This document shows positions 1-64,000 of a stretch of 64,000 nucleotides of DNA, in pieces; the stretch's first letter is position 1, and the number at the start of each line of letters is the position of its first letter. This stretch comes from Nocardia sp. BMG111209 (lineage in GTDB: Bacteria > Actinomycetota > Actinomycetes > Mycobacteriales > Mycobacteriaceae), in contig NZ_KB907307.1 of assembly GCF_000381925.1 (NCBI RefSeq), forward strand, positions 1,550,001 through 1,614,000. The letters run 5' to 3'. Under the pieces are notes generated by a model. That model was not told the origin of the DNA, searched no databases, and worked only from the letters and a program-made list of their open reading frames with translations. The position numbers and the translations under genes were made by a program.

Positions 1-26
1 GAGCACCGGCGCCGCCGGCGGGGTGA
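1..26 (+). CDS. nuoF: 3' end of the gene before nuoG, probably nuoF (partial)
   Basis: Only the last eight codons are present, reading A-P-A-P-P-A-G and then TGA at 24-26. The stop overlaps the GTG start of nuoG as GTGA, the same coupling seen further down this operon. NuoF (the NADH- and FMN-binding subunit) normally precedes nuoG in actinobacterial nuo operons, so the name rests on gene order and not on the few residues visible. Confidence 0.5.
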
Positions 27-2464
27 CCCCCGCCGAGATGGTGAGCGTGACCATCGACGGCACCACCGTCAGCGTGCCGCCGGGCACCCTGTTGATCCGG
101 GCCGCCGAACTGATCGGCGTCCAGATCCCCCGCTTCTGCGACCATCCGCTGCTCGATCCGGTCGGCGCCTGCCGGCAGTGCCTGGTCGAGGTGGAGGGGC
201 AGCGGAAACCGGTGGCCTCCTGCACGATCGCCGTCTCCGACGGGATGGTGGCCCACACCCAGCTCGGCTCCCCGGTCGCCGCGAAGGCGCAGGAGGGCGT
301 GATGGAGCTGCTGCTGATCAACCATCCGCTGGACTGCCCGGTCTGCGACAAGGGCGGTGAATGCCCGCTGCAGAACCAGGCGATGTCCACCGGGCGTGGC
401 GAATCCCGGTTCGAAGGCGCGAAACGCACCTACCCCAAACCGATTCCGCTGTCCACGGCGGTGCTGCTGGATCGGGAGCGCTGCGTACTGTGCGCCCGCT
501 GCACCCGCTTCGCCGAGCAGATCGCCGGCGATCCGTTCATCGAACTGATGGATCGCGGTGCGCTGCAACAGGTCGGCATCCCCGGCTCGATGGGGCTGGC
601 CACCGATGCCGGAACCGGTTCGGGCGGTGAGACGTTCGACTCCTACTTCTCCGGCAACACGGTGCAGATCTGCCCGGTCGGCGCGCTCACCGGCAGCACC
701 TACCGATTCCGGGCCCGGCCGTTCGATCTGGTGTCCAGTCCGGGAGTGTGCGAGCACTGCGCCGCCGGCTGCGCCCAGCGCACCGATCATCGGCGCGGAA
801 AGGTGTTGCGCCGCTTGGCCGGTGACGATCCGGCGGTCAACGAGGAGTGGAACTGCGACAAGGGCCGGTGGGCGTTCGCCTACGCCACCGAGCCGGATCG
901 GCTGACCACCCCGCTGATCCGGGACTGGGACGGCAATCTGGTCCCGGCCTCCTGGCCGGAGGCGCTGGCCCGCGCCGCGGAGGGCCTGGCCGCCGCGCAC
1001 GGCAACGCGGGCGTCCTCGTCGGCGGCCGGGCCACCGTCGAGGACGCCTACGCGTACGCCAAGTTCGCCCGGATCGCGTTGCACACCAACGACATCGACT
1101 TCCGGTCCCGGGTGCACTCGGCGGAGGAGGCGCAATTCCTCGCCGCCCGGATCGCCGGGCAGGGCACGAGCGTCGAGTACGCCGATCTGGAGACCGCTCC
1201 GGTGGTGCTGCTGGCCGGATTCGAGCCCGAGGAGGAGTCGCCGATCGTCTACCTCCGGCTGCGCCGGGCCGCCCGCAAGCGCGGGTTGCCGATCCACGCG
1301 CTGGCCCCGTTCGCCACCCGCGGCCTGCGGAACATGTCCGGCCGGCTGCTGGCCACCGTGCCCGGCGGCGAGGCCGCGCGACTGGCGGCGCTGCGGACCG
1401 ACGACGGCTCGGAGTTGGCCCGGCAGCTGCGGCAACCGGGGGCGGTGATCCTCGCGGGCGAACGGCTGGCCGGCTTCCCGGGTGCGCTGTCGGCCGCGGC
1501 GCGACTGGCCGACGAGACCGGCGCCGCCCTGGCCTGGGTGCCGCGCCGCGCGGGTGAACGCGGCGCGATCGAGGCCGGCGCGCTGCCCGATCTGCTGCCC
1601 GGCGGACGGCCGCTGGCCGACCCGCGGGCCCGGCATCAGGTGAAGACGGCCTGGAACATCGACGATCTGCCGGTGACCCCGGGCCGCGATACCGCCGCGA
1701 TCCTGCGCGCCGCGGAACATTTCGGCGCACTGGTCGTCGGCGGGGTCGAGGTGGACGATCTGCCGGATTCGCGGGCCGCGCTCGCCGCGTTCGACACCGC
1801 CCGCTTCGTCGTCAGTCTGGAACTGCGGCGCACCGAGCTGACCGAACGCGCCGATGTGGTGCTGCCGGTGGCCTCGGCGATGGAGAAGGACGGCACCTTC
1901 CTCACCTGGGAGGGCCGCGCGCGCCCGTTCGCGGCCGCCCTCGCCGACGCGACCGTGCGGCGCGCGCCCGCGCCGCTGTCCGACCATCGGGTGCTGCACG
2001 CCCTCGCCGCCGAACTCGGCACGGATCTCGGCCTGCCCGATATCGCTTCCGCGCGAACCGAACTCGCCGAACTCGGGGTGTGGGACGGCCCGCCGCCGGC
2101 GCTGCCCGCGCTGCCGCCGGAACCCGAACCGCGACCGGCCGCGGGCACCGCGGTACTGGCCGGCTGGCGAATGTTGCTGGACCGCGGCCGCGGCCAGGAC
2201 GGCGAACCCGGGCTGGCCGGTACCGCCCGGCCGCCGGTGGTCCGGCTGTCGCCGGCCACGGCCGCCGAAATCGGCGCCGCCGCAGGCGATTCGGTGCGGG
2301 TGAGCACCGGGCACGGCGCGGTCGTGCTGCCGCTGGCGGTCACCGAGATGCCCGATCGGGTCGTGTGGCTGCCGCTGAATTCCCCCGGGTCGGTGGTGTA
2401 TCGGCAACTCGCCGCCGCCCCCGGGCAACCGGTGAGCATCCGACGGGAGGACGACGGTGAGTGA
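23..2464 (+). CDS. nuoG: NADH-quinone oxidoreductase subunit G
   Basis: This is the large iron-sulfur subunit of complex I, in the peripheral arm that passes electrons from NADH towards quinone. The 813 residues begin with a 2Fe-2S ferredoxin domain (C39, C50, C53, C67). A His/Cys cluster site follows (H101, C105, C108, C114), then a 4Fe-4S site starting C154-x2-C157-x2-C160 and completed by the Cys of CPVGALT. After a CEHCAAGC segment, the rest is a degenerate molybdopterin-oxidoreductase-like domain, as is usual for NuoG. GTG at 23 overlaps the preceding stop; ATG at 38 is an alternative start. The stop overlaps the next gene by 8 bases. Length and domain order are normal for actinobacteria. 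Confidence 0.95.
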
Positions 2465-4235
2465 GATGTTCGGACACGACCCCTGGTGGCTGGTGGTCGG
2501 GAAATCCGTCGCCATCTTCGTATACCTGCTGCTGATCCCGTTGCTGGCGGTGCTGATCGAACGAAAGATCGTCGCCTACATGCAGATGCGGGTGGGCCCC
2601 AACCGGGTCGGGCCGCGCGGCACCCTGCAATCGCTGGCCGACGGCGTGAAGATGCTCCTCAAGGAGGACATCGTCCCGGCGATCGTCGACAGGCCGATCT
2701 TCGTGCTGGCCCCGGTCATCGCGCTGATCCCGGCGGTGATGGCGTTCGCGGTGATCCCGCTGGGGCCCGAGGTGTCGGTGTTCGGCACCCACACCGCGCT
2801 GCAACTGACCGATATGCCGGTGGCGGTGCTCTACATCCTGGCCATGGCCTCGATCGGCGTGTACGGAATCGTGCTGGCGGGCTGGGCATCCGGGTCGACG
2901 TATCCGCTGCTGGGCGGGCTGCGGTCCACCGCGCAGGTGATCTCGTACGAGATCGCGATAGCGGCGTGCTTCGCCGCGGTGTTCCTGCTGTCGGGCACCA
3001 TGTCCACCTCCGGCATCGTCGACCGGCAGTGGGGCACCTGGAATGTCTTCCTGCTGCTGCCCTCGTTCCTGATCTACGCGGTGGCGATGGTCGGCGAGAC
3101 CAACCGCGCACCGTTCGATCTGCCCGAGGCCGAGGGCGAACTGGTCGGCGGCTTCCACACCGAGTACTCGTCGCTGAAGTTCGCGATGTTCATGATGGCC
3201 GAATACATCAACATGGGTACGGTGTCGGCGCTGGCCAGCACCATGTTCTTCGGCGGCTGGCACGCGCCGTTCCCGATCAGCCTGTGGCACGGCGCCAATT
3301 CCGGCTGGTGGCCGCTGTTGTGGATCACGGCGAAGATCTGGATCTTCCTGTTCGTGTTCATCTGGCTGCGCGGCACGCTGCCGCGACTGCGCTACGACCA
3401 GTTCATGAATCTGGGCTGGAAGCTGCTGATTCCGGTCTCGCTGCTCTGGGTGATGGTCGTCGCCACGCTGAAGGTGTTGCAGGACAACGGGTATCACGTG
3501 CAGACCGCGGGCCTGGTCGGCGCCGGGATCGTCCTCTCGCTGCTGCTGATCGCGGTGGCGGTGCGCGCCGGTAAGGCGCGCGGCCCGGTCGTCGACACCG
3601 AATCGGCTGCCGCCGAGGAGATTCCGATCTTCCCGGTACCGCCGCTGCCGGATCTGCCCGCATCGCAACCCGAGAAGTCCGGACTGCTCGATCCGCTCGC
3701 CGGATTCGCCGTCACCGCGGCCACCATGTTCAAGAAGCCCAATACCGAGTTCTATCCCGAGGTGAAGACGCCGACCGCCCCGCGCTATCACGGCCGCCAC
3801 CAGCTCAACCGGCATCCGGACGGGCTGGAGAAGTGCATCGGCTGCGAACTGTGCGCCTGGGCCTGCCCCGCCGACGCCATCTTCGTCGAGGGCGACGACA
3901 ACACCGAGAGCGAAAGGTTCTCGCCCGGTGAGCGATACGGCCGCATCTACCAGATCAACTATCTGCGCTGCATCGGCTGCGGCCTGTGCATCGAGGCCTG
4001 TCCGACGCGCGCGCTGACCATGACCAACGAATACGAGATGGCCGACGACAACCGCGGCGACCTCATCTACGAGAAGGACCGGCTGCTCGCGCCGCTCGGC
4101 CCCGAGATGACCGCGCCGCCGCACGCGATGGCCCCGGGCTCGACCGAGGCCGACTACTACCTGGGTACCGTTCCCGGTGCGGAACCGGTTGCGCCCGAAG
4201 CGGATCCGGCGCCGGCCGGTGGAGGTGTGCGATGA
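2457..4235 (+). CDS. nuoHI: fused NADH-quinone oxidoreductase subunits H and I
   Basis: A single 592-residue frame joins two complex I subunits. Residues 1 to about 370 are NuoH: multi-pass membrane protein, [19 protein letters not shown] motif, and the conserved [19 protein letters not shown] loop near the quinone site. A Pro-rich linker covers about 371-409. From about residue 410 the sequence is NuoI, with two 4Fe-4S ferredoxin motifs (C460, C463, C466, C470 and C505, C508, C511, C515). NuoH and NuoI are normally separate proteins of about 400 and 180 residues. I see no in-frame ATG, GTG or TTG between the end of NuoH and the start of the NuoI homology, so translation as one chain is likely. 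GTG 2457 follows a GGGAGG site; ATG 2466 is an alternative start. The stop overlaps nuoJ as ATGA. Confidence 0.9.
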
Positions 4236-5029
4236 CCACATTCCTGGCCGAGACGGCGGCCCGGACCTCCGGCGGTGAGGCGGTGCTGTTCTGGGTGCTC
4301 GCGGTGCTCGCGGTCTGCGGCGCCCTCGGCATGGTGTGCGCCCGCAAGGCCGTCCATTCCGCGCTGTGCCTGGCCGGCACCATGATCTCGCTGTCGGTGT
4401 TCTACATCGCCGAGGACGCGCTGTTCCTCGGGGTCGTGCAGATCGTCGTGTACACCGGCGCGGTCATGATGCTGTTCCTGTTCGTGCTCATGCTGGTCGG
4501 CGTCGACTCGGCGGAATCGCTGCGAGAGACGTTGCGCGGGCACCGGATCGCGGTCGTGCTGGTCAGTCTGGGCTTCGGCCTGCTGCTGATGTCCGCGATC
4601 TCCCGTGGCGTACGCGACGATTCGGTGGCGCAGACCGGTCCGGGTTTCACCGCGGATCCGATCGGCGCACTGGCCGAACTGCTGTTCGTGCGCTACGTCT
4701 GGGCATTCGAGCTGACCGGCGCGCTGCTGATCACCGCCACCATCGGCGCGATGGTGCTCGCGCACCGGGAACGCTTCGGACCGCGCACCGATCAGCGCGA
4801 GACGTCGAAACGCCGCTTCCGGGAAGGACATCAGGTCACCCCGCTGCCGACGCCCGGCGTGTACGCGCGGCACAACGCGGTCGATTCGCCGGCCCGGCTG
4901 CCCGACGGGTCGTTCGCGGAACTGTCGGTCAGTTCCATCCTGCGCCAGCGCAAGCATCGCGCCCACACCGAGGCCGCGGTCGTCGGCGTCGGTACCACCC
5001 CCGTCCCGGACGAGGAAGGCTCACGGTGA
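4232..5029 (+). CDS. nuoJ: NADH-quinone oxidoreductase subunit J
   Basis: Membrane-arm subunit of complex I, 265 residues. Five hydrophobic segments can be seen, including the [20 protein letters not shown] stretch typical of NuoJ. The C-terminal tail after about residue 190 is hydrophilic, as in other actinobacterial NuoJ proteins. ATG 4232 overlaps the nuoHI stop (ATGA) and follows a GGAGG site. The stop overlaps the GTG of nuoK. An upstream extension of this frame to 3986 lies inside the ferredoxin part of nuoHI and is not coding. Confidence 0.95.
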
Positions 5030-5325
5030 ATCCGGACAACTACCTGTATCTGTCCGCACTGCTGTTCACCATCGGCGCGGCCGGTGTTCTGGTGCGGCGC
5101 AACGCGATCGTGGTGTTCATGTGCATCGAGCTGATGCTGAACGCGGTGAACCTGGCCTTCGTCACCTTCGCCCGGGAGCACCACAACCTGGACGGTCAGG
5201 TGTTCGCGTTCTTCACGATGGTCGTGGCCGCCGCCGAGGTCGTGGTCGGTCTGGCGATCATCATGACCATCTTCCGCGCCCGTCGCTCGACCTCGGTCGA
5301 CGACGCCAACCTGCTGAAGTACTGA
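5026..5325 (+). CDS. nuoK: NADH-quinone oxidoreductase subunit K
   Basis: Small membrane subunit of complex I, 99 residues with three transmembrane helices. The second helix holds the conserved acidic residue in [11 protein letters not shown] and the third holds the one in [11 protein letters not shown]; both glutamates belong to the proton channel. The GTG at 5026 was chosen because it overlaps the nuoJ stop (GTGA) and gives the usual 99-100 residue length. The start of nuoL follows after a single base. Confidence 0.95.
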
Positions 5326-5326
5326 T

Positions 5327-7240
5327 ATGGGTACCGCGGATCAACTCTGGTTGCTGCCGGCCCTGCCGTTGGCCGGCGCGGCGATCCTGTTGCTCGCCGG
5401 GCGATTCGCCGATCGGTGGGGGCACTGGCTGGGCTGCCTGGCGGCCGTCGCGTCGTTCGGCGTCGGGGTGTGGGCCTTCGCCGGGATGCTCGGCCGGCAG
5501 ACCGCCGACCGGCCCGTCTACCACCACTTCTTCAGCTGGGTGCCGGTCGCCGGGCTGCACGTGGATTTCGCGTTGCAGCTGGATCAGTTGTCGATGTGCT
5601 TCGTCCTGCTGATCACCGGGGTCGGGTCGCTGATCCATCTGTACTCCGTGGGGTACATGAAACCCCGTGCGGGACACGACGATTACACCGTGGCCGGCCG
5701 GCGGCGGTTCTTCGGCTATCTGAATCTGTTCCTGGCCGCGATGCTGGTGCTGGTACTCGCCGACAACTACCTGGTGCTGTACCTGGGCTGGGAGGGTGTC
5801 GGCCTGGCCTCGTATCTGCTGATCGGGTTCTGGTCGCACAAGCCCTCCGCGGCGGCCGCGGCGAAGAAGGCGTTCGTGGTCAACCGGGTCGGCGATATGG
5901 GGCTGGCGATCGCGCTGTTCGTCATGTTCGCCACCTTCGGATCGGTCGACTACAGCGGGGTGTTCGCCGCCGCGCCGCAGGCCGGCGGCGGCACGCTGAC
6001 CGCGATCGGATTACTGCTGCTGCTCGGCGCGTGCGGTAAATCGGCGCAGGTGCCGCTGCAATCCTGGCTCGGGGACGCGATGGAGGGCCCGACCCCGGTG
6101 TCGGCGCTCATCCACGCGGCCACCATGGTCACCGCGGGTGTGTATCTGATCGCCCGCTCGGGTCCGATCTTCGACCTCGCGCCGGGGGCCCGCGCCGGGG
6201 TGCTGGTGGTCGGTGCGGTCACGCTGTTGTTCGGCGCGATCATCGGCTGTGCGAAGGACGACATCAAGAAGGCCCTCGCGGCGTCGACGATGAGCCAGAT
6301 CGGCTACATGGTGCTGGCCGCCGGGCTCGGCCCGGCCGGGTACGCGGTGGCGATCATGCATCTGCTCACCCACGGTTTCTTCAAGGCCGGACTGTTCCTC
6401 GGCGCCGGTTCGGTGATGCACGCGATGGACGACGAGACGGATATGCGCCGCTACGGCGCCCTGCGCAAGGTCATGCCGATCACGTTCGCCACCTTCGGGC
6501 TCGGATATCTGGCGATCATCGGGGTGCCGCCGTTCGCGGGCTTCTTCTCCAAGGACCGGATCATCGAGGCGGCCTTCGGATACGGCGGCCCGGCGGGGAC
6601 CACCCTCGGCGTGGCGGCGTTGCTCGGCGCGGGGATCACCGCGTTCTACATGACCCGGGTGATGCTGCTGACCTTCTTCGGCCCCCGGCGCTGGGCCGAA
6701 ACGGCACATCCGCACGAGGCGCCGGCGAGTATGACCGGGCCGATGATCCTGCTGGCGATCGGCTCGGTATGTTCCGGCGGCCTGCTGGTCTACGGCTCGG
6801 GACTGGTGAACTGGCTGGAACCGATTGTCGGCGAACATCATTCGGAGGGCGGCCTGCCCGCCTGGGCCGTGACCACGATGGCGCTGGTGGTGGTCGTGGC
6901 CGGGGTCGCGGTCGCCTACCGGCAGTACGGGCGGCGCGAGGTGCCGGTACCCGCGCCGGAGGCGGTGTCGGCGCTCACGGTGGCCGCGCGGCGGGACCTC
7001 TACGGCGATGCCGTCAACGAGGCCGTGTTCATGCGCCCGGGACAGCATCTGACCAGGTCGCTGGTGTTCGTCGACACCCGCGGCATCGACGGCCTGGTGA
7101 ACACCACGGCCGCCGTGATCGGCGGCCTGTCGGCCCGGATCCGCCGGATCCAGACCGGATACGTCCGTTCCTACGCCCTGTCCATGTTGACCGGCGCGAC
7201 CCTGGTGGTCGCCGCCCTGCTCGCGGTGAGGTTGCTGTGA
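5327..7240 (+). CDS. nuoL: NADH-quinone oxidoreductase subunit L
   Basis: Antiporter-like proton-pumping subunit at the far end of the membrane arm, 637 residues. It shows the signature [16 protein letters not shown] with its conserved glutamate, the lysine/histidine helices ([35 protein letters not shown]) and a long C-terminal amphipathic part ending in a membrane anchor. ATG 5327 follows nuoK closely. The TGA at 7238-7240 overlaps the GTG of nuoM. Length is normal. Confidence 0.95.
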
Positions 7241-8850
7241 ACGAGTTTCCGTGGCTCACGACGCTGTGGGTGCTGCCGTTGGCCGGGGCGATCGTGGTGG
7301 CCGCGCTGCCGCGCCGAGCACGCATGATGGCCCGCTGGACCGGCCTGGCGTTCGCGCTCGCCGCGCTGGCGATCGGGATCGTGGTCGCGGTGCGGTTCGA
7401 ACCGGGCGGCCCGCAGTACCAGCTGGTCGAATCACACCGCTGGATACCGGCTTTCGGCGCCGGCTACACCCTCGGCGTGGACGGTATCGCCCTGGTGCTG
7501 GTCCTGCTGACCGCGGGCCTGATGCCGTTGCTGCTGCTCGCCGGGTGGAACGACGACGTGGGCGGCGCGGCCGGCGGCGGAACCCGGGTCACCCACATCT
7601 ATGTGGCGCTGATGTTGCTGGTCGAGTCGATGGTGCTGATCTCGTTCACCTCACTGGACATCCTGCTGTTCTACGTGTTCTTCGAGGTCATGCTGATCCC
7701 GATGTACTTCCTCATCGGTGGATTCGGACCGCACGGGGACAACGTCGCGGTGCGGCAGCAGCGGGCCCGGTCGGCGGTGAAGTTCCTGCTGTACAACCTG
7801 TTCGGCGGGCTGATCATGCTGGCCGCGGTGATCGGCCTGTACGTGCTCACCGCGCGGCAGCATCTCGGCGGTGACGGCACCTTCGATTTCCGGACGGTCG
7901 TGGCGGCGGCCAATTCCGGGCAGCTCGGCGCGGGGCCCGCGGTCCTGAACGCGCTGTTCCTCGGCTTCATGTTCGCGTTCGCGGTGAAGGCGCCGCTGTG
8001 GCCGCTGCACACCTGGCTGCCGGACGCGGCGGTGTCGGCCACGCCGGCCGGCGCGGTCCTGATGATGGCGGTGGTGGACAAGGTCGGCACATTCGGCATG
8101 TTGCGGTACTGCCTGCTGCTGTTCCCGTCGGCGACCGCCACCTACGCGCCGCTGGTGAGCGTGCTCGCGGTGATCGGCATCGTGTACGGCGCACTGCTCG
8201 CGCTCGGGCAGACCGACGTGATGCGGCTGATCGCCTACACCTCGATCTCGCATTTCGGCTTCATCATCCTGGGCATCTTCGCGCGGACGAATCAGGGCGG
8301 CGCCGGGGCCACGCTGTACATGGTCAACCACGGCATCTCCACCGCGGCGCTGTTCCTGATCGCGGGATTCCTGGTGTCGCGCCGGGGAACTCGCGCGATC
8401 GCGGCGTTCGGCGGGGTGCAGAAGGTCGCGCCGGTCATGGCCGGAACCTTCCTGATCGCGGGCCTGGCCACGCTGTCGCTGCCGGGGCTGGCGCCGTTCG
8501 TCAGCGAATTCCTGGTCCTGGCAGGCACTTTCACCCGCTATCCGGTGGCGGCGATCTGCGCGACCAGCGCGCTGGTGCTGGCCGCGCTGTATGTGCTCTG
8601 GCTCTATCAGCGGATGATGACCGGGCCGGTGCGTGACGGCAACGAGAAGTTGCGCGATCTGCTGCCCCGGGAACTGATCGTGGTGGTGCCGCTGCTCGCG
8701 GCGCTGCTGGTACTCGGCGCCTATCCGAAACCCGTGCTGGATCGGATCGATCCGGCCGTGGCGTCGACCCTCACCACGATCGGCGCACACGATCCGGCGC
8801 CGACCGTGCCACAACCGGAGGCCGCGCCGACCCACGGAGGTACGCGATGA
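7237..8850 (+). CDS. nuoM: NADH-quinone oxidoreductase subunit M
   Basis: Second antiporter-like proton-pumping subunit of complex I, 537 residues with about 14 transmembrane helices. The helix [17 protein letters not shown] carries the conserved glutamate, and [23 protein letters not shown] is the family signature near the pumping lysine. GTG 7237 overlaps the nuoL stop and gives the expected MNEFPWL start. The stop overlaps nuoN by ATGA. An upstream extension of this frame inside nuoL is only an open shadow. Confidence 0.95.
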
Positions 8851-10496
8851 CCAGTCAGCTTCTCGCCGCGGCGATCCCGGCGCCGTCGATCCAATATCGG
8901 GACCTGTCACCGATGCTCATCGTGTTCGGGGTGGCGGTCGCCGGGGTGCTGGTGGAGGCGTTCCTGCCGCGATCGTGGCGGTATCCGCTGCACCTGGTAC
9001 TCGGATTGGCCGGTTTGGCAGTCGCTTTCGGCGCGGTGGTCGGGCTGGCCGGCACCCGGACCACCGCGATGGCCGATGCGGTCGCGATCGACGGGGTGAC
9101 GCTGTTCCTGCAGGGCACCATCCTCGTGGCGGCGGCGCTGAGCCTGTTGCTGATCGCCGAGCGCGGTATCGCCCCCGCACTCGCGCGGGTGCGGCGGGAC
9201 GGTCCCGGTGCGTGGAGCCGGGCCGCCGCGACCGCCGGTGGCGCCCTCGTACTCGACGGGTTCACCCCGCAGGCGGCGGCGATGCCGGGCAGCAGCGACG
9301 AAGTCGCCGCGGAGCGTGCAGGTTTCACCACCACCGAGGTGTTCCCGCTGGCGATGTTCGCCGTCGGCGGGCTGCTGTTGTTCCCGGCGGCCGATGATCT
9401 GCTGACCATGTTCGTGGCCCTGGAGGTGCTCTCGCTGCCGCTGTACCTGATGTGCGGGCTGGCCCGCCGGCAGCGGTTGCAGTCGCAGGAGTCGGCGCTG
9501 AAATACTTTCTGCTGGGCGCCTTCTCGTCGGCGTTCTTCCTCTACGGCATGGCCCTGCTGTACGGCTACGCGGGTACCGTGCAATTCGCCGGGATCGCGG
9601 ATGCCGTAGCGCGGGACCCGAATTCGAAGACCCTGGCCGTGCTGGGCGTCGCGATGCTTGCGGTCGGGCTGCTGTTCAAGATCGGCGCGGTGCCGTTCCA
9701 GGCGTGGGTTCCCGACGTGTATCAGGGTGCGCCGACACCGATCACCGGATTCATGGCCGCGGGCACGAAGATCGCCGCGGTCGGCGCGCTGCTGCGGGTG
9801 TTGCAGATCGCGGTGCCGGGTCTGCGCGACGACTGGCGGCCGATCGTGGCGGCGGTCGCCATCGCGACCATGGCGGTCGGCGCGATCCTGGCCGTCACCC
9901 AGACGGATGTGAAGCGGATGCTGGCGTATTCGTCGGTGGCCCATGCCGGTTTCCTGCTCACCGCACTCGCCGGGATCGACAACGACGGGGCCGGTGGGGT
10001 GTTCTCGCGGCCCGCCTCGGCCGCGCTGTTCTATCTCGCCGCCTACGGTCTGAGTACGGTCGGCGCGTTCGCGGTGGTCACGCTGGTCCGCGATCGCGGC
10101 GGCGAGGAGGCGACGGCGCTGTCGGCCTGGGCCGGGCTGGGCCGCCGCTCCCCCTGGCTGGCCACCACCTTCGCCCTGTTCCTGCTCTCCTTCGCGGGCA
10201 TCCCGCTGACCAGCGGTTTCATCAGCAAGTTCGCGGTGTTCTCGGCCGCCTCCGCCGGTGGCGCGCCGGCCCTGGTGATCGTCGGTGTGATCTGCAGTGC
10301 GATCGCGGCCTTCTTCTACATCCGGGTCATCGTGCTGATGTTCTTCACCGACGCGCCGGCGGACGCACCCGTGGTGGTGACCCCGGCCATCTCGACGACG
10401 GTGATCGCGGTGACCGCGGCGGCCACCCTGCTGCTGGGCATCGTGCCGCAGCCACTGCTGGATCTGGCCGACAAGGCGGCGGTGTTCGTGCGCTGA
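8847..10496 (+). CDS. nuoN: NADH-quinone oxidoreductase subunit N
   Basis: Third antiporter-like subunit of complex I and last gene of the operon, 549 residues. It shows FVALEVLSLPLYLMCG with the conserved glutamate, FKIGAVPFQAWVPDVYQGAPTPITGFMAAGTK, and a TDVKRMLAYSSVAHAGF helix. An insertion of about 90 hydrophilic residues near positions 105-155, rich in Ala and Arg, lies between early helices, as often seen in actinobacterial NuoN. Translation is coupled to nuoM by a 4-base overlap. A strong hairpin 18 bases past the stop probably ends the transcript. Confidence 0.95.
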   Translation: MTSQLLAAAIPAPSIQYRDLSPMLIVFGVAVAGVLVEAFLPRSWRYPLHLVLGLAGLAVAFGAVVGLAGTRTTAMADAVAIDGVTLFLQGTILVAAALSLLLIAERGIAPALARVRRDGPGAWSRAAATAGGALVLDGFTPQAAAMPGSSDEVAAERAGFTTTEVFPLAMFAVGGLLLFPAADDLLTMFVALEVLSLPLYLMCGLARRQRLQSQESALKYFLLGAFSSAFFLYGMALLYGYAGTVQFAGIADAVARDPNSKTLAVLGVAMLAVGLLFKIGAVPFQAWVPDVYQGAPTPITGFMAAGTKIAAVGALLRVLQIAVPGLRDDWRPIVAAVAIATMAVGAILAVTQTDVKRMLAYSSVAHAGFLLTALAGIDNDGAGGVFSRPASAALFYLAAYGLSTVGAFAVVTLVRDRGGEEATALSAWAGLGRRSPWLATTFALFLLSFAGIPLTSGFISKFAVFSAASAGGAPALVIVGVICSAIAAFFYIRVIVLMFFTDAPADAPVVVTPAISTTVIAVTAAATLLLGIVPQPLLDLADKAAVFVR

Positions 10497-10513
10497 GCGC
10501 GGACCGGCAGCAC

Positions 10514-10541
10514 GTGCCCCGGGTGGAATCGCCCGGGGCAC
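10514..10541. terminator. bidirectional hairpin terminator after nuoN
   Basis: A perfect 10-bp stem (GTGCCCCGGG at 10514-10523 paired with CCCGGGGCAC at 10532-10541) closes an 8-base loop. It lies between the convergent stops of nuoN and the TetR gene, so it can serve both. No T-run follows, as is common in high-GC actinobacteria. Confidence 0.8.
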
Positions 10542-10549
10542 AGTGCTGT

Positions 10550-11164
10550 TCAGGACTCGTGTGCGCCGGGCGGGCGGTCCGGTAGCGGCCGGGCGCCGGC
10601 CGCGCGCATACCGTCGAGGTACAGCGCGAGATGCCGTCGCCAGGCGTGCGGGGCCGTCTCCCGGGTCATCTCCACGGTCCGGGAGATACCCCACACCACG
10701 AAGGCCAGATCGCCGAGGGTGAGATCGGGCCGGAGTTCGCCCGCGGCCTTGGCCCGGGTGAACAGCTCCCCGAGTGCGCTCGCCCCGCGTACCTGCAACT
10801 CCCGCGCGGCGTCCGAGCGCAGCCCCCGGGCCGCCACCTCGTTGAATCCCCGGTCCTCGGCCTGCAATTCACACATTCCGGTGACGTAGGTGACCACGCC
10901 CTGCCACGGATCCGGTTCGGCGGCGGCCTGGTCGGCGAGTACCGCCAGCGTCTCCAGCCGGTCGAGGAAGACCGCGTCGATCAGGTCCTGCCGGGTCGGG
11001 AACCGGTTGTAGAGGGTGCCGTTGCTGACCCCGGCGTGCCGGGCGATATCGGCCATCGCGACGTCGACGCCGTGCTCGGCGAACATCTCGCCGGCGGCGC
11101 GCAGCACCAGTTCGCGGTTGCGGCGGGCATCGCTGCGCAGTGCGCGGGATTCGGGGGAAGGCAC
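10550..11164 (-). CDS. TetR/AcrR family transcriptional regulator
   Basis: A 204-residue repressor. The N-terminal helix-turn-helix covers about residues 15-60 (VLRAAGEMFAEHGVDVAMADIARHAGVSNGTLYNRF). The C-terminal two thirds are an all-helical ligand-binding and dimer domain with no specific similarity I can name. The start is GTG at 11164. It is divergent from a frameshifted short-chain dehydrogenase, and two matching palindromes lie between the starts. Autoregulation and control of that neighbour are inferred from this layout. Confidence 0.9.
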   Translation of the reverse strand: MPSPESRALRSDARRNRELVLRAAGEMFAEHGVDVAMADIARHAGVSNGTLYNRFPTRQDLIDAVFLDRLETLAVLADQAAAEPDPWQGVVTYVTGMCELQAEDRGFNEVAARGLRSDAARELQVRGASALGELFTRAKAAGELRPDLTLGDLAFVVWGISRTVEMTRETAPHAWRRHLALYLDGMRAAGARPLPDRPPGAHES

Positions 11165-11181
11165 GGACCGATTCTATAAGT

Positions 11182-11195
11182 TGACGATGCCGTCA
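11182..11195. promoter_or_regulatory. TetR operator 1 (TGACG-N4-CGTCA)
   Basis: Palindrome TGACGATGCCGTCA, preceded by TAAGT. A near copy lies 42 bp away, which is four helical turns. Both lie between the divergent TetR and SDR starts and are the likely binding sites of the adjacent TetR protein. Confidence 0.7.
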
Positions 11196-11223
11196 TGATA
11201 TCGGTAGCCTTCCGGACGTAAGT

Positions 11224-11237
11224 TGACGATCACGTCA
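11224..11237. promoter_or_regulatory. TetR operator 2 (TGACG-N4-CGTCA)
   Basis: Palindrome TGACGATCACGTCA, again preceded by TAAGT, with partly matching outer arms (TAAGT and CGTTA). It ends 22 bases before the SDR start codon and would block that promoter when occupied. Confidence 0.7.
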
Positions 11238-11259
11238 CGTTATCCGGAAGGTTTCACCG

Positions 11260-11965
11260 ATGTCTCGAACCATCGCCGTACTCGGCGCCGGACCCGGTTT
11301 CGGCCGGTCCGTCGCACACCGATTCGGGCGGGAGGGCTACCGGGTCGCGCTCGTGGCCCGCACCCCCGCGAAACTCGACGCGCTGACCGCCGGAACTCAC
11401 CGCCGCGGGCGTCGAGGCCGCCGCATTCCCCGCCGACCTCGCCGACCGCAGCGCCCTGCCCGCGCTGCTGACCGCGATCACCGATCGCTTCGGCGAGATC
11501 GACGTACTCGAATACGCGCCCGCCGGACCGGAATGGCTACCCCGGCAGGTGGATATCCGTGCCGCCACGGTGGATTCGCTGGAATTCCCGCTGGACATGT
11601 TGCTGCGCACCCCGATCGAGATCATCGGGCGGGTGCTGCCGGGCATGCTCGCGCGCGACCGCGGCACGATCCTGTTCGGATTGCCCACCACCGCAACGCC
11701 GATCCCGCAGGTGGGCAACGTCGCGACCGTGGCCGCGGCGGCGCGTGCATATCTGCACACACTGCACGCATCCCTCACCGGCACCGGCGTGTACGCGGGA
11801 CTGGTGCAGGTCGCGGGTATGGTCGGCGGCAGCGAATCCGCCGAGTTCGTGCAGCGGAACTGGGATCCGGCGCTGTTGCCGGAGCCGCTGGATCCGGCCC
11901 GCCTCGCCGAGGCCGCCTGGGATCTGCATTCCGAGCGAACCGAATTCGAACGTACCGTCGGCTGA
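11260..11965 (+). pseudogene. short-chain dehydrogenase-like gene with a +1 frameshift
   Basis: The first frame encodes an SDR nucleotide-binding start (VLGAGPGFGRSVAHRFGREGYRVALVART) and runs to about residue 44. Coding then continues in the next frame to the stop at 11965. Removing one G from the GG at 11392-11393 restores a continuous protein of about 234 residues (KLDALTAE, LTAAGVEAAAFPADLADRS, then ITDRFGEIDVLEYAPAG). The GxGxGxG fold is clear. The usual catalytic Tyr-x3-Lys is not obvious where AARAYLHTLHASL falls, so this may be an atypical, non-classical SDR. ATG 11260 has a GGAAGG site. It lies under two operators of the divergent TetR. A sequencing error cannot be separated from a true inactivation here. 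Confidence 0.75.
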
Positions 11966-11975
11966 TCGAGCGGTC

Positions 11976-12007
11976 CCGGCGCGGGGGCCGTCGCCGCCCC
12001 GCGCCGG
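11976..12007. terminator. hairpin terminator between convergent genes
   Basis: An 11-bp perfect stem (CCGGCGCGGGG at 11976-11986, CCCCGCGCCGG at 11997-12007) with a 10-base loop. It lies between the SDR stop and the convergent hydrolase stop and probably ends both transcripts. Confidence 0.75.
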
Positions 12008-12028
12008 AGGCGCTGCGGCGGCCCGGCT

Positions 12029-12847
12029 TCAGGCGAGCAGGTCGCGCACGCGGTCGGCGAATTTCACCGGGTCCTCGGTGAAACCGCCGTGGCCGCCGGG
12101 GAACAGGACCGGTTCGATCGACAGTTCGGTGCCGAGGGCGCGGGTGGCGCGGTCGCAGAACTGACCGGCGGAGGTTTCCCCGATTCCGAGGATCAGGCGG
12201 GTGGGGACGGCGCGCAGGGCATCGAGATCCGGCTGCCAGCCGGAGGTTTCGCGCAGTTCGTGGAGGTAGAAGTAGTCGTCGTTGGCGATCGCCGCCGCAC
12301 TGCGCTCGCCGCCGAACATCTGCTGGAACACCGGCTCCGGCATCTGGATATCCGCGGAGGCGAAGAATTTACGGATCGCGCCCACGGTGTCGCCGGCGAC
12401 GTAGGTGGCGACGATGTCCTCGCGGACCTCGCGCTGCCGGTCCCGATCGGGCAGCAGTTCCGACACCGGCGGCTCGTGCGCGATCGCGGTGTGCACGAGC
12501 TCCGGATTCGCTTGCAGCAGCGCGAGAGTGGTGATCGCGCCACCGGAGGAGCCGAAAACCGTTGCGGGACCGGCGTCGACGTGGCGCAGCAGCCGGGCCA
12601 GGTCGTCGGCGCGCACCTCGGGGGTGGACGCACTGTGCGGGTCGGCCAGCACACTGCCGAAATGGCCGCGGGGATCGGTGGTCAGCACGGTGTGATCGGT
12701 GGCGAGCGCGTCGGCCACCGGTGCGAAGGGGGCCGTGTGCATGGGCGAGCCGACCAGGGCGATCAGCGGTCCGCTGCCACGCAGCTCGTAGTAGAGCGTG
12801 CCGTCGGGGATGGCGAGGGTGGCGGCGGTGGTGCCGGATGTGGTCAT
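12029..12847 (-). CDS. alpha/beta hydrolase
   Basis: A 272-residue alpha/beta-fold hydrolase. The oxyanion strand LIALVGSPMHTAPF, the DPRGHFGS turn and the nucleophile elbow GSSGG near residue 100 are visible. A late FPGGHGGF segment supplies the catalytic His. The substrate cannot be told from sequence; this family covers esterases, haloperoxidase-like enzymes and bacterial hydrolases of unknown role. The ATG at 12847 follows a GGAGGAATCC site. It reads away from the next gene, and about 190 bases separate the two starts. Confidence 0.85.
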   Translation of the reverse strand: MTTSGTTAATLAIPDGTLYYELRGSGPLIALVGSPMHTAPFAPVADALATDHTVLTTDPRGHFGSVLADPHSASTPEVRADDLARLLRHVDAGPATVFGSSGGAITTLALLQANPELVHTAIAHEPPVSELLPDRDRQREVREDIVATYVAGDTVGAIRKFFASADIQMPEPVFQQMFGGERSAAAIANDDYFYLHELRETSGWQPDLDALRAVPTRLILGIGETSAGQFCDRATRALGTELSIEPVLFPGGHGGFTEDPVKFADRVRDLLA

Positions 12848-13034
12848 GGATTCCTCCGGGTTCGGTCGAACGTACTCACGGAAACCGACGGTCCCCGCGA
12901 CCGTAATTCATCGGCGAGCTCGCGTCGCCCGATCCCGCTCGCGGTTTGCTGCCATCGGCGAACCCGGTACCCCGCGGGCCCGATTCTCCTAGGATTGAAC
13001 GCACAACAAGATCTTCGAATACAGAGGTGTTCCC

Positions 13035-13856
13035 ATGTCCGACAGCGCGGCGCAGATCGATCAGTCGAAGCCGAGCATCGCCCGCGTCTACGACTACCTG
13101 CTCGGCGGCAAGGACAACTATGCCGTCGACCGGCAGGTCGGGGACTTCTTCATCAAGGATCTGCCGGGATCGGTGGGTATCGCGTACGCCAACCGGCAGG
13201 CGCTGATCCGCGCGGTCGGCAATATCGCCCGCGCGGGGGTCCGGCAGTTCGTCGACATCGGCAGCGGGCTGCCCACCGCCGACAACGTGCATCAAGTGGC
13301 GCAACGCAATTCGCCCGACGCGCGGGTGGTCTATGTGGACAACGACCCGATCGTACTCGCGCACGGCCACGCCCTGCTCGCCACCGACGATCGCACCACG
13401 GTCATCCATGCCGACCTGCGCCGGCCGCAGGAGATCTACGAACATCCGGATGTGCAGCGGCTGATCGACTTCGACGAGCCGGTGGCCGTCGTCTTCAGCG
13501 CGATCCTGCACCACCTCAACGACGACGAGGATCCGGCCGGGCTGGTGCGCTGGTGGGTGGATCGGGTGCCGTCCGGCAGTTACGTCTACATCTCCCACTT
13601 CCGCTCCGCGCACAACGAGGAGACCGCGGCCGCCGAGGAGAAGTTGCAGGCCAGCTTCGGCCGCGGCCGTTGGCGTTCCGACGAGGAATTGAGGGCGCTG
13701 TTCGGCGAGCTGGAACTGATCGAGCCCGGCCTCGTGCACTGCTCCCGGTGGCGGCCCGAGCCCAGCCCCGACGGGATCGACAAGATCGGCCCCGCGGAGC
13801 GGGAGATGACGGTCTGGGAATATCTGATCTCCTGCGGCGTCGCGAAAAAGCCGTGA
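13035..13856 (+). CDS. SAM-dependent methyltransferase, PF04672 family
   Basis: A 273-residue member of the actinobacterial S-adenosyl methyltransferase family PF04672. The hallmark N-terminal SKPSIARVYDYLLGGKDNY is present (residues about 11-29). Motif I appears as FVDIGSGLPTADNVHQVA and motif II as VVYVDNDPIVLAHGHALL. The acceptor is not known for most of this family, which is greatly expanded in Nocardia and Streptomyces. ATG 13035 follows an AGAGGTG site. The next gene starts 20 bases downstream, so the two may be cotranscribed. Confidence 0.9.
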   Translation: MSDSAAQIDQSKPSIARVYDYLLGGKDNYAVDRQVGDFFIKDLPGSVGIAYANRQALIRAVGNIARAGVRQFVDIGSGLPTADNVHQVAQRNSPDARVVYVDNDPIVLAHGHALLATDDRTTVIHADLRRPQEIYEHPDVQRLIDFDEPVAVVFSAILHHLNDDEDPAGLVRWWVDRVPSGSYVYISHFRSAHNEETAAAEEKLQASFGRGRWRSDEELRALFGELELIEPGLVHCSRWRPEPSPDGIDKIGPAEREMTVWEYLISCGVAKKP

Positions 13857-13876
13857 CCGGCTGATAGCTTCGGCGC

Positions 13877-14242
13877 ATGATCATCGGCGCCCACACCATC
13901 GTCTACGCGACCGACCCCGAGGCCGCGCGCGCCTTCTTCCGCGACGTGCTCGGCCTGCCGCACGTCGATGCCGGACACGACTGGCTGATCTTCCGATCGC
14001 CGCCGGCCGAACTGGCGGTCCACCCCGCCGAGGGGTCCGGCAGCGGCCGGCTGGAGCTGTATCTGATGTGCGACGATCTGCCCGCGACCATGGCCGAGCT
14101 GACGGCGAAGGGTGTCGAATTCACCTCCGGCGTCAGCGAACAGCGCTGGGGACTGCTGACCAGCCTGCGGGTGCCGGGCGCCGGTGAGATCGGCCTGTAC
14201 GAGCCACGGCATCCCACCGCGTACGACATCGCCGAGCCCTAG
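13877..14242 (+). CDS. VOC (glyoxalase/bleomycin-resistance) family protein
   Basis: A 121-residue protein with the two beta-alpha-beta-beta-beta modules of the vicinal oxygen chelate fold. It starts IGAHTIVYATDPEAARAFFRDVLGLPHV and ends with PGAGEIGLYEPRHP. Putative metal ligands are the early His and the Glu of the last strand (EIGLYEP). The role is unknown; VOC proteins include dioxygenases, lyases and drug-binding proteins. It lies 20 bases after the PF04672 methyltransferase, in the same direction. Confidence 0.85.
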   Translation: MIIGAHTIVYATDPEAARAFFRDVLGLPHVDAGHDWLIFRSPPAELAVHPAEGSGSGRLELYLMCDDLPATMAELTAKGVEFTSGVSEQRWGLLTSLRVPGAGEIGLYEPRHPTAYDIAEP

Positions 14243-14296
14243 GTCGTCGCGACGACCTACCATCGGAGATATCCGCCGCAGCGAGGAGTCTCACCG

Positions 14297-14899
14297 ATGG
14301 TCAACCCGTATCCGCCGGGGCCGCCGCACCATCCGGGGCAGCCGTGGCCACCGCCGCCGGGATATCCGGCCCCCGGGCCGGCTGCGCGGTCCGGGGCGCC
14401 GTGGCCGCTGCTGGGTGCGGTCATGGTCGGACTCGCGCTGTTGTGCTTTGCCGCACAGTCGATCTGGGAGCTGGCCGACAGCGGTCACGCCGATTGGTAT
14501 CTGCTGCCGGATGTGCTCTGCGTCCTGCTCGGCCTGGTCGGTGCGATCCTGGTGCTGATCCGGCCCGCGGTGCCGGCCGGTCGCGTACTCGCCGGGGCCG
14601 CGGCCGGCGCGATATTCCTGCGCGCGCTCAACGGCGTGATCGGCAGCCTCCAGTTCTCGGAATACGAGCCCTTCTCGCGCGACGGATTCTGGTTGTTCAT
14701 TCCGGCCACCATCACCGCCGCCGTCGCCATCGTGCTGCTGGCCCTGCCCAGCGCGCCGCCGGCGACCGGTGCGGCCCCGCCACCGTGGCCCGCCCTCGGA
14801 TATTCCCCGAATTACGGTGCGCCACAGTCCTATCCGGCGCCGGGTGCGGTGCCGCCACCCGGATATCAGCCGCCGAGCTGGCCCCCGCAGCCACAGTAG
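14297..14899 (+). CDS. Pro-rich membrane protein of unknown function
   Basis: A 200-residue protein not assigned to a family. The first 40 residues are rich in Pro and Gly (VNPYPPGPPHHPGQPWPPPPG). Four hydrophobic segments follow between about residues 40 and 155, and the C-terminus is again a Pro/Tyr/Gln-rich tail. Such PPG-flanked small membrane proteins are common in mycolic-acid actinobacteria, with cytoplasmic tails of low complexity. A GAGGAG site stands before ATG 14297. No clear functional link to its neighbours is visible. Confidence 0.75.
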   Translation: MVNPYPPGPPHHPGQPWPPPPGYPAPGPAARSGAPWPLLGAVMVGLALLCFAAQSIWELADSGHADWYLLPDVLCVLLGLVGAILVLIRPAVPAGRVLAGAAAGAIFLRALNGVIGSLQFSEYEPFSRDGFWLFIPATITAAVAIVLLALPSAPPATGAAPPPWPALGYSPNYGAPQSYPAPGAVPPPGYQPPSWPPQPQ

Positions 14900-15007
14900 A
14901 TTGACCGGCCCGGTCCGGCCGTTCTACGGTGTGGGGATGTCCGGGCAGGTGAGGGCCCGCCCGTCGGCGGGGATCGTGGGTGTGGCTTTCCCGGTCGTGC
15001 CGTTCCG

Positions 15008-16501
15008 ATGACGAAACCCGAACCCCCGCAACAGGACACCCGAGACGGCGAAATCCCCGCCCTGCACCGGCGTCCGGTGGCGCTGGTGGCCGCGGTGATC
15101 GGCCTCGTCCACCTGGCGGTCGCCACCCGATTCGGCTGGCACCGTGACGAGTTCTACTACCTGATCTGCGGACGGCATCCGGATTGGGGTTACGTCGACC
15201 AGCCCCCGCTGGCCCCGTTGCTGGCGCGCGCGGCGGCCACCCTGCCCGGAGGTGTTCTGCCGCTGCGCATCCTGGCGATCGCGGCGCAGGTCGGCTGTGT
15301 GCTGCTGGCGGCGGTGCTGGCCGCGGAGTTCGGCGGCCGGCGCCGCGCTCAGATCCTCGCCGCCGGGGCCGTCGCGGCCTCGCCGGTATTCGTCGCCGGC
15401 TCGCTGCTGTTCGGCACCACGGTGCTGGATCAGCTGGCCTGGGCGGCGGTGCTGGTGCTGGTGGCGCGGGCCCTGCGCCGCGGCACCCTGCTCGCCTGGC
15501 TGGCCGTGGGTCTCGTCGCCGGTATCGGCCTGGAGAACAAGAGCACCCTGGCCGTGCTGATCCTCGGAATCCTCGTGGGCCTGGCCCTGTTCCGCCGCGA
15601 GGCGCTGCGCGGCCCGGGACCGTGGCTGGCCGGTGGCGTGGCGGCACTGCTCGCGGCGCCGAATCTGATCTGGGACGCCCGCCATCGATGGGTGAATGTG
15701 CAGATGGCGCAGGTACTTTCGGGGAAGCAGGGTGGCGTCCTCGGCGCGGCGGCCCAGCTGCCGCTGACGCTGCTGTTGCTGGCCGGACCTCCCCTGGTGG
15801 TGCTCTGGGTGGCCGGGGTGCGCCGGCTGCGGTCCGACGCCGGCCGGGATCACCGCTGGTTGCTGGCGGTGGCGGTGGTGGCGCTGGTGCTGTTCACGCT
15901 CGGCGGCGGCAAGGGTTACTACCTCGCCCCGGTGCTGATCGGCCTGTTCGCCGCCGGCTCCGTGCGCGTCGAGGCGAACGGCGACGGGCGGACCGCCTGG
16001 CCGATCGCGACCGTGGCCTGCGGACTGGCCGCGGTGCTGATCGGACTGCCGGTCCTGACCCCCGCGGTCTCCTCCGCCCTGCGACCGATCGATCCGGAAC
16101 CGATGGAGACCTACGGCTGGCCCGGCTACACCGATCAGGTGATCCGGGCCGCGGCCGAGTTCCCGCCCGGCACAATGATTTTCACCAGCAATTACGGCGA
16201 GGCCGGCGCGCTCACCATCCTCGGACCGCAACGCGGCCTGCGCAATCCGGTCTCGAGCGCGCACAACAACTACCTGCTGTGGGGCCCACCGCCGGGCACC
16301 CCCGACACCGTCCTCTGCGTGGGCGAGTGGAACACCGCCTACCTGCACCGCTTCTGGTCGGATGTCACCACGCTGGCGCCGATCACCCTGCCGGGCGGAC
16401 TGTCGAACGAGGAAACCTCCGACCACGCCGCCATCTACCTCTGCCGCGCGCCCCACGGCACCTGGGCCCAACTCTGGCCGGACCTGCGCCACCTCGATTG
16501 A
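15008..16501 (+). CDS. family-39 type membrane glycosyltransferase
   Basis: A 497-residue polytopic membrane protein of the PMT/ArnT (GT-C) superfamily. The extracytoplasmic loop after the first helix contains HRDEFYYLICGRHPDWGYVDQPPLAPLLAR, with the acidic residues that bind the metal and lipid-linked sugar. About ten further hydrophobic helices follow, then a soluble C-terminal domain of about 130 residues (SNYGEAGAL and LCVGEW). These enzymes move sugar from polyprenyl-phosphate donors to lipids or proteins outside the membrane. The acceptor is unknown. Starts earlier than ATG 15008 were not supported. Confidence 0.85.
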   Translation: MTKPEPPQQDTRDGEIPALHRRPVALVAAVIGLVHLAVATRFGWHRDEFYYLICGRHPDWGYVDQPPLAPLLARAAATLPGGVLPLRILAIAAQVGCVLLAAVLAAEFGGRRRAQILAAGAVAASPVFVAGSLLFGTTVLDQLAWAAVLVLVARALRRGTLLAWLAVGLVAGIGLENKSTLAVLILGILVGLALFRREALRGPGPWLAGGVAALLAAPNLIWDARHRWVNVQMAQVLSGKQGGVLGAAAQLPLTLLLLAGPPLVVLWVAGVRRLRSDAGRDHRWLLAVAVVALVLFTLGGGKGYYLAPVLIGLFAAGSVRVEANGDGRTAWPIATVACGLAAVLIGLPVLTPAVSSALRPIDPEPMETYGWPGYTDQVIRAAAEFPPGTMIFTSNYGEAGALTILGPQRGLRNPVSSAHNNYLLWGPPPGTPDTVLCVGEWNTAYLHRFWSDVTTLAPITLPGGLSNEETSDHAAIYLCRAPHGTWAQLWPDLRHLD

Positions 16502-16594
16502 GCCGGTGGCACAAGGGGAGTCGCCGCGGGGGCCGGATACGGCTCGACCGGCCGGATCCGCGCCACCCCGATCGAGACCGTGACCGGCGCGGCG

Positions 16595-17344
16595 TCAGAC
16601 CTGGGCCTGGCCGCCGTCGGCGAAGAGTTCGGTGCCGTTGACGAAGGAGGCGTCCGCCGAGACGAGAAACAGTGCGGCGCCGGCGATCTCGGCCGGATCG
16701 GCCACGCGGCCGAGGGGGACGTCACCGGCGAGGTTGTCGAGGAGGCCCTGCTGCTGGTCGTCGGGAACCAGTCCGAGCAGGCCCGGAGTCCGGGTCGGGC
16801 CCGGGGCGAGGGCGTTGACGCGGATGTGGCGGTCCTTCAGGTCCAGGGCCCAACTGCGCGCGAAGTTCCGGATCGCCGCCTTGGAGGCCGCGTAGACGCT
16901 GAAGGCCGCGCCGCCCAGGACGGAGGTCGTCGAACTCATCAGGACGACGGCGGCGCCGTCCACGAGCAGCGGCAGCGCGCCCTGCACGGTGAACACGGTG
17001 CCCTTGACGTTCGCGTCGAAGGTCTCGTGGTAGTGCTCCTCGGTGATCTGCCCGAGCGGGACGAAGGTGCCGCCGCCCGCGTTCGCGACCAGCGCGTCGA
17101 TACGGCCGGCCTGTTCCCGCACGGTCGCGTAGAGGGCGTCGAGGTCCGCGGGAGACGCGGTGTCGGCGCGGACGCCGGTCACGTCGCCCTCGATCTGCTC
17201 GACCGCGGCTCGCAGTGTTTCCGGGCGCCGTCCGGTGATGAACAATCGCGCACCCTCCGCGGCGAACCGCTGGGCGATGGCCAGGCCGATGCCGCTGGTC
17301 GCGCCGGTGACGACCACTACCTTGCCGTCCAGGATCTTGCTCAT
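16595..17344 (-). CDS. SDR family oxidoreductase
   Basis: A 249-residue classical short-chain dehydrogenase. It has the NAD(P) motif TGATSGIG (residues about 13-20), NAGGG, the catalytic serine in LMSSTTS, YAASK with the catalytic Tyr and Lys, and a C-terminal FVNGTELFADGGQAQV. The Arg-rich ITGRRPETL after strand 2 suggests NADPH. It is divergent from a TetR gene, with two identical perfect palindromes in the 78-base gap, so the TetR protein very likely represses it. Substrate unknown. Confidence 0.9.
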   Translation of the reverse strand: MSKILDGKVVVVTGATSGIGLAIAQRFAAEGARLFITGRRPETLRAAVEQIEGDVTGVRADTASPADLDALYATVREQAGRIDALVANAGGGTFVPLGQITEEHYHETFDANVKGTVFTVQGALPLLVDGAAVVLMSSTTSVLGGAAFSVYAASKAAIRNFARSWALDLKDRHIRVNALAPGPTRTPGLLGLVPDDQQQGLLDNLAGDVPLGRVADPAEIAGAALFLVSADASFVNGTELFADGGQAQV

Positions 17345-17365
17345 GCGCTACTCCTCACAAATTTT

Positions 17366-17379
17366 GGAATGATCATTCC
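17366..17379. promoter_or_regulatory. TetR operator copy 1 (GGAATGATCATTCC)
   Basis: A perfect 14-bp palindrome (GGAATGATCATTCC) 21 bases before the SDR start codon. An identical copy lies 34 bp away, centre to centre. Paired identical palindromes in the gap between a TetR gene and its divergent partner are the normal design for TetR repression. Confidence 0.85.
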
Positions 17380-17399
17380 CGATGTCGAACACTATAGCC

Positions 17400-17413
17400 G
17401 GAATGATCATTCC
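17400..17413. promoter_or_regulatory. TetR operator copy 2 (GGAATGATCATTCC)
   Basis: The second perfect GGAATGATCATTCC ends nine bases before the TetR ATG. The segment between the two copies contains ACTATA, a possible -10 element. The closeness to the start codon suggests a very short leader or a leaderless TetR transcript. Confidence 0.85.
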
Positions 17414-17422
17414 AAAACTGAT

Positions 17423-18046
17423 ATGCTCGGCGTCGTGGCCAGACCGAGAACCTTCGACGAAGCGCTCGTCGCGCGGCGTGCCCGCGAGGCATTTCACGAC
17501 CACGGTTACACCGCGACCTCCGTCGAGCAGCTCACCGCGGCGACCGGACTGCCGCGCAGCAGCCTGTACGGCGCGTTCGGCGACAAGCACGGCCTGTTCC
17601 TGCGAGCGTTCGAGCAGTACTGCGACGAGGAGATGACCGCGGTCCGCACCGAGCTGACCGGCTCCGAGCAGGGAGCGTTCGCGCGGTTGCGGGGTCATCT
17701 GCGCGCGAAGACCGCCGACCCCGCCGCCTCGCGCCGCGGCTGCCTGCTGGCCAAGGCGACCGCGGAACTCGCCGGTGAGGACCGGGACGTGGCGCGGATC
17801 TCGGCGGCCGCCTATCGGCGTTACGAGCAGGCGCTGACCGAATGTCTCCGCGCCGCGCAGGCCGCCGGCGACGCGCGGGCCGATCTCGAACCCGGCAGCG
17901 GTGGCGCGCTGCTGCTCGCCGTCCTGCGCGGAATCGAGGCCCTCGGCCGCGCCGGCCACACCGAATCCGCGCTGCGCGCGATCGCCGACTCGGCGATGGC
18001 GATGCTCGCGGCCGACCATCCACCGACGGAGGACGATCGATCATGA
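17423..18046 (+). CDS. TetR/AcrR family transcriptional regulator
   Basis: A 207-residue repressor. The helix-turn-helix covers about residues 15-60 (ALVARRAREAFHDHGYTATSVEQLTAATGLPRSSLYGAFGDKHGLF). The C-terminal half has the GCLLAKATAEL pattern of the TetR_C group with a CRGCLL-type segment. ATG 17423 is preferred; GTG 17435 is the alternative (VARPRTFDEAL), and neither has a Shine-Dalgarno, since the operator lies directly upstream. The stop overlaps the NTF2-like gene (ATGA), so the two are made together. Confidence 0.9.
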   Translation: MLGVVARPRTFDEALVARRAREAFHDHGYTATSVEQLTAATGLPRSSLYGAFGDKHGLFLRAFEQYCDEEMTAVRTELTGSEQGAFARLRGHLRAKTADPAASRRGCLLAKATAELAGEDRDVARISAAAYRRYEQALTECLRAAQAAGDARADLEPGSGGALLLAVLRGIEALGRAGHTESALRAIADSAMAMLAADHPPTEDDRS

Positions 18047-18423
18047 CGACCACGGACCGAATCGGAGATCTTGTGCGGCGCAATCTGTTCGAGGTGTTCG
18101 GCCAGCGTGACGGCGACGCCCGGCGCGCGGTGATCGCCGAGTTGTACACGCCCGATGCGCAATTCACCGATCACGAGGGCACGGTCACCGGGCACGCCGG
18201 TATCGATGCCGCGGCCGAGCGGGTGCTCACCCTGTTCCCGCAGTTGCACTTCGCCGCGGCGGGTGCGCCCTCGGCGGTCGGTGATCTGGGCCGGATCGCC
18301 TGGGAACTGTGCGGCGCCGACGGCATCGTGCGAGCCCGCGGCACCGATATCGCCACCGTGGCCGACGGGCGGATCACCCGGATGTGGACCTTCGTCGAGC
18401 CCTCCGCCACCGACGCGGGGTGA
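18043..18423 (+). CDS. nuclear transport factor 2-like / SnoaL-like protein
   Basis: A 126-residue cone-shaped alpha+beta protein of the NTF2/SnoaL superfamily. Seen in it are a first helix ending RNLFEVF, the strand ELYTPDAQFTDHEGTVTGHAGIDAAAERVL, and the closing strands GTDIATVADGRITRMWTFVEP. Members act as polyketide cyclases, dehydratases or small-molecule binders. It is translationally coupled to the TetR gene upstream and would be controlled by the same operator as the divergent SDR. A shared small-molecule pathway for SDR and SnoaL-like protein is an inference. Confidence 0.85.
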   Translation: MTTTDRIGDLVRRNLFEVFGQRDGDARRAVIAELYTPDAQFTDHEGTVTGHAGIDAAAERVLTLFPQLHFAAAGAPSAVGDLGRIAWELCGADGIVRARGTDIATVADGRITRMWTFVEPSATDAG

Positions 18424-18441
18424 ATCCGCCGGCGCGCCGGG

Positions 18442-19017
18442 TCAGCCCAGGGTCGTGGCGGCGGCGCGCAGTTCCGCCAGGGCGGCGAGGGTGTGGGGGG
18501 CGAGTCCGGTTGTGTCGGCAGGGGTTTCGGACCATCGGGCATAGCCGCGCTTGAAGGCGAGGACGCCCATCTCGGCCGCGAGGTGGGCGGTCGGGTCGGG
18601 GACGCCGCGCGCGAGGAGTGCCGTGGCCATCGCGGCGGCCAGGCCGATGTTCTTGAGCGCGTCGCGCTCCTGGAGTTCGGCGCTGGCCGCCACAGCGGCC
18701 TTCAGGCGCGGGCCGAGATCGCGGTTGAGCGGGCCCATTTCGTTCGAGGCGCGCTCCAGGCCGGCGGCCACCGCCGCCAGCGGACCGGCATCGGCCGGGG
18801 CCTGTTCGATGCCCTCGGCGAGCAGACGGCTCAGGGTCGCCTGGCCGGCGACCAGGACGTCGCGCTTGTCGGCGAAGTGCCGGAAGAAGGTGCTACGGGT
18901 GACCCCGGCGCGTTCGGCGATCTGCGCGACGGTGGTGATGTCGTAGCCCTGTTCGGTGAACAGGTCCACGGCCGCGACGACCATGCGCTCCCGCGCTCCG
19001 GGTTCCCATCGAGCCAT
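18442..19017 (-). CDS. TetR/AcrR family transcriptional regulator
   Basis: A 191-residue repressor. The helix-turn-helix covers about residues 9-52 (MVVAAVDLFTEQGYDITTVAQIAERAGVTRSTFFRHFADKRDVL), and a TetR_C-type helical domain follows. It is divergent from an NAD(P)-binding protein gene. The 89-base gap is almost filled by inverted repeats, so mutual control is likely. It converges with the NTF2-like gene, leaving only 18 bases between the stops. Confidence 0.9.
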   Translation of the reverse strand: MARWEPGARERMVVAAVDLFTEQGYDITTVAQIAERAGVTRSTFFRHFADKRDVLVAGQATLSRLLAEGIEQAPADAGPLAAVAAGLERASNEMGPLNRDLGPRLKAAVAASAELQERDALKNIGLAAAMATALLARGVPDPTAHLAAEMGVLAFKRGYARWSETPADTTGLAPHTLAALAELRAAATTLG

Positions 19018-19023
19018 ATCGGT

Positions 19024-19069
19024 ACCGTAGCAGAGTGATGCGACATGTGCCCCATCCCTCTGCTACGGT
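19024..19069. promoter_or_regulatory. nested inverted repeats in the TetR/NAD(P)-binding protein promoter
   Basis: A perfect 12-bp inverted repeat (ACCGTAGCAGAG at 19024-19035, CTCTGCTACGGT at 19058-19069) encloses a weaker dyad at 19035-19058. The outer arms carry GTAGCA and TGCTAC, so they may hold the -10 regions of the two divergent promoters in mirror form. Confidence 0.6.
19035..19058. promoter_or_regulatory. probable TetR operator A (GTGATG-N12-CATCCC)
   Basis: GTGATGCGAC, four bases, then GCCCCATCCC. It is an imperfect copy of operator B, 33 bp away centre to centre, or three helical turns. It lies just upstream of the TetR start. Confidence 0.6.
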
Positions 19070-19091
19070 GATGAGACAACAGTCCCATCAC
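19068..19091. promoter_or_regulatory. probable TetR operator B (GTGATG-N12-CATCAC)
   Basis: GTGATGAGAC, four bases, then GTCCCATCAC: nine of ten arm positions pair. It ends 15 bases before the start codon of the NAD(P)-binding protein gene, where it would block transcription or early elongation. Confidence 0.7.
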
Positions 19092-19106
19092 TCGTCTGGA
19101 GCAATC

Positions 19107-19985
19107 ATGCACGTCTTCGTCACGGGCGGAACCGGCACGATCGGGTCCGCCGTGGTCGCCGAATTGCTCGGCAACGGACATACCGTTCTCGCCCTGGCCC
19201 GCTCCGACTCGTCCGCGAAGACGCTCGCGGACGCCGGCGCGGAGGTGTTGCGCGGGGAGATCGCGGAACCGGACGTCCTGCGGGCCGGTGCGGCACGGTC
19301 CGAGGGGGTGATCAGCCTCGCCTTCGACCACCGCGGCGGCGCGGACGATCTCGCGCGGGCCATCGCGCAGGAGAGTGCGATGCTGGCCGCGCTGGGTGCG
19401 GAGCTGATCGGGAGCGATCGGCCGATCGTCACCGTCTCGGGTACGCCGTGGGTGCCGGGCCGGCCGTCCGTGGAGAGCGATCCGCTGCCGATCGACGGGC
19501 CCGTCGGCGGCCGGGGCAGATCCGTCCGCGCACTGCTGGAACTGGCCGCGCGGGGGGTACGCGCCACGGCGGTGCGGATGCCGCGCACCGTGCACAACGA
19601 GGGCACCGGCGGATTCGCCGGACTGCTCACCGATCGGGCCCGCCGGACCGGGATCGCGGGCTACCCGGGCGACGGCTCCCAGCGCTGGCCGGCCGTGCAC
19701 GCCCTCGACGCGGCCGTCCTGTTCCGGCTGGCCCTCGAATCGGCGCCGGCCGGGACGTCCTGGCACGCCGTCGCCGACGAGGGTGATGCGGTGCGCGACA
19801 TCGCCGCCGTGATCGGGCGGCGGCTGGGCCTGCCGGTCGAGGCCGTGCCCGCGGACGAGTTCGGGCCGTTCGGACCGATCTTCGCGATGGATCAGCCGTC
19901 CTCCGCCGCCTACACCCGCGAAACCCTGGGCTGGCAGCCGCGCCATCCCGGTCTTCTCGACGACCTGGAGAACATCCGGCCCTGA
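19107..19985 (+). CDS. NAD(P)-binding, extended/atypical SDR family protein
   Basis: A 292-residue epimerase-like protein. It begins MHVFVTGGTGTIGSAVVAELLGNGHTVLALARS, a Rossmann TGGxGxxG motif with an Arg that favours NADP. No YxxxK active site is plain, which matches the atypical NmrA-like or NAD-dependent epimerase groups. ATG 19107 was chosen over an upstream in-frame ATG at 19035 because the extra 24 codons would run through both operators, and because it follows a CTGGA site. Expression is probably set by the divergent TetR. Substrate unknown. Confidence 0.85.
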   Translation: MHVFVTGGTGTIGSAVVAELLGNGHTVLALARSDSSAKTLADAGAEVLRGEIAEPDVLRAGAARSEGVISLAFDHRGGADDLARAIAQESAMLAALGAELIGSDRPIVTVSGTPWVPGRPSVESDPLPIDGPVGGRGRSVRALLELAARGVRATAVRMPRTVHNEGTGGFAGLLTDRARRTGIAGYPGDGSQRWPAVHALDAAVLFRLALESAPAGTSWHAVADEGDAVRDIAAVIGRRLGLPVEAVPADEFGPFGPIFAMDQPSSAAYTRETLGWQPRHPGLLDDLENIRP

Positions 19986-20054
19986 GGGGTCACCGTGGCG
20001 GCCGAATCTCGGACCCGGTCGCAACCGGCCGACCCGAACGTGCCCCGGCCTGCC

Positions 20055-20366
20055 TCAGCCGGTGGCGTCCTGCGCCGGATAGTCGATGACGACCGCACCG
20101 CCGGTGGCGTAGTTGGCGACATCGGCGGACACCCGCCGGCCTTGCGTCGACGCCCGCGCCGCGGCCATGGCGGCGGCGTCGGCGAAGTCGGCTTCGAAGA
20201 CCGCGAAATACGGCGCTTCTCCCGTGGTCGCCGTCACGTCGAAGCTGTAGCGGCATGCGAGCAGGCCGGGCATCTCCCTGACCAGCGGAAGGTGATTGGT
20301 CACGTAGTAATCGCGGAAGTGGCCGGGGTCGGCGGGCTCGGGATACAGGACCACCAACTTATGCAC
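20055..20366 (-). CDS. EthD family protein
   Basis: A 103-residue ferredoxin-like (dimeric alpha-beta barrel) protein of the EthD family. The signature is KLVVLYPEPADPGHFRDYYVTNHLPLVREMPGL, with the His of NHLPL, and it ends with NYATGGAVVIDYP. EthD was first named in ethyl tert-butyl ether degradation; relatives act in polyketide and ring-opening pathways. The start is GTG at 20366. It overlaps by 8 bases a small upstream reading frame, so translation is probably coupled. It is divergent from a LysR gene. Confidence 0.85.
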   Translation of the reverse strand: MHKLVVLYPEPADPGHFRDYYVTNHLPLVREMPGLLACRYSFDVTATTGEAPYFAVFEADFADAAAMAAARASTQGRRVSADVANYATGGAVVIDYPAQDATG

Positions 20367-20508
20367 GAGGACCTCCGTCCCGGGACGAGACCGAGGCGGG
20401 TACGCCGGGCTCGGTGGCCGAGATCGTCGCGAGTGTGGTGACGGCGGAATCGAATTCGGCGGTGCGCGTGGGTGCGATGTCCGGGATCGCGGTCGGTTGA
20501 ATCGTCAT
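20359..20508 (-). CDS. small hypothetical protein, 49 residues
   Basis: An ATG at 20508 opens a 49-codon frame (MTIQPTAIPDIAPTRTAEF, ending SSRDGGPRA) whose TAA lies inside the start of the EthD gene. Third positions are almost all G or C, as in the real genes around it, and the overlap is of the coupling type. No domain is recognisable. It may be a real small protein or a leader that sets EthD translation. Divergent LysR control of both is plausible. Confidence 0.5.
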   Translation of the reverse strand: MTIQPTAIPDIAPTRTAEFDSAVTTLATISATEPGVPASVSSRDGGPRA

Positions 20509-20599
20509 ATGCGCAGGTTAGGGCCCGACGTGTGGTCGAGGGAAAGATCGGTCCGGGATAGACTCGGAACGGATCGTTATCAATCGGCGGGGAGGGCAC

Positions 20600-21502
20600 G
20601 TGGCACCGGATACGGTCAGCCTGCGGTACTTCCTGGTGCTGGCGCAGGAGTTGAATTTCACCCGCGCGGCCGCCCGGATCGGTATCGCACAGCCGGCCCT
20701 CAGCGCCCGGATTCGCCGATTGGAAACGGAACTCGGTAACGCCCTGCTCGTTCGGGACACGCGTAGCGTCGTATTGACCACGGCCGGTGCGGCTTTGGCG
20801 GAGTCCGCGCCGGCGGCGCTGGCGGCCCTGGATCGGGCATGGGACACCGCCCGGCGGGCGGGGGCCGGTGAGCTGGGCACGCTCCGCATCGGATACAGCC
20901 TCAGTACCGGGGCCGAGACGGCTCCGGCCCTGGTGGACAAGCTGATTCGCAGCAGTCCCGGACTCGAGGTCGGCGCGGTCCCGACAGCGACACCGGAGAT
21001 CTCCCCCGCAGTCGCCGACGGCCGCATCGATGCCGGGATCACCCGCGGTGAGCAGCCGGGCCGGGGCGTGCGCCGGTACCTGCTGCGGCGTGAGCGGATC
21101 GGGGTCCAAATGGCGCAGCATCATCCGCTGGCCGAACACCCGGAGATCGAGATCGCCGCCGCGGCCGCGTACCCGCTGCGACTGCCCGACCGTACGGCCA
21201 ACCCCGTGGTCCACGACGAGCTGGCCGCGGTGTTCCGCGATATCCGCCCGCATCCCCGATTCCACACGCCCGCAGTCTCTTTCGACATGTCACAGCGCGA
21301 CCTGCGCGACGGGCGCACCCTCGCCCCGGCCGGTGCGGCCGCCGACACGGCACCCTCGCCCGGTATCACCTGGCGACCGTTGCGGGGCGCACCCATGCTG
21401 ACGATCCACCTGGTCCTTCCGCGCGAGCAGTCGCCGCTGCACCGCCGCGTCCGTGCCGTCGCCAGAACCCTGGCGCACGAGCTGCACTGGTTGCCGGACT
21501 GA
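20600..21502 (+). CDS. LysR family transcriptional regulator
   Basis: A 300-residue regulator. The N-terminal winged HTH (YFLVLAQELNFTRAAARIGIAQPALSARIRRLETELG) covers about residues 9-60. A periplasmic-binding-like effector domain follows (LGTLRIGYSLSTGAET). The start is GTG 20600 (VAPDTVSLRYF), after a GGGGAGG site. It is divergent from the small protein/EthD pair, 91 bases away, the usual position for a LysR target. The gap holds no obvious T-N11-A dyad that I can assign with confidence. Confidence 0.9.
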   Translation: MAPDTVSLRYFLVLAQELNFTRAAARIGIAQPALSARIRRLETELGNALLVRDTRSVVLTTAGAALAESAPAALAALDRAWDTARRAGAGELGTLRIGYSLSTGAETAPALVDKLIRSSPGLEVGAVPTATPEISPAVADGRIDAGITRGEQPGRGVRRYLLRRERIGVQMAQHHPLAEHPEIEIAAAAAYPLRLPDRTANPVVHDELAAVFRDIRPHPRFHTPAVSFDMSQRDLRDGRTLAPAGAAADTAPSPGITWRPLRGAPMLTIHLVLPREQSPLHRRVRAVARTLAHELHWLPD

Positions 21503-21515
21503 CCGGCAGCGGATC

Positions 21516-21534
21516 GTAACGGCCGTAGCGTTAC
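21516..21534. promoter_or_regulatory. operator GTAACG-N7-CGTTAC upstream of the CGNR gene
   Basis: GTAACG, seven bases, CGTTAC: a perfect 6+6 dyad that ends nine bases before the GTG of the CGNR zinc-finger gene. The same dyad, with the same 7-base spacer, occurs twice at 27280-27329 upstream of another operon. This points to a shared regulator, most simply the CGNR protein itself. Confidence 0.75.
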
Positions 21535-21543
21535 ACTGGTGGG

Positions 21544-22110
21544 GTGACCGAGGACCGTACGGCGTTTCGCTTCGATCTCGGCGCCACCTGGCTGAACCTG
21601 CTGGCGACCAGCGGACGCACCTTCGGCGCCGACCCGATCGAACGCCTCGCGACCCCGCAGCGGCTGGCCGACTGGCTGGAACTCAGCGGGCTGCGACCGC
21701 TCGCCGAACCCACGTCGGCCGATGTCGAGGCCGCGCGGCAACTGCGCGAGACGCTGCGCCCGGTGGCGCTGGCCGTGGCGACCGCTACGCCGCCGGATCC
21801 GGAAAACGTTGCGGCCCTTGAGTATTACCTCACGACGGAATTCGAACCTGTGCGCCTGATCGCCGCCGATCGGCTGCTGTGCTCGGCTCCCGCCACCACC
21901 TCCGTCGCGCTGGCCCGCATCGCGCGCCAGGCCGTCGATCATCTCACCGGGCCCGAACGCGACGATCTCGCGGTGTGCCCCGAATGTGATTGCCGCGCGG
22001 TGTTCGTCAATGCCGGCGACCGGCGGCGCTGGTGCCCGTCGTCGGCGTGTGCCAGCCGCGGGCGGGTGCGCGCGCTGCGCGAGCGGCGCCGGGCCGCGGC
22101 CGAGTCGTGA
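21544..22110 (+). CDS. CGNR zinc-finger / ABATE domain protein, likely regulator
   Basis: A 188-residue protein. The N-terminal part (RFDLGATWLNLLATSGRTFG through residue about 130) matches the ABATE (stress-induced transcription regulator) domain. The C-terminus is a CGNR zinc finger: CPECDCRAVFVNAGDRRRWC then CASRGRVRALRERR, with Cys pairs and a basic recognition segment. CGNR proteins are predicted DNA-binding regulators; few are characterised. GTG 21544 sits nine bases after a perfect GTAACG-N7-CGTTAC dyad, which suggests autoregulation. The MmyB-type regulator gene follows about 100 bases downstream in the same direction. Confidence 0.85.
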   Translation: MTEDRTAFRFDLGATWLNLLATSGRTFGADPIERLATPQRLADWLELSGLRPLAEPTSADVEAARQLRETLRPVALAVATATPPDPENVAALEYYLTTEFEPVRLIAADRLLCSAPATTSVALARIARQAVDHLTGPERDDLAVCPECDCRAVFVNAGDRRRWCPSSACASRGRVRALRERRRAAAES

Positions 22111-22219
22111 GCCGGACATTGCGAGATCCGTTCCGGGAGCGCGATTGTCGTCGCGGGCGGTGGCGAGGATCGGAACGGCTGCCCGGAATTCTCTGGCGCC
22201 GAGGAGGGATGGGGTGACG

Positions 22220-23068
22220 ATGGATCGCGTCAGGCTGGCGGACTTCCTGCGCCGTTCCCGGGAACGGCTGCGGCCGCAGGAGGTCGGGCTCACCGAGGGG
22301 CCGCGGCGGCGCACGCCGGGGTTGCGGCGCGAGGAGCTGGCCCACTTGGCCGGAGTGTCGGCGGATTACGTGATGCGGCTGGAGCAGGCGCGCAGTTCGC
22401 AGCCGTCGATCCAGTTGCTGTCCGCGCTCGCGCAGGCGCTGCGGCTGACCGGCGACGAGCGGGACCATCTCTACCTGCTGGCCGGGCATCGGCCGCCCGA
22501 GGGGGCGCGGGCGGGCAATCAGGTCCGGCCCGCCATGCGATATCTGCTCGATCGGCTGGGCGACACCCCGGCGCAGCTGCTCACCGACCTCGGTGATCTG
22601 CTCGCGCAGAATGCGTTGGCGGAGGCCCTGTTCGGCTGCGTGTGCACGATCGAGGAGCCGGATCGGAACATCGTGTGGCGCTGGTTCACCGATCCGTTCG
22701 TCCGGTCGGCGTACCCCGTCGAGGAACACGATCGCCTCGACCGCCTGCACGTCGCGGACCTGCGAGCCGCCGCGACCCGGCGCGGCTACGACCGGCCCGC
22801 GAATGCCCTGGTCGACCGGTTGTCCACGGCCAGTACGGAATTCGCGGAGCTGTGGCAGCGGCACGAGGTCGCGGTGCGGCGGGACAGCCGGGTGCGGGTG
22901 CGGCATCCCTCGGTCGGGCTCGTCGAATTCGACTACGAGGTGGTGCAGACCCGGGCCGCGGACCAGTGCCTGCGGCTGTTCACACCGCCGCCCGGAACCG
23001 GGACCGATACCGCGCTGGAGGTGCTGCGCACCGTCGGGCCGGAGGTCGTGCATCGCCGACACCGCTGA
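22220..23068 (+). CDS. XRE-type HTH regulator with MmyB-like ligand domain
   Basis: A 282-residue regulator. The N-terminal XRE helix-turn-helix includes the family hallmark RPQEVGLTEGPRRRTPGLRREELAHLAGVSADYVMRLEQ (about residues 17-55). The rest is the MmyB-like PAS-type ligand-binding domain (NIVWRWFTDPFVRSAYPVEEHD and VEFDYEVVQTRAADQCLRLFTPPPGT), thought to bind fatty-acid-like or aromatic ligands. ATG 22220 is used; an in-frame GTG at 22214 lies at a better distance from the AGGAGG at 22202-22207 and may be the true start. Homologues usually control an adjacent oxidoreductase, but no divergent partner is present here. Confidence 0.9.
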   Translation: MDRVRLADFLRRSRERLRPQEVGLTEGPRRRTPGLRREELAHLAGVSADYVMRLEQARSSQPSIQLLSALAQALRLTGDERDHLYLLAGHRPPEGARAGNQVRPAMRYLLDRLGDTPAQLLTDLGDLLAQNALAEALFGCVCTIEEPDRNIVWRWFTDPFVRSAYPVEEHDRLDRLHVADLRAAATRRGYDRPANALVDRLSTASTEFAELWQRHEVAVRRDSRVRVRHPSVGLVEFDYEVVQTRAADQCLRLFTPPPGTGTDTALEVLRTVGPEVVHRRHR

Positions 23069-23098
23069 ACCACGTTCGGCTGCAAGGTCTTTCGTGTG

Positions 23099-24037
23099 TC
23101 AGGACCGGCGGTGCGTCCAGGCGGGCGTCCAGACGCCGGTGCGGGCCGCGCGGGATCGCCGGGCGGTGACGAAGGCGCGGAGTTCGGCGAGGGCCGGGTG
23201 CGGATTGCCGGTGCGCCGGATCATCGACAGCGGATAGATCGGGCTCGGGTCGCGAATCGGTATGCGCCGCAGGTCGTAACTGTCCGGCCACATGTAGCGC
23301 GAATTCTCGCCGACCAGGGTGGCCAGATCGGCGGAGTCGGCGAGTTCGTCGAGCATCGCCTCGTTGCCGAACACCGGCCCGAGCATGTCGATCGTCAGCC
23401 CGAACACCGCCGCGAGTTCGGCGTAGTAGTCGGCCACCTCGCCGCGCGCGCTCAGTCCCGGCATCCAGATGCGGTGGCCCGCAAGCTGTTCCGGCCTGAC
23501 CGTCCGCGCGCCGGCCAGCGGATGCCGTGGGCCGACGAACAGTTCGTGCGGCTCCTCGATCGCGAGCGAGATCTCGATCGTATCGGGCAGATTCCGGTCC
23601 GGGGGTACGCCGTGGAAGGTGGCGTCGATCGTCCCGGCCTCGACCGCGGCGATCGCCCCGTCGACATCGGTGTCCAGGGTCACCACGTCCAGCTCGAGAT
23701 CGGGACGTGACCGGTAGAAGTCCTGGAGCAGTACCGCGGTGGCGATCCGCCGGTTCACGACATCGATGCGCAGTGCCCGCCGGCCGGGCCGGACCGACGC
23801 GTCGGCGCGCTCGGCCACCCGCAGCAGTTCGCGGGCGTGCGGCAGGAATGCCTGGCCGTCGATCGTGAGCCGGGCGCCGCGGGCGGTACGGGTGAAAAGC
23901 CGCACCGCGAGGTCCTTCTCCAGCGTCGCGATGCGCTTCGAGACGGCCTGCTGGGTGAGCGACAACGCGGCGGCGGCCTCCTGGAACTGCCCGGTGTCCG
24001 CGACGGTGACGAAGGTGCGCACGGCGTCGAGATCCAT
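23099..24037 (-). CDS. LysR family transcriptional regulator
   Basis: A 312-residue regulator. The winged HTH covers about residues 1-60 (MDLDAVRTFVTVADTGQFQEAAAALSLTQQAVSKRIATLEKDL), and the effector-binding domain runs to about 290. ATG 24037 was chosen because the family nearly always begins this way; the frame stays open upstream to 24826 but that part is antisense to the MFS gene. It is divergent from an MFS exporter, with a dyad ACAAC-N5-GTTGT between them. Control of the transporter is inferred from this layout. Confidence 0.9.
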   Translation of the reverse strand: MDLDAVRTFVTVADTGQFQEAAAALSLTQQAVSKRIATLEKDLAVRLFTRTARGARLTIDGQAFLPHARELLRVAERADASVRPGRRALRIDVVNRRIATAVLLQDFYRSRPDLELDVVTLDTDVDGAIAAVEAGTIDATFHGVPPDRNLPDTIEISLAIEEPHELFVGPRHPLAGARTVRPEQLAGHRIWMPGLSARGEVADYYAELAAVFGLTIDMLGPVFGNEAMLDELADSADLATLVGENSRYMWPDSYDLRRIPIRDPSPIYPLSMIRRTGNPHPALAELRAFVTARRSRAARTGVWTPAWTHRRS

Positions 24038-24055
24038 ACCCGCAAGCCTAGGAGA

Positions 24056-24070
24056 ACAACTTTCGGTTGT
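24056..24070. promoter_or_regulatory. probable LysR box (ACAAC-N5-GTTGT)
   Basis: ACAACTTTCGGTTGT is a perfect 5+5 dyad 18 bases upstream of the LysR start codon and about 90 bases before the divergent MFS start. Dyads of this size and place are typical LysR recognition sites. Confidence 0.55.
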
Positions 24071-24160
24071 GGCACGCCGCCGTCGGTGTTGTTTGATTCC
24101 GCACGTCAGCGTTGCTTTGATGCGTAGCGATTCAACGACGGGTTGTGTTGTGGGAGAAGG

Positions 24161-25489
24161 GTGTGGAGTGTGGCGGCAAGCAGATCCCTGGGGCGAGAGT
24201 TCCGCTGGTTGTGGGCAGCGTACGCGGTCAGCGCCTACGGTTCGGGGCTGGGCTTCGGCGCCTTCCCGTTGATCGCGGTGCTGGCGTTGCACGCGAGCCC
24301 GGGGCAGGTCTCGGCGTTGTCCGCGGTGGGCCCGGCGGTCGGCGCGCTGATCGCGCTGCCGCTCGCGCCGTGGGTGGAATTCCGGCGCAAACGACCGGTC
24401 ATGATCGGGATGGACCTGCTGCGATGCGCGGTGATGGCGACGATCCCGATCGCCTACGCCTTCGGTGTGCTCGGCTTCGTACAGTTGCTGGTGGTGTCGG
24501 CGGTGGTGGCCGCGGCCAAGATCGCCTTCAACGCGGCGAGCGGGGCCTATCTGAAGGCGCTGGTCCGCAAGGACGATCTGCTGGTGGCCAATGCTCGGTT
24601 CGAGTCCACGAACTGGAGTTCCATCGCGATCGGCCCGCCGCTGGGCGGCGCGGCGATCGGCCTGTTCGGGCCGGTGATCACCGTGGTGGCCGATGCGCTC
24701 AGCTATCTGCTCTCGGCGCTGGGCATCCTCGCGATCCGCGACCGGGAGGATGCTCCGGAGCGAGCCGGCGCCGGCCGGATCCGAGTCGGTGAGGTACTCG
24801 ACGGCTGGCGGCACATCTTCGGCCATGCCGGCCTGCGCGCGCTGTACCTCAACAACCTGCTGGTCAGCGGGATGATCATGGCCACCGAACCGCTACTGGC
24901 CGTGATCATGTTGCGGCAGTTGGGCTTTGCGCCCTGGCAGTACGCGCTCGCCTTCGCCGCCCCCTGCGTCGGCGGGCTCGTCGGCTCGCGACTGGCCCGG
25001 TTCGTCGTCGGCCGCCTGGGCGTGTTGCGGGTGTTCCGGATCGTGGGCACCCTGCGGGCCGTGTGGCTGATCGGCCTGGTCTTCCTGCGGCCGGGCCCGA
25101 TCGGGCTGCTCACGGTGATCGCCGTCGAACTGGCGATCATCGTGAGCATGAGCCTGTACACACCGGTCCTGGCCACGTATCGCCTGGAACAGACCCCGAA
25201 GGATCGCATCGCCCGCACCCTGTCGGCATGGTCGATCGGCGGACAGGCCGCCATCGCGACCGGCACCGCCCTGGCCGGCCTGCTCGCCGACGCCACCAGC
25301 CCCCGCACCGCGCTCGGCGTCGTGGGCCTGGTGATCCTCGCCAGCCCACTGCTGCTGCCGCGGCGGACGACGCTGGATGCGGCGGAAACGCCCCCGCAGA
25401 ATCCGGACACGACCACCACCGGATTCGGGCCGTCTCCGGCGAGCCGGGCCGCGACATCGCTGGCGACGAGCCCGGACACGCGGGGGTAG
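24161..25489 (+). CDS. MFS transporter
   Basis: A 442-residue major facilitator with about 12 transmembrane helices. The loop after helix 2 reads PWVEFRRKRPVMIGMDLLR, a form of the MFS motif A. A large cytoplasmic loop lies near residues 195-215, and the last 40 residues are a hydrophilic Pro/Thr-rich tail. This pattern suits the MFS_3/enterobactin-exporter-like group found as drug or siderophore exporters. GTG 24161 follows GGGAGAAGG; GTG 24170 is an alternative. It is divergent from a LysR gene that probably regulates it. The substrate is unknown. Confidence 0.85.
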   Translation: MWSVAASRSLGREFRWLWAAYAVSAYGSGLGFGAFPLIAVLALHASPGQVSALSAVGPAVGALIALPLAPWVEFRRKRPVMIGMDLLRCAVMATIPIAYAFGVLGFVQLLVVSAVVAAAKIAFNAASGAYLKALVRKDDLLVANARFESTNWSSIAIGPPLGGAAIGLFGPVITVVADALSYLLSALGILAIRDREDAPERAGAGRIRVGEVLDGWRHIFGHAGLRALYLNNLLVSGMIMATEPLLAVIMLRQLGFAPWQYALAFAAPCVGGLVGSRLARFVVGRLGVLRVFRIVGTLRAVWLIGLVFLRPGPIGLLTVIAVELAIIVSMSLYTPVLATYRLEQTPKDRIARTLSAWSIGGQAAIATGTALAGLLADATSPRTALGVVGLVILASPLLLPRRTTLDAAETPPQNPDTTTTGFGPSPASRAATSLATSPDTRG

Positions 25490-25505
25490 GGCCGGTCGCG
25501 GCGGT

Positions 25506-26288
25506 TCAGGCCCCCGCGCCGCCGTCGACGGGCAGGATCGCGCCGGTCACCATCGAGGCGCGATCGCTGAGCAGCCAGGCCGCCGCCTCGGCGACCTCGC
25601 GGGGTTCGGCCATGCGGCCGAGCGGGATCGCCGTCGTCAGCCGGGCGACGACGCCGGGGGTCGCAGCCTCCCACTCCCGCATCATCTCGGTGACCGTGCC
25701 GCCCGGGGTGATCCCGTTCACCCGGATGCCGTCGGCGGCCCAGCTCACCGCGGCGGATTCGGTGATGCTGTTCAGCGCGCGCTTCATCGCGCCGTAGGCG
25801 GGCAGGACCGGATTGGCGCGGCGGCTGCCGATGCTCGAGGTGTTGACGATCGCGCCGCCGCCGTTGCGGCGCATGAGCTCGGCCTCGGCGGTCATCGCGG
25901 TCCAGTGCCCGCGGAAGTTCACGGTGAACTGGCGATCGATGTCCTCGTCGCCGGTGGTGTCGAGCGGCCCGGGTTGCTGGATCGCGGCGCCGTTGTTGAA
26001 GGCGCCGTCCAGCCGACCGTGCAACTCCCCGACCCGGTCGACGGCCGCCCGGACGCTCGTCCGATCGGCCAGATCGAGGGTGACGGCGTCGGCGATGCCA
26101 CCGGCGGCCCGGATCTCGGCGACCAGGCCGTCGAGGGCGGCCGTCCCCCGCGCGGCGAGTACGACGGCCGCGCCCTCCCGTGCGAACAACCGGCCCGCCG
26201 CCGCCCCGATCCCGCGGCTGGCACCCGTGATGAACACGACCTTGCCGGTGAGCAGGCCGAGGGGTGCGAATTCGATGGTGTCTGTCAT
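25506..26288 (-). CDS. SDR family oxidoreductase
   Basis: A 260-residue classical SDR: TGASRGIG at about residues 21-28, an NNGA variant of the NNAG motif, catalytic Ser in VNTSSIGS, and Tyr-Gly-Ala-Met-Lys (YGAMK) as the YxxxK pair. The C-terminus ASMVTGAILPVDGGAGA is typical. It is divergent from an MmyB-type regulator, 86 bases away. SDR plus divergent MmyB-type HTH is a frequent actinobacterial pair, so this regulator probably controls the SDR. Substrate unknown. Confidence 0.9.
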   Translation of the reverse strand: MTDTIEFAPLGLLTGKVVFITGASRGIGAAAGRLFAREGAAVVLAARGTAALDGLVAEIRAAGGIADAVTLDLADRTSVRAAVDRVGELHGRLDGAFNNGAAIQQPGPLDTTGDEDIDRQFTVNFRGHWTAMTAEAELMRRNGGGAIVNTSSIGSRRANPVLPAYGAMKRALNSITESAAVSWAADGIRVNGITPGGTVTEMMREWEAATPGVVARLTTAIPLGRMAEPREVAEAAAWLLSDRASMVTGAILPVDGGAGA

Positions 26289-26374
26289 GACGACAGTGTC
26301 GGGCGGTGCGCGGGCCCGGATTCAGGCACAAGCGGTACCAGGATGCGCGGCCGCGCGCGGGGCAGACTCGGAGT

Positions 26375-27226
26375 ATGGACAAGCAGGAACTCGGCGCCTT
26401 CCTCCGCACCCGGCGGGAGCGGCTGCGGCCCGAGGACGTCGGCCTCCCCTCCGGCCCGCGGCGCCGCACGCCCGGGTTGCGGCGCGAGGAGGTCGCGGTC
26501 CTCGCGCACATCTCCACCGAGTACTACGTCCGGCTCGAACAGGGCCGGGCGCCGCGACCGTCCGGCGAGGTCCTGGCCGGGATCGCGGGCGCGCTGCGGC
26601 TCACCGACGCCGAATCCGATCACCTGCATCTGCTGGCCGGGACCGCGCCGAGCCGCACCGGTCTGCACCGCCGCGACGTCCGGCCGAGCATCCTCGCACT
26701 GCTCGAACGGCTGCCGCTCACCGCCGGGTTCGTCACCTCCGCCATCTTCGAGGTGCTGGCGTGGAACGATCTCGCGGCCGCGCTGATGGAGAACTTCGCG
26801 GGCGTCGCGCCGGCGGACCGCAATCTCGCCCGCCGGGCATTCCTCGGCCCGGCGCGTCTCGGGCCGACGCTGTACGGGGTTTCGGATGTCGCGGAGTTCC
26901 GGCAGCACGTCGTCATGGAGCTGCGATCCGCGCTCGCCCGATATCCGCGCGACCCGGAGGTGACCGGGCTGATCGACGAATTACGTGACGGCAGTGCCGA
27001 TTTCGCGCGGATGTGGGAGCGCCACGACGTCCAGGGCGCGACGGTGCTGACCAAGACCTTCCGCCACCCGGTCGTCGGGGAGATCACGGTCGACTGCGAT
27101 TCGCTCACCCTCACGGACCGGGACCAGCACCTGGTGCTCTACACCGCGCCGGTCGGTTCACCCGACGCCGAGGCGCTGGCCCTGCTGAACGTACTCGGCG
27201 CCGACGCCGACTCCTACCTGCGGTAA
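26375..27226 (+). CDS. XRE-type HTH regulator with MmyB-like ligand domain
   Basis: A 283-residue regulator, paralogous to the one at 22220. It has ERLRPEDVGLPSGPRRRTPGLRREEVAVLAHISTEYYVRLEQG at about residues 14-56, then the MmyB-like domain (NLARRAFLGPARLGPTLYGVSDVAEFRQHVV, VVGEITVDCDSLTLTDRDQHLVLYTAPVG). ATG 26375 was chosen from homologue-like MDKQELGAFLRTRRERL; the upstream open frame overlaps the promoter. It is divergent from the SDR gene, the likely target. Confidence 0.9.
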   Translation: MDKQELGAFLRTRRERLRPEDVGLPSGPRRRTPGLRREEVAVLAHISTEYYVRLEQGRAPRPSGEVLAGIAGALRLTDAESDHLHLLAGTAPSRTGLHRRDVRPSILALLERLPLTAGFVTSAIFEVLAWNDLAAALMENFAGVAPADRNLARRAFLGPARLGPTLYGVSDVAEFRQHVVMELRSALARYPRDPEVTGLIDELRDGSADFARMWERHDVQGATVLTKTFRHPVVGEITVDCDSLTLTDRDQHLVLYTAPVGSPDAEALALLNVLGADADSYLR

Positions 27227-27279
27227 TCCACCGAATCGGGGATCGGGAACCTCCCGGCGGTCGTCGGCGTGCCCTCAAT

Positions 27280-27298
27280 GTAACGCCTGGACCGTTAC
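27280..27298. promoter_or_regulatory. operator copy 1 (GTAACG-N7-CGTTAC), distal
   Basis: GTAACG, seven bases, CGTTAC. It is 31 bp centre to centre from copy 2 and matches the single copy upstream of the CGNR gene at 21516. The pair brackets the likely promoter of the decarboxylase/phosphotriesterase operon. Confidence 0.75.
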
Positions 27299-27310
27299 TG
27301 CGGTACGGTC

Positions 27311-27329
27311 GTAACGGTTCAACCGTTAC
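27311..27329. promoter_or_regulatory. operator copy 2 (19-bp perfect palindrome)
   Basis: GTAACGGTTCAACCGTTAC is a perfect 19-bp palindrome around a central C, 17 bases before the start codon at 27347. It is the strongest of three copies of GTAACG-N7-CGTTAC in the window. Confidence 0.8.
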
Positions 27330-27346
27330 ATCTGATCGGAGTGGAT

Positions 27347-27766
27347 ATGACCGGCACACCACCGCTCGCGCAGCAGCTCACCCCCGCCCGGCTCGACCGT
27401 GAGGCGGGCTATCGGATGCTGGATCTGTTGCAGGACAATGCGACTCAGCAGGCCACCCTGCCCGGGTTGGAGACCGTTGCTCCCGGCTTCGCCGATTGGG
27501 TCGTCACCGCTCTGTTCGGCGGCACCTATCAGCGGCCGGGCCTGTCGTTGCGGGACCGGCAAGTGGCGAATCTGGCCGCGCTGACCGCGCTCGGCGGGGT
27601 CGATCCGCAGCTGGCCGGACATGTGCGAACCTCGTTGCGGGCGGGGCTGTCCCGCGCGGAGATCATCGAGGTGTTCGTGCACCTCGCGCCCTACATCGGT
27701 GTGCCGAAGGCGCTGGCGGGACTGCGGGTCGCGGCGGCGGCCCTGGCCGAGGCGGGGCAGCCGTGA
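27347..27766 (+). CDS. carboxymuconolactone decarboxylase family protein
   Basis: A 139-residue helical protein of the CMD/AhpD-like superfamily. The core LSLRDRQVANLAALTALGGVDPQLAGHVRTSLRAGLSRAEIIEVFVHLAPYIGVPKALAGLRVA is the gamma-carboxymuconolactone decarboxylase pattern, with His in GHVRTSL. No CxxC pair is present, so a peroxidase role of the AhpD kind is unlikely. ATG 27347 is preferred over GTG 27341 by spacing from CGGAG. The stop overlaps the phosphotriesterase-like gene as GTGA. Two CGNR-type operators stand upstream. Confidence 0.85.
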   Translation: MTGTPPLAQQLTPARLDREAGYRMLDLLQDNATQQATLPGLETVAPGFADWVVTALFGGTYQRPGLSLRDRQVANLAALTALGGVDPQLAGHVRTSLRAGLSRAEIIEVFVHLAPYIGVPKALAGLRVAAAALAEAGQP

Positions 27767-28710
27767 CCGGACGGAGCGCGGCCTCCGGCGTCGGCCGGGG
27801 TGGGTCGACCGGGATTCGCCGCATCCGTACGGTGCTCGGCGATATCGAGCCCGCCGAACTCGGTGTCTGCGATGCCCACGACCACCTGTTCATCCGCACC
27901 CCGAAACTGCCGGGACAGGAACTCGACGATGCGGAAGCCGCTCGGGCGGAACTGGTTTCGTTCGCCCGCGCCGGTGGCCGGGCCGTGGTGCAGTGGACGC
28001 CGTGGGGTATGGGCCGGCGGCGCGCGGAGCTGCCGGGGCTGTCCCGCGACACCGGCGTGCACCTCGTCGCGGCGACGGGCCTGCATCAGGCCGCGCACTA
28101 CGATCCGGCCGAATTGTCCACCGTCTGCGGCGATCTCGCGGAGCTGTTCGTCCGGGAGTTGACCGAGCCGCCGGTGCGCGCGGGAATGATCAAGGCGGCG
28201 GGGGATTTCCATCATGCCGGCGAGCATTCGCGGCATGTGCTGGCGGCGGCCGCCGACGCTCATCGCGCGACCGGCGCCCCGATCGGCGTCCATCTGGAGG
28301 CCGGGACCGCCGCCGGGGACGTTCTGGCCGTATTGTGCGACGAGCACAATATGCCACCGGAGAGTGTCATTCTCGGGCATCTGCATCGCTTCCCCGACAC
28401 CAGGATTCACCGGGAGGTTGCCGCGGCGGGGGCCTACGTCCAGTTCGACGGGCCCTCGCGGGTACACCACGCCACCGATTGGCGACTGCTCGACAGTATC
28501 GCCGCCCTGGTCGACGCGGGTCACGCCGACCGCATCCTGCTCGGCGCCGATACGGTCACCCCGTCGATGCGCGCCACCGGCGCGGGGCCGGGGATGCCGT
28601 TCCTGGTCGGCGGGCTGCGCGCGCGTATCACCCGCGAACTCGGCGACGACGTCGCCACCGCCGTGTTCGTGGCCAATCCGGCGCGCGCCTTCGCCGCCGA
28701 GTGGCGCTAA
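27763..28710 (+). CDS. phosphotriesterase-like amidohydrolase
   Basis: A 315-residue metal-dependent hydrolase of the phosphotriesterase group in the amidohydrolase superfamily. The HxH of strand 1 is in CDAHDHLFIR (about residues 37-46). The bridging carboxylated lysine is probably in GMIKAAGDF. Metal His residues follow in GVHLEAGT and VILGHLHR, and the final Asp is in ILLGADT. Members act as lactonases or on organophosphates. With a decarboxylase-family protein in a coupled operon, a lactone or ring-cleavage product is a reasonable but unproved substrate. GTG 27763 overlaps the previous stop. Confidence 0.85.
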   Translation: MTGRSAASGVGRGGSTGIRRIRTVLGDIEPAELGVCDAHDHLFIRTPKLPGQELDDAEAARAELVSFARAGGRAVVQWTPWGMGRRRAELPGLSRDTGVHLVAATGLHQAAHYDPAELSTVCGDLAELFVRELTEPPVRAGMIKAAGDFHHAGEHSRHVLAAAADAHRATGAPIGVHLEAGTAAGDVLAVLCDEHNMPPESVILGHLHRFPDTRIHREVAAAGAYVQFDGPSRVHHATDWRLLDSIAALVDAGHADRILLGADTVTPSMRATGAGPGMPFLVGGLRARITRELGDDVATAVFVANPARAFAAEWR

Positions 28711-29330
28711 TCCGTGACCGGATGCACCTGCAGCGCACAGGTATCGATGGGGACGGTGACGGTGGTCGTCTCGGTGCTGTCGGGTGGCGTGACCAGCAGA
28801 CTGCTGTACTGCGCGCAGCCGTTCCCGGCGGCGTCGACGGCCACCCCCTCGACGATCGCGTGCGCGAGATGGTCGGCGTCCAGCCGGATCACCGGCGCGG
28901 TGTCGTCGCCGGTGGGCAGGCCGCCCATGAAGCCGCGCGGGGTCCGGGTGGCGTGCAGCAGTGGGCCACCGGCCCCGCTGTCCACACCGGGATAGCCGCT
29001 CAGAGTGCAGGGCGCGGCGGCGCCGACCAGCGAGAAGGTCAGTCGCACACCGCGATGCAGGGTGGCCGGGGACATCACCTCGGCGCCGGTGATGACCGCG
29101 CCGGACGGGCACACCTGGCCGACCTGCGCGGGTGCGGTGCCGGACGGCGCCGGGGACCCCGGCCCGGCCGAGGGTGCGGCCGTCCCGCCGGGGGCATCGG
29201 GCGCGGACCCGACCGACCCGGGAGTCCCGACCGGGCCGGGTGGCGCGGACGGAGTCGGAGAACATCCGAACAGAACCGTGGTCAAGCCGCACAGCGCGAC
29301 TGCCGACCGAACCGACGAACCGATGCGCAT
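28707..29330 (-). CDS. DUF4232 domain lipoprotein
   Basis: A 207-residue exported lipoprotein. The signal peptide ends in the lipobox LFGC near residue 23, followed by a long Pro/Gly/Ala/Ser linker to about residue 70. The C-terminal domain has the DUF4232 pattern (LTFSLVGAAAPCTLSGYPGVDSG) with paired cysteines. Function unknown; it is probably anchored to the outer face of the plasma membrane. Its stop codon overlaps that of the convergent phosphotriesterase gene. Confidence 0.85.
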   Translation of the reverse strand: MRIGSSVRSAVALCGLTTVLFGCSPTPSAPPGPVGTPGSVGSAPDAPGGTAAPSAGPGSPAPSGTAPAQVGQVCPSGAVITGAEVMSPATLHRGVRLTFSLVGAAAPCTLSGYPGVDSGAGGPLLHATRTPRGFMGGLPTGDDTAPVIRLDADHLAHAIVEGVAVDAAGNGCAQYSSLLVTPPDSTETTTVTVPIDTCALQVHPVTD

Positions 29331-29572
29331 GACATTCCGCCTCTCCGAGCGGTGAGTGATCCCCCCACTGTGACATCGCGATCCGGGAGTCGGGCGTTTC
29401 CCGATCCCGATCGGGTTGCGTATTGATTGCGCGTGTCATGTAAACGCGTATTACCGGTGACCTGGACCACTTTCACGGCCCGGAGTGACCTTGACCACAT
29501 TCAAGACCATGTGCTTTCATGAGCACGACGCACTGCGCTGAACGACTGTTCAGCAGGGGTGAGGAGTGTGGT

Positions 29573-30439
29573 TTGAGCACATCCGAGAACATCTCCGCCG
29601 GCAGCGAGGAACGGTCGGCCACCGCCGAGATAACCGGTTGGATGCGCGGATATCTGGGCCGGCATCCACTGGCGGCATTGCACACCGTGGGCGGACAGGT
29701 CGTGATGGGCATCCACGCCGTCCGATATCTGATCACCGACATCGTCACCGGGCAGTTCCCGTTCCGGGAGTTCCTGCGGCAGGCGGCATTCATGGCGAAG
29801 ACCTCCTACGTGCCGACCCTCGCGGTCGCGCTGCCGATCAGCGCCACGCTGTCGATTCAGTTCGGGCTCTTGGCCGGTCAGGTCGGTGCGACCGCATTGG
29901 CCGGTGCCGCAAGCGGTTTGGCGGTGATCCGGCAGGCCGCGCCACTGGTGACCGCCATGCTGCTGGCCGCCGCGGTGGGCTCGGCGATCTGCGCGGATCT
30001 CGGATCGCGGGCCATCCGCGAGGAGATCGACGCGATGGAGGTGATGGGTGTCTCGCCGCTGCGCCGACTGGTGGTGCCGCGCCTGGCCGCGGGGGTGATG
30101 GTGGCGATGGGGCTCACGGGCGCAAGCTGTTTCGTCGGATTCCTCGCCGGATATCTGTTCAACGTCTACGTGCAGAACGGCACGCCGGGCAGTTTCCTCG
30201 CCACCTTCTCCTCTTTCGCCACCGTCGGCGACCTGTATCTCGCGATGGTCAAATCCGCGGTGTTCGGCGCGATCGTCACCGTGGTCGCGTGCGAGAAGGG
30301 GTTGAGCACCAAGGGCGGTCCGGGCGGCGTGGCGAATTCGGTGAACGCCGCGGTCGTCGCGTCGATCATGCTGTTGATGGTCGTCAACGTCGGCTTCACC
30401 CAGCTGTACACCATGCTGTTCCCGAGAACGACGCTCTGA
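29573..30439 (+). CDS. yrbEA: MlaE/YrbE family permease, first of the mce operon
   Basis: A 288-residue integral membrane permease, the YrbEA-type subunit of an Mce lipid importer. Several hydrophobic helices are seen and the MlaE hallmark EEIDAMEVMGVSPLRRLVVPRLAAG (contact loop for the MceG/MlaF ATPase). The TTG at 29573 (STSENISAGSEE) is preferred because a GAGGAG at 29561-29566 stands at the right distance; ATG 29519 without a good site is the alternative and would add 18 residues. The stop overlaps yrbEB by one base (TGATG). No ATPase gene is present nearby; MceG is usually encoded elsewhere. Confidence 0.9.
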   Translation: MSTSENISAGSEERSATAEITGWMRGYLGRHPLAALHTVGGQVVMGIHAVRYLITDIVTGQFPFREFLRQAAFMAKTSYVPTLAVALPISATLSIQFGLLAGQVGATALAGAASGLAVIRQAAPLVTAMLLAAAVGSAICADLGSRAIREEIDAMEVMGVSPLRRLVVPRLAAGVMVAMGLTGASCFVGFLAGYLFNVYVQNGTPGSFLATFSSFATVGDLYLAMVKSAVFGAIVTVVACEKGLSTKGGPGGVANSVNAAVVASIMLLMVVNVGFTQLYTMLFPRTTL

Positions 30440-31293
30440 TGGCCGCCCCCTATCGTCCCCCGCTGCTGCGGCCGCTGGCCGGTATCGCCGGAATGCCGGC
30501 GGGCCCGGTGATGCGGCTCGGGCATCTGGCGAGCTTCTTCCTCCGCGCGGTGGCCGCGATCCCGGTGGCGCTGCGGCACTATCGCAAGGAATGCCTGCGC
30601 ATCCTGTCCGATGTCACCTGGGGTAACGGGTCGCTGGTGGTCGGCGGCGGCACCGCGGGCGTGGTGCTGGTGCTCGGCGCCGCGGCGGGCGGCATCGTCG
30701 GCATCGAGGGCTACAGCGCGCTGAAACTGCTCGGCATGGGACCGGCGACCGGCATGATCGCCTCGACCGCCGCGACCCGGGAGCTGGCGCCGATCATGGC
30801 CGCGATCGCCTTCGCCGCCCAGGCGGGCTGCCGGTTCACCGCCCAGCTGGGTTCGATGCGGATCGCCGAGGAGATCGACGCGCTCGACTCGATCGCCATC
30901 CGGCCGATCCCGTACCTGGTCACGACGCGATTGCTGGCCGCGGCGATCGCGGCGGTGCCGCTGTATCTGGCGGGCCTCGCGATCGACTATCTCGCGGTCG
31001 AGATCTTCGTCGACGTGGCCGGCGGGCAGGCGACGGGCACCTACCAACACTATTTCCGGCTGGTGCTCGACGGTCGCGACGTGCTGTATTCCCTGGCGAA
31101 GGCCGTGGTGTTCGTCGTCATCACCTCGACCATCCAATGTTATTACGGGTTCTACGCCACCGGCGGGCCGCAGGGCGTCGGCGTCGCCGCCGGTCGCGCG
31201 ATGCGGGCCGCGATCACGGTGATGATCTGCGTGAACCTGTTGATGACGATGGCGCTCTGGGGTTTCGATTCCGGCTCGAGAATCAGCGGGTGA
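30439..31293 (+). CDS. yrbEB: MlaE/YrbE family permease, second subunit
   Basis: A 284-residue membrane permease, partner of the preceding protein in the Mce transporter. The conserved loop reads RIAEEIDALDSIAIRPIPYLVTTRLLAA, and a C-terminal GGPQGVGVAAGRAMRAA segment is typical of YrbEB. ATG 30439 overlaps the yrbEA stop. MceA begins three bases after its stop. Together the two permeases form the membrane channel that receives lipid from the Mce hexamer. Confidence 0.9.
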   Translation: MAAPYRPPLLRPLAGIAGMPAGPVMRLGHLASFFLRAVAAIPVALRHYRKECLRILSDVTWGNGSLVVGGGTAGVVLVLGAAAGGIVGIEGYSALKLLGMGPATGMIASTAATRELAPIMAAIAFAAQAGCRFTAQLGSMRIAEEIDALDSIAIRPIPYLVTTRLLAAAIAAVPLYLAGLAIDYLAVEIFVDVAGGQATGTYQHYFRLVLDGRDVLYSLAKAVVFVVITSTIQCYYGFYATGGPQGVGVAAGRAMRAAITVMICVNLLMTMALWGFDSGSRISG

Positions 31294-31296
31294 GAG

Positions 31297-32598
31297 ATGC
31301 CCATCGCGTTCGAATCCGACGGTAAGCCGGTCTCCGACGGCCGACTGTTCCTGCGTGGCATCGCATTCCTGGTCGTGGCCGCGGCCGTGGCGGCCCTGAT
31401 GATCGCCCGGTCCGAGGGGGTGTTCCAGCGGCCGGTGCGGGTCGTCGCGGATCTGGTCGACGTCGGCGACGGGCTCCCGGCCAAATCGGATGTGAAATAT
31501 CGCGGGGTCCTGGTCGGGCTGGTGCGGTCGGTGACCGCGTCCACCGGCGGCGGCCCGAATCAGGTGCAGATCGACCTGTTCCCGCGCTCCGCCGTGGGCA
31601 TTCCCGGCACGGTGACCGCGCGGGTGGTGCCCAGCAACGTCTTCGCGGTCCCCTCGGTGCAACTGGTCGACAACGGGCCGGGCCCGGCGCTGGCGGCGGG
31701 TGCGCGGATACCGCAGGACCGTGGCCTGGAGACGGTCCGCTTGCAGACCTCGCTGACGGCGCTGAGCCGCATCGTCGCCGCCGCCGGTCGCTCCCCCACC
31801 GATCCGACCCTGGGCATCCTCGCCACCGTGGCACAGGCCACCAGCGGCCGTGGCGCGGACGCGCTGCGCGCCGGCGCCCAGCTGGACCGGATCGCCCGGG
31901 GCCTCGATGCCGCCATGGCGCCGGACGGCAACCCGTCGATGCTGGTCGCGCTGTCCGAGGCGCTGAGCGGATTACAGTCCGCCGCACCGGATCTGCTCGG
32001 TGCGCTGCACGACGCCGTCGTCCCGATGCAGACGCTGGCCGCCGACCGGATCCAGCTCGCGGATCTGCTCTCCGGTGGTCTGGCGACCTCCACCACGGTC
32101 GCAAATGCGTTGCAGCACAAGACCGATACCATCACCGGCATCACCGGTCAGATGGGCCCGGTGCTGGATGTGATGGCCCGGGGCGGGGCGGGCTTCACCC
32201 AGATGGCCGTCTCGGAGACGCGGCTGTCGACCGTGTTCCGGAACGAGTTCTGGCACACCGACACCCAGGGCGCGACCGCCAAGGTCATCGTCGAGCTGAC
32301 CCCGCACAAGCAGTACACCCGCGCCGACTGTCCCCGCTACGGCGATCTGGCCGGGCCCAGCTGCGCGACCGCGCCGGTCGGCGGGCCGAGCATCATCGGC
32401 GCCGGCGGCAATCCGAACGACGACGACAGCGCGCTCGGCGGCGCCGTCGGCCCGGTCGGCAGCCGCGCCGAACAGCAGCGCATCGCCGACGCGTTCGGCG
32501 GGCCGCCGAATTCCGCGGCCGATCTGCTGATCGGACCGCTGGTGCGCGGCAACGATATTCGCGTCACCCCCGCCCCACCCGACGGAGGATCGAGATGA
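31297..32598 (+). CDS. mceA: MCE family protein MceA
   Basis: A 433-residue exported Mce subunit. One N-terminal transmembrane or signal helix (FLRGIAFLVVAAAVAALMIA) is followed by the MCE domain (VRVVADLVDVGDGLPAKSDVKYRGVLVGLVRSV) and a helical Mce4_CUP1-type region to about residue 350. The C-terminus is low-complexity and Gly/Asp-rich. As the first Mce gene after two YrbE genes it takes the A position. Mce hexamers form a tunnel that carries lipids across the cell envelope. Its stop overlaps mceB. Confidence 0.9.
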   Translation: MPIAFESDGKPVSDGRLFLRGIAFLVVAAAVAALMIARSEGVFQRPVRVVADLVDVGDGLPAKSDVKYRGVLVGLVRSVTASTGGGPNQVQIDLFPRSAVGIPGTVTARVVPSNVFAVPSVQLVDNGPGPALAAGARIPQDRGLETVRLQTSLTALSRIVAAAGRSPTDPTLGILATVAQATSGRGADALRAGAQLDRIARGLDAAMAPDGNPSMLVALSEALSGLQSAAPDLLGALHDAVVPMQTLAADRIQLADLLSGGLATSTTVANALQHKTDTITGITGQMGPVLDVMARGGAGFTQMAVSETRLSTVFRNEFWHTDTQGATAKVIVELTPHKQYTRADCPRYGDLAGPSCATAPVGGPSIIGAGGNPNDDDSALGGAVGPVGSRAEQQRIADAFGGPPNSAADLLIGPLVRGNDIRVTPAPPDGGSR

Positions 32599-33632
32599 GC
32601 GTGCGCGGACCGCTGTTCGGCGTGATCCTGTTCCTGGTGGCGTCGATCGCCGCGACCTGGACCGTCTACGCCACGCTGCAACGCGGGGTGCCCGGCCGCT
32701 CCGACCGATATTCGGCGATCTTCACCGATGTGTCGGGCCTGCGGACGGGCGACGACGTGCGGATGGCCGGGGTGCGGGTGGGCCGGGTCGACGCGATCGA
32801 TCTGGACGGGACCGTCGCACGGGTGACCTTCGAGGTCCAGCACGGCCAGCCGATGTACACCGACACCGTCGCGGCGGTCACCTACCAGAATCTGATCGGC
32901 CAGCGCTACATCGGACTGTCGTTGCGCGGCAACGGAACCCATACGATGCTGCGGCCGGGTGCGCAACTGCCGCCGGACCGCACCGAGCCCTCCTTCGATC
33001 TGTCCAAGCTGCTCAACGGTTTCGAGCCGTTGTTCAGCGTGCTGCAACCGAAGGACGTGGACAACATCACCGCGGCGGTGATCCGGGCATTGCAGGGCGA
33101 CAACGGTTCCGTCGCCGCGCTGATCGCCGAAACCTCGCGGCTGGCTGAGACATTCGCCGGTCCGGACGAGATCCTCGGGCAGCTGATCGACAACCTCGCG
33201 CGGGTGCTCACCGACCTCGCGCGCCAGCGCGGCGACCTGCAGACCGTGATCACCCAGACCGGCAAGATCTTCGACGGCCTCGCGGCGCAGCGCGACACCC
33301 TGTTCCAGCAGGTCGATTCGCTGTCGGGGGTACTGGATCGGGCCGCGCAGGTGGTGCGCGGCGCACAACCGCAGATGTCCGCATTCCTCACGCGCGAACC
33401 GGGTTTCAGTCAGCACTTCCTCGACAACCAGTACAAGTTCGCCTATCTGGGCTACAACCTGCCGTTGATGTTGCAGGGTATGACCCGCATCGTCGACAAG
33501 GGCGCGTACCTGAACGCCTACGTGTGCAACATCCGCTTCAGCATCGCGCCGGGGGTGGATCCGATCATCGAGAATCTGCTCGCCATGGCGGGGCCGAGCG
33601 GAACCGTCGAGCATTCGGCGATCTGCCGATGA
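32595..33632 (+). CDS. mceB: MCE family protein MceB
   Basis: A 345-residue Mce subunit with an N-terminal hydrophobic anchor (LFGVILFLVASIAATWTVYATL). The MCE domain follows (YSAIFTDVSGLRTGDDVRMAGVRVGRVDAIDL) and then the long helical domain. ATG 32595 overlaps the mceA stop (ATGA). MceB is the most regular subunit in such operons. The C-terminal CNIRFSIAPGVDPI segment near the end fits other MceB proteins. Confidence 0.9.
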   Translation: MSVRGPLFGVILFLVASIAATWTVYATLQRGVPGRSDRYSAIFTDVSGLRTGDDVRMAGVRVGRVDAIDLDGTVARVTFEVQHGQPMYTDTVAAVTYQNLIGQRYIGLSLRGNGTHTMLRPGAQLPPDRTEPSFDLSKLLNGFEPLFSVLQPKDVDNITAAVIRALQGDNGSVAALIAETSRLAETFAGPDEILGQLIDNLARVLTDLARQRGDLQTVITQTGKIFDGLAAQRDTLFQQVDSLSGVLDRAAQVVRGAQPQMSAFLTREPGFSQHFLDNQYKFAYLGYNLPLMLQGMTRIVDKGAYLNAYVCNIRFSIAPGVDPIIENLLAMAGPSGTVEHSAICR

Positions 33633-33643
33633 GGGGGAAAACG

Positions 33644-34690
33644 ATGTCGGTACGGACATGGTGGCGGTCGGCGCGCAGGCGGCCGCTCGCCGACTACGAC
33701 CGGGTGCGGCTCGGCGTGGCGGCGATCGTCGTCCTGCTGGTGACCGTGGGAGTCACGGTGTACGTGAACTCGCTGCACCTCGGGGAGGTGACCTACCGCG
33801 CCGATTTCGCGCAGGCCGCCGGGATCGGCGCGGGCGACGCGGTGACCGATGCCGGCATCCAGGTCGGCACGGTGACCGGCACCCGGCTGGCCGGTGACCA
33901 CGTCGCCGTCACCATGAAGATCCGCTCCGGGGTGGCGCTGGGGGCCGACACCCGCGCGGCGATCAAGCTGACCACACTGCTCGGATCGCGCTATGTCGAG
34001 TTACGTCCGGCCGGGCCGGGGACGCTGCCCGGCCGCACGATCGCAGTGTCGCACACCGAGGTTCCCTACGATCTGGAGACCGCGCTGCAGGCGGCCACCA
34101 CCACCTTCTCCCAGGTCGACGCGGACCGCATCGCGAGTTCGATGACGACGCTGTCGCAGCAGTTGCAGAGCGTGCCGGCCCTCGTGCCGGAGGTGCTGCG
34201 CAACGTGCAGGACCTGTCGACCGTGATCGCCGGCCGCCGCGCGCAGATCGCCGCCCTGCTGACCAGTACCGCGCAGGTCACGCAGGTGATCCACGCGCAA
34301 CAGGCCGATCTGGCCGGGCTGATCGGGCAGGGCACCGCGGTCCTGCAGGAGATCGCCACCCGGCACGCGGCACTGCAGCGGATGATCGCCGCGGCCACCG
34401 TACTCGTGCACGAACTGGCACCGATCGCGGTCGGTGACCGGCCACAGATCCAGCAGTTGCTGACCAATCTCGGCACCATGACGCATCTGATCGCCGCGCA
34501 CGACGATCTGCTGCGCAACATCCTGCAGATCCTGCCGGTGCCGTGGCGGTACTTCTCCGACGCCACCGGCACCGGCGCGGAGCTGATCGGCAACGCGCCC
34601 GACGGCGCGTTCATCGATTCGTTCATGTGCGCACTCAGTGCCAAGGCACAGCAGGCGAATCTCACGCCCTACCTGAAGGACTGCCGATGA
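33644..34690 (+). CDS. mceC: MCE family protein MceC
   Basis: A 348-residue Mce subunit. An N-terminal basic stretch precedes the anchor helix (VRLGVAAIVVLLVTVGVTVYV), then the MCE domain (TYRADFAQAAGIGAGDAVTDAGIQVGTVTG) and helical repeats. ATG 33644 is chosen because GAGGGGG lies at 33632-33638; an upstream ATG at 33629 overlaps the mceB stop and would add five residues. The stop overlaps mceD. No long Pro-rich tail is present, unlike many MceC proteins. Confidence 0.9.
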   Translation: MSVRTWWRSARRRPLADYDRVRLGVAAIVVLLVTVGVTVYVNSLHLGEVTYRADFAQAAGIGAGDAVTDAGIQVGTVTGTRLAGDHVAVTMKIRSGVALGADTRAAIKLTTLLGSRYVELRPAGPGTLPGRTIAVSHTEVPYDLETALQAATTTFSQVDADRIASSMTTLSQQLQSVPALVPEVLRNVQDLSTVIAGRRAQIAALLTSTAQVTQVIHAQQADLAGLIGQGTAVLQEIATRHAALQRMIAAATVLVHELAPIAVGDRPQIQQLLTNLGTMTHLIAAHDDLLRNILQILPVPWRYFSDATGTGAELIGNAPDGAFIDSFMCALSAKAQQANLTPYLKDCR

Positions 34691-35796
34691 GCGGGCCACT
34701 GCGCGCGGTGCAATGGGTGGCGCTGCTGGCGCTCGGCGTCCTGGTCGCCGCGGGCTGCGCCGGCGACGGCGGGCTCACCCACCACACCCGCACGATCACC
34801 GCGCAATTCGACAACGGCAAGGGCCTCTACCCCGGCAACAAGGTGTCGGTGCTGGGCATGCCGATCGGGAAGGTCACCGCAATCCGCCCGCACGGCACCG
34901 GCGTGGACGTCACGATGTCGCTCGACGCCGACGTCCCGGTGGCCGCCGACGCGCAGGCGGTCACGGTCTCCGATTCGCTGCTCACCGACCGGCACGTCGA
35001 GTTGTCGCCGCCCTACCGCGGCGGGCCGACCCTGCCCGACCGGGCGGTACTCGATCTCGCGCACACCAAGACGCCCGTCGAATTCGAGAGCCTGCTCGCC
35101 ATGGCGGACAAGCTGTCCGGTTCGCTCGGCGGGGACGGCAACGGCAACGGGCCCATCGCGGATCTGCTGACCGTCGGCACGAACGCCACCGCGGGCAACG
35201 GCGCCCGGATGCGGGATGCGTTGAGCGCGCTCGCGCAGGCGCTGCAACTGGGCCCCGACAACGGCGCCGCGACCCGGGCGGCGATCACCGAGGTCGTGAC
35301 CGATCTCGACGCCCTCACCGCCGCCGCGGCCCGCAACGACGGCACGCTGCGCGACTTCGGTTCCGGGGTGCGGCAATTGAGCGATCTGCTCGCCGAGGAG
35401 AATTTCGGCACCGGCGACACCGGCGCGCAGTTGAATGCGATCATCGTGCAGGTCGCCGATCTGCTGCAACGCAATCGCGGCGCGCTGACGGGACTGCTCA
35501 CCGATTCGGCGACCATGACGAAGTCGATGGCCGACTACCGGGACAACCTCGCGGAATTCCTGGACGTGTTCCCGCTGGTCGCCGACAACACCTACAACGC
35601 GATAGATCACGACATCGGCGCGCTGCGCGCCTCGGTGGACCTGAACCGGGTGCTGCTGGACGGGCAGATGGTGAAGGAGATCTGCAACCTGCTCGGCCTG
35701 CACGAATTGGGTTGTGCCACCGGATCGATGAAGGATATGGGCCCGGATTTCGGGCTCACCGCGATCCTGCTCGCGGCGGCGGGGATTCCGCGATGA
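34687..35796 (+). CDS. mceD: MCE family protein MceD, predicted lipoprotein
   Basis: A 369-residue Mce subunit. Its N-terminus is a lipoprotein signal: WVALLALGVLVAAGC, with the lipobox VAAGC and the cysteine near residue 23. The MCE domain begins TITAQFDNGKGLYPGNKVSVLGMPIGKV. Usually only MceE is lipidated, so a lipobox here too is notable. The helical region and the C-terminal CNLLGLHELGC pair are seen. ATG 34687 overlaps the mceC stop and the TGA overlaps mceE. Confidence 0.9.
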   Translation: MSGPLRAVQWVALLALGVLVAAGCAGDGGLTHHTRTITAQFDNGKGLYPGNKVSVLGMPIGKVTAIRPHGTGVDVTMSLDADVPVAADAQAVTVSDSLLTDRHVELSPPYRGGPTLPDRAVLDLAHTKTPVEFESLLAMADKLSGSLGGDGNGNGPIADLLTVGTNATAGNGARMRDALSALAQALQLGPDNGAATRAAITEVVTDLDALTAAAARNDGTLRDFGSGVRQLSDLLAEENFGTGDTGAQLNAIIVQVADLLQRNRGALTGLLTDSATMTKSMADYRDNLAEFLDVFPLVADNTYNAIDHDIGALRASVDLNRVLLDGQMVKEICNLLGLHELGCATGSMKDMGPDFGLTAILLAAAGIPR

Positions 35797-36899
35797 CGGC
35801 CCCGATCCGGCGGTTCGCGACCGCGGCGCTGGTCCTGCTGTCCGGCGCCGCCACCGGATGCGCGGTCTCCGTCGACCGGCTGCCGCTGCCGGCCCCCGGT
35901 CCGAGCGGCGGCACCTACACGGTGACCGCGACCTTCGCCAACGCGCTGAACCTGCCGACGAAGGCGAAGGTGAAACTCAACGGCGCCGACGTCGGCGAGG
36001 TCGAGACGATGACCGCGAAGGACTACACGGCCGTGGTCACGATGCGCATCGGATCCGGTGTGCTGCTACCCGCCGGCACCACCGCCGAACTGCGCTCGGC
36101 CACCCCGCTCGGCGATGTGTTCGTCGCGGTGAGCCCGCCGGCCCACCCGGATCCGGCCGCCGGTCTGCTGCACGACGGCGCGAACATCCCGCTCGCCGCG
36201 ACCACCGACGCGGCCAGTATCGAGGAGGTGCTGGCCCGCGCGGCGCTGCTGGTCAACGGCGGCACCATCGAGAACGTCACCCGGGTGCTCAACGCGCTCG
36301 GTGAGGATGTCGGCGGCCGCGGCGACAAGCTGGCCGCGCTGATCACGCACACCCGCGAACTGCTCGACGGGCTCGCGGCCCGCGCGGACCGGATCCGGGA
36401 GGTGGTCGCGACCGCCGAACAGCTCGGCGCCACCGTGGCCCGGCAACAGTCGTCGATCGATGCGGCGGTCGCCGCGGCCGGGCCGGCCAGCGCCGCGCTG
36501 GCCGCCAACACCCGCGGCCTGACGGATCTCGTCGGCAAGCTCGCCGTCATCGCCACCGAGCTCGCGCGGTTCCCCTCGGTCCAGGGCACCAACGACCACA
36601 GCCTGATGGCCGAGGTCGATCAGCTGGCCCGCGAACTGAACGACGCGGCGCAGAGCCCGGACGCGAATCTGGACTCGCTCAACGGCATCATCGCGCCGAT
36701 CCTGAAGATCCTCGACGGTACCTCCGCGCACGCCGACATCGATGTCGCCCAGGTCGCGATCGGCGCCGCGCCGGATCCGAATTTCCCGGGCGATCCCGGC
36801 GCGCGGCCACCGGATCAGACGGACTGGATCAACTTCATCGGATCGCTGCAATACAACCTGGGCCGGTTGCACGATCGGATCGCGGGACCGGGCCGATGA
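35793..36899 (+). CDS. mceE: MCE family lipoprotein MceE
   Basis: A 368-residue Mce subunit with a lipoprotein signal (TAALVLLSGAATGC, cysteine near residue 23). The MCE domain starts YTVTATFANALNLPTKAKVKLNGADVGEVETM. It fits the LprK/MceE class. The helical domain ends around residue 315, and a short Pro/Asp-rich end follows. ATG 35793 overlaps the mceD stop. MceE is thought to anchor the complex at the membrane or periplasm. Confidence 0.9.
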   Translation: MTAPIRRFATAALVLLSGAATGCAVSVDRLPLPAPGPSGGTYTVTATFANALNLPTKAKVKLNGADVGEVETMTAKDYTAVVTMRIGSGVLLPAGTTAELRSATPLGDVFVAVSPPAHPDPAAGLLHDGANIPLAATTDAASIEEVLARAALLVNGGTIENVTRVLNALGEDVGGRGDKLAALITHTRELLDGLAARADRIREVVATAEQLGATVARQQSSIDAAVAAAGPASAALAANTRGLTDLVGKLAVIATELARFPSVQGTNDHSLMAEVDQLARELNDAAQSPDANLDSLNGIIAPILKILDGTSAHADIDVAQVAIGAAPDPNFPGDPGARPPDQTDWINFIGSLQYNLGRLHDRIAGPGR

Positions 36900-36915
36900 C
36901 GGGGAGGCGGAGCGC

Positions 36916-38205
36916 ATGACGGTGACGCGGGGAGCCCGGCCCGGCGCCGGGGAACGAGCGGCGCGGATGTTCGTCGACGGCGTGCGGGCGCTGACCCGGC
37001 ACCGGACCGCGCTGTCGGTGCTGGGCCTGGTGGTGATCCTGGTCCTGGGCGCGGGGTATCTGTCGGTGGGTGCGCTGCAATGGGATCCGTGGCGGTCGCA
37101 TTTCCGGGTGACCGTGGAGCTGACCCAGTCCGGTGGACTGCTGCCGAACCAGGACGTGACGCTGCGCGGGGTCCGGGTCGGGCGGGTGTCCTCGGTGGAG
37201 GTGCACGGCGAGACCGTGCTCGCGCAGGCCGAGATCGACGGCGGCGCCCACATCCCGGCCAGCGGCACGGTCCAGGTGTCGGCGCTGTCGGCGGCCGGTG
37301 AGCAGTATCTGGATTTCGTGCCGACCGGCGACGGCGGCCCGTATCTGTCGGACGGTTCGGTGGTGACCGCCGACCGCACGTCGACACCGGTCACCCTGAG
37401 CACCATGCTCGGTGATTTCAACGGCACGCTGGCCCAGGTCGATCCGGCGAAATTGCAGGCCATCACGAAGGAGCTCGGCGCCGGCCCGGACGGGCCGCGG
37501 AAATTGCAGTCGATCGTCGACGGCGGCATGTTCCTGGTGTCGACCCTGGATTCGGTGCTGCCGCAGACCCTCGGCCTGCTGCACAACAGCACCGTGGTGC
37601 TGAACACGACCGCCGAGCTCGCACCCGGGCTGCGGGTGACCGCGCAGAATCTGGCCGCGACCTCGAACGGTATCGCCGGTATGACGAACGGATTCGACAC
37701 CCTGGTACGGCAGACGCCGGGACTGATGTCCGCGCTGGACGCGATCATCGCCGACAATTCACCGACCGTGGTGCAATTGCTGGGCAATCTCGCGACCGTT
37801 TCCCAGATGGCCTATGTGCACATTCCCGCGCTGGAGGAATTCTTCTTCCCACAGCAACGGACGGGTTCCACGCTCGACGCGGTCGATTCGGCATTCCACG
37901 GCGGTGTGGTGTGGGCCATGGTGAGCATCTATCCGCGCCGGGCCTGCGATTACAACGTGCCGCGGCAGCCGAGTACCGTCCCGGATTTCCCGCAGCCCTA
38001 TCTCAACGCGCACTGCACCGATCCGGATCCGACGCTGCTGCCGCGCGGCGCGCGCAACGCTCCACGGCCACCCGGTGACGAGACCGCTTATGCCGCACCG
38101 GGTTCCGATCCGCTGGCCACCGCGGATCGGACACCGTCGGGGCCGCTGTCGATTCCGACTCCCTACGGTGGCACGTACGCTCCGACCTACGTGCCGCCGC
38201 GCTGA
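36916..38205 (+). CDS. mceF: MCE family protein MceF
   Basis: The last Mce subunit of the operon, 429 residues. The N-terminal anchor helix LSVLGLVVILVLGAGYLSVGAL precedes the MCE domain (VTVELTQSGGLLPNQDVTLRGVRVGRVSSVEV). The C-terminal 60 residues are Pro/Thr-rich, as is common in MceF. ATG 36916 has a GGGAGGCGG site. It converges with the DUF308-like gene with no real gap. No mas (Mce-associated) genes follow, so the operon ends here. Confidence 0.9.
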   Translation: MTVTRGARPGAGERAARMFVDGVRALTRHRTALSVLGLVVILVLGAGYLSVGALQWDPWRSHFRVTVELTQSGGLLPNQDVTLRGVRVGRVSSVEVHGETVLAQAEIDGGAHIPASGTVQVSALSAAGEQYLDFVPTGDGGPYLSDGSVVTADRTSTPVTLSTMLGDFNGTLAQVDPAKLQAITKELGAGPDGPRKLQSIVDGGMFLVSTLDSVLPQTLGLLHNSTVVLNTTAELAPGLRVTAQNLAATSNGIAGMTNGFDTLVRQTPGLMSALDAIIADNSPTVVQLLGNLATVSQMAYVHIPALEEFFFPQQRTGSTLDAVDSAFHGGVVWAMVSIYPRRACDYNVPRQPSTVPDFPQPYLNAHCTDPDPTLLPRGARNAPRPPGDETAYAAPGSDPLATADRTPSGPLSIPTPYGGTYAPTYVPPR

Positions 38206-38206
38206 C

Positions 38207-38812
38207 TCAGGCGTGATGCCCCGGCGGCAGCAGGCCCCGCACCCGCGCGCCACCGCGCACCGCCGCGCGATCGAAACGCGCCGCGAGACTGATCTGTTCC
38301 GCGCCGAGGAGGGTCACGCAGCAGCCGACCAGCACCGACAGCGCGGGAACGGTCTTGATCTGCCATACCAGCACCCCCAGGCCGGCGGCCATGGTGAGCA
38401 GGCCGAACACCTCGTGCCGGCCGCTGTCGGGCAGATCCTCCGACCAGGCGCCGACCATGGCCTGCACGATTCCGTGGGCGACGAACGCCATCGCGATCCA
38501 GACCGCGAGCAGCGTGGCCCATTCGCTACTGCGCATGCACGAAACACCGAGCAGCGCAACGAATATCCCGATCGCGAAGGTCGATGTCCGTATGCCGCGG
38601 CCGATCCGGGCCCGCAGCGCGACGACGAAGTCCCACGCCGCCAGCAGGAACAGTGCGAGCGTGAACAGCGCCTCCGACAGTCGCGGTGGCTTGTCCGGCC
38701 ACACCGTGATCGCGACGCCGAGTACCAGGGACACACTGCCGATGACGAACGCCGCCTGCCAGGCGCCACCGTCGAACACATCGGTGCGCCCGGTGTCTCG
38801 CAGTATGGGCAT
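38207..38812 (-). CDS. HdeD/DUF308-like membrane protein
   Basis: A 201-residue protein with about six transmembrane helices in short pairs, as in the HdeD/DUF308 family (FVIGSVSLVLGVAITVWPDKPPRL, LLTMAAGLGVLVWQ). The ATG at 38812 (MPILRDTGRTDVF) is preferred; the open frame continues upstream to 38878 but that part is less hydrophobic and unlikely. In enterobacteria HdeD is linked to acid stress; the role in actinobacteria is not known. It converges directly on mceF. Confidence 0.75.
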   Translation of the reverse strand: MPILRDTGRTDVFDGGAWQAAFVIGSVSLVLGVAITVWPDKPPRLSEALFTLALFLLAAWDFVVALRARIGRGIRTSTFAIGIFVALLGVSCMRSSEWATLLAVWIAMAFVAHGIVQAMVGAWSEDLPDSGRHEVFGLLTMAAGLGVLVWQIKTVPALSVLVGCCVTLLGAEQISLAARFDRAAVRGGARVRGLLPPGHHA

Positions 38813-39042
38813 GATTCGATGATATGACCCGCATTGCGGTAGCTGTCCATTCGCTCTCGGCGAATTCCGCTGCCGCAAAACCGGAACGATTTCCGTTGTG
38901 TGACAGGTGACCGTACGTTCTCGCCGAACAACCCGGTAATTGCACGGAATTCATGCAATATCCGTTCCGATTGTTCCGGCCGCTACCGGGCCTGTTTCGT
39001 GCGCAACCGGCGACCGGATCGTGACCGGTCCGTGACGGCCGC

Positions 39043-39453
39043 TCAGTGCACCTCGTTGATCCGGAGCAGATTGCCGGCGGGGTCGCGGACCGCGCAGTCG
39101 CGCACACCGTAGGGCTGGTCGGTCGGCTCCTGCACGACATCGGCGCCCCCGCCGCGCAGCCGCTCGAAGATCGCGTCCAGATCCTTCGTGGCGAAGGTCA
39201 TGATGGCGAAGGTGCCCTTGGCCATCATGCGGGCGATGGTCGCGCGCTCGTCGTCGGTGCGGCCGGTGTCGGCCTCGGGCGGATACAGCACGATCGATGT
39301 CCCCGGCTGCCCGGGGGCCCCCACGGTGATCCAGTGCATCCCGTTGAATCCGACGTCGTTGCGCACCTCGAACCCGAGCAGATCGCGGTAGAAGGCCAGC
39401 GTGGCCTCCGGGTCGGTATGCGGCAGGAAGGCCGAGTGGAGGGTGATATCCAT
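39043..39453 (-). CDS. VOC (glyoxalase-like) family protein
   Basis: A 136-residue protein of the vicinal oxygen chelate fold: an N-terminal module (SAFLPHTDPEATLAFYRDLLGFEV) and a C-terminal one ending GVRDCAVRDPAGNLLRINEVH. The early His and the final Glu fit metal ligands. The start at 39453 (MDITLHSAFLPH) replaces a longer frame that runs into the intergenic region. An AraC gene ends 29 bases upstream in the same direction, so they are probably one operon; AraC-VOC pairs of this kind are common in actinobacteria. Confidence 0.9.
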   Translation of the reverse strand: MDITLHSAFLPHTDPEATLAFYRDLLGFEVRNDVGFNGMHWITVGAPGQPGTSIVLYPPEADTGRTDDERATIARMMAKGTFAIMTFATKDLDAIFERLRGGGADVVQEPTDQPYGVRDCAVRDPAGNLLRINEVH

Positions 39454-39482
39454 GGGCACCAGACTAGGTGCCGGAAGGTAAC

Positions 39483-39914
39483 CTATGCTTCTCGATTCCT
39501 GATCGGTCGGGTGATCTGCTTCGCCACGCAGGCCGGGATCCCCTCGACGTCGCCCACCTGATCGCGCCGGTAGACACTCGGCGGCACCCCCACCAACTCG
39601 GTGAACCGGGTACTGAAGGTGCCCAGCGACGAGCAGCCCACCGCGAAGCACACCTCGGTGACGCTGAGGTCCCCGCGCCGCAGCAACGCCATGGCCCGCT
39701 CGATCCGCCGGGTCATCAGGTAGCTGTACGGTGACTCCCCGTACGCGATCCGGAACTGCCGGCTCAGATGCCCCGCCGACATGTGCACATCCCGCGCGAG
39801 CGCCTCCACATCCAGCGGCTGCGCGAAGTCCCGATCGATCCGATCCCGGACCCGGCGCAGCAGCACGAGATCACTGGGATGCTGGGCGGTCGGCTTGTTG
39901 GTCATCCCCGACAT
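39483..39914 (-). CDS. AraC family transcriptional regulator
   Basis: A 143-residue protein that is almost only the double helix-turn-helix of the AraC family. The first HTH is LDVEALARDVHMSAGHLSRQFRIAYGESPYSYLMTRRIERAM, the second is LSVTEVCFAVGCSSLGTFSTRFTELVGVPPSVYRR. No separate effector domain is present, so a ligand may not be needed or the VOC partner may sense it. It is the first gene of a pair with the VOC gene. An internal ATG at 39902 is a possible shorter start. Confidence 0.9.
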   Translation of the reverse strand: MSGMTNKPTAQHPSDLVLLRRVRDRIDRDFAQPLDVEALARDVHMSAGHLSRQFRIAYGESPYSYLMTRRIERAMALLRRGDLSVTEVCFAVGCSSLGTFSTRFTELVGVPPSVYRRDQVGDVEGIPACVAKQITRPIRNREA

Positions 39915-39945
39915 CGTGCCACGCGGTAGTGGGCCGTGCCAGCGG

Positions 39946-40578
39946 CTACAGCACGCCGTTCTCGATATCGCGCTTCAGCGCGAGCTGATAAGCCCGGTGG
40001 GAGGCCGTCCCGTTGTCGGCGGTGAATTGGATCAGGGCCGGATCGGCGAGGAAGGTCAGGCGCTCGTCGACCGTCGTGGTCCCGTCACCGTTGTCGGTGA
40101 AGGTGATCCGCTGATGCGTGATGATGTCCGGGACATCCCAGCTGTCACTGGTGTAGTAGTGCTCGGCGGCATGAATGCGCTGCTGCGCCTGGGTGTGTCC
40201 GGGGAAGGTCACCGGGCCCATCGGAATGTCTTCCAGCGCAGTGAAATCAATGACCTGAATGCCGTCCTCGTCGCAGGTGCGGTGGGTGACGACATCCTTC
40301 AGGAACGGATGGCGGCCGATATCGTTGCGGATGTCGGAATACACCGTCCAGACCTTCTCCGGCGCGGCGGCGATGGTGATCGGCAGATCGGCCTCGAGCA
40401 CGGACCGGGAATCGCTCGAATTCCGCTGCTCCGCTTGATAGATCGACCAGCTGGCCTGCCACTCCGCCGTATAACCGTTCGCCGACTCGGCACAGGCCGG
40501 CGTCGGCTCCGCATGCGCCGCAGGCGAACTCAACGCAGACGCCACGACAGCCAACGCGCACCCCATCACGAACCTCAC
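39946..40578 (-). CDS. exported SRPBCC family protein
   Basis: A 210-residue protein with a signal peptide (VRFVMGCALAVVASALSSPAAHA, cleavage near residue 23) and a polyketide-cyclase/START-like SRPBCC domain. The domain is visible as LPITIAAAPEKVWTVYSDIRNDIGRHPFLKDVV and later ITHQRITFTDNGDGTTTVDERLTFLADP. It likely binds a hydrophobic ligand outside the cell. The GTG at 40578 is chosen to include the signal peptide. It is divergent from the quinone-oxidoreductase-like gene, 160 bases away. Confidence 0.8.
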   Translation of the reverse strand: MRFVMGCALAVVASALSSPAAHAEPTPACAESANGYTAEWQASWSIYQAEQRNSSDSRSVLEADLPITIAAAPEKVWTVYSDIRNDIGRHPFLKDVVTHRTCDEDGIQVIDFTALEDIPMGPVTFPGHTQAQQRIHAAEHYYTSDSWDVPDIITHQRITFTDNGDGTTTVDERLTFLADPALIQFTADNGTASHRAYQLALKRDIENGVL

Positions 40579-40738
40579 GCGCAGGACCTTACCCGACCGC
40601 GAGCGGACTGCTCCCCGGTTTCCGGCTCCCCTTTCGGTACCGCCGATTCCTTTTCGCGGCGGCCGGGATCTACCTGTCGGAGGCGCGGCCCGCGACGGGC
40701 CGGTCTCGATCGTGTACGCCGAGAAAGAAAGGCCCGAT

Positions 40739-41731
40739 ATGAGCATCCCCGCGACCATGCGCGCGCTACAGCAGACCTCCCTCGACGGTCCGCAGGACAT
40801 GCGTCTGATCACCGACGCACCGGTACCGAGCCCCGGTCCGGGTGAGGTGCTGATCCGAGTCGCCGCCGCCGGTGTCAATTTCGCCGACATCTCGAAGTCG
40901 CACGGCACATTCGGGGACGGCCCGCGGCCACCCTATCCGGCGGGTTTCGAGGCTGCCGGTGCGGTGGTCGCGGTGGGCGAGGCGGTGACCGGCCCGCCGC
41001 CGGGGACCCGGGTCGTCGGCATCGGAGACGGCGCTTTCGCCGAGTACATGGTGCTGCCCGCGGCCGCGGCGGTGCCGGTGCCACCCGGCTGGACGGAGCA
41101 GCAGGCGCTGGGGCTGATGGTCAACTGGCCCACCGCGCTGGCCGCGCTGAAGCCGCTGGGTGGCATCACCGCCGGGCAGACCGTGCTGATCCACGCCGCG
41201 GCGGGAGCAACCGGCCGGGCCGCGGTCGCCATCGCCCGGCACTACGGCGCGACGGTCATCGCCACCGCCTCGCCGACCAAGCACGAGACGGTGCTTGCCT
41301 CGGGTGCCGACCACGTTCTGGATTCCCGCCGCGGCGATCTCGCCGCCGAGGTGTTGCGGCTGACCGGCGGCGCCGGCGTCGACGTGGTGCTGGAATCCGC
41401 AGGCGGTGCCACCTTCGAGGCCGGACTGGCCGCCGCCAAGCGGGTCACCGGCCGGGTCGTCGTCTACGGCCTGGCGGGCGGTGCGGCCGGGATCACCAAC
41501 TGGGATCTGGTGTACAAGCATCAGGTCCAGCTCATCGGTCTCAATATCGGCGTGCTGATCCGGTCCGCACCGCAGATCTTCGGCGAGGTGATGGGCGAGC
41601 TGTCCACGCTGATCGCCGCCGGTGTGCTCACCCCCACCCGGCCCACGACCTACGATCTGGCCGACGGACCGAAGGCGCTGGCGGAACTGGAGGCCAGGGC
41701 CACCGTCGGCAAGCTGGTGCTGCTGCCCTGA
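40739..41731 (+). CDS. zinc-type alcohol dehydrogenase / quinone oxidoreductase-like protein
   Basis: A 330-residue medium-chain reductase of the quinone-oxidoreductase group. It has the GroES-like N-terminal part (GEVLIRVAAAGVNFADISKSHGTFGD) and the NADPH motif VLIHAAAGATGRAAVAIARHYGATVIATAS near residues 150-180. The zinc-binding cysteines of alcohol dehydrogenases are absent, as in QOR enzymes. ATG 40739 has a GAGAAAGAAAGG site. The sigma factor gene follows after ten bases and is probably cotranscribed. Substrate unknown. Confidence 0.9.
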   Translation: MSIPATMRALQQTSLDGPQDMRLITDAPVPSPGPGEVLIRVAAAGVNFADISKSHGTFGDGPRPPYPAGFEAAGAVVAVGEAVTGPPPGTRVVGIGDGAFAEYMVLPAAAAVPVPPGWTEQQALGLMVNWPTALAALKPLGGITAGQTVLIHAAAGATGRAAVAIARHYGATVIATASPTKHETVLASGADHVLDSRRGDLAAEVLRLTGGAGVDVVLESAGGATFEAGLAAAKRVTGRVVVYGLAGGAAGITNWDLVYKHQVQLIGLNIGVLIRSAPQIFGEVMGELSTLIAAGVLTPTRPTTYDLADGPKALAELEARATVGKLVLLP

Positions 41732-41741
41732 GAGGGCGAAT

Positions 41742-42734
41742 ATGATCGTGGTGGAAGTCGTGCCGGATCGGGACCGGTTCACCGTCGAGACCGAACGGTT
41801 CCGCCGGGAGCTGCTGGCGCACTGCTACCGCATGGTCGGCTCGGCGCACGACGCCGAGGACCTGGTGCAGGAGACCTACCTGCGAGCATGGCGGTCCTGG
41901 TCCGGATTCGAGGGCCGGGCGTCGATGCGTTCCTGGCTCTACAAGATCGCCACCAACGTCTGCCTGAAGGCGTTGGAGCGGCGCCGGATCCGCGTATTGC
42001 CGTCGGGTCTGAGCGGTCCGTGCGACGGACCCGATCGTACGCCGAGTCCCCTTGCGCCGGGCGAGGTCTCGTGGCTGGAACCGTTTCCCGACGCATGGGT
42101 CGCCCCACTGGACGGCGATCCGGCCGCGGTGGTGGTCGAACGCGAATCGTTGCGGCTGGCGCTCATCGCGAGCCTGCAGCATCTGCCCGCCCGCCAGCGC
42201 GCGATCCTCATACTGCGCGAAGTGCTGGCGTTCTCGGCGACCGAGACCGCGGAGATCCTCGGCACCACCACCGCGGCGGTCAAGAGCGGCCTGCAGCGGG
42301 CCCGCGCCAGGCTGGACGAGCTGGCGCCCGAGCCGGAGAAACTGCTCGAGCCGACCGACCACCGAGCGCGGGCCCTGCTCGACGGCTATATCGCGGCGTT
42401 CGAGCGCTCCGACGCGGGCCTGCTCGAACAGGTGCTGCGCGTCGACGCCGGCCTGGAGGCGACACCGTTCGGCGACTGGCAGTCGGGCCGGGCGATGTGT
42501 ATCCACATACTCGGGACCTACGTACTCGGCACGCCCGGCGATTGGCGGATGATCGCGACCACCGCCAACGGACAGCCGGCCGCCGTCGTGTACCACCGGG
42601 ATTCGGACGGCGTGCTGCAAGCCGACGGAGTCGTGGTGCTGGCACCCACCGCCACCGGTATCTCCCGCGTCGTCAAGTTCCACGATCCGGCGCTGGTCAC
42701 GACGTTCGGCTTCCCGGACGCGCTCGGGCACTGA
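41742..42734 (+). CDS. SigG-like ECF sigma factor with C-terminal SnoaL-like domain
   Basis: A 330-residue extracytoplasmic-function sigma factor. Region 2 reads HCYRMVGSAHDAEDLVQETYLRAWRSWSGFEGRASMRSWLYKIATN (about residues 26-70), region 4 reads LPARQRAILILREVLAFSATETAEILGTTTAAVKSGLQRARARL. A C-terminal NTF2/SnoaL-like domain of about 110 residues follows (YIAAFERSDAGLLEQVL to the end). Such fused sigma factors, like mycobacterial SigG, usually lack a partner anti-sigma factor, and the extra domain tunes activity. No anti-sigma gene is seen. It lies ten bases after the oxidoreductase gene. Confidence 0.9.
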   Translation: MIVVEVVPDRDRFTVETERFRRELLAHCYRMVGSAHDAEDLVQETYLRAWRSWSGFEGRASMRSWLYKIATNVCLKALERRRIRVLPSGLSGPCDGPDRTPSPLAPGEVSWLEPFPDAWVAPLDGDPAAVVVERESLRLALIASLQHLPARQRAILILREVLAFSATETAEILGTTTAAVKSGLQRARARLDELAPEPEKLLEPTDHRARALLDGYIAAFERSDAGLLEQVLRVDAGLEATPFGDWQSGRAMCIHILGTYVLGTPGDWRMIATTANGQPAAVVYHRDSDGVLQADGVVVLAPTATGISRVVKFHDPALVTTFGFPDALGH

Positions 42735-42791
42735 CCCGCCGGTGCGGCTCCTCGCGACCCACCTGTGCGGCTCCTCGCGACCCACCGGTTC

Positions 42792-42946
42792 GGCACCTCG
42801 CGACGACGTCTGCGAGGACACGCGGTACCGGCAACCTCGCTACGACGGCCGCGAGGACGCGCGGTATCGGCAACCTCGCTACGACGGCTGCGAGGACGCG
42901 CGGTATCGGCAACCTCGCTACGACGGCTGCGAGGACGCGCGGTATC
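42792..42946. repeat. 39-bp tandem repeat with hairpins, about four copies
   Basis: Three units of 39 bases (42830-42868, 42869-42907, 42908-42946) differ at one or two positions, and a degenerate 38-base copy stands before them (42792-42829). Each unit carries CCTCGC and GCGAGG separated by ten bases, so each can form a hairpin. Two shorter copies of CGGCTCCTCGCGACCCACC lie just upstream at about 42744-42786. The array fills the gap between the convergent sigma factor and coiled-coil genes. It is not a CRISPR array, since units are contiguous with no unique spacers. Confidence 0.85.
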
Positions 42947-42967
42947 GGTGATTGGTGCGTACCGACG

Positions 42968-44074
42968 TCACCCGTCCGAGGTTTGCGGGCGTGCTCGCCG
43001 AGTGTCGGCGAGGAGTTCGTCCAAGAGCCGCTCGGCGCGTTCGGCGCGCGCGAGGGTCTGTGCCCGAGCCTCGTCGGCGGCGGTGAGCCGTTCGGCGAAT
43101 TCACGTTGCGCCTGTTCGAGTACCCGGGCGCCCTCGGCGCGTACGGCGCCGACATCGGTGGCCGCCTGTCTCCGCAGATCGGCGAGTTCGGCGCGGGCGG
43201 TGTCGGTCTCGGCGCGGGCCCGCGCGAATTCTTGCTTGCTCTCGACCAGCGCCTGGCTTCGCTCGGCCACCGCCGCCTCGGCCCGGCTGATGGCCCGTTC
43301 CGCGTCGGCGACCCGCTGCACGGCCAGATCACGTTCCGCGGCGGCAGCGGTAACCTGTTGCGCCGCTTCTCGTTTCACGCGCTCGGTCTCCGCCGCGGCC
43401 TTCTGCCGGGCCAGCTCGATTTCCTCGGCTGCCTGCTCCCGAGCCCGCTGCACATCGTCGGCGGCCTCGCGCCGAGCGGTACGCACCTCGGTTTCGGCCT
43501 CGGTCCGAGCTTCGAAAACCTCGTCGGCCGCCTGCCGGGTGACCTTCTCCACCTCGCGCATCGCATCGTCGCGCGCCGCGAGCGCCTCGGCGATCCGAGC
43601 CTCCGCGGATTCGGCGGCGGCCGCGGCATCCTCGGCCGCGGCCTCCGCGCCATCCCGCGCTTCTTCCGCCTCGCGCCGCGCCTGCTCCGCCGCGACAGTG
43701 GCCATCTCCGCCTCGGCGATCCGCCGCGCGGCATCCGCCTGCACCGCCTGGATCTGCGCCTCCGCGACCGCCGGATCCGCCAGCGTGGACAGCTCGGCCA
43801 CCGCCGCATTCAGTGTGTTCCCGAGCTGCCCCGCGAGCTGACGGAACTGAACCAGCAGCTCATCGGCCCGCAGCCGAGCCGTGGTGGCCGGACCCTGTTG
43901 CGTCACAGTGACGTTCGTGGCCGGTGTCTCGACCGCCTGCTGTTGCCGCTGTCGCTCCCGCCAGGCTCGCCACCGAGTGTGCTCCGGGTGGTCACAGTAT
44001 TCCGACGGCCGTCCCGGCCCACCGCCGCGCGTGATGGGCCGCGCACATCCCGGGTAGTTGCAAACGTTCGACAC
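42968..44074 (-). CDS. coiled-coil protein with N-terminal Cys/His motif
   Basis: A 368-residue protein not assigned to a named family. The N-terminus has a possible zinc site (CNYPGCARPITRGGG then YCDHPEH: C-x4-C and C-x-H-x2-H) followed by a basic patch (RWRAWRERQRQQQ). From about residue 70 to the end it is one long Ala/Glu/Arg-rich coiled coil with heptad character. The shape recalls KfrA-like plasmid proteins, in which a DNA-binding head joins a long coil; this is a resemblance only. GTG 44074 is chosen since upstream codons run through inverted repeats. Its 3' end faces a tandem repeat array. Confidence 0.65.
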   Translation of the reverse strand: MSNVCNYPGCARPITRGGGPGRPSEYCDHPEHTRWRAWRERQRQQQAVETPATNVTVTQQGPATTARLRADELLVQFRQLAGQLGNTLNAAVAELSTLADPAVAEAQIQAVQADAARRIAEAEMATVAAEQARREAEEARDGAEAAAEDAAAAAESAEARIAEALAARDDAMREVEKVTRQAADEVFEARTEAETEVRTARREAADDVQRAREQAAEEIELARQKAAAETERVKREAAQQVTAAAAERDLAVQRVADAERAISRAEAAVAERSQALVESKQEFARARAETDTARAELADLRRQAATDVGAVRAEGARVLEQAQREFAERLTAADEARAQTLARAERAERLLDELLADTRRARPQTSDG

Positions 44075-44160
44075 CCGCAAATCGTAGCGTTGGTTTCGTC
44101 GAATCCAACGAATCAACACGCAACGAAACCTGTTGGGGCCGTTCCGAACCGGCAAGTGCC

Positions 44161-44193
44161 TGACCACCGATAAGTGAACCTTATCGGCGGTCA
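44161..44193. repeat. 33-bp hairpin/palindrome
   Basis: TGACC, A, CCGATAAG at 44161-44174, a five-base loop, then CTTATCGG, C, GGTCA at 44180-44193. The 14-base arms pair except for one position. It may be an operator, a terminator-like stem, or part of a site bound by the adjacent coiled-coil protein. Confidence 0.75.
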
Positions 44194-44352
44194 GCCTGTC
44201 CCACTTCCCCATTCGTCGACGGAATTAATACGTTTACGTTTGGTTTCAGCCAACGCAACTATTCTGCGACGTAACGCATCGAAAACTAGGCTCGCTGAGA
44301 CTCTCGTACCAGATCGCGATTTTCATCCTGTCTGCAGAGACTGTTGCTCGCT

Positions 44353-44388
44353 GTTATCCGAACGGATAATGTTATACACATGGATAAC
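44353..44388. promoter_or_regulatory. two abutting 18-bp TetR-type operators
   Basis: GTTATCCGAACGGATAAT (44353-44370) is followed with no gap by GTTATACACATGGATAAC (44371-44388). Both have GTTAT/ATAAC-type ends; the first holds a perfect TTATCCG-AA-CGGATAA dyad. They stand 78 bases before the TetR start and probably serve autoregulation. Confidence 0.65.
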
Positions 44389-44465
44389 GCAGTCTCCCGC
44401 CGCGATGAGCCCCCGGCCGATCGGCCCGTGGGCCACGCCGAGGTCGGCAAGCAGGCGCAGTGGTC

Positions 44466-45080
44466 ATGACCATCCATCAGGCGGCGACCGCGGCCCGCCG
44501 ACAACAGATCACCCGCACCGCGATCGCCCTGCTGAGCGAGTTCGGCTACCAGGCCACCACCTTCGAGGCCATCCGCAACCGGGCCGGGCTCAGCAGCAAA
44601 CGACTGATCACCTATCACTTCTCCAGCAAGGACGAACTGTTCGCGGCCGTCGCCGATCAGATCGCCGCCGACGCCGAGTCCGACATGCGGACCGCCATCG
44701 AGGCAGCGACCGGCGCTCGTGAGTTGCTCGCCACCGTCATCCGGGTGAATGTGGCGTTCATCGCCGGTCATCTGCCGCAGGTGCGGGCACTCCAGCAGAT
44801 CCTTCTCAACGGCGATCACGGTGTCTGGGAACGTCACCACACCGAATCGCTGAACCGGCTGGCCCGTCTGTTCGCGGAGGGCCAGCGCACCGGAGCCTTC
44901 CGCCCTTTCGATCCGCAGGTCATGGCAGCGGCGCTGCGAGCCTCCATCGACAGTGTCGTCCCCCTCCTTTCCGCCGGACTCGACCCCGACCTCTGCGGAA
45001 ACGAAATAGCCGAACTCTTCGACCGCGCGACGAGTGAACAGCCCGCGCCGCCGGGCGGCGAACGGAAGGAACAGCAGTGA
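44466..45080 (+). CDS. TetR/AcrR family transcriptional regulator
   Basis: A 204-residue repressor with HTH at about residues 10-55 (ARRQQITRTAIALLSEFGYQATTFEAIRNRAGLSSKRLITYHFSSKDELF). The C-terminal domain is of the helical TetR_C type and the end is Glu/Gln-rich. ATG 44466 is used; GTG 44460 is in frame. Its stop overlaps the SDR gene (GTGA), so regulator and enzyme are coexpressed. Two abutting dyads upstream are its likely operator. Confidence 0.9.
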   Translation: MTIHQAATAARRQQITRTAIALLSEFGYQATTFEAIRNRAGLSSKRLITYHFSSKDELFAAVADQIAADAESDMRTAIEAATGARELLATVIRVNVAFIAGHLPQVRALQQILLNGDHGVWERHHTESLNRLARLFAEGQRTGAFRPFDPQVMAAALRASIDSVVPLLSAGLDPDLCGNEIAELFDRATSEQPAPPGGERKEQQ

Positions 45081-45865
45081 CGCATTCAGAGGGTGCCGGG
45101 CGTACATATGTCGTGACCGGCTCCGCATCGGGCATCGGCGCCGCGACGGCAACGATGCTGCGCGAGCGCGGCGCCGAGGTCATCGGCTGCGACCTCGGCG
45201 ACGCCGACATTCAGGCAGACTTGTCCACGCCCGAGGGCCGACGATCGCTGATCGACCAGGTGGCCGCGCGTGGGCCCATCGACGCGGTGCTCGCCATCGC
45301 CGGCGGCGGCAGGACAGGTCTCCTCGAGACGAACTACTTCGGCGCCGTCGCGACGCTGGAAGGGCTACGGCCACTGCTGGCGCAGAGCGCGGCACCCCGA
45401 GCCGTGGTCGTGTCCTCGACCTCGTCGCTGGCACCCGCAGACGAGCGCGTCGTACAAGCATGCCTCGACGGCGACGAAGCCGCCGCCATCGCCTACCTCG
45501 ACGCGGACCCGTCCATCGGAGGCGCCACGGGTGCCTACGGGATCGCCAAACGCGCGCTGAATCGCTGGGTACGCCGAGCCGCCTCGACACCCCTGTGGGC
45601 GGGAACCGGCATCGCTCTCAACGCCGTCGCACCCGGGGTCGTCGACACACCGGCGGCCGCCTGGATCTTCGCGAACGAGGACACCCGCACCGCCGTGGAA
45701 ACCGCAGCGCCGCAACCGTTCGGTGGCTTTCCCGGGCACCCGGAATGGGTCGCCGAACTCATCTGCTGGCTCGCCGGCGCGGGCAACCGGTTCGTGACCG
45801 GTCAGATCATCTTCGCCGACGGGGGTGCGGAGACGGCGTTGATCGGAGACCAGCACTGGCGTTGA
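45077..45865 (+). CDS. SDR family oxidoreductase
   Basis: A 262-residue SDR of the 3-alpha-hydroxysteroid dehydrogenase-like type: TGSASGIG, then GCDLGDADIQADLSTPEGR in place of the usual longer second strand region, AIAGGG, catalytic Ser in VVVSSTSSLA, and YGIAKRAL with Tyr and Lys. A long insert between the Ser and Tyr regions (DERVVQACLDGDEAAAIAYLDADP) is characteristic of this group. The C-terminus is FVTGQIIFADGGAE. Coupled to the TetR gene upstream. A steroid or cyclic alcohol substrate is possible but unproved. Confidence 0.9.
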   Translation: MTHSEGAGRTYVVTGSASGIGAATATMLRERGAEVIGCDLGDADIQADLSTPEGRRSLIDQVAARGPIDAVLAIAGGGRTGLLETNYFGAVATLEGLRPLLAQSAAPRAVVVSSTSSLAPADERVVQACLDGDEAAAIAYLDADPSIGGATGAYGIAKRALNRWVRRAASTPLWAGTGIALNAVAPGVVDTPAAAWIFANEDTRTAVETAAPQPFGGFPGHPEWVAELICWLAGAGNRFVTGQIIFADGGAETALIGDQHWR

Positions 45866-45952
45866 CTGCCAACGGAGCACCACCGCCGCCGGATTCCCCA
45901 TGACGCCACGATCCTCACCGGCACAGTGGTAGCCACAAGGAGAGATGAGCGA

Positions 45953-46735
45953 GTGGACGGACAAGATCGGCGCGTTCTCGGCTCGTCGTTCGGTAGCGCG
46001 GCAGGCGCGTACGCCGAACATCGCCCCCACTACGCGCGAGCTGCGGTGCAATGGGCACTCCAGTACGCGCCTGGTCCGCGAGTGCTCGACCTCGGCGCCG
46101 GAACGGGAAAGCTGACGGCCACACTCCTCGAATTGGGCATGAACGTCGTCGCGGTCGAGCCCGATCCGGCGATGCTCACCGAACTGCGCCGCGCATTCCC
46201 GGATGTTCACGCCCTGTCCGGTAGCGCGGAAGCGATTCCCCTGCAAGACGATTCGGTCGATGCCGTGGTCGCAGGCAACGCCATGCACTGGTTCCACATG
46301 GATACCGCGGGACCCGAGATAGCCAGAGTCCTCGCCCCCACCGGCATCCTCGCCGGCCTGTGGAACGTCATGGACGACCGCGTCGACTGGGTCGATGGAC
46401 TCGCACAGATCAGTGGAAGCGCGGCCATCGGCCCACGGGACACTCCCGACAGCTGGCGCATCGAGACAGCCGACCTGCATCTCCCGAGATCCGTTGCCGC
46501 ACAGTTCGGTTCACCGGAACAGGCCGAATTCCCACACGGCCAGCGCCGCACAGCCGACTCCCTCGTCGCGACACTCGCAACGAGGGCCGGAATGCTGGTC
46601 ATGCCGGAACAACAACGCCAGGCCACGCTGGGCCGGATCCGCACCTACCTCGCCACCCGATCCGAAACCGCCGACGAGGAATTCACGCTGCCGATGCTGA
46701 CATGCGTGCTGCGCGTCCGGCGGATCAGCCGCTGA
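45953..46735 (+). CDS. class I SAM-dependent methyltransferase
   Basis: A 260-residue methyltransferase of the UbiE/Methyltransf_11 kind. Motif I reads VLDLGAGTGKLTATLLELGMNVVAVEPDP, followed by LSGSAEAIPLQDDSVDAVVAGNAMHWF. The early YAEHRPHYARAAV segment is typical of this subgroup. GTG 45953 has AGGAGAG seven bases upstream and is preferred over the open frame starting at 45926. It follows the TetR-SDR pair by 87 bases in the same direction, possibly in the same operon. Acceptor unknown. Confidence 0.85.
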   Translation: MDGQDRRVLGSSFGSAAGAYAEHRPHYARAAVQWALQYAPGPRVLDLGAGTGKLTATLLELGMNVVAVEPDPAMLTELRRAFPDVHALSGSAEAIPLQDDSVDAVVAGNAMHWFHMDTAGPEIARVLAPTGILAGLWNVMDDRVDWVDGLAQISGSAAIGPRDTPDSWRIETADLHLPRSVAAQFGSPEQAEFPHGQRRTADSLVATLATRAGMLVMPEQQRQATLGRIRTYLATRSETADEEFTLPMLTCVLRVRRISR

Positions 46736-46961
46736 GAGCCGCTGGTGCCCATCCCTCGAGTGCCCCGATCCGATGCCGAACTCCCCGAGGCCGGAATCGA
46801 CGACCGGGGTGTGACCGCAACGGCGCGGCAACAACTCGGGCTGCAGCAGCGCCATCCCGGGCTCGATCGAGTCGTCCGGCGCGCGCAGCGCGTCGGTTGT
46901 GACATGTCTCCCGGTCGCGGACCAGCCGGGTTCCCGAATCGGTACCCGATATCGTGAGGGC

Positions 46962-47531
46962 GTGTACTGGGATCCACTGCCTACCGTCGTAGCCTCCGGC
47001 AACGAACTTGTTGTCGGCTCCAAGCCACGGTTGTTCGGGCCGCCGGAGGACTATCTGTGTGGTCAGTGGGAGTTGCGGGATTGGCGCAACGTTCCCGGAC
47101 CGTTCTACGGTGCGGGTACCGACACCTGCCAGCTGGGTCGGGGCATCGCACCGGATCATGTTGTCTACGAAGACGATCAGTACAGCGAAGTGGTGTTCCG
47201 CCAGCCACGGACCGTGCAGGAGACGTACCTGGTCCTGACCGCCGCGTGGGTGGATCCCTTCCGCGCCTACGCATGTGACGGCGACGACCGGTGGACCTGG
47301 GACGCGATCCGCGAATGGTGGTCCGCGCGTGACCGTCTCGGGCAGTGGCTCGACAACACGATCTCTGTGCAGTCGGCCGGCTCCGACATCTACCGTGAGA
47401 ACGCCCAGGGCCTGCGAGGCTACCGCGCCTACCTGAACGACGGGCTCGACTCCTATTTACGGAATCATGGATTCTGGCTCGACCATCACCGCGCCGCCCA
47501 ACCTGGCGAGACGCTACCGGCCCTGAACTGA
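46962..47531 (+). CDS. conserved protein of unknown function (VYWDPLPTVVASG type)
   Basis: A 189-residue protein that I do not connect to a named domain. Similar actinobacterial proteins starting VYWDPLPTVVASG with LFGPPEDYLCGQWE are known to me only as hypothetical. The first 115 residues are strand-rich with many aromatics and two Cys; the remainder (RWTWDAIREWWSARDRLGQW) is helical. GTG 46962 follows GTGAGGG; the open frame extends upstream but with weaker coding character. No signal peptide or membrane helix. Confidence 0.7.
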   Translation: MYWDPLPTVVASGNELVVGSKPRLFGPPEDYLCGQWELRDWRNVPGPFYGAGTDTCQLGRGIAPDHVVYEDDQYSEVVFRQPRTVQETYLVLTAAWVDPFRAYACDGDDRWTWDAIREWWSARDRLGQWLDNTISVQSAGSDIYRENAQGLRGYRAYLNDGLDSYLRNHGFWLDHHRAAQPGETLPALN

Positions 47532-47600
47532 CCTATTCGATTGCGCTGCAGGTGGAAAACCGGTCGAATTCCGGTTTCGGGGTGTGGTGGGATCGGGATC

Positions 47601-48077
47601 GTGAATATCCGCCAGTACTGCTATTTCGCCCTCAGGAGTGACACGCGGTCTGCTGCGGAGATCGCGGCGCGACTGGGGATGGAGCCGGACGAGGTACGGG
47701 TACGAGGGAGCCGGTCGGCCGAACATGTGATCCCGCGGTGCCATGCGTGGATGATCGTCCGGCGCAGCGATGAGAGTGTCGCCGACCAGATCCAGCACGT
47801 GGTGGATCGGTTGGAGACCATCCGTTCCGGGTTGGTTTCGTTGTGCGCAGAGGACGAGATCGGTTCGATGATGCACGTCGTGCGGTATTTCCATGACCCG
47901 GACGGAGTCCGAGAGCCGCCCGGCGGAACTTCGTGGGAGCAGGCGAGGCAGTGGCCCCGGCCATTGGGGTGGCATCTGTCGATGCCGGTGCTCGAATTCC
48001 TGTCGGCAACGCGAACCGAACTCGACGTCGATGAATACGACTGTAGCGACGACGTAGCCGCCGATTCCCGGGCCTGA
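47601..48077 (+). CDS. DUF4279 domain protein
   Basis: A 158-residue protein matching DUF4279, a small alpha/beta family found near toxins, immunity proteins and in phages. The visible core is YCYFALRSDTRSAAEIAARLGMEPDEVRVRGSRS, then HAWMIVRRSDESVADQIQHVVDRLETIRSGLVSLC. The function is not known. GTG 47601 (VNIRQYCYF) is chosen by domain boundary. A DUF4279 protein next to the unknown 189-residue protein may be a meaningful pair, but this is not established. Confidence 0.7.
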   Translation: MNIRQYCYFALRSDTRSAAEIAARLGMEPDEVRVRGSRSAEHVIPRCHAWMIVRRSDESVADQIQHVVDRLETIRSGLVSLCAEDEIGSMMHVVRYFHDPDGVREPPGGTSWEQARQWPRPLGWHLSMPVLEFLSATRTELDVDEYDCSDDVAADSRA

Positions 48078-48102
48078 AGCGCTTTCGTCGGGCCCGCTGT
48101 GC

Positions 48103-48222
48103 TCAGGGTGTGAGTAGCGTTCGGGCGGTGCGGATTTCGGGGATGCCGATCATTTTTGCGGCGGCGAGGAATGAGATTGTGCCGGTGGGGGTTCCGGCGG
48201 CGAGGGTGATCAGTTTGACCTT
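48103..48222 (-). pseudogene. possible 3' remnant of a gene
   Basis: About 40 codons on the minus strand (VKLITLAAGTPTGTISFLAAA, then KMIGIPEIRTARTLLTP and TGA) have strong G/C bias at third positions, like real coding sequence. No start codon or continuation is present upstream; the frame breaks into the MerR promoter at about 48220. It looks like the end of a gene truncated when the MerR gene arrived. I do not recognise the family. Confidence 0.35.
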
Positions 48223-48238
48223 CCAGCGGGTGGAAGGT
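48218..48238. promoter_or_regulatory. MerR-type operator (ACCTTCCA-N5-TGGAAGGT)
   Basis: A perfect 8-bp dyad with a five-base spacer just downstream of a TTGACC (-35-like, 48215-48220) and 13 bases before the MerR start codon. Position between promoter elements is typical for MerR regulators that twist the spacer. The paralogue at 62759 has a dyad with the same spacer and the same 13-base distance. Confidence 0.8.
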
Positions 48239-48251
48239 GCAGGTTGGTGGC

Positions 48252-49160
48252 ATGGACGAAGAGACGGACCGCTACACGATCGGAGAGCTCGCTCGCCGCA
48301 CCGGATTGTCCGCACGTACGATCCGGTTCTGGTCCGACAGCGGAGTCATACCGCCCTCGGAACGGTCCGCGGGCGGCTATCGCCTCTACGGCGCCGACGC
48401 GGTCGATCGGTTGCATCTGGTCCGCACGCTTCGTGAGCTCGGCTTCGGCCTGGATGCGGTGCGAGAGGTACTCGACCGGCAATCCACGTTGGCCGAGGTC
48501 GCCGAGATCCATGTCGAAGCCCTCGATACCCAGATCCGGATGTTGCGGCTGAATCGTGCGGTTCTCCGCAACTCCATCCGCCGGGAGAACAAGACCGAAG
48601 GACTGTCCCTGATGTACGAACTCGCCCGGCTCCCGGCCCGCGAACGGCAACAGCTCATCGACGGTTTCGTCGACAAGATCTTCGACGGCGTCGACGATAC
48701 GGACGCCATCGCCATCGCCGACTTCATGCGAGAGCTGCCACCGCAGCTGCCCGACGACCCGACTTCCGCGCAGGTGGATGCCTGGATAGAGCTGGCCGAA
48801 CTCGTCTCGGACGACGACTTCCGGCACACAATGCGACAGATGGTGCTGCGCGGCGAATCAGACAACCGCATCGAATTCGGCCTCAACATCCGGCCACTGG
48901 TTCTCGAGCACGCCGGTCCCGCTGTCGAGAAGGGAATCGCCGCGGAATCCGACACCGGTCGTGCGATTCTCGACCGCATCGTGCCCTCGGATCTCGGCGA
49001 CACCGAGTCGCAGGCACTGCTCGAATGGTTGAACCTGGTGGCCGAACCTCGCGTCGAACGCTACTGGCAGCTGCTGAGCCTGATCAACGATCACCCGCCC
49101 GCTCCACCCAGCGTGCCTGCTTTCACCTGGCTCGCCGCCGCCCTGCGCGCACACCGATGA
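48252..49160 (+). CDS. MerR family transcriptional regulator
   Basis: A 302-residue regulator. The winged HTH is TIGELARRTGLSARTIRFWSDSGVIPPSERSAGGYRLYGADAV (about residues 9-52), followed by a coil (LAEVAEIHVEALDTQIRMLRLNRAVLRNSIRR) and a helical C-terminal domain of about 190 residues with no Cys metal site, so it probably senses an organic ligand or is autoregulated. ATG 48252 is close to the operator, so the transcript may be leaderless or nearly so. It is 40-50% like the MerR at 62759 by eye, with matching domain order. Confidence 0.9.
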   Translation: MDEETDRYTIGELARRTGLSARTIRFWSDSGVIPPSERSAGGYRLYGADAVDRLHLVRTLRELGFGLDAVREVLDRQSTLAEVAEIHVEALDTQIRMLRLNRAVLRNSIRRENKTEGLSLMYELARLPARERQQLIDGFVDKIFDGVDDTDAIAIADFMRELPPQLPDDPTSAQVDAWIELAELVSDDDFRHTMRQMVLRGESDNRIEFGLNIRPLVLEHAGPAVEKGIAAESDTGRAILDRIVPSDLGDTESQALLEWLNLVAEPRVERYWQLLSLINDHPPAPPSVPAFTWLAAALRAHR

Positions 49161-49260
49161 TCCGCCACGTGTAAGTGAGGTGGCCGACCCGAGGTCTCTA
49201 CGAGGTTATCAGGGGACTCACTGAAAGCTGCTGACAGCAGCGAAGTTTCAGTACCTTCCA

Positions 49261-50046
49261 TCAATGGATCGACGTCGCGCAGGTTGCGTCGACGAAGCAG
49301 CCGTCGACGAGGACCGGTACGGAGCGGCTGGTCTCGACCTCGATCGCGATGGCGACGTCGGCGCCGAACCCTCCGGCGGCCAGCTCTCGGCCGGAAGCGC
49401 AGTCGCGCACCAGCGCACGGACATCGCTGACGGCGGCGTACCCCGACGCAGCGATCGATGCCTCCGGCGACAGCGCCTGGGCACCATGCTCGGCGAGCGC
49501 GGCGATCACCGCAGCGGCCCCGAGCCAGTCTTCGACCGCCGGGCGCAGCGTGGCGCGACCCGGCCAGTGTTCGCCGGCGGCGATCACCGCGACAGGGTGT
49601 TCCACGGTGCCCCACCGCTGCCCGATGATCCAGTCGGCGACCGCGCCGGCGTTGCGAAGACATGCCGCTATCACCGGAATCCCTTCGGCAGCAGCGGAAA
49701 TGGCCGATCCGTTCGGCGACGGCAACACCAGCCGTTCCGGTGCGGGAGCGGCGCGTAGCGCGGCGGGAGACAGCGACCACGGTTGCTGCTGTGACACTGC
49801 GCGGCGGCCGACGGCCAACTCCGCACCCTGTTCCGCAGCGAAGGCGGCGGCAGTGTCGTCGCGCCACGGATACGGCAGAACTCGCGTTCCGGCCTCGACG
49901 GCTACCGACACCGCGGTGGTGAACGACAAGACGTCGACCACCACCAGCGCCGCACACTGCGGACCGAGCGCCTGCGCACCCACCGGCCCCCAATCGAAAC
50001 GGACACCGGTCGATGACTGCACAGACCACTCGGGGAATTCCGACAT
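49261..50046 (-). CDS. ComB family 2-phosphosulfolactate phosphatase-like protein
   Basis: A 261-residue protein of the ComB family. Motifs seen include ALVVVDVLSFTTAVSVAVEAGTRVLPYPW, then LPSPNGSAISAAAE, PVIAACLRNAGAVADWI and GYAAVSDVRALVRDCASGREL. ComB in methanogens removes phosphate from 2-phosphosulfolactate; bacterial homologues occur without coenzyme M synthesis and their substrates are unclear. The ATG at 50046 marks its own start. The VOC gene upstream runs into the same frame only because of a one-base deletion. Confidence 0.85.
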   Translation of the reverse strand: MSEFPEWSVQSSTGVRFDWGPVGAQALGPQCAALVVVDVLSFTTAVSVAVEAGTRVLPYPWRDDTAAAFAAEQGAELAVGRRAVSQQQPWSLSPAALRAAPAPERLVLPSPNGSAISAAAEGIPVIAACLRNAGAVADWIIGQRWGTVEHPVAVIAAGEHWPGRATLRPAVEDWLGAAAVIAALAEHGAQALSPEASIAASGYAAVSDVRALVRDCASGRELAAGGFGADVAIAIEVETSRSVPVLVDGCFVDATCATSIH

Positions 50047-50107
50047 CCGTCCATCCTCGCGGAGAGTCCGCCGCGCTCGTAGCCGCGCCATCGACAGCGA
50101 ACCCTGT

Positions 50108-50541
50108 TCAGTCGAGGCAGAATTCGTTGCCTCGATGTCCTGCATCACGATGCACGATTCGTTGTAGCCGTCGGCGCGCAGCAGTCGTACGCGTACTGCG
50201 CCGAGCGCGGTGAGGCGCGCACACTCGGCTTCGATTGTGGCCGAGCGCTTTTCGCCTACGAAGCCGGTGCCGACCCGGACGTCGAGATGCACTCGATTCT
50301 TGACGACCTTTCCTTCGGGAACGCGCTGGAACAGCGGCCGCGGACCTACTCCCGAGGGGTCGATGCAGGCGAACGACATACCCTGGCGCTCGAGTGGTCG
50401 TGAGCGCTCGGCATCGTCCCAGGTCGCGAACCCTTGCGGTGGCGGCGGTGCGACGTAACCCAGTACCTCGCACCAGAATCGGGCGAGGCGCTGGGGTTCT
50501 GGACAGTCGAAGGTGACTTGGAACTGTCTGACCGATGCCAT
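50108..50541 (-). pseudogene. VOC family protein gene with a 1-base frameshift near its end
   Basis: The frame from ATG 50541 encodes a VOC protein: SVRQFQVTFDCPEPQRLARFWCEVLGYV, then VPEGKVVKNRVHLDVRVG, and YNESCIVMQDIE. The natural ending GNEFCLD-stop, standard in this subfamily, lies in the neighbouring frame at 50108-50130. A missing G near 50130 shifts the frame so that reading runs through the gap into the ComB gene. Restoring one base gives a normal protein of about 144 residues. Either a sequencing error or a true fusion by mutation. Confidence 0.8.
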
Positions 50542-50746
50542 CGGAACACCTTGAAACTGTGGGCCGGCCACCGGGCCGCCGGGCGAGGATCGGAGAGACG
50601 ACATTCGCACCGGCAGAGGAACATTCGCGCGCAACCTATCGACTACGGCACTGCCCACCGCCATCGAGGAAGGGTGGACCTGTCCTCGATGAGCGGTGAG
50701 CGGTCGGCATACTGCTATCGCCTGCTGCCGGAGTAGAGGTTCGGGC

Positions 50747-51481
50747 TCACTTCAGGTGCCGGGCGAAGAAGCCGGCGGCGTCCTCCCCGGCGGACTGGGG
50801 GACGCCGGTGTGTCCGCCCATGTTGGCGAGCAGCGTCTTCTCCTTCGAGCCGAAGGCGTCGAAGAGGTCCAGGGCGGCTTGCCGGTCGTTGCCCTCGTCG
50901 TCCCATTGCAGCAGGACGTGTACCGGGATGGTGATCCGGCGGGCCTCCTCGAACATGGTGCGGGGCACGAAACTTCCGGCGAACAGGCCCGCGGCGACGA
51001 TGCGGGGTTCGACCACCGCCAGCCGGATTCCGATGGAGATCACTCCGCCGGAGTATCCGACCGGGCCGCCGATCTCGGGCAGTGCGAGGAGGGCGTCCAG
51101 GGTGGTCTGCCATTCCGGGACCGCTTTGTCGACCAGCGGGAGGATGAGGGCGTCGATGATCTCGTCGCTGACCGGGTCGCCGGCCTGCAGCGTCCGGCGG
51201 AGGTCGGCGCGAGCCTGTTCGGCGGCGGCCCATCGGGGGCGGTCGCCGCTTCCGGGGAGTTCGATGGTGGCCGCGGCGAAGCCCTCCGCCGTGGCGCGGC
51301 GGGCTCGGGCTGCCAGCCGGGGGTACATCTTGGTCAATCCGAGGGGTGGGTGCCCGAGCAGGATCAGCGGAACCGGTTCGGTGGCGGATTCGGGTGTCCA
51401 CAGGATGCCGGGGATCTCGCCGAGGGTGAATTCGCGTTCCAGGACGTCGTTTTCGAGGTGCTGTTCGGAAGTGAACTGCAT
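50747..51481 (-). CDS. dienelactone hydrolase-like alpha/beta hydrolase
   Basis: A 244-residue alpha/beta hydrolase. Seen are LILLGHPPLGLTKMYPRLAARARRA, the nucleophile region GYSGGVISIGIRLA (Ser in GxSxG-like GYSGG), and late VHVLLQWDDEGNDRQAALDLFDAFGSKEKTLLANMGGHTG with Asp and His candidates. This pattern matches the dienelactone hydrolase/BAAT-like group. The ATG at 51481 follows a GGCACGACC stretch with no good Shine-Dalgarno, while a mini-ORF with an excellent one lies 46 bases upstream. Substrate unknown. Confidence 0.85.
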   Translation of the reverse strand: MQFTSEQHLENDVLEREFTLGEIPGILWTPESATEPVPLILLGHPPLGLTKMYPRLAARARRATAEGFAAATIELPGSGDRPRWAAAEQARADLRRTLQAGDPVSDEIIDALILPLVDKAVPEWQTTLDALLALPEIGGPVGYSGGVISIGIRLAVVEPRIVAAGLFAGSFVPRTMFEEARRITIPVHVLLQWDDEGNDRQAALDLFDAFGSKEKTLLANMGGHTGVPQSAGEDAAGFFARHLK

Positions 51482-51527
51482 GGTCGTGCCTTTCGGGAGT
51501 GCTCGTGAAACGGCGCTCCCGGACGAC

Positions 51528-51581
51528 CTATCGCCCGACCGTGACCCCTGAGGGGAGCACCCATGTAGTTACTGCGTTCAC
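51528..51581 (-). CDS. 17-residue leader-peptide-like ORF upstream of the hydrolase
   Basis: GTG at 51581 stands eight bases after the core of a near-ideal Shine-Dalgarno GAGGAGGTGGT (51586-51596) and encodes VNAVTTWVLPSGVTVGR before a TAG at 51528. A CGGGAG/CTCCCG inverted repeat follows between its stop and the hydrolase ATG. Strong initiation, short length and a following stem suggest a regulatory leader. No runs of a single amino acid hint at attenuation. Confidence 0.5.
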   Translation of the reverse strand: MNAVTTWVLPSGVTVGR

Positions 51582-51685
51582 GGGTACCACCTCCTCGTTG
51601 TCCTGCACGGCTCCCGGAAGGCTAGCAGTGGTCGCCGCCGTCCGCCAACGGGATTTCCGGAGACCTCCGTGGCCGGGGACCCGGC

Positions 51686-52711
51686 TCAGGTCTGCTTCAT
51701 CGGCGCGTAGTCCTCGGCGGCGAGGTCGAAGGTCCAGGCGACGCCGGCGCGGGCGGTCTCGGTACCGGGCGGGACGCGCAGCCAGTAGGTGTGGTGGGTG
51801 CCGTCCGGTTCGGGGGTGGAGTTGACGACCTCGACCATGACGACGTCTTCGTCGTCGGGCATCGGGATGCGCCAGAGGATGCCGGTCTCGTCGCGGTGTA
51901 CCGGTTGCGCGCCGGATTCGGCGAGGTAGCGGTCGTAGCCGTAGTGCTCCAGCAGGACTCGGCGCAGCTCCGCGTTCTCCTCGTCGCGAATACGGGCGGG
52001 GGTGAGGCTGGGGAGTTCGGTGAGGAAGTCGGTGGGTACGGACATGCCGTGCCAGGCGTGCAGGGCGAAACCGTCGGGGAACAGTACGGCCGGGCCGTCG
52101 GCGGCGTGCAACCTGCCCGCCTCGTCGCGCAGCAGCCGCGACGGGCGTTCGCAGAGCACGACCGCGTGTTCGAACGGCCACCACCAGCCGGTCGCCCGCG
52201 CGACGGCCGCGAGGCCCGCCAATTGCCCGGCTCGGTCGTCGAAGGCCGCCAGCCAGGGGGCTTCGTGCTGGCCGAGTACGGCGTCCAGCAGGAGGCCGCG
52301 GACCTCGGCCTCGGCTACCGTCGCGTCGGCGTCGGCGTAGCGGGGTGATTCGAGCATCGCCGCCACCACACCGGCTCGCAGCCGGTCGGTGAGCATGCGG
52401 GTGGTGTCCCACAGGTGGGCTCCGGTCGCGTGCCACCGTTCGGTCCAGCCTGCCGGGCCGAGTTCGTCGTGCACTCGCCGGCGTTCGGCGGCCCACGGGC
52501 GGGTGCGGATGTCCTCGCGCACCGAGCGGCCGGGGGCCTCGAGGTCGGCGAGGGCGAGTACGCCGCTCAGCGGTGAGTCGGCCCAGACGAAGCGGGTGGG
52601 TTCGGCGAGGCCGGCCAGCCGATAGGCCTGCCGCACCGCGGTGTCGGCGGCCGCGCGGTCGGCGGGGCCGGTGGCGGCCGCGACGGCCCGCCAGGCGTCG
52701 ATGTCGGGCAT
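51686..52711 (-). CDS. DUF6745 domain protein
   Basis: A 341-residue protein matching DUF6745 by its C-terminal half: GPAVLFPDGFALHAWHGMSVPTDF, then LRRVLLEHYGYDRYLAESGAQPVHRDETGILWR and VEVVNSTPEPDGTHHTYWLRVPP. The N-terminal half is helical and rich in Ala, Arg and Trp. There is no signal peptide. The family is often found near STM4015-type repeat proteins in actinobacteria, as here. The 106-residue gene lies 41 bases upstream on the same strand, so the two form an operon. Function unknown. Confidence 0.75.
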   Translation of the reverse strand: MPDIDAWRAVAAATGPADRAAADTAVRQAYRLAGLAEPTRFVWADSPLSGVLALADLEAPGRSVREDIRTRPWAAERRRVHDELGPAGWTERWHATGAHLWDTTRMLTDRLRAGVVAAMLESPRYADADATVAEAEVRGLLLDAVLGQHEAPWLAAFDDRAGQLAGLAAVARATGWWWPFEHAVVLCERPSRLLRDEAGRLHAADGPAVLFPDGFALHAWHGMSVPTDFLTELPSLTPARIRDEENAELRRVLLEHYGYDRYLAESGAQPVHRDETGILWRIPMPDDEDVVMVEVVNSTPEPDGTHHTYWLRVPPGTETARAGVAWTFDLAAEDYAPMKQT

Positions 52712-52752
52712 GCTGAAACTCCTTGTGCAGTAGACGGATTCGGTGCGAGAGG

Positions 52753-53073
52753 TCAGTCGGCGACGATCCGGACGGCACCCGGCGTGTACTCGCGCTGCCG
52801 GACCACCCGGTACCAGCCCTTCGGCAGCACGATCGGCGCATGCTCCTCGTGCACCAGCCGCCCGCCTTCCGGCAGATGCAGCAGCCGGACCGACGGGTCC
52901 GAACGCAGCAGCCGCCCCGGCGCGGTCAGCGCGTGCGCGTGGCCGCTGACCTCGCCCAGCGCCAGCACCATGCGGCCGCGCGCGTCTCGCGGTTCACCCG
53001 GCGCCTCGCGCAGATGCCCCGGCACCGCTTCCTCGGCCATGGGCACGATCAGGACATCTCCCTGCCGAAACAT
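52753..53073 (-). CDS. small soluble protein of unknown function, partner of DUF6745
   Basis: A 106-residue strand-rich protein (MFRQGDVLIVPMAEEAVP, then RMVLALGEVSGHAHALTAPGRL and IVLPKGWYRVVRQREYTPG). ATG 53073 has GGGAGAG upstream and was chosen over the longer frame to 53097. It contains two His and no Cys. Similar small proteins are a usual neighbour of DUF6745 genes, to my knowledge uncharacterised. It is divergent from the STM4015 gene with a 10-bp inverted repeat between. Confidence 0.75.
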   Translation of the reverse strand: MFRQGDVLIVPMAEEAVPGHLREAPGEPRDARGRMVLALGEVSGHAHALTAPGRLLRSDPSVRLLHLPEGGRLVHEEHAPIVLPKGWYRVVRQREYTPGAVRIVAD

Positions 53074-53131
53074 GTTCTCTCCCTTCCCCGCCGTCACCCG
53101 TGTGCCGGCTCGAGGACGAACCTAGCGCGGG

Positions 53132-53182
53132 GGTCCGACAGTTCGCCACAGGCATGGAACCCCGGCCCGTGGCTGTCGGACC
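53132..53182. promoter_or_regulatory. inverted repeat in the divergent promoter of the STM cluster
   Basis: GGTCCGACAG (53132-53141) and CTGTCGGACC (53173-53182) are perfect 10-bp arms around 31 bases, with an inner CCAC/GTGG pair. It lies between the DUF6745-partner start and the STM4015 start, and may be an operator pair or a cruciform or RNA hairpin controlling both sides. Confidence 0.6.
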
Positions 53183-53261
53183 GGCTTGGTAGAAACGTCC
53201 CGATACCTCGGATCGGCCGGATCGTCACCGGCACCGACCTCGCCCCCAGGGAGCCTGCGAC

Positions 53262-54197
53262 ATGACCATTTCCGAGCACATGGAGACATTCCACGGTCTG
53301 CCGATCTTCGAATTCCCGGAGCCCGGCGAATCACCGGCGTTGCCCGCACCCGAGGCGGCGGCCTGGCGGATCTCGGTGTTCTACGACGCCGACGAAACCT
53401 GGCCGCAGGCCTTCGAACGCTTCCTCGCCGCGGTCGACCCCGCCCCGGTGCGGGCTCTGGTGATCGGCAACTGGGCCGACGAACCCGGCGAGGGCTCCGA
53501 GGATGTGGTCGCCGCGCTGGTCGCGGCGAAGGACCGGCTTCCCGCGCTGCGGGCGCTGTTCCTCGGCGACATCACCTACGAGGAGAGTGAGATCTCCTGG
53601 ATCAACCAGTCGGATGTCACGCCGCTGCTGGAGGCGTTCCCGGCGCTCACCGAATTCGGTGTGCGTGGCGGCGACGGCCTGGTGTTCCCGCCGATCACCC
53701 ACTCCGCGCTGCGCTCACTGAGCGTGGAGACCGGTGGACTCGGCGGCGAGGTGGTCCGCGGTATCGGGGCCAGCGACCTGCCCGCACTCGAACGCCTGGA
53801 TCTGTGGCTGGGCACGTCCTGGTACGGCGGCACGGCCACCGTCGCCGATCTGGAGCCGTTCCTGTCCGGCACGCGGCTGCCGCACCTGACCTCGCTGGGC
53901 CTGCACAACAGCGAGATTCAGGACGAGATCGCCGTCGCGGTCGCCGGCGCGCCGGTCGTGGCCCGGCTGTCCACGCTGGACCTGTCGATGGGCACGCTCG
54001 GTGATGTGGGTGCCGAAGCCCTGCTGGCGGGTCAGCCGCTGACCCACCTGCGCACGCTCGACCTGCACCATCACTTCATGACGTCGGCGATGGCCGATCG
54101 GGTGGTCGCGGCGCTGCAACCGGCCGGTGTCACCGTCGACGTCTCGGAGCCGGAGACCGCCGACGCCGAGAACCGCTACACCGCCGTCGCGGAATGA
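53262..54197 (+). CDS. STM4015 family leucine-rich-repeat-like protein
   Basis: A 311-residue protein of the STM4015 family. From about residue 90 it shows irregular leucine-rich repeats (LPALRALFLGDITYE, LRSLSVETGGLGGEV, LPALERLDLWLG, LPHLTSLGLHNSEI, LTHLRTLDLHHHFMT). The N-terminus (HMETFHGLPIFEFPE) is family-typical. LRR folds bind partners, so it may recognise a substrate protein of the pathway. GGGAG precedes ATG 53262. It is the first gene of the STM4015-4011 operon and overlaps STM4014 by ATGA. Confidence 0.85.
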   Translation: MTISEHMETFHGLPIFEFPEPGESPALPAPEAAAWRISVFYDADETWPQAFERFLAAVDPAPVRALVIGNWADEPGEGSEDVVAALVAAKDRLPALRALFLGDITYEESEISWINQSDVTPLLEAFPALTEFGVRGGDGLVFPPITHSALRSLSVETGGLGGEVVRGIGASDLPALERLDLWLGTSWYGGTATVADLEPFLSGTRLPHLTSLGLHNSEIQDEIAVAVAGAPVVARLSTLDLSMGTLGDVGAEALLAGQPLTHLRTLDLHHHFMTSAMADRVVAALQPAGVTVDVSEPETADAENRYTAVAE

Positions 54198-55375
54198 CCA
54201 TGTCGGATTCGGCGGAGGTCGACCGCGGCGCCACTACGGCCGGGCCGCAAGGGAACTCGGCACTGCGCCTCGCGCTGATCGGTAATCCGGAGAACCGGCG
54301 GGTCACCCTGTTCCAGGATGCACTGAGCCGGGCGGGCCGCCCGCCGGCCCGGGTGGTCGCCTGGCACGAAATACTGTCCGGCCGTGCCGAATTCCGCCCG
54401 GGAGAGCTGGTACGGCTCGACTCACCGGGCGAGAATCCGGCGGTGGACGCGGCGCTGCGCGGTGTCGCGGATCCGGTCCGCGCGGAAGGCACCGCGCTGT
54501 GGTACGAGCGATTCCTTGCCGCCGCTCGATTCGCCGCCGACCGCGTAAATGATTGCGGCGCACGCCTGCTCGACGATCCGGACGAGCTCGCCGTGCTCTT
54601 CGACAAACGCCGTTGTCATGCCATGTTGTCCGATGCCGGTGTGCCGGTACCGTTCTCGCCGACCTCCGGGGTGGCCGCGCCGGTGCGCGGCTGGGCCGAT
54701 GTCCGGCAGTTGATGGCCGCCGCGGGGATGCGCCGGGTATTCGTCAAGCTCGCGCACGGCTCGTCCGCGTCCGGCGTGCTGGCGGTGGAGACCGCGAGCG
54801 GTGGCCGGGTGCAGGCGACCACCTCGGTGGAACGCGACGAGCGAGGCCGGTTGTTCAATTCGCTACGGGTGCGCCGGTATACGACCGAGGCCGAGGTCGC
54901 CGCGATCGTCGACGCGCTGGCCCCGGACAACCTGCACGTGGAACGCTGGCTGCCCAAGGCGTCGCTGCACGGGCGCAGCGCCGATCTGCGGATCGTCGTG
55001 GTCGGCGGCCGCGCGACCCACGCGGTGGTGCGGACCGGCCGATCACCGATGACGAATCTGCACCTCGGCGGCGCACGCGGCGACCTGGCCGCGGCGCGCC
55101 TGGCGATCGAGAGCGCCGGCGCCCGCTGGTCCGAGGTGCTCACACTGTGCGAGCGCGCAGCGGCGTGCTTCCCCGGATTCTCGCGGGTGGGTGTCGACCT
55201 GCTTCCCGTCATCGGCTGGCGGCGGTTCGCGATCGGCGAGGTCAACGCCTTCGGCGATCTGCTGCCGGGCCTGAACGGACTGCCCGGCACCGGCGCCGAA
55301 CACGGCGACGCCTACGACGCGCAGGTCGCGGCGATCGTCCGCCGCTCCGGAAACGAGCGCTCACATGCCGCCTGA
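54194..55375 (+). CDS. STM4014 family ATP-grasp-like protein
   Basis: A 393-residue protein of the STM4014 family. An N-terminal domain (LRLALIGNPENRRVTLFQDAL) precedes an ATP-grasp-like part: MRRVFVKLAHGSSASGVLAVE, HVERWLPKASLHGRSADLRIVVV, and GVDLLPVIGWRRFAIGEVNAFGDLLPG, the last with the metal-binding Glu/Asn of ATP-grasp enzymes. Such enzymes form C-N bonds by acyl-phosphate activation. Substrate unknown. ATG 54194 overlaps the STM4015 stop; its own end overlaps the longest STM4013 frame by 11 bases. Confidence 0.85.
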   Translation: MTMSDSAEVDRGATTAGPQGNSALRLALIGNPENRRVTLFQDALSRAGRPPARVVAWHEILSGRAEFRPGELVRLDSPGENPAVDAALRGVADPVRAEGTALWYERFLAAARFAADRVNDCGARLLDDPDELAVLFDKRRCHAMLSDAGVPVPFSPTSGVAAPVRGWADVRQLMAAAGMRRVFVKLAHGSSASGVLAVETASGGRVQATTSVERDERGRLFNSLRVRRYTTEAEVAAIVDALAPDNLHVERWLPKASLHGRSADLRIVVVGGRATHAVVRTGRSPMTNLHLGGARGDLAAARLAIESAGARWSEVLTLCERAAACFPGFSRVGVDLLPVIGWRRFAIGEVNAFGDLLPGLNGLPGTGAEHGDAYDAQVAAIVRRSGNERSHAA

Positions 55376-56333
55376 GTATTCGGCACCGGATCCCGGCCGA
55401 CGCATAGATCCTGCTGCGCAACAGGATTCGGCCGATCACCCGGACCTCAGCAGGCAACCGGACATGAACGACGTGCCGGACCCCAGCGGGCAGCCGGACA
55501 TGAACGACGTGATCGGCCGCGACGACCTGCTGTTCGTCACCCTCGACACGCTGCGGTACGACGTGGCCACGGAACTCGCCGCGGCCGGCCGACTACCCAC
55601 CCTGAGCCGAAACCTGCCCGATGGCAGATGGGAAAAGCGCCACGCCCCGGGCAATTTCACCTACGCCTCGCATCACGCCATGTTCCAGGGGTTCCTGCCC
55701 ACCCCCGCCACACCCGGCCCGCATCCGCGGCTGTTCGCGGCGCGATTCGCGGGCAGTGAGACCACGGTGGGCCGCACCTTCGTCTACGACGCTCCCGACC
55801 TGGTCGCCGCGCTGGCCGCCGCCGGGTATCACACCGCCTGCATCGGCGGCGTGGGCTTCTTCAACAAGCAGAGCGAGGTCGGCTCGGTGTTGCCGGGCCT
55901 GTTCCGGGACAGTCACTGGGAGCCGGCGTTCTCGGTCGCATCTCCCGGTTCGTTCGACGCTCAGATCGACTGTGCCGAGCGCATCGTGGCCGCGTTGCCC
56001 GCGCAACGCCGACTGTTCTTGTTCGTGAACGTGTCCGCGCTGCACCAGCCCAACTGGTTCCACCTGCCCGGCGCCACCGCGGCCACCGGCGATACCCGCG
56101 AAACCCATGCCGCCGCACTGATTCACATCGACGACCGGATCGGCCGGCTGTTCGCCGCCGCGAGCAGCCGGCGCCGCTGCTTCGCCATCGTGTGCTCGGA
56201 CCACGGCACCGCCTACGGCGACGACGGGTTCACCGGTCACCGGCTCGGCCACGAATCGGTGTGGACGGTGCCCTATGCCCACTTCTTCCTCGAACCGGCC
56301 GCGCCCGCGCGGCCGCAACCCGGAGCGGTATGA
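55365..56333 (+). CDS. STM4013/SEN3800 family hydrolase (alkaline-phosphatase superfamily)
   Basis: A member of the alkaline phosphatase/sulfatase superfamily. The metal motif DLLFVTLDTLRYDVA stands near residues 53-66, GNFTYASHHAMFQGFLP holds the likely nucleophile Thr/Ser, and FAIVCSDHGTAYGDDGFTGHRLGHESVW holds the second metal site. The frame from ATG 55365 gives 322 residues with a Pro/Asp-rich N-terminus containing a duplicated 12-residue unit; ATG 55500 (MNDVIGRDDL) gives 277 and fits the core domain. The stop overlaps STM4012 by ATGA. Substrate unknown, probably a phosphate or sulfate ester. Confidence 0.85.
   Translation: MPPEYSAPDPGRRIDPAAQQDSADHPDLSRQPDMNDVPDPSGQPDMNDVIGRDDLLFVTLDTLRYDVATELAAAGRLPTLSRNLPDGRWEKRHAPGNFTYASHHAMFQGFLPTPATPGPHPRLFAARFAGSETTVGRTFVYDAPDLVAALAAAGYHTACIGGVGFFNKQSEVGSVLPGLFRDSHWEPAFSVASPGSFDAQIDCAERIVAALPAQRRLFLFVNVSALHQPNWFHLPGATAATGDTRETHAAALIHIDDRIGRLFAAASSRRRCFAIVCSDHGTAYGDDGFTGHRLGHESVWTVPYAHFFLEPAAPARPQPGAV
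55440..55511 (+). repeat. 36-bp tandem duplication at the STM4013 N-terminus
   Basis: Two adjacent 36-base units (55440-55475 and 55476-55511) differ at few positions and encode PDLSRQPDMNDV and PDPSGQPDMNDV. Each ends in a potential ATG start, so the duplication adds a second start codon in frame. Confidence 0.85.
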
Positions 56334-57709
56334 GAACCGTTGACGCACAGCCATACCGGAGTAACCCGAACGGATTGCACATGACCACGATCCTCCGCAC
56401 CCGCCCCTACCAGGGATACGTGTACGGCTATCCGCACAAGACGGCCTACCGGCCGCTCACCGACCGGCCGTCGCTGCGCGACCTCTGGGCGGGCGAACCG
56501 ACGGATGCGCTCTCGCTCTACGCGCACATACCGTTCTGCGAATATCGTTGCGGCTTCTGCAATCTGTTCACCCGGGTCGGCGCGCCGGACGGTCTGGTGG
56601 AGCGCTATCTGGATGCCCTCGACCGCCAGGCCATCGCGGCGCGCGCGGCCCTCGGCGACCACGGTCCGGTGCGTTTCGCGACGGCGGCCTTCGGCGGCGG
56701 CACCCCCACCTTCCTCACCGCCGCCGAACTGGATCGGTTGTGCGACATCGCCGAACGCCGGATGGGCGCGGATCTGCGATCGATCCCGCTGTCGGTGGAG
56801 ACCTCGCCGGCCACCGCGACCGCGGACCGTCTCGCCGTGCTCGCCGATCGCGGCGCGACCCGGATCAGCATCGGCGTGCAGAGTTTCCTCGACGCCGAGG
56901 CGCGCGCGGCGGTGCGACCGCAACGGCGCGCGGAGGTCGAGGCGGCCCTCGACCGGATCCGCGCCGCACGCATCCCGGTCCTCAACATCGACCTGATCTA
57001 CGGCATCACCGGCCAGACCGAGCGGACCTGGCGCACCTCACTGGACGCCGCCCTGGCCTGGCAACCGGAGGAGCTCTACCTGTACCCGCTGTACGTGCGG
57101 CCCCTGACCGGGCTGAGCCGCCACGACACCGAGGCCGACTGGGACGAACAGCGCCTGCGCCTGTATGCCGCCGGCCGTGACCATCTGCTCGCGCACGGCT
57201 ACCGGCAGCTCTCGATGCGCATGTTCCGGCGCGCGGACGCCCCGGACGCCGGCCCCGGTGACCATCGCTGCCAGACCGACGGCATGGTCGGACTGGGCTG
57301 CGGCGCGCGTTCCTACACCGGCCGCCTGCACTATTCGTTCGACTACGCGGTGGCCCCGCGCGAGGTCCGCGGCATCATCGACAGTTACACGCACGCAACG
57401 GATTTCACCGAAGCGACCGTCGGCTACCGAATCACCGCCGACGATGCGCGCCGCCGCTACCTGCTGCAATCCCTGCTCCAAGCCGAGGGGATGGACGTCG
57501 CGGCCTACCGGGCACGGTTCGGCGCGGCACCGCACGAGCACTTCCCTGCCGAACTGGCCGAATTCGAGGCGGCCGGCTGGCTCGATCCCGCAGCGGGTCC
57601 GGACCTGCTGAAGCTGAGCCCCACCGGTCTCGCCCACTCCGACGCACTGGGCCCGCGCCTGTTCTCACCCGCGGTGCGCGCGGCGATGACCGCCTACGAA
57701 CCGAGGTGA
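56330..57709 (+). CDS. STM4012 family radical SAM protein
   Basis: A 459-residue radical SAM enzyme of the HemN/HemW-like group. The cluster motif is PFCEYRCGFCNLF (C70, C74, C77), followed by FGGGTPTFL, a SAM-binding glycine motif, RISIGVQSFLD and a C-terminal HemN-like domain (GYRITADDARRRYLLQSLLQAEG, then EFEAAGWL and LKLSPTGLAHSD). STM4012 is not the heme enzyme itself; its substrate is not known. ATG 56330 overlaps the STM4013 stop; ATG 56381 is an alternative. The end is three bases from STM4011. Confidence 0.9.
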   Translation: MRTVDAQPYRSNPNGLHMTTILRTRPYQGYVYGYPHKTAYRPLTDRPSLRDLWAGEPTDALSLYAHIPFCEYRCGFCNLFTRVGAPDGLVERYLDALDRQAIAARAALGDHGPVRFATAAFGGGTPTFLTAAELDRLCDIAERRMGADLRSIPLSVETSPATATADRLAVLADRGATRISIGVQSFLDAEARAAVRPQRRAEVEAALDRIRAARIPVLNIDLIYGITGQTERTWRTSLDAALAWQPEELYLYPLYVRPLTGLSRHDTEADWDEQRLRLYAAGRDHLLAHGYRQLSMRMFRRADAPDAGPGDHRCQTDGMVGLGCGARSYTGRLHYSFDYAVAPREVRGIIDSYTHATDFTEATVGYRITADDARRRYLLQSLLQAEGMDVAAYRARFGAAPHEHFPAELAEFEAAGWLDPAAGPDLLKLSPTGLAHSDALGPRLFSPAVRAAMTAYEPR

Positions 57710-57712
57710 CCC

Positions 57713-58624
57713 GTGGACCTCACGATCCTGTACCGCGGCCCGCTGGCCTCCTGCGATTACGACTGTCCCTATTGCCCTTTCGCCAAACGCCGCGACAGTC
57801 GCGAGCAACTGCGCGCCGACCGCGCCGCACTGGACCGCTTCGCCGACTGGGCCTCGGCCCAGCACGACGACCGGCTGTCACTGTTGTTCACCCCGTGGGG
57901 CGAGGGCCTGGTCCGGTCCTGGTACCGGCAGACCCTGGTCCGCCTGTCGCATCTGCCGCACATCCGGCGCGTCGCGATCCAGACCAACCTGAGCGGCCGC
58001 ACCGGCTGGCTGGCGGAGGCCGACCGCGACACGCTGGCGCTGTGGTGCACGTACCACCCCGGCCAGACCCCCTACGAGCGCTTCGCCGGAAAGTGCGCCG
58101 ACCTGGCCCGCCGCGGCATCCGCTTCAGCGTCGGCGTGGTGGGCCTGCCCGAACACCTGGACTCCGCCCGGCGCCTGCGCGCCGACCTGCCCGAGCACGT
58201 GTACCTCTGGGTGAATGCCCCCGAAGGACAACAGCTTTCGGACGCCGACGCTGCCGCGTGGACGGAACTCGATCCCCTCTTCGAATACAGCCTTCACCCG
58301 CACCGATCGGCCGGACTACCTTGCCGCACCGGCGAATCGGTGATCTCGGTCGACGGCGAGGGCACCGTCCGGCGGTGCCACTTCGTCCGCGCGGAACTCG
58401 GCAATCTCTACGACGGCTCGTACCGCGCGAACCTCCGCCCGCGTCCCTGCCCGGCCCAACTGTGCGACTGCCACATCGGCTACGTGCACCTGGAGACGCT
58501 GCCGCTGTACGACGTGTTCGCCGGCGGCGTACTCGAACGCATCCCGCAGCACTGGCCGGACACAACCGGACCCGTCCAGGCTGGACACCACAACTCCACA
58601 GCGGCACTGAGGATCTCTCGGTGA
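57713..58624 (+). CDS. STM4011 family radical SAM protein
   Basis: A 303-residue radical SAM enzyme. The cluster motif is SCDYDCPYCPFAK (C14, C18, C21), and the TIM-barrel part includes FTPWGEGLVRSW and IQTNLSG. Near the C-terminus extra cysteines occur (LPCRTGESVISVDGEGTVRRCHF and CPAQLCDCHIG), the pattern of an auxiliary iron-sulfur site as in SPASM-type peptide-modifying enzymes. GTG 57713 lies three bases after STM4012. It is the last gene of the operon. Substrate unknown. Confidence 0.9.
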   Translation: MDLTILYRGPLASCDYDCPYCPFAKRRDSREQLRADRAALDRFADWASAQHDDRLSLLFTPWGEGLVRSWYRQTLVRLSHLPHIRRVAIQTNLSGRTGWLAEADRDTLALWCTYHPGQTPYERFAGKCADLARRGIRFSVGVVGLPEHLDSARRLRADLPEHVYLWVNAPEGQQLSDADAAAWTELDPLFEYSLHPHRSAGLPCRTGESVISVDGEGTVRRCHFVRAELGNLYDGSYRANLRPRPCPAQLCDCHIGYVHLETLPLYDVFAGGVLERIPQHWPDTTGPVQAGHHNSTAALRISR

Positions 58625-58808
58625 CCGGCACCCGTCTCCCGGTTGCGTCCTTCCGCGACATCGTGCGATGAGCGAGACGAACGCCTGACTGGCGCAGCGT
58701 GTTTGGCGCGCACACGTCGACGGACTGGCCTCGAGGCACGCGAACAGGGATCGGGCCCCGCGACAGCGGTCCGGGAAACGGCGAGAATCGCCGGGCCCTC
58801 GGCGCGCG

Positions 58809-59477
58809 TCACGACGCCGGCGGCACTCCGAACAGCGGCAAACACTCCTCCAACCCCGCCACCTTCACCGGAATGCTGCGATGGGCTTCCCATCGAACAC
58901 GGGTCAGCCGCAGTCGTCGCATCACCGCAGGTTTGCCGCGCACCGCGTGCATCGCGAGCCCGTCGTGCTCGTACCCGAGCTTGCGGGAAACCCCCTGCGA
59001 ACCCAGGTTGTCCTCGAACGCAGCCGATACCGCCGAGCCGGCCCCGAGCCGTGCGAAGGCCAATTCCAGCACCGCCGCCCGCATTTCCGTCCCGATACCT
59101 CGGCCGTGGTGGGCCGAACCGAGCCAGGATCCGGTGTGTACCTCCGAGCAGATCGAGAAGTCCTTCGCGCTGATCGCCTGGCTGCCGACGACCTCCCCGT
59201 CCCGGAGCACGACGAAGTTGAGTGTCCACTCGTCGACCCGCCAGTCGGCCCAGCACCGCCAATGCCACCGCAGCACCCGGCGCGCACGCTCCTCCGGCTC
59301 CGCATCCGTCCACGGCACGGCGAACGGCTGCACCGCCGGATCGTGCACACCCGCAGCGGCCAGCCTGGCCAGCACACCCAATTCCGCCGAATCAGGGATC
59401 CGCAGTTCCAGGCGCGGTGTCCGCACCCGCAATCCGGCCAGCGGCCAGTACGCCATCAAGCTCATGCCCGCCATCAT
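58809..59477 (-). CDS. GNAT family N-acetyltransferase
   Basis: A 222-residue acetyltransferase of the RimJ/RimL-like type: LRVRTPRLELRIPDSAELGVLARLA, FVVLRDGEVVGSQAI, the acetyl-CoA loop GSWLGSAHHGRGIGTEMRAAVLELAF, and DNLGSQGVSRKLGYEHDG. It probably acetylates a protein N-terminus or a small amine. ATG 59477 is used; ATGs at 59474 and 59465 are also in frame. It is convergent to STM4011, with 184 bases between, and is probably unrelated to that operon. Confidence 0.9.
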   Translation of the reverse strand: MMAGMSLMAYWPLAGLRVRTPRLELRIPDSAELGVLARLAAAGVHDPAVQPFAVPWTDAEPEERARRVLRWHWRCWADWRVDEWTLNFVVLRDGEVVGSQAISAKDFSICSEVHTGSWLGSAHHGRGIGTEMRAAVLELAFARLGAGSAVSAAFEDNLGSQGVSRKLGYEHDGLAMHAVRGKPAVMRRLRLTRVRWEAHRSIPVKVAGLEECLPLFGVPPAS

Positions 59478-59704
59478 CGCGGGATCGCAAGCAGCAGGCC
59501 ACGTTACGGGACGCTCCTGTCGAATCTCTGTGCGGCGCTACCAATACCAGTACGCGCTGCTGTCCGCAAGCGGCTTCACCGGACATCCTCAGGAATACGC
59601 TTCGGCACGACAGCACGCTCAGCAGCTTGATCGACCCGGTCCGATAGCGATTTCGTCTACGACCGCCGGCGGATCGAGGCGGGTATCAGCCCGGCCACGA
59701 GTAC

Positions 59705-60268
59705 TCAGCGCTTGGTTTCATACCTGGTCAGGAGCACGCCGTCGGGAAACGTCCGGGTCTCCACCAGGTTCAGGTTCACCCAATTGTCCAGGGTCGTGAA
59801 GAACGGCGTGCCGCCTCCGACCAGGACGGGGTGGGTGACGATCGCGTACTCGTCGATCAGCCCGGCGCGCATGGCCGCTGCGGCGAGTGTGGCGCCGCCG
59901 ATATCCATGGGGCCGCCGTCCTCGGCCGCGAGCCGGGCGATTTCGGTGACCGCGTCGCCGGTGACCAGGCGGGTGTTCCAGTCGACCGTGCTGATCGTGG
60001 AGGAGAACACCACCTTCGGCATGTCACGCCAGCGATGCGCGAACTCGATCTGCGCCGGTGTCACGCCGGGCTGCTGGTCGGCGGTCGGCCAGTGGGAACT
60101 CATCGCGTCCCACAATTTGCGCCCGTACAGCGCCAGGCCCGTCGCTGCCACCCGGTCGGACCACCACTGGAACAACTCGTCGCTCGGCACACTCCAGCCG
60201 AGGTCGTCGCCGGGCGCGGCGATGTAGCCGTCCAGGCTCAGGTTCATGCCGAAGGTCAGTTTCCGCAC
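59705..60268 (-). CDS. dihydrofolate reductase family protein
   Basis: A 187-residue protein of the RibD C-terminal/DHFR superfamily. The N-terminus RKLTFGMNLSLDGYIAAPGDDLGWSVPSDELFQWW and later LALYGRKLWDAM and GGATLAAAAMRAGLIDEYAIVTHPVLVGGGTPFF are its hallmarks. These enzymes reduce an NADPH-dependent substrate that is usually not dihydrofolate itself. GTG 60268 is chosen because the family starts here; the longer frame to 60496 includes non-coding sequence. No operon partner. Confidence 0.9.
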   Translation of the reverse strand: MRKLTFGMNLSLDGYIAAPGDDLGWSVPSDELFQWWSDRVAATGLALYGRKLWDAMSSHWPTADQQPGVTPAQIEFAHRWRDMPKVVFSSTISTVDWNTRLVTGDAVTEIARLAAEDGGPMDIGGATLAAAAMRAGLIDEYAIVTHPVLVGGGTPFFTTLDNWVNLNLVETRTFPDGVLLTRYETKR

Positions 60269-60425
60269 AGCGTCACACTCCCGTGAGTCGGTATTCGATG
60301 TACCGGACCGGTACGACGCGAGAAAGTCATCGGTCAGGTCAGCGCCGACAAGTATTGCGCTGGGCACCGACAGCCGGGGTTCGCTCGTCGACGAGAGTGT
60401 CGGGATCGCGCAGCGGCAGGAGGGG

Positions 60426-61481
60426 TTACGGGGTGATCCCGTCGAACTGCATGACCCAATAGGGATTACCGGTGAAGGTATTCCATTGCGAGACATAGAG
60501 AGTCACGTCGGTCGGCGAGACGGAGAGCGGGTGGATGTATCCGCCGTAGAGCTGGGGGAACGATTTCACCCAGAACTGCCACCACGGCACCTGCCCGCGG
60601 ATCTGCTGTTTCGGGCCGGTCCACACCTGGTCGACGGCACCGGCGGTACGGGTGGAGATGCAACTGCCGGTGACGTCGAAGTACGACATCACCCAGGTGC
60701 CCTGAATATTTTTCACACTCAGCTCACCGATCGGGCCCAGCCCGTTGAACAGCGGGGTCGGGGCCGGATTGCCCCATACCCAAGCGCTGCCGTTCCAGCC
60801 CCAATACTGATACTGGGCCTTGGTGGTGATCTGCTGCCACGGCACTCTCATCAGGATCGGCCCGTTGCGATTGTGGTTGCGACCCCATTCCTTCGACACG
60901 ATGTAGAGGTAGCCGTCGCCGTTGTTGTTGCCGATGCCGGCGAACGACTGCATCATCAGCGGTGACCAGCCGTTGTAGCCGTCGCTGCCGTCGTTCTTCC
61001 ATACCGCCGCGTAGTCGGTCCACGTCCGGCCGTCGTCGTCGGAGTAGGCCAGTCCGCAGAACAATGCGCCGTACCGGTCGTTCGTGGCATTCCAGTCGTG
61101 AACGCTGGTGTAGGTCAACCAGGTTCGGCCGTTGGGGTCGACGAAGGCATCGTTCGGGATCCGGGACACCTCGACCCCGTAACCGTTGTCGGCGTTGTGG
61201 GTGTATTTCAACACCTGCACCGCCTGCGCCCCGCCCGATGCGGCATCGAATGCGGTGGTGGCATCGGGCGATTGCGCCGAATACAACAGGATCGGGGATC
61301 CGAGCCAGGTCCCGCTGCCCTGATTGGTACCGGTGAACGTGTCGCCGAACACGAACCCCGAGTGCCCGGCCGCGAACCGGCTCCGGTCGTACGGGATACC
61401 CAGATCGGAGCCCCCGACCCCGAATTGCTGTGCGGTGCTGCCACTGAACCCGTTGATCGCCGTACCCCAGTGCGCAGACAT
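60426..61481 (-). CDS. DUF4185 (GH183-type) domain protein
   Basis: A 351-residue protein with the five-bladed-propeller-like DUF4185 domain: GVGGSDLGIPYD, FVFGDTFTG, WLGSPILLYSA, VDPNGRTWLTYTSVHDW, CGLAYSDDDGRTW. DUF4185 enzymes of mycobacteria were identified as endo-D-arabinanases (GH183) acting on arabinogalactan and lipoarabinomannan; this protein may act on its own cell-wall arabinan or on that of others. The start ATG 61481 follows GGGGAGG and gives no signal peptide, which is unusual for a wall enzyme. Catalytic residues cannot be assigned here. Confidence 0.8.
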   Translation of the reverse strand: MSAHWGTAINGFSGSTAQQFGVGGSDLGIPYDRSRFAAGHSGFVFGDTFTGTNQGSGTWLGSPILLYSAQSPDATTAFDAASGGAQAVQVLKYTHNADNGYGVEVSRIPNDAFVDPNGRTWLTYTSVHDWNATNDRYGALFCGLAYSDDDGRTWTDYAAVWKNDGSDGYNGWSPLMMQSFAGIGNNNGDGYLYIVSKEWGRNHNRNGPILMRVPWQQITTKAQYQYWGWNGSAWVWGNPAPTPLFNGLGPIGELSVKNIQGTWVMSYFDVTGSCISTRTAGAVDQVWTGPKQQIRGQVPWWQFWVKSFPQLYGGYIHPLSVSPTDVTLYVSQWNTFTGNPYWVMQFDGITP

Positions 61482-61809
61482 TCCGATCCTCCCCGATCCA
61501 CCGAGAAGCCGTGTCGCACAATGATTCTCATGCAACCGGTCCGACCACCGAACTGCAATTCGCGAGCTGGAAGCCAACCGGCACGCCGCAGATGTGCCCG
61601 GACATATCGGACACACTCGTAACGATGCGACTCACGCTGTCGGCCACGGGTTTCGCCTACTCCGAGCGACGAAATCCGACTAGCCACATAGTAGCCCGTA
61701 GTCCGCGAGCATGTCGCTGTTTCGGACCGGACAGCGGTCCGCGCGGCTGCGGCAGAAAGCCGACCGATCCGGGCCCCGCATTACCGGTGAGCCGCCGGCC
61801 CGAGTCACG
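61482..61809. other. 328-bp gap with no clear gene
   Basis: The stretch between the DUF4185 start and the lipoprotein stop has no frame with convincing coding character or recognisable domain. The long plus-strand frame here starts at 61711 and is antisense to the lipoprotein gene further on. It should hold the DUF4185 promoter, but I cannot point to -35/-10 elements. A short GGTCCGC-rich patch near 61720-61760 is not a clean hairpin. Confidence 0.5.
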
Positions 61810-62604
61810 TCATCGGACGGGCCCCGTGGCAACCAGCGTCGCGCTACAGAATCTGTGCTCGACCTCCTGGTCGCTCAGTCCCGAATCTCCGCGTACCCCT
61901 TCGGTATCGGCTCGGCACGTACTGCCTCCGTCCGCGGTGTAAGTGCGGACGATTCCGGCGACCGGCCGAAGCCGGTCGTCGGCGAAATGCCAGAAATCGG
62001 TGTATTTGTCGGCGGGACCGCTTTTCGACGTCGTCGCGATGAGACCGTCGGCGGTCCGATCGATCCCGAAGCCGACAACTTCTCCCGCCCATGCGAATTC
62101 GGGCGCAGCGTCCGTTGCCCGATATACGGCGTAGGTGACATTTCCGACGATCGCGAGGCCGAGGGGCACGACGAGTTGATCGCGACCGTCACCGGCCAGG
62201 TCCAGCAGCGCGGGCTCGGCGGACGACGTGATGCTCGTACCGTCGCCCGGTCGCACGTCGAGGTTTTGCCGAACCTTGCCGTCGGTCCCGGTGATCTCGA
62301 TACGCAGGCTTTCGACGCGACCGTTCCCGTCGACGGTGTGCCGCACGACGAAGGTGAGCCCAGCACGATCGCGGGAAACCAGCGTGCAGTCCGGCGGAAC
62401 GTCCGCTCCGCCGGACCGGACGCCGTCACACCGCGGCATGACCATCGGGACGCCCTGCGCCATCGGTCCCGGCGCGGCCACCGCGGCCGGTGCGGTTTCA
62501 CCGGCCGGACCGGCGGTGGTCGAGTGGCTCCCACCGGATTCGCGCCCGCAGGCCGCGAGTACGGCGAGCGCCAAGATGACTGCGATGTACCGGATCCGCC
62601 CCAT
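61810..62604 (-). CDS. exported lipoprotein of unknown function
   Basis: A 264-residue lipoprotein. The signal peptide ends in the lipobox LAAC (residue about 19), then a Ser/Thr/Ala/Pro-rich linker leads to a strand-rich domain with FG-GAP-like short motifs (LLDLAGDGRDQLVVPLGLAIVGNVTYAVYRA). Cys residues near 59, 72, 234 and 254 could pair. The ATG at 62604 sets the signal peptide at the right distance. Function unknown; probably bound to the outer face of the membrane. Divergent from the second MerR gene. Confidence 0.8.
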   Translation of the reverse strand: MGRIRYIAVILALAVLAACGRESGGSHSTTAGPAGETAPAAVAAPGPMAQGVPMVMPRCDGVRSGGADVPPDCTLVSRDRAGLTFVVRHTVDGNGRVESLRIEITGTDGKVRQNLDVRPGDGTSITSSAEPALLDLAGDGRDQLVVPLGLAIVGNVTYAVYRATDAAPEFAWAGEVVGFGIDRTADGLIATTSKSGPADKYTDFWHFADDRLRPVAGIVRTYTADGGSTCRADTEGVRGDSGLSDQEVEHRFCSATLVATGPVR

Positions 62605-62722
62605 ATCGTGCAGCTTACGTTGGTTCGCGAGCGCTCCGGCGCGATCACGGGTGCGGGTAATCCGATGTCCCGCGCGCATCCCGGCCACTATCCGCTGCAA
62701 CTCCGGTCCGGGTGTGTCGACT

Positions 62723-62745
62723 TGCGTCTCCATCCAGGGGAGGCA
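62723..62745. promoter_or_regulatory. MerR-type operator (TGCGTCTCC-N5-GGGGAGGCA)
   Basis: An imperfect dyad, seven of nine arm positions pairing, with a five-base spacer, 13 bases before the MerR ATG. Both the spacer length and the 13-base gap match the MerR operator at 48218, though the arm sequences differ. TTGCGT at 62722-62727 may be the -35. Confidence 0.65.
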
Positions 62746-62758
62746 GCAGGCTTGGGGT

Positions 62759-63697
62759 ATGGACGACGAGATGCTCTTGACGATCGGGGCGCTGGCCGAG
62801 CGGACCGGTTTGACGGTCAAGACGATTCGGTTCTACTCCGACAAGGGGATCATCCCGCCGACCGGTCACAGCCCGGCCGGCCATCGCCTCTACGACATCG
62901 ACGCTCTGACGCGTCTGGAGCTGGTCAGGACACTGCGCGAGCTGGACATCGGCCTGCCGACGGTGCGGCGCATTCTGGCTCGCGAGACCTCGTTGGCCGA
63001 CGTCGCCGCGGCGCACGCGGCTGCCCTCGACGCGCAGATTCGGGTGCTGCGGTTACGGCGCGCGGTGTTGCAGGCGGTGGCGAACCGGGAATCGAACCCA
63101 CAGGAGATGGATCTGATGCACAAACTGGTGAATCTCTCGCAAGCCGAACGGCACCGCTTCATCCACGACTTCATCGATGACACCTTCGGTGGTGTCGATG
63201 CCAATCCGGCGATGGTGGAGTTGCTGCGCTCGAGCATGCCCGACCTTCCCGACGAACCGACCTCCGAGCAGGTCGAGGCGTGGCTGGAGCTGGTACGGCT
63301 GGTGCAGGACAACGACTTCCGGGCCGCGGTGCGGCGCATGGCCGAATACCAGGCGAAGGAACGCGCCGACGGGGACGACAGCGGGCTGCATCACGATCTG
63401 ACCGAGACCGTGTGCGACGAAGTCGGCCGTGCGCTCGCCGCCGGGACGGCTGCGGATGCCGCCGAAGCGGTAGCCGTCGTCGACATTCTGACCGCGAGGT
63501 ACGCCGGCACCTTCGGCAGACCCGATGACGCGGACCTGCGGCGGTGGGTGCTCGAGCGGTTGGAAGTCGCCAATGATGCTCGGGTGACGCGATATTGGCA
63601 ATTGGTGGCGACCATCAACGGCCGGCCGCCGATGGCGGACCTGGAACCGGTGTTCACCTGGTTCGTCCGAGCCCTGCGCAGCTACCCGACCGAGTAG
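62759..63697 (+). CDS. MerR family transcriptional regulator
   Basis: A 312-residue regulator, paralogue of the one at 48252. HTH: TIGALAERTGLTVKTIRFYSDKGIIPPTGHSPAGHRLYDIDAL (about residues 8-50), then the coil LADVAAAHAAALDAQIRVLRLRRAVLQ and the same type of helical C-terminal domain, ending EVANDARVTRYWQLVATINGRPP. ATG 62759 is the only sensible start. It is divergent from the lipoprotein gene and converges on a truncated winged-helix gene. Confidence 0.9.
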   Translation: MDDEMLLTIGALAERTGLTVKTIRFYSDKGIIPPTGHSPAGHRLYDIDALTRLELVRTLRELDIGLPTVRRILARETSLADVAAAHAAALDAQIRVLRLRRAVLQAVANRESNPQEMDLMHKLVNLSQAERHRFIHDFIDDTFGGVDANPAMVELLRSSMPDLPDEPTSEQVEAWLELVRLVQDNDFRAAVRRMAEYQAKERADGDDSGLHHDLTETVCDEVGRALAAGTAADAAEAVAVVDILTARYAGTFGRPDDADLRRWVLERLEVANDARVTRYWQLVATINGRPPMADLEPVFTWFVRALRSYPTE

Positions 63698-63716
63698 CCG
63701 ACCGGACTGGGGTGTG

Positions 63717-64000
63717 TTACGGCTGCTCCGGGGGTCGGCCGGAGGGGAGTACCGAGGCGCCGGCGCGGGCGACGATTTCCTGGAGTGCCAGTACGTGGCG
63801 GGCGAAGGCGGTGCGGCCGTCGGTGGTGAGGCGGGCCGAGGTGCGTGGTCGTTTGCCCACGAAGGTTTTTCGGATCTCCACGTAGCCGGCATCCTCCAGG
63901 GTGCTGAGCTGTTTGGAGAGGGCGGAGTCGGACAGGCCGATGTTGTCGCGCAGGACGGCGAAGTCGGCCCAGGTGGTCGCGGTGAGGAAGGCGACCAGTG
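63717..64000 (-). CDS. winged-helix transcriptional regulator (partial)
   Basis: The C-terminal 93 codons of a gene that starts beyond the window. The sequence WADFAVLRDNIGLSDSALSKQLSTLEDAGYVEIRKTFVGKRPRTSARLTTDGRTAF is a winged helix of the ArsR/MarR-like group with a PadR-like wing. The recognition helix SDSALSKQLSTLE is complete. The C-terminus is an amphipathic helix and a short tail. The N-terminal part, including any start, is outside the window. Confidence 0.85.
   Translation of the reverse strand, partial: LVAFLTATTWADFAVLRDNIGLSDSALSKQLSTLEDAGYVEIRKTFVGKRPRTSARLTTDGRTAFARHVLALQEIVARAGASVLPSGRPPEQP

Follow-up and report, generated by a model that had tools for sequence, protein, structure and literature searches.

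The locus analysed here raises a simple question: what does a gene set do that is spread over several phyla, Salmonella included, and yet holds no family with a functional name? The window, a stretch of 64,000 nucleotides from Nocardia sp. BMG111209 (contig NZ_KB907307.1), carries the genes STM4015 to STM4011 on the plus strand and, divergent from them, the genes for a DUF6745 protein and its partner. The features observed are as follows.

51686..52711, minus strand: DUF6745 protein, 341 aa, conserved C-terminus YxPxxQT (PF20530, 365 bits over residues 137-341)
52753..53073, minus strand: 106-aa conserved partner of DUF6745, ATG at 53073, paired with DUF6745 in other genera
53119..53140, minus strand: RecA-NDp (PafBC-type) promoter-like site facing the 106-aa gene and DUF6745, TGTCGGACCCCCGCGCTAGGTT
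53174..53195, plus strand: RecA-NDp (PafBC-type) promoter-like site facing STM4015, TGTCGGACCGGCTTGGTAGAAA
53262..54197, plus strand: STM4015 family LRR protein, 311 aa, pI 4.35 (NF038076, 393 bits, cut-off 275; PDB relative 2RA8)
54174..54194, plus strand: tail RYTAVAE of STM4015, proposed conjugation site, terminal Glu codon 54192-54194
54194..55375, plus strand: STM4014 family ATP-grasp protein, 393 aa, pI 9.12, proposed STM4015 terminal-Glu ligase (NF038074, 449 bits, cut-off 175)
55365..56333, plus strand: STM4013/SEN3800 family hydrolase of alkaline-phosphatase/sulfatase fold (NF038075, 409 bits, cut-off 250; Pfam Sulfatase, 27.3 bits)
56330..57709, plus strand: STM4012 family HemN-like radical SAM enzyme (NF006067, 638 bits, cut-off 380; Radical_SAM and HemN_C)
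57713..58624, plus strand: STM4011 family radical SAM enzyme with five extra C-terminal Cys (NF038073, 418 bits, cut-off 200)

The positions given for all seven genes in the initial annotation were confirmed, and all five operon proteins scored above the curated NCBIfam cut-offs of the families to which they had been assigned. The translational chaining described there was also observed, with an ATGA overlap between STM4015 and STM4014, a possible overlap between STM4013 and STM4012, whose start may be the ATG at 56330 (overlapping the STM4013 stop) or at 56381, and a gap of 3 nt between STM4012 and STM4011. The order of the five genes is identical in Deinococcus, Methylobacterium, Paenibacillus, Salmonella and E. 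coli. Intact operons were found in four phyla, Actinomycetota, Deinococcota, Pseudomonadota (including Salmonella) and Bacillota, while the decayed operon of B. finegoldii adds a fifth, and the STM4015-STM4012 stretch was detected in 154 of 5,426 complete E. coli genomes. A HAD hydrolase gene lies 3′ of the operon in Salmonella and E. coli. No peptidase gene was seen within the operon, and neither a protease nor an exporter gene inside it in the regions read from several bacterial phyla. The NCBIfam types are 'hypoth_equivalog' or 'subfamily' for four of the five families, and STM4012 is named merely as a radical SAM protein. These uninformative types, together with the open-access literature, in which no published function was found for these families, support the description of an uncharacterised radical SAM modification system with no assigned function. 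An anti-phage defence system was dropped as an explanation, because the PADLOC models gave no convincing match, the sole weak one being STM4012 against PDC-M51A (22 bits, E 1.5e-5).

The expectation that the seven genes travel together held for the five operon genes and only partly for the DUF6745 pair. The seven genes form two units, the operon and the pair, the latter being a looser partner that often lies beside the operon and elsewhere stands alone. The 106-aa gene and DUF6745 are paired in Deinococcus, Methylobacterium and Skermanella, and DUF6745 is present in 17 of the 22 operon genomes of one Streptomyces-like genus. The C-termini of both proteins are conserved, with T as the last residue of DUF6745 in 64 of 66 distinct tails. 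For the 106-aa protein, neither Pfam (E 0.05) nor NCBIfam (E 0.01) yielded a model match, and a partial match to the phage family phrog_27831 was obtained. Comparisons drew on 80 loci picked by STM4014 similarity, almost all from Streptomyces and Nocardia, and on a 61-genome survey that left out STM4012 and covered one genus, the operon DNA of three of its genomes being 79-80% identical to named Streptomyces loci.

The answer that we favour begins at the end of STM4015, where a variable acidic linker is followed by a short tail with Glu as the last residue. Terminal Glu was observed in 235 of 240 homologues among the matches listed, the remaining five looking like fragments, mis-framed sequences or another protein; it also ends all 40 cluster representatives and is invariant across 69 chosen sequences. 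The last residue alone is invariant and the neighbouring positions vary, with Thr, Ala, Gly or Ser at position -2 and Tyr at position -6 in 160 of 235 tails. One Streptomyces copy (L019) has Ala as its last residue. Since Glu also ends 58 of 59 non-overlapping STM4015 genes, an artefact of the ATGA overlap was ruled out. The 9.14-Mb genome contains the RYTAVAE codon pattern a single time (0 for the reversed control), and a search with this one codon pattern found no further protein of this genome that carries the tail. Copies outside the operon, WGR fusions and copies with an N-terminal extension retain the same tail, and so does an off-operon copy of Calothrix, where STM4015 is the sole operon gene found on the 11 kb read. 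Among the 61 genomes, copies reaching the end of the profile co-occur exclusively with STM4014. Three off-operon copies in that survey have no tail, two of them (G130 and G135) in genomes that also have the STM4014 ligase; two of the three have a common alternative ending, so the tail-less copies may represent one old branch.

The conservation of this Glu suggests that STM4014 may ligate onto it. Ligation was proposed from the tail first, and the structural matches came after: the best matches of the AF2 model of STM4014 were ArgX, LysX and RimK, and RimK and LysX/ArgX are ligases that use the C-terminal Glu of a protein as acceptor. Close runners-up were D-cycloserine synthetase (22.1), glutathione synthetase (21.4), PPIP5K kinases (21) and D-Ala ligases (about 20), in a ranking of the top structural rows where those less than 1 Z apart are tied, and the predicted fold leaves the substrate unfixed. 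Against the RimK family model TIGR00768, STM4014 scored 22.8 bits, below the cut-off of 143.4, and the GSWGR/GSWG motif is absent from the window protein and from all 120 other STM4014 proteins (the best 120 listed), while residues K185, R280 and N351 are conserved. Because of the C-terminal Glu tail and the adjoining LysX/ArgX/RimK-like ligase, STM4015 is probably the substrate or carrier of the pathway, a role that is new here; the earlier view of the LRR protein as a possible substrate binder probably placed the emphasis wrongly. An unlikely alternative use of the same tail is as a docking peptide, with its Glu recognised without a covalent bond by a partner such as STM4014 or STM4011, while the modification would sit at a different site of STM4015 or on a further protein. 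The AF2 model would suit docking, as the tail is predicted to be ordered rather than disordered (mean pLDDT 87 for residues 301-310 and 84 for residue 311), so it could pack on the LRR; LRR proteins usually bind partners, and DUF6745 has a conserved C-terminus of its own. However, the sole invariant residue is the C-terminal one, with free carboxylates, its neighbours in the tail vary, and the adjoining STM4014 resembles enzymes that act on terminal Glu.

The three other operon enzymes also have invariant residues. In STM4013, D61, T99, D279, H280, H292 and H296 are invariant in 15 chosen sequences, as is the CX3CX2C motif of STM4012 in 15. The STM4012-like genes of Rhizobium and Cupriavidus were left out, being paired with a methyltransferase and having no other operon gene annotated nearby. 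The extra C-terminal cysteines that had been noticed in STM4011 proved to be five in number, and together with CX3CX2C all eight are invariant in 16 chosen sequences from Actinomycetota, Deinococcota, Alpha- and Gammaproteobacteria, Bacillota and Bacteroidota. The combination of CX3CX2C with C-terminal auxiliary-cluster cysteines is the SPASM/twitch pattern, and no SPASM model in Pfam or NCBIfam matched STM4011. A relative of STM4013 was also seen in a different gene group, beside kinase-like and NUDIX-like proteins (named by eye).

These SPASM-like cysteines, the Tyr at position -6 and the graspetide ligase PsnB among the Foldseek matches of the STM4014 model would fit a RiPP- or graspetide-like pathway, in which the LRR is a leader and the tail a core, STM4014 forms a lactam or lactone at Glu and the radical SAM enzymes introduce crosslinks, for example at Tyr. 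We regard this as rather improbable, since the tail has no invariant nucleophile (position -2 varies and -6 is not always Tyr) and a protease or exporter gene is missing from the operon regions read. A separate precursor peptide, which had been suggested, was not convincingly found either. Families of short ORFs (20-160 aa), sought within the gene set and in the adjoining 2.5 kb, were present in up to 63 of 88 loci, and most of them sat downstream of the operon. When the search was restricted to the stretch from the 106-aa gene to STM4015 or to 600 bp after STM4011, the widest families covered 30 (after STM4011) and 24 (promoter region, reverse strand) of 83 loci, so no adjoining family exceeded 30. 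These families may be shadows of conserved neighbouring DNA, and a separate precursor may still exist.

With a confidence slightly better than even, we propose that STM4015 is an LRR scaffold on which the pathway uses the C-terminal Glu for attachment, that STM4014 ligates a group onto it, that the radical SAM enzymes and the hydrolase then act on the product, and that DNA damage probably induces the system in actinomycetes. Against the proposal stand the close runners-up in the fold comparison, the absent GSWGR motif, the ordered tail of the STM4015 model, the conserved C-termini of DUF6745 and its partner, the L019 and Calothrix copies, the two tail-less copies in genomes with the ligase, and the poor fit of the promoters to the strict motif. 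In the first step, the acidic STM4015 would dock with the basic STM4014, which with ATP would activate the terminal Glu carboxylate (the gamma one by analogy) and join it to an amine, much as LysW is modified by LysX/ArgX and ribosomal protein S6 by RimK. It is quite improbable that the chemistry on STM4015 ends there, with a RimK-like extension by Glu or different amino acids serving as a regulatory tag while the radical SAM enzymes work on other molecules. That reading leaves unexplained why the operons of Actinomycetota, Deinococcota, Pseudomonadota and Bacillota all retain a hydrolase and a pair of radical SAM enzymes. In the second step of the proposed conjugation pathway, STM4012 and STM4011 would remodel the tethered group or the tail; methylation or C-C bond formation would be within reach of the HemN-like STM4012, and STM4011 has its auxiliary-cluster-like Cys set. 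In the third, the STM4013 hydrolase, joined in some bacteria by a HAD phosphatase, would remove a phosphate or similar group. The HAD hydrolase gene after the operon in Salmonella and E. coli also suits a scheme in which soluble enzymes make a free small molecule and STM4015 is a regulator or chaperone, and the kinase-like and NUDIX-like company of the STM4013 relative suggests phosphorylated small molecules; we consider this scheme the least probable, as it leaves the conserved terminal Glu unexplained.

For the conjugation on STM4015, we lean slightly towards a product that stays on the protein, because no peptidase lies in the operon. Carrier systems finish with a release step, for which the operon shows no peptidase, a further point against the proposal. 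It is conceivable, though doubtful, that STM4015 is permanently armed by a radical-SAM-built group on its terminal Glu and in this modified form works as an LRR effector when cells respond to stress or DNA damage, with one operon modifying several paralogues in trans and DUF6745 and its partner as co-regulated accessories.

The regulatory part of the proposal comes from the divergent promoters. The 8-mer TGTCGGAC was rejected as an operator, being found in just 5 of 76 regions, and its rarity led to a looser RecA-NDp-like motif. On the 106-aa side, the relaxed motif was observed in 70 of 76 intergenic regions and the strict published form, tTGTCRgtg-N8-TAnnnT, in 8; on the STM4015 side, the figures were 73 and 0. 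Relaxed motifs facing both ways, by a pattern fixed after the sequences had been seen, occur in 70 of the 76 Streptomyces/Nocardia regions against a background of 1 in 7,823. A similar motif precedes recA and uvrABC in this Nocardia genome, and the actinomycete operon is probably induced by DNA damage. Both promoters come close to the PafBC/RecA-NDp motif, while the STM4015 side mostly has TAnAnC (TAGAAA in the window) instead of TAnnnT. In S. venezuelae, the PafBC motif known from M. smegmatis is reported to look unconserved (PMC9380542). The MMC-induced radical SAM gene vnz_31145 of S. venezuelae was left out of the argument, as its authors liken it to UV thymine cross-link repair enzymes. 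The DNA preceding the operon was read by eye in Salmonella, E. coli, Paenibacillus, Deinococcus, Methylobacterium and Bacteroides, and no DNA-damage boxes are claimed there.

A gene set without a function thus gains a testable job, the putative addition by STM4014 of a group to the last Glu of STM4015. If true, carrier-style tethered chemistry would extend beyond small LysW-type carriers to an LRR scaffold with radical SAM enzymes, and it may be tied to the actinomycete DNA-damage response. Should the permanently armed form be correct, the attached group would be a protein prosthetic group of a new kind, and the response of actinobacteria to DNA damage would gain a new arm.

Among known systems, glutamylation of ribosomal protein S6 by RimK shares the predicted fold of STM4014 and has the C-terminal Glu acceptor that is proposed here, whereas STM4015 would be a dedicated LRR substrate encoded in the same operon as radical SAM enzymes. 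Graspetides (PsnB, microviridin type) share an ATP-grasp ligase and the PsnB match; their ligases act on an acidic side chain of a core peptide with conserved Glu/Asp plus a Thr/Ser/Lys partner, while STM4015 has no conserved nucleophile in its tail and no separate precursor was found. Ligation in pearlin (PEARL) systems is tRNA-dependent and uses a short carrier peptide, in contrast to the putative ATP-grasp ligation by STM4014 on an LRR scaffold. The likeness lies in the proposed tethered construction, as PEARL systems build their group while tethered to the carrier peptide (PMC9303977). The amino-group carrier systems (LysW/ArgW with LysX/ArgX; Vzb22) encode beside the carrier a LysX/ArgX ligase, whose fold the STM4014 model may share, and LysW ends in EDWGE, with Glu after a small residue (PMC10433800, PMC9303977), as STM4015 ends in xTE, xSE, xAE or xGE. 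EDWGE is recognised by the GSWGR motif of LysX/ArgX (PMC10433800), whereas STM4014 has no such motif, and a release peptidase was not seen in the STM operon. LysW is small, with zinc-binding Cys, whereas STM4015 is an LRR protein, some 280-370 aa long, with the tail RYTAVAE in the window, and its partners are two radical SAM enzymes and an alkaline-phosphatase-fold hydrolase instead of LysZ/Y/J/K-type enzymes.

The seven genes lie in the window where the initial annotation placed them, in a source genome of 9.14 Mb, and the five operon proteins all exceed their NCBIfam cut-offs:

53262-58624, plus strand: operon of STM4015 (LRR protein), STM4014 (ATP-grasp), STM4013 (hydrolase), STM4012 and STM4011 (both radical SAM), in this order
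52753-53073, minus strand, opposite to the operon: 106-aa gene
51686-52711, minus strand, opposite to the operon: DUF6745 gene

The closest named locus among those found belongs to Nocardia aurantia (85% identity in STM4014). Outside the window, gene order was compared in plasmid and E. coli records, and a single order of all five genes was observed in Deinococcus (three strains), Methylobacterium, Paenibacillus, Salmonella and E. coli. With the 3.8-kb STM4015-STM4012 stretch of Salmonella as query, 154 of 5,426 E. coli genomes were matched, at one place each. In the one E. coli strain read, STM4015 (L091, 5001-5848) is annotated as frameshifted.

Co-occurrence of STM4011, STM4013, STM4014, STM4015 and DUF6745 was surveyed in 61 genomes of one Streptomyces-like genus, and operon DNA from three of them is 79-80% identical to Streptomyces loci. 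STM4014 exceeded the cut-off in 21 genomes, STM4015 and STM4011 in 23 each, and one more genome (G126) contains STM4014 only as a fragment and no STM4013 at the stricter E-value applied. STM4013 is present in 25 genomes, in 21 of them located with STM4014, while four (G119, G133, G145 and G156) carry solely a lower-scoring off-operon form, which is a second copy in G155; in G101 it is split into two pieces, both under the cut-off. In the remaining families two genomes are exceptions: G124, with STM4015 only, and G114, in which a truncated STM4011 adjoins a 27-residue C-terminal remnant of DUF6745 (L155, G114:C3:703000-722000), a relic that looks like the loss of the whole cluster between the two remnants. 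Since the order is kept across bacteria and the genes surveyed co-occur in this sample, joint occurrence of the seven families holds for the five operon genes and only in part for the DUF6745 pair, which is a frequent companion.

DUF6745 was detected at E < 1e-113 in 17 of the 61 genomes, all operon genomes, and at this threshold was absent from five operon genomes (G023, G109, G123, G139 and G153); three further genomes have distant forms only. No pair was annotated next to the operon in Paenibacillus, Salmonella, E. coli or Bacteroides finegoldii, and the pair is solitary, within the 5 kb examined around it, in Deinococcus ficus and Skermanella. Phage families without known function partly match DUF6745 (phrog_31813) and the 106-aa protein (phrog_27831) at 51686-53073 of the window. 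By eye, LRRs seem to precede the DUF6745 domain in Deinococcus (L082, 9200-10201) and Methylobacterium (L083, 2974-3996), and the Nocardia protein does not look LRR-bearing.

The LRR protein STM4015, whose closest solved relative is 2RA8 from Bacteroides fragilis, ends in a variable acidic linker, a short hydrophobic tail and Glu. In the window this tail reads RYTAVAE; many Streptomyces proteins have RYVAVSE and many metagenome proteins YPMLTE, the Salmonella protein has MNAMYTE and the Deinococcus one WRYVALGE. Two homologue searches (best 120 of 3,439 and best 120 of 235 matches) gave 240 proteins, and 235 of these listed matches end in Glu, all 235 with Thr, Ala, Gly or Ser at residue -2; P0139, P0145, P0146, P0193 and P0199 were set aside because their endings look truncated, mis-framed or of a different protein. 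A terminal Glu was also found in 40/40 representatives of 60% identity clusters from 365 sequences, and in 129/130 STM4015 ORFs of the fetched loci and the window, the exception (L019) ending in Ala. As controls, the ends of STM4014, STM4013 and STM4011 are unconserved (≤2.1 bits per position) and that of STM4012 is intermediate; DUF6745 and the 106-aa protein likewise have conserved C-termini, which may be structural. The codon pattern of the tail occurs once in the entire source genome. The LRR protein, first regarded as a possible substrate binder, is likely to be the substrate instead. We lean slightly towards the proposal that STM4014 conjugates the STM4015 tail, and each step after that is less certain. 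A WGR domain was seen in 13 of the 120 listed proteins of the second search.

Off-operon STM4015 copies were of two kinds. The tail is kept in L109-L112, whose genomes carry the operon elsewhere, in Embleya L092, with an STM4012 match elsewhere on the same record, and in a Calothrix copy with an N-terminal extension. Three copies (L105, L106 and L107) lack it; L105 comes from G124, which alone among the STM4015-bearing genomes in the set of 61 lacks STM4014, and the source genomes of the other two have a tailed operon copy. As L105 and L107 have a common alternative ending, these tail-less copies may be one branch.

Among the other enzymes, STM4011 has three plus five invariant Cys (16 chosen sequences), STM4012 an invariant CX3CX2C (15 chosen sequences), and STM4013 invariant D61, T99, D279, H280, H292 and H296 (15 chosen sequences), which fit a metal-dependent alkaline-phosphatase-fold enzyme. 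In Salmonella and E. coli a Cof-type HAD hydrolase gene comes after the operon, and a HAD gene is also located downstream in Deinococcus taeanensis. On the Bacteroides finegoldii plasmid (L089, 8838-11778), STM4011 carries a fused HAD-like domain that resembles the Cof-type hydrolase, STM4013 is a fragment and STM4012 was not found. In L150-L154 (from G119, G156, G133, G145 and G155), an STM4013 relative of 47-52% identity lies inside a different conserved gene group. Its neighbours there, named by eye, are another radical SAM protein, a ~170-aa protein that begins with MLNPI, a P-loop kinase-like protein and, in 4/5 groups, a NUDIX-like protein. On plasmids of Rhizobium tropici (L081, 7950-10267; near cbb3 oxidase genes) and Cupriavidus taiwanensis (L088, 7893-10228), a class I methyltransferase is paired with a radical SAM gene that resembles STM4012 (about 31% identity).

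The statement that these families have no assigned function agrees with the open-licence literature searched. The names of the five families and of DUF6745 led to two papers: one tabulates STM4013.S among sigma-54 sites, and the other has STM4015 in a selection table. For combinations of the component families, none of the titles listed pointed to work on the system, and the names 2RA8, SEN3800 and Q64V53 gave no paper.

The region between the 106-aa gene and STM4015 contains sites resembling RecA-NDp, the PafBC-type DNA-damage promoter. A relaxed pattern, TGTC[AG]G[TA][GC]-N8-TA, fixed only after viewing the sequences, faces STM4015 in 73/76 such regions, the 106-aa gene in 70/76 and both in 70/76, with a background of 1/7,823 pieces. 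In the source genome TGTCRGWSN8TANNNW has 66 sites, two of which lie in the window, and its reversed control pattern has 14. Downstream ORFs were viewed for the first 30 sites, and seven repair-looking ones were scanned over their first 260 residues (two of the 30 sites are the window's own): RecA, UvrA, UvrB, UvrC, PolA, LigA and an AAA ATPase, which we take to be RarA-like. Only RecA and UvrC passed the full-length cut-off, the remainder being strong partial matches. Three more operon loci (L093, L108 and L113) have the site, which in L113 precedes each STM4015 copy once. Among the tailed off-operon copies tested, L110, L111 and L112 have the site upstream and L109 and L092 do not, which makes three of five; it precedes none of the three copies without a tail. 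Induction through these RecA-NDp-like sites is predicted from their sequence. The strict published consensus, tTGTCRgtg-8 nt-TannnT (PMC5656591), was matched in 8/76 regions on the 106-aa side and 0/76 on the STM4015 side. PMC9380542, according to which the M. smegmatis PafBC motif is apparently unconserved in S. venezuelae, counts against the RecA-NDp reading; RecA-NDp promoters are reported in Streptomyces in PMC5087735.
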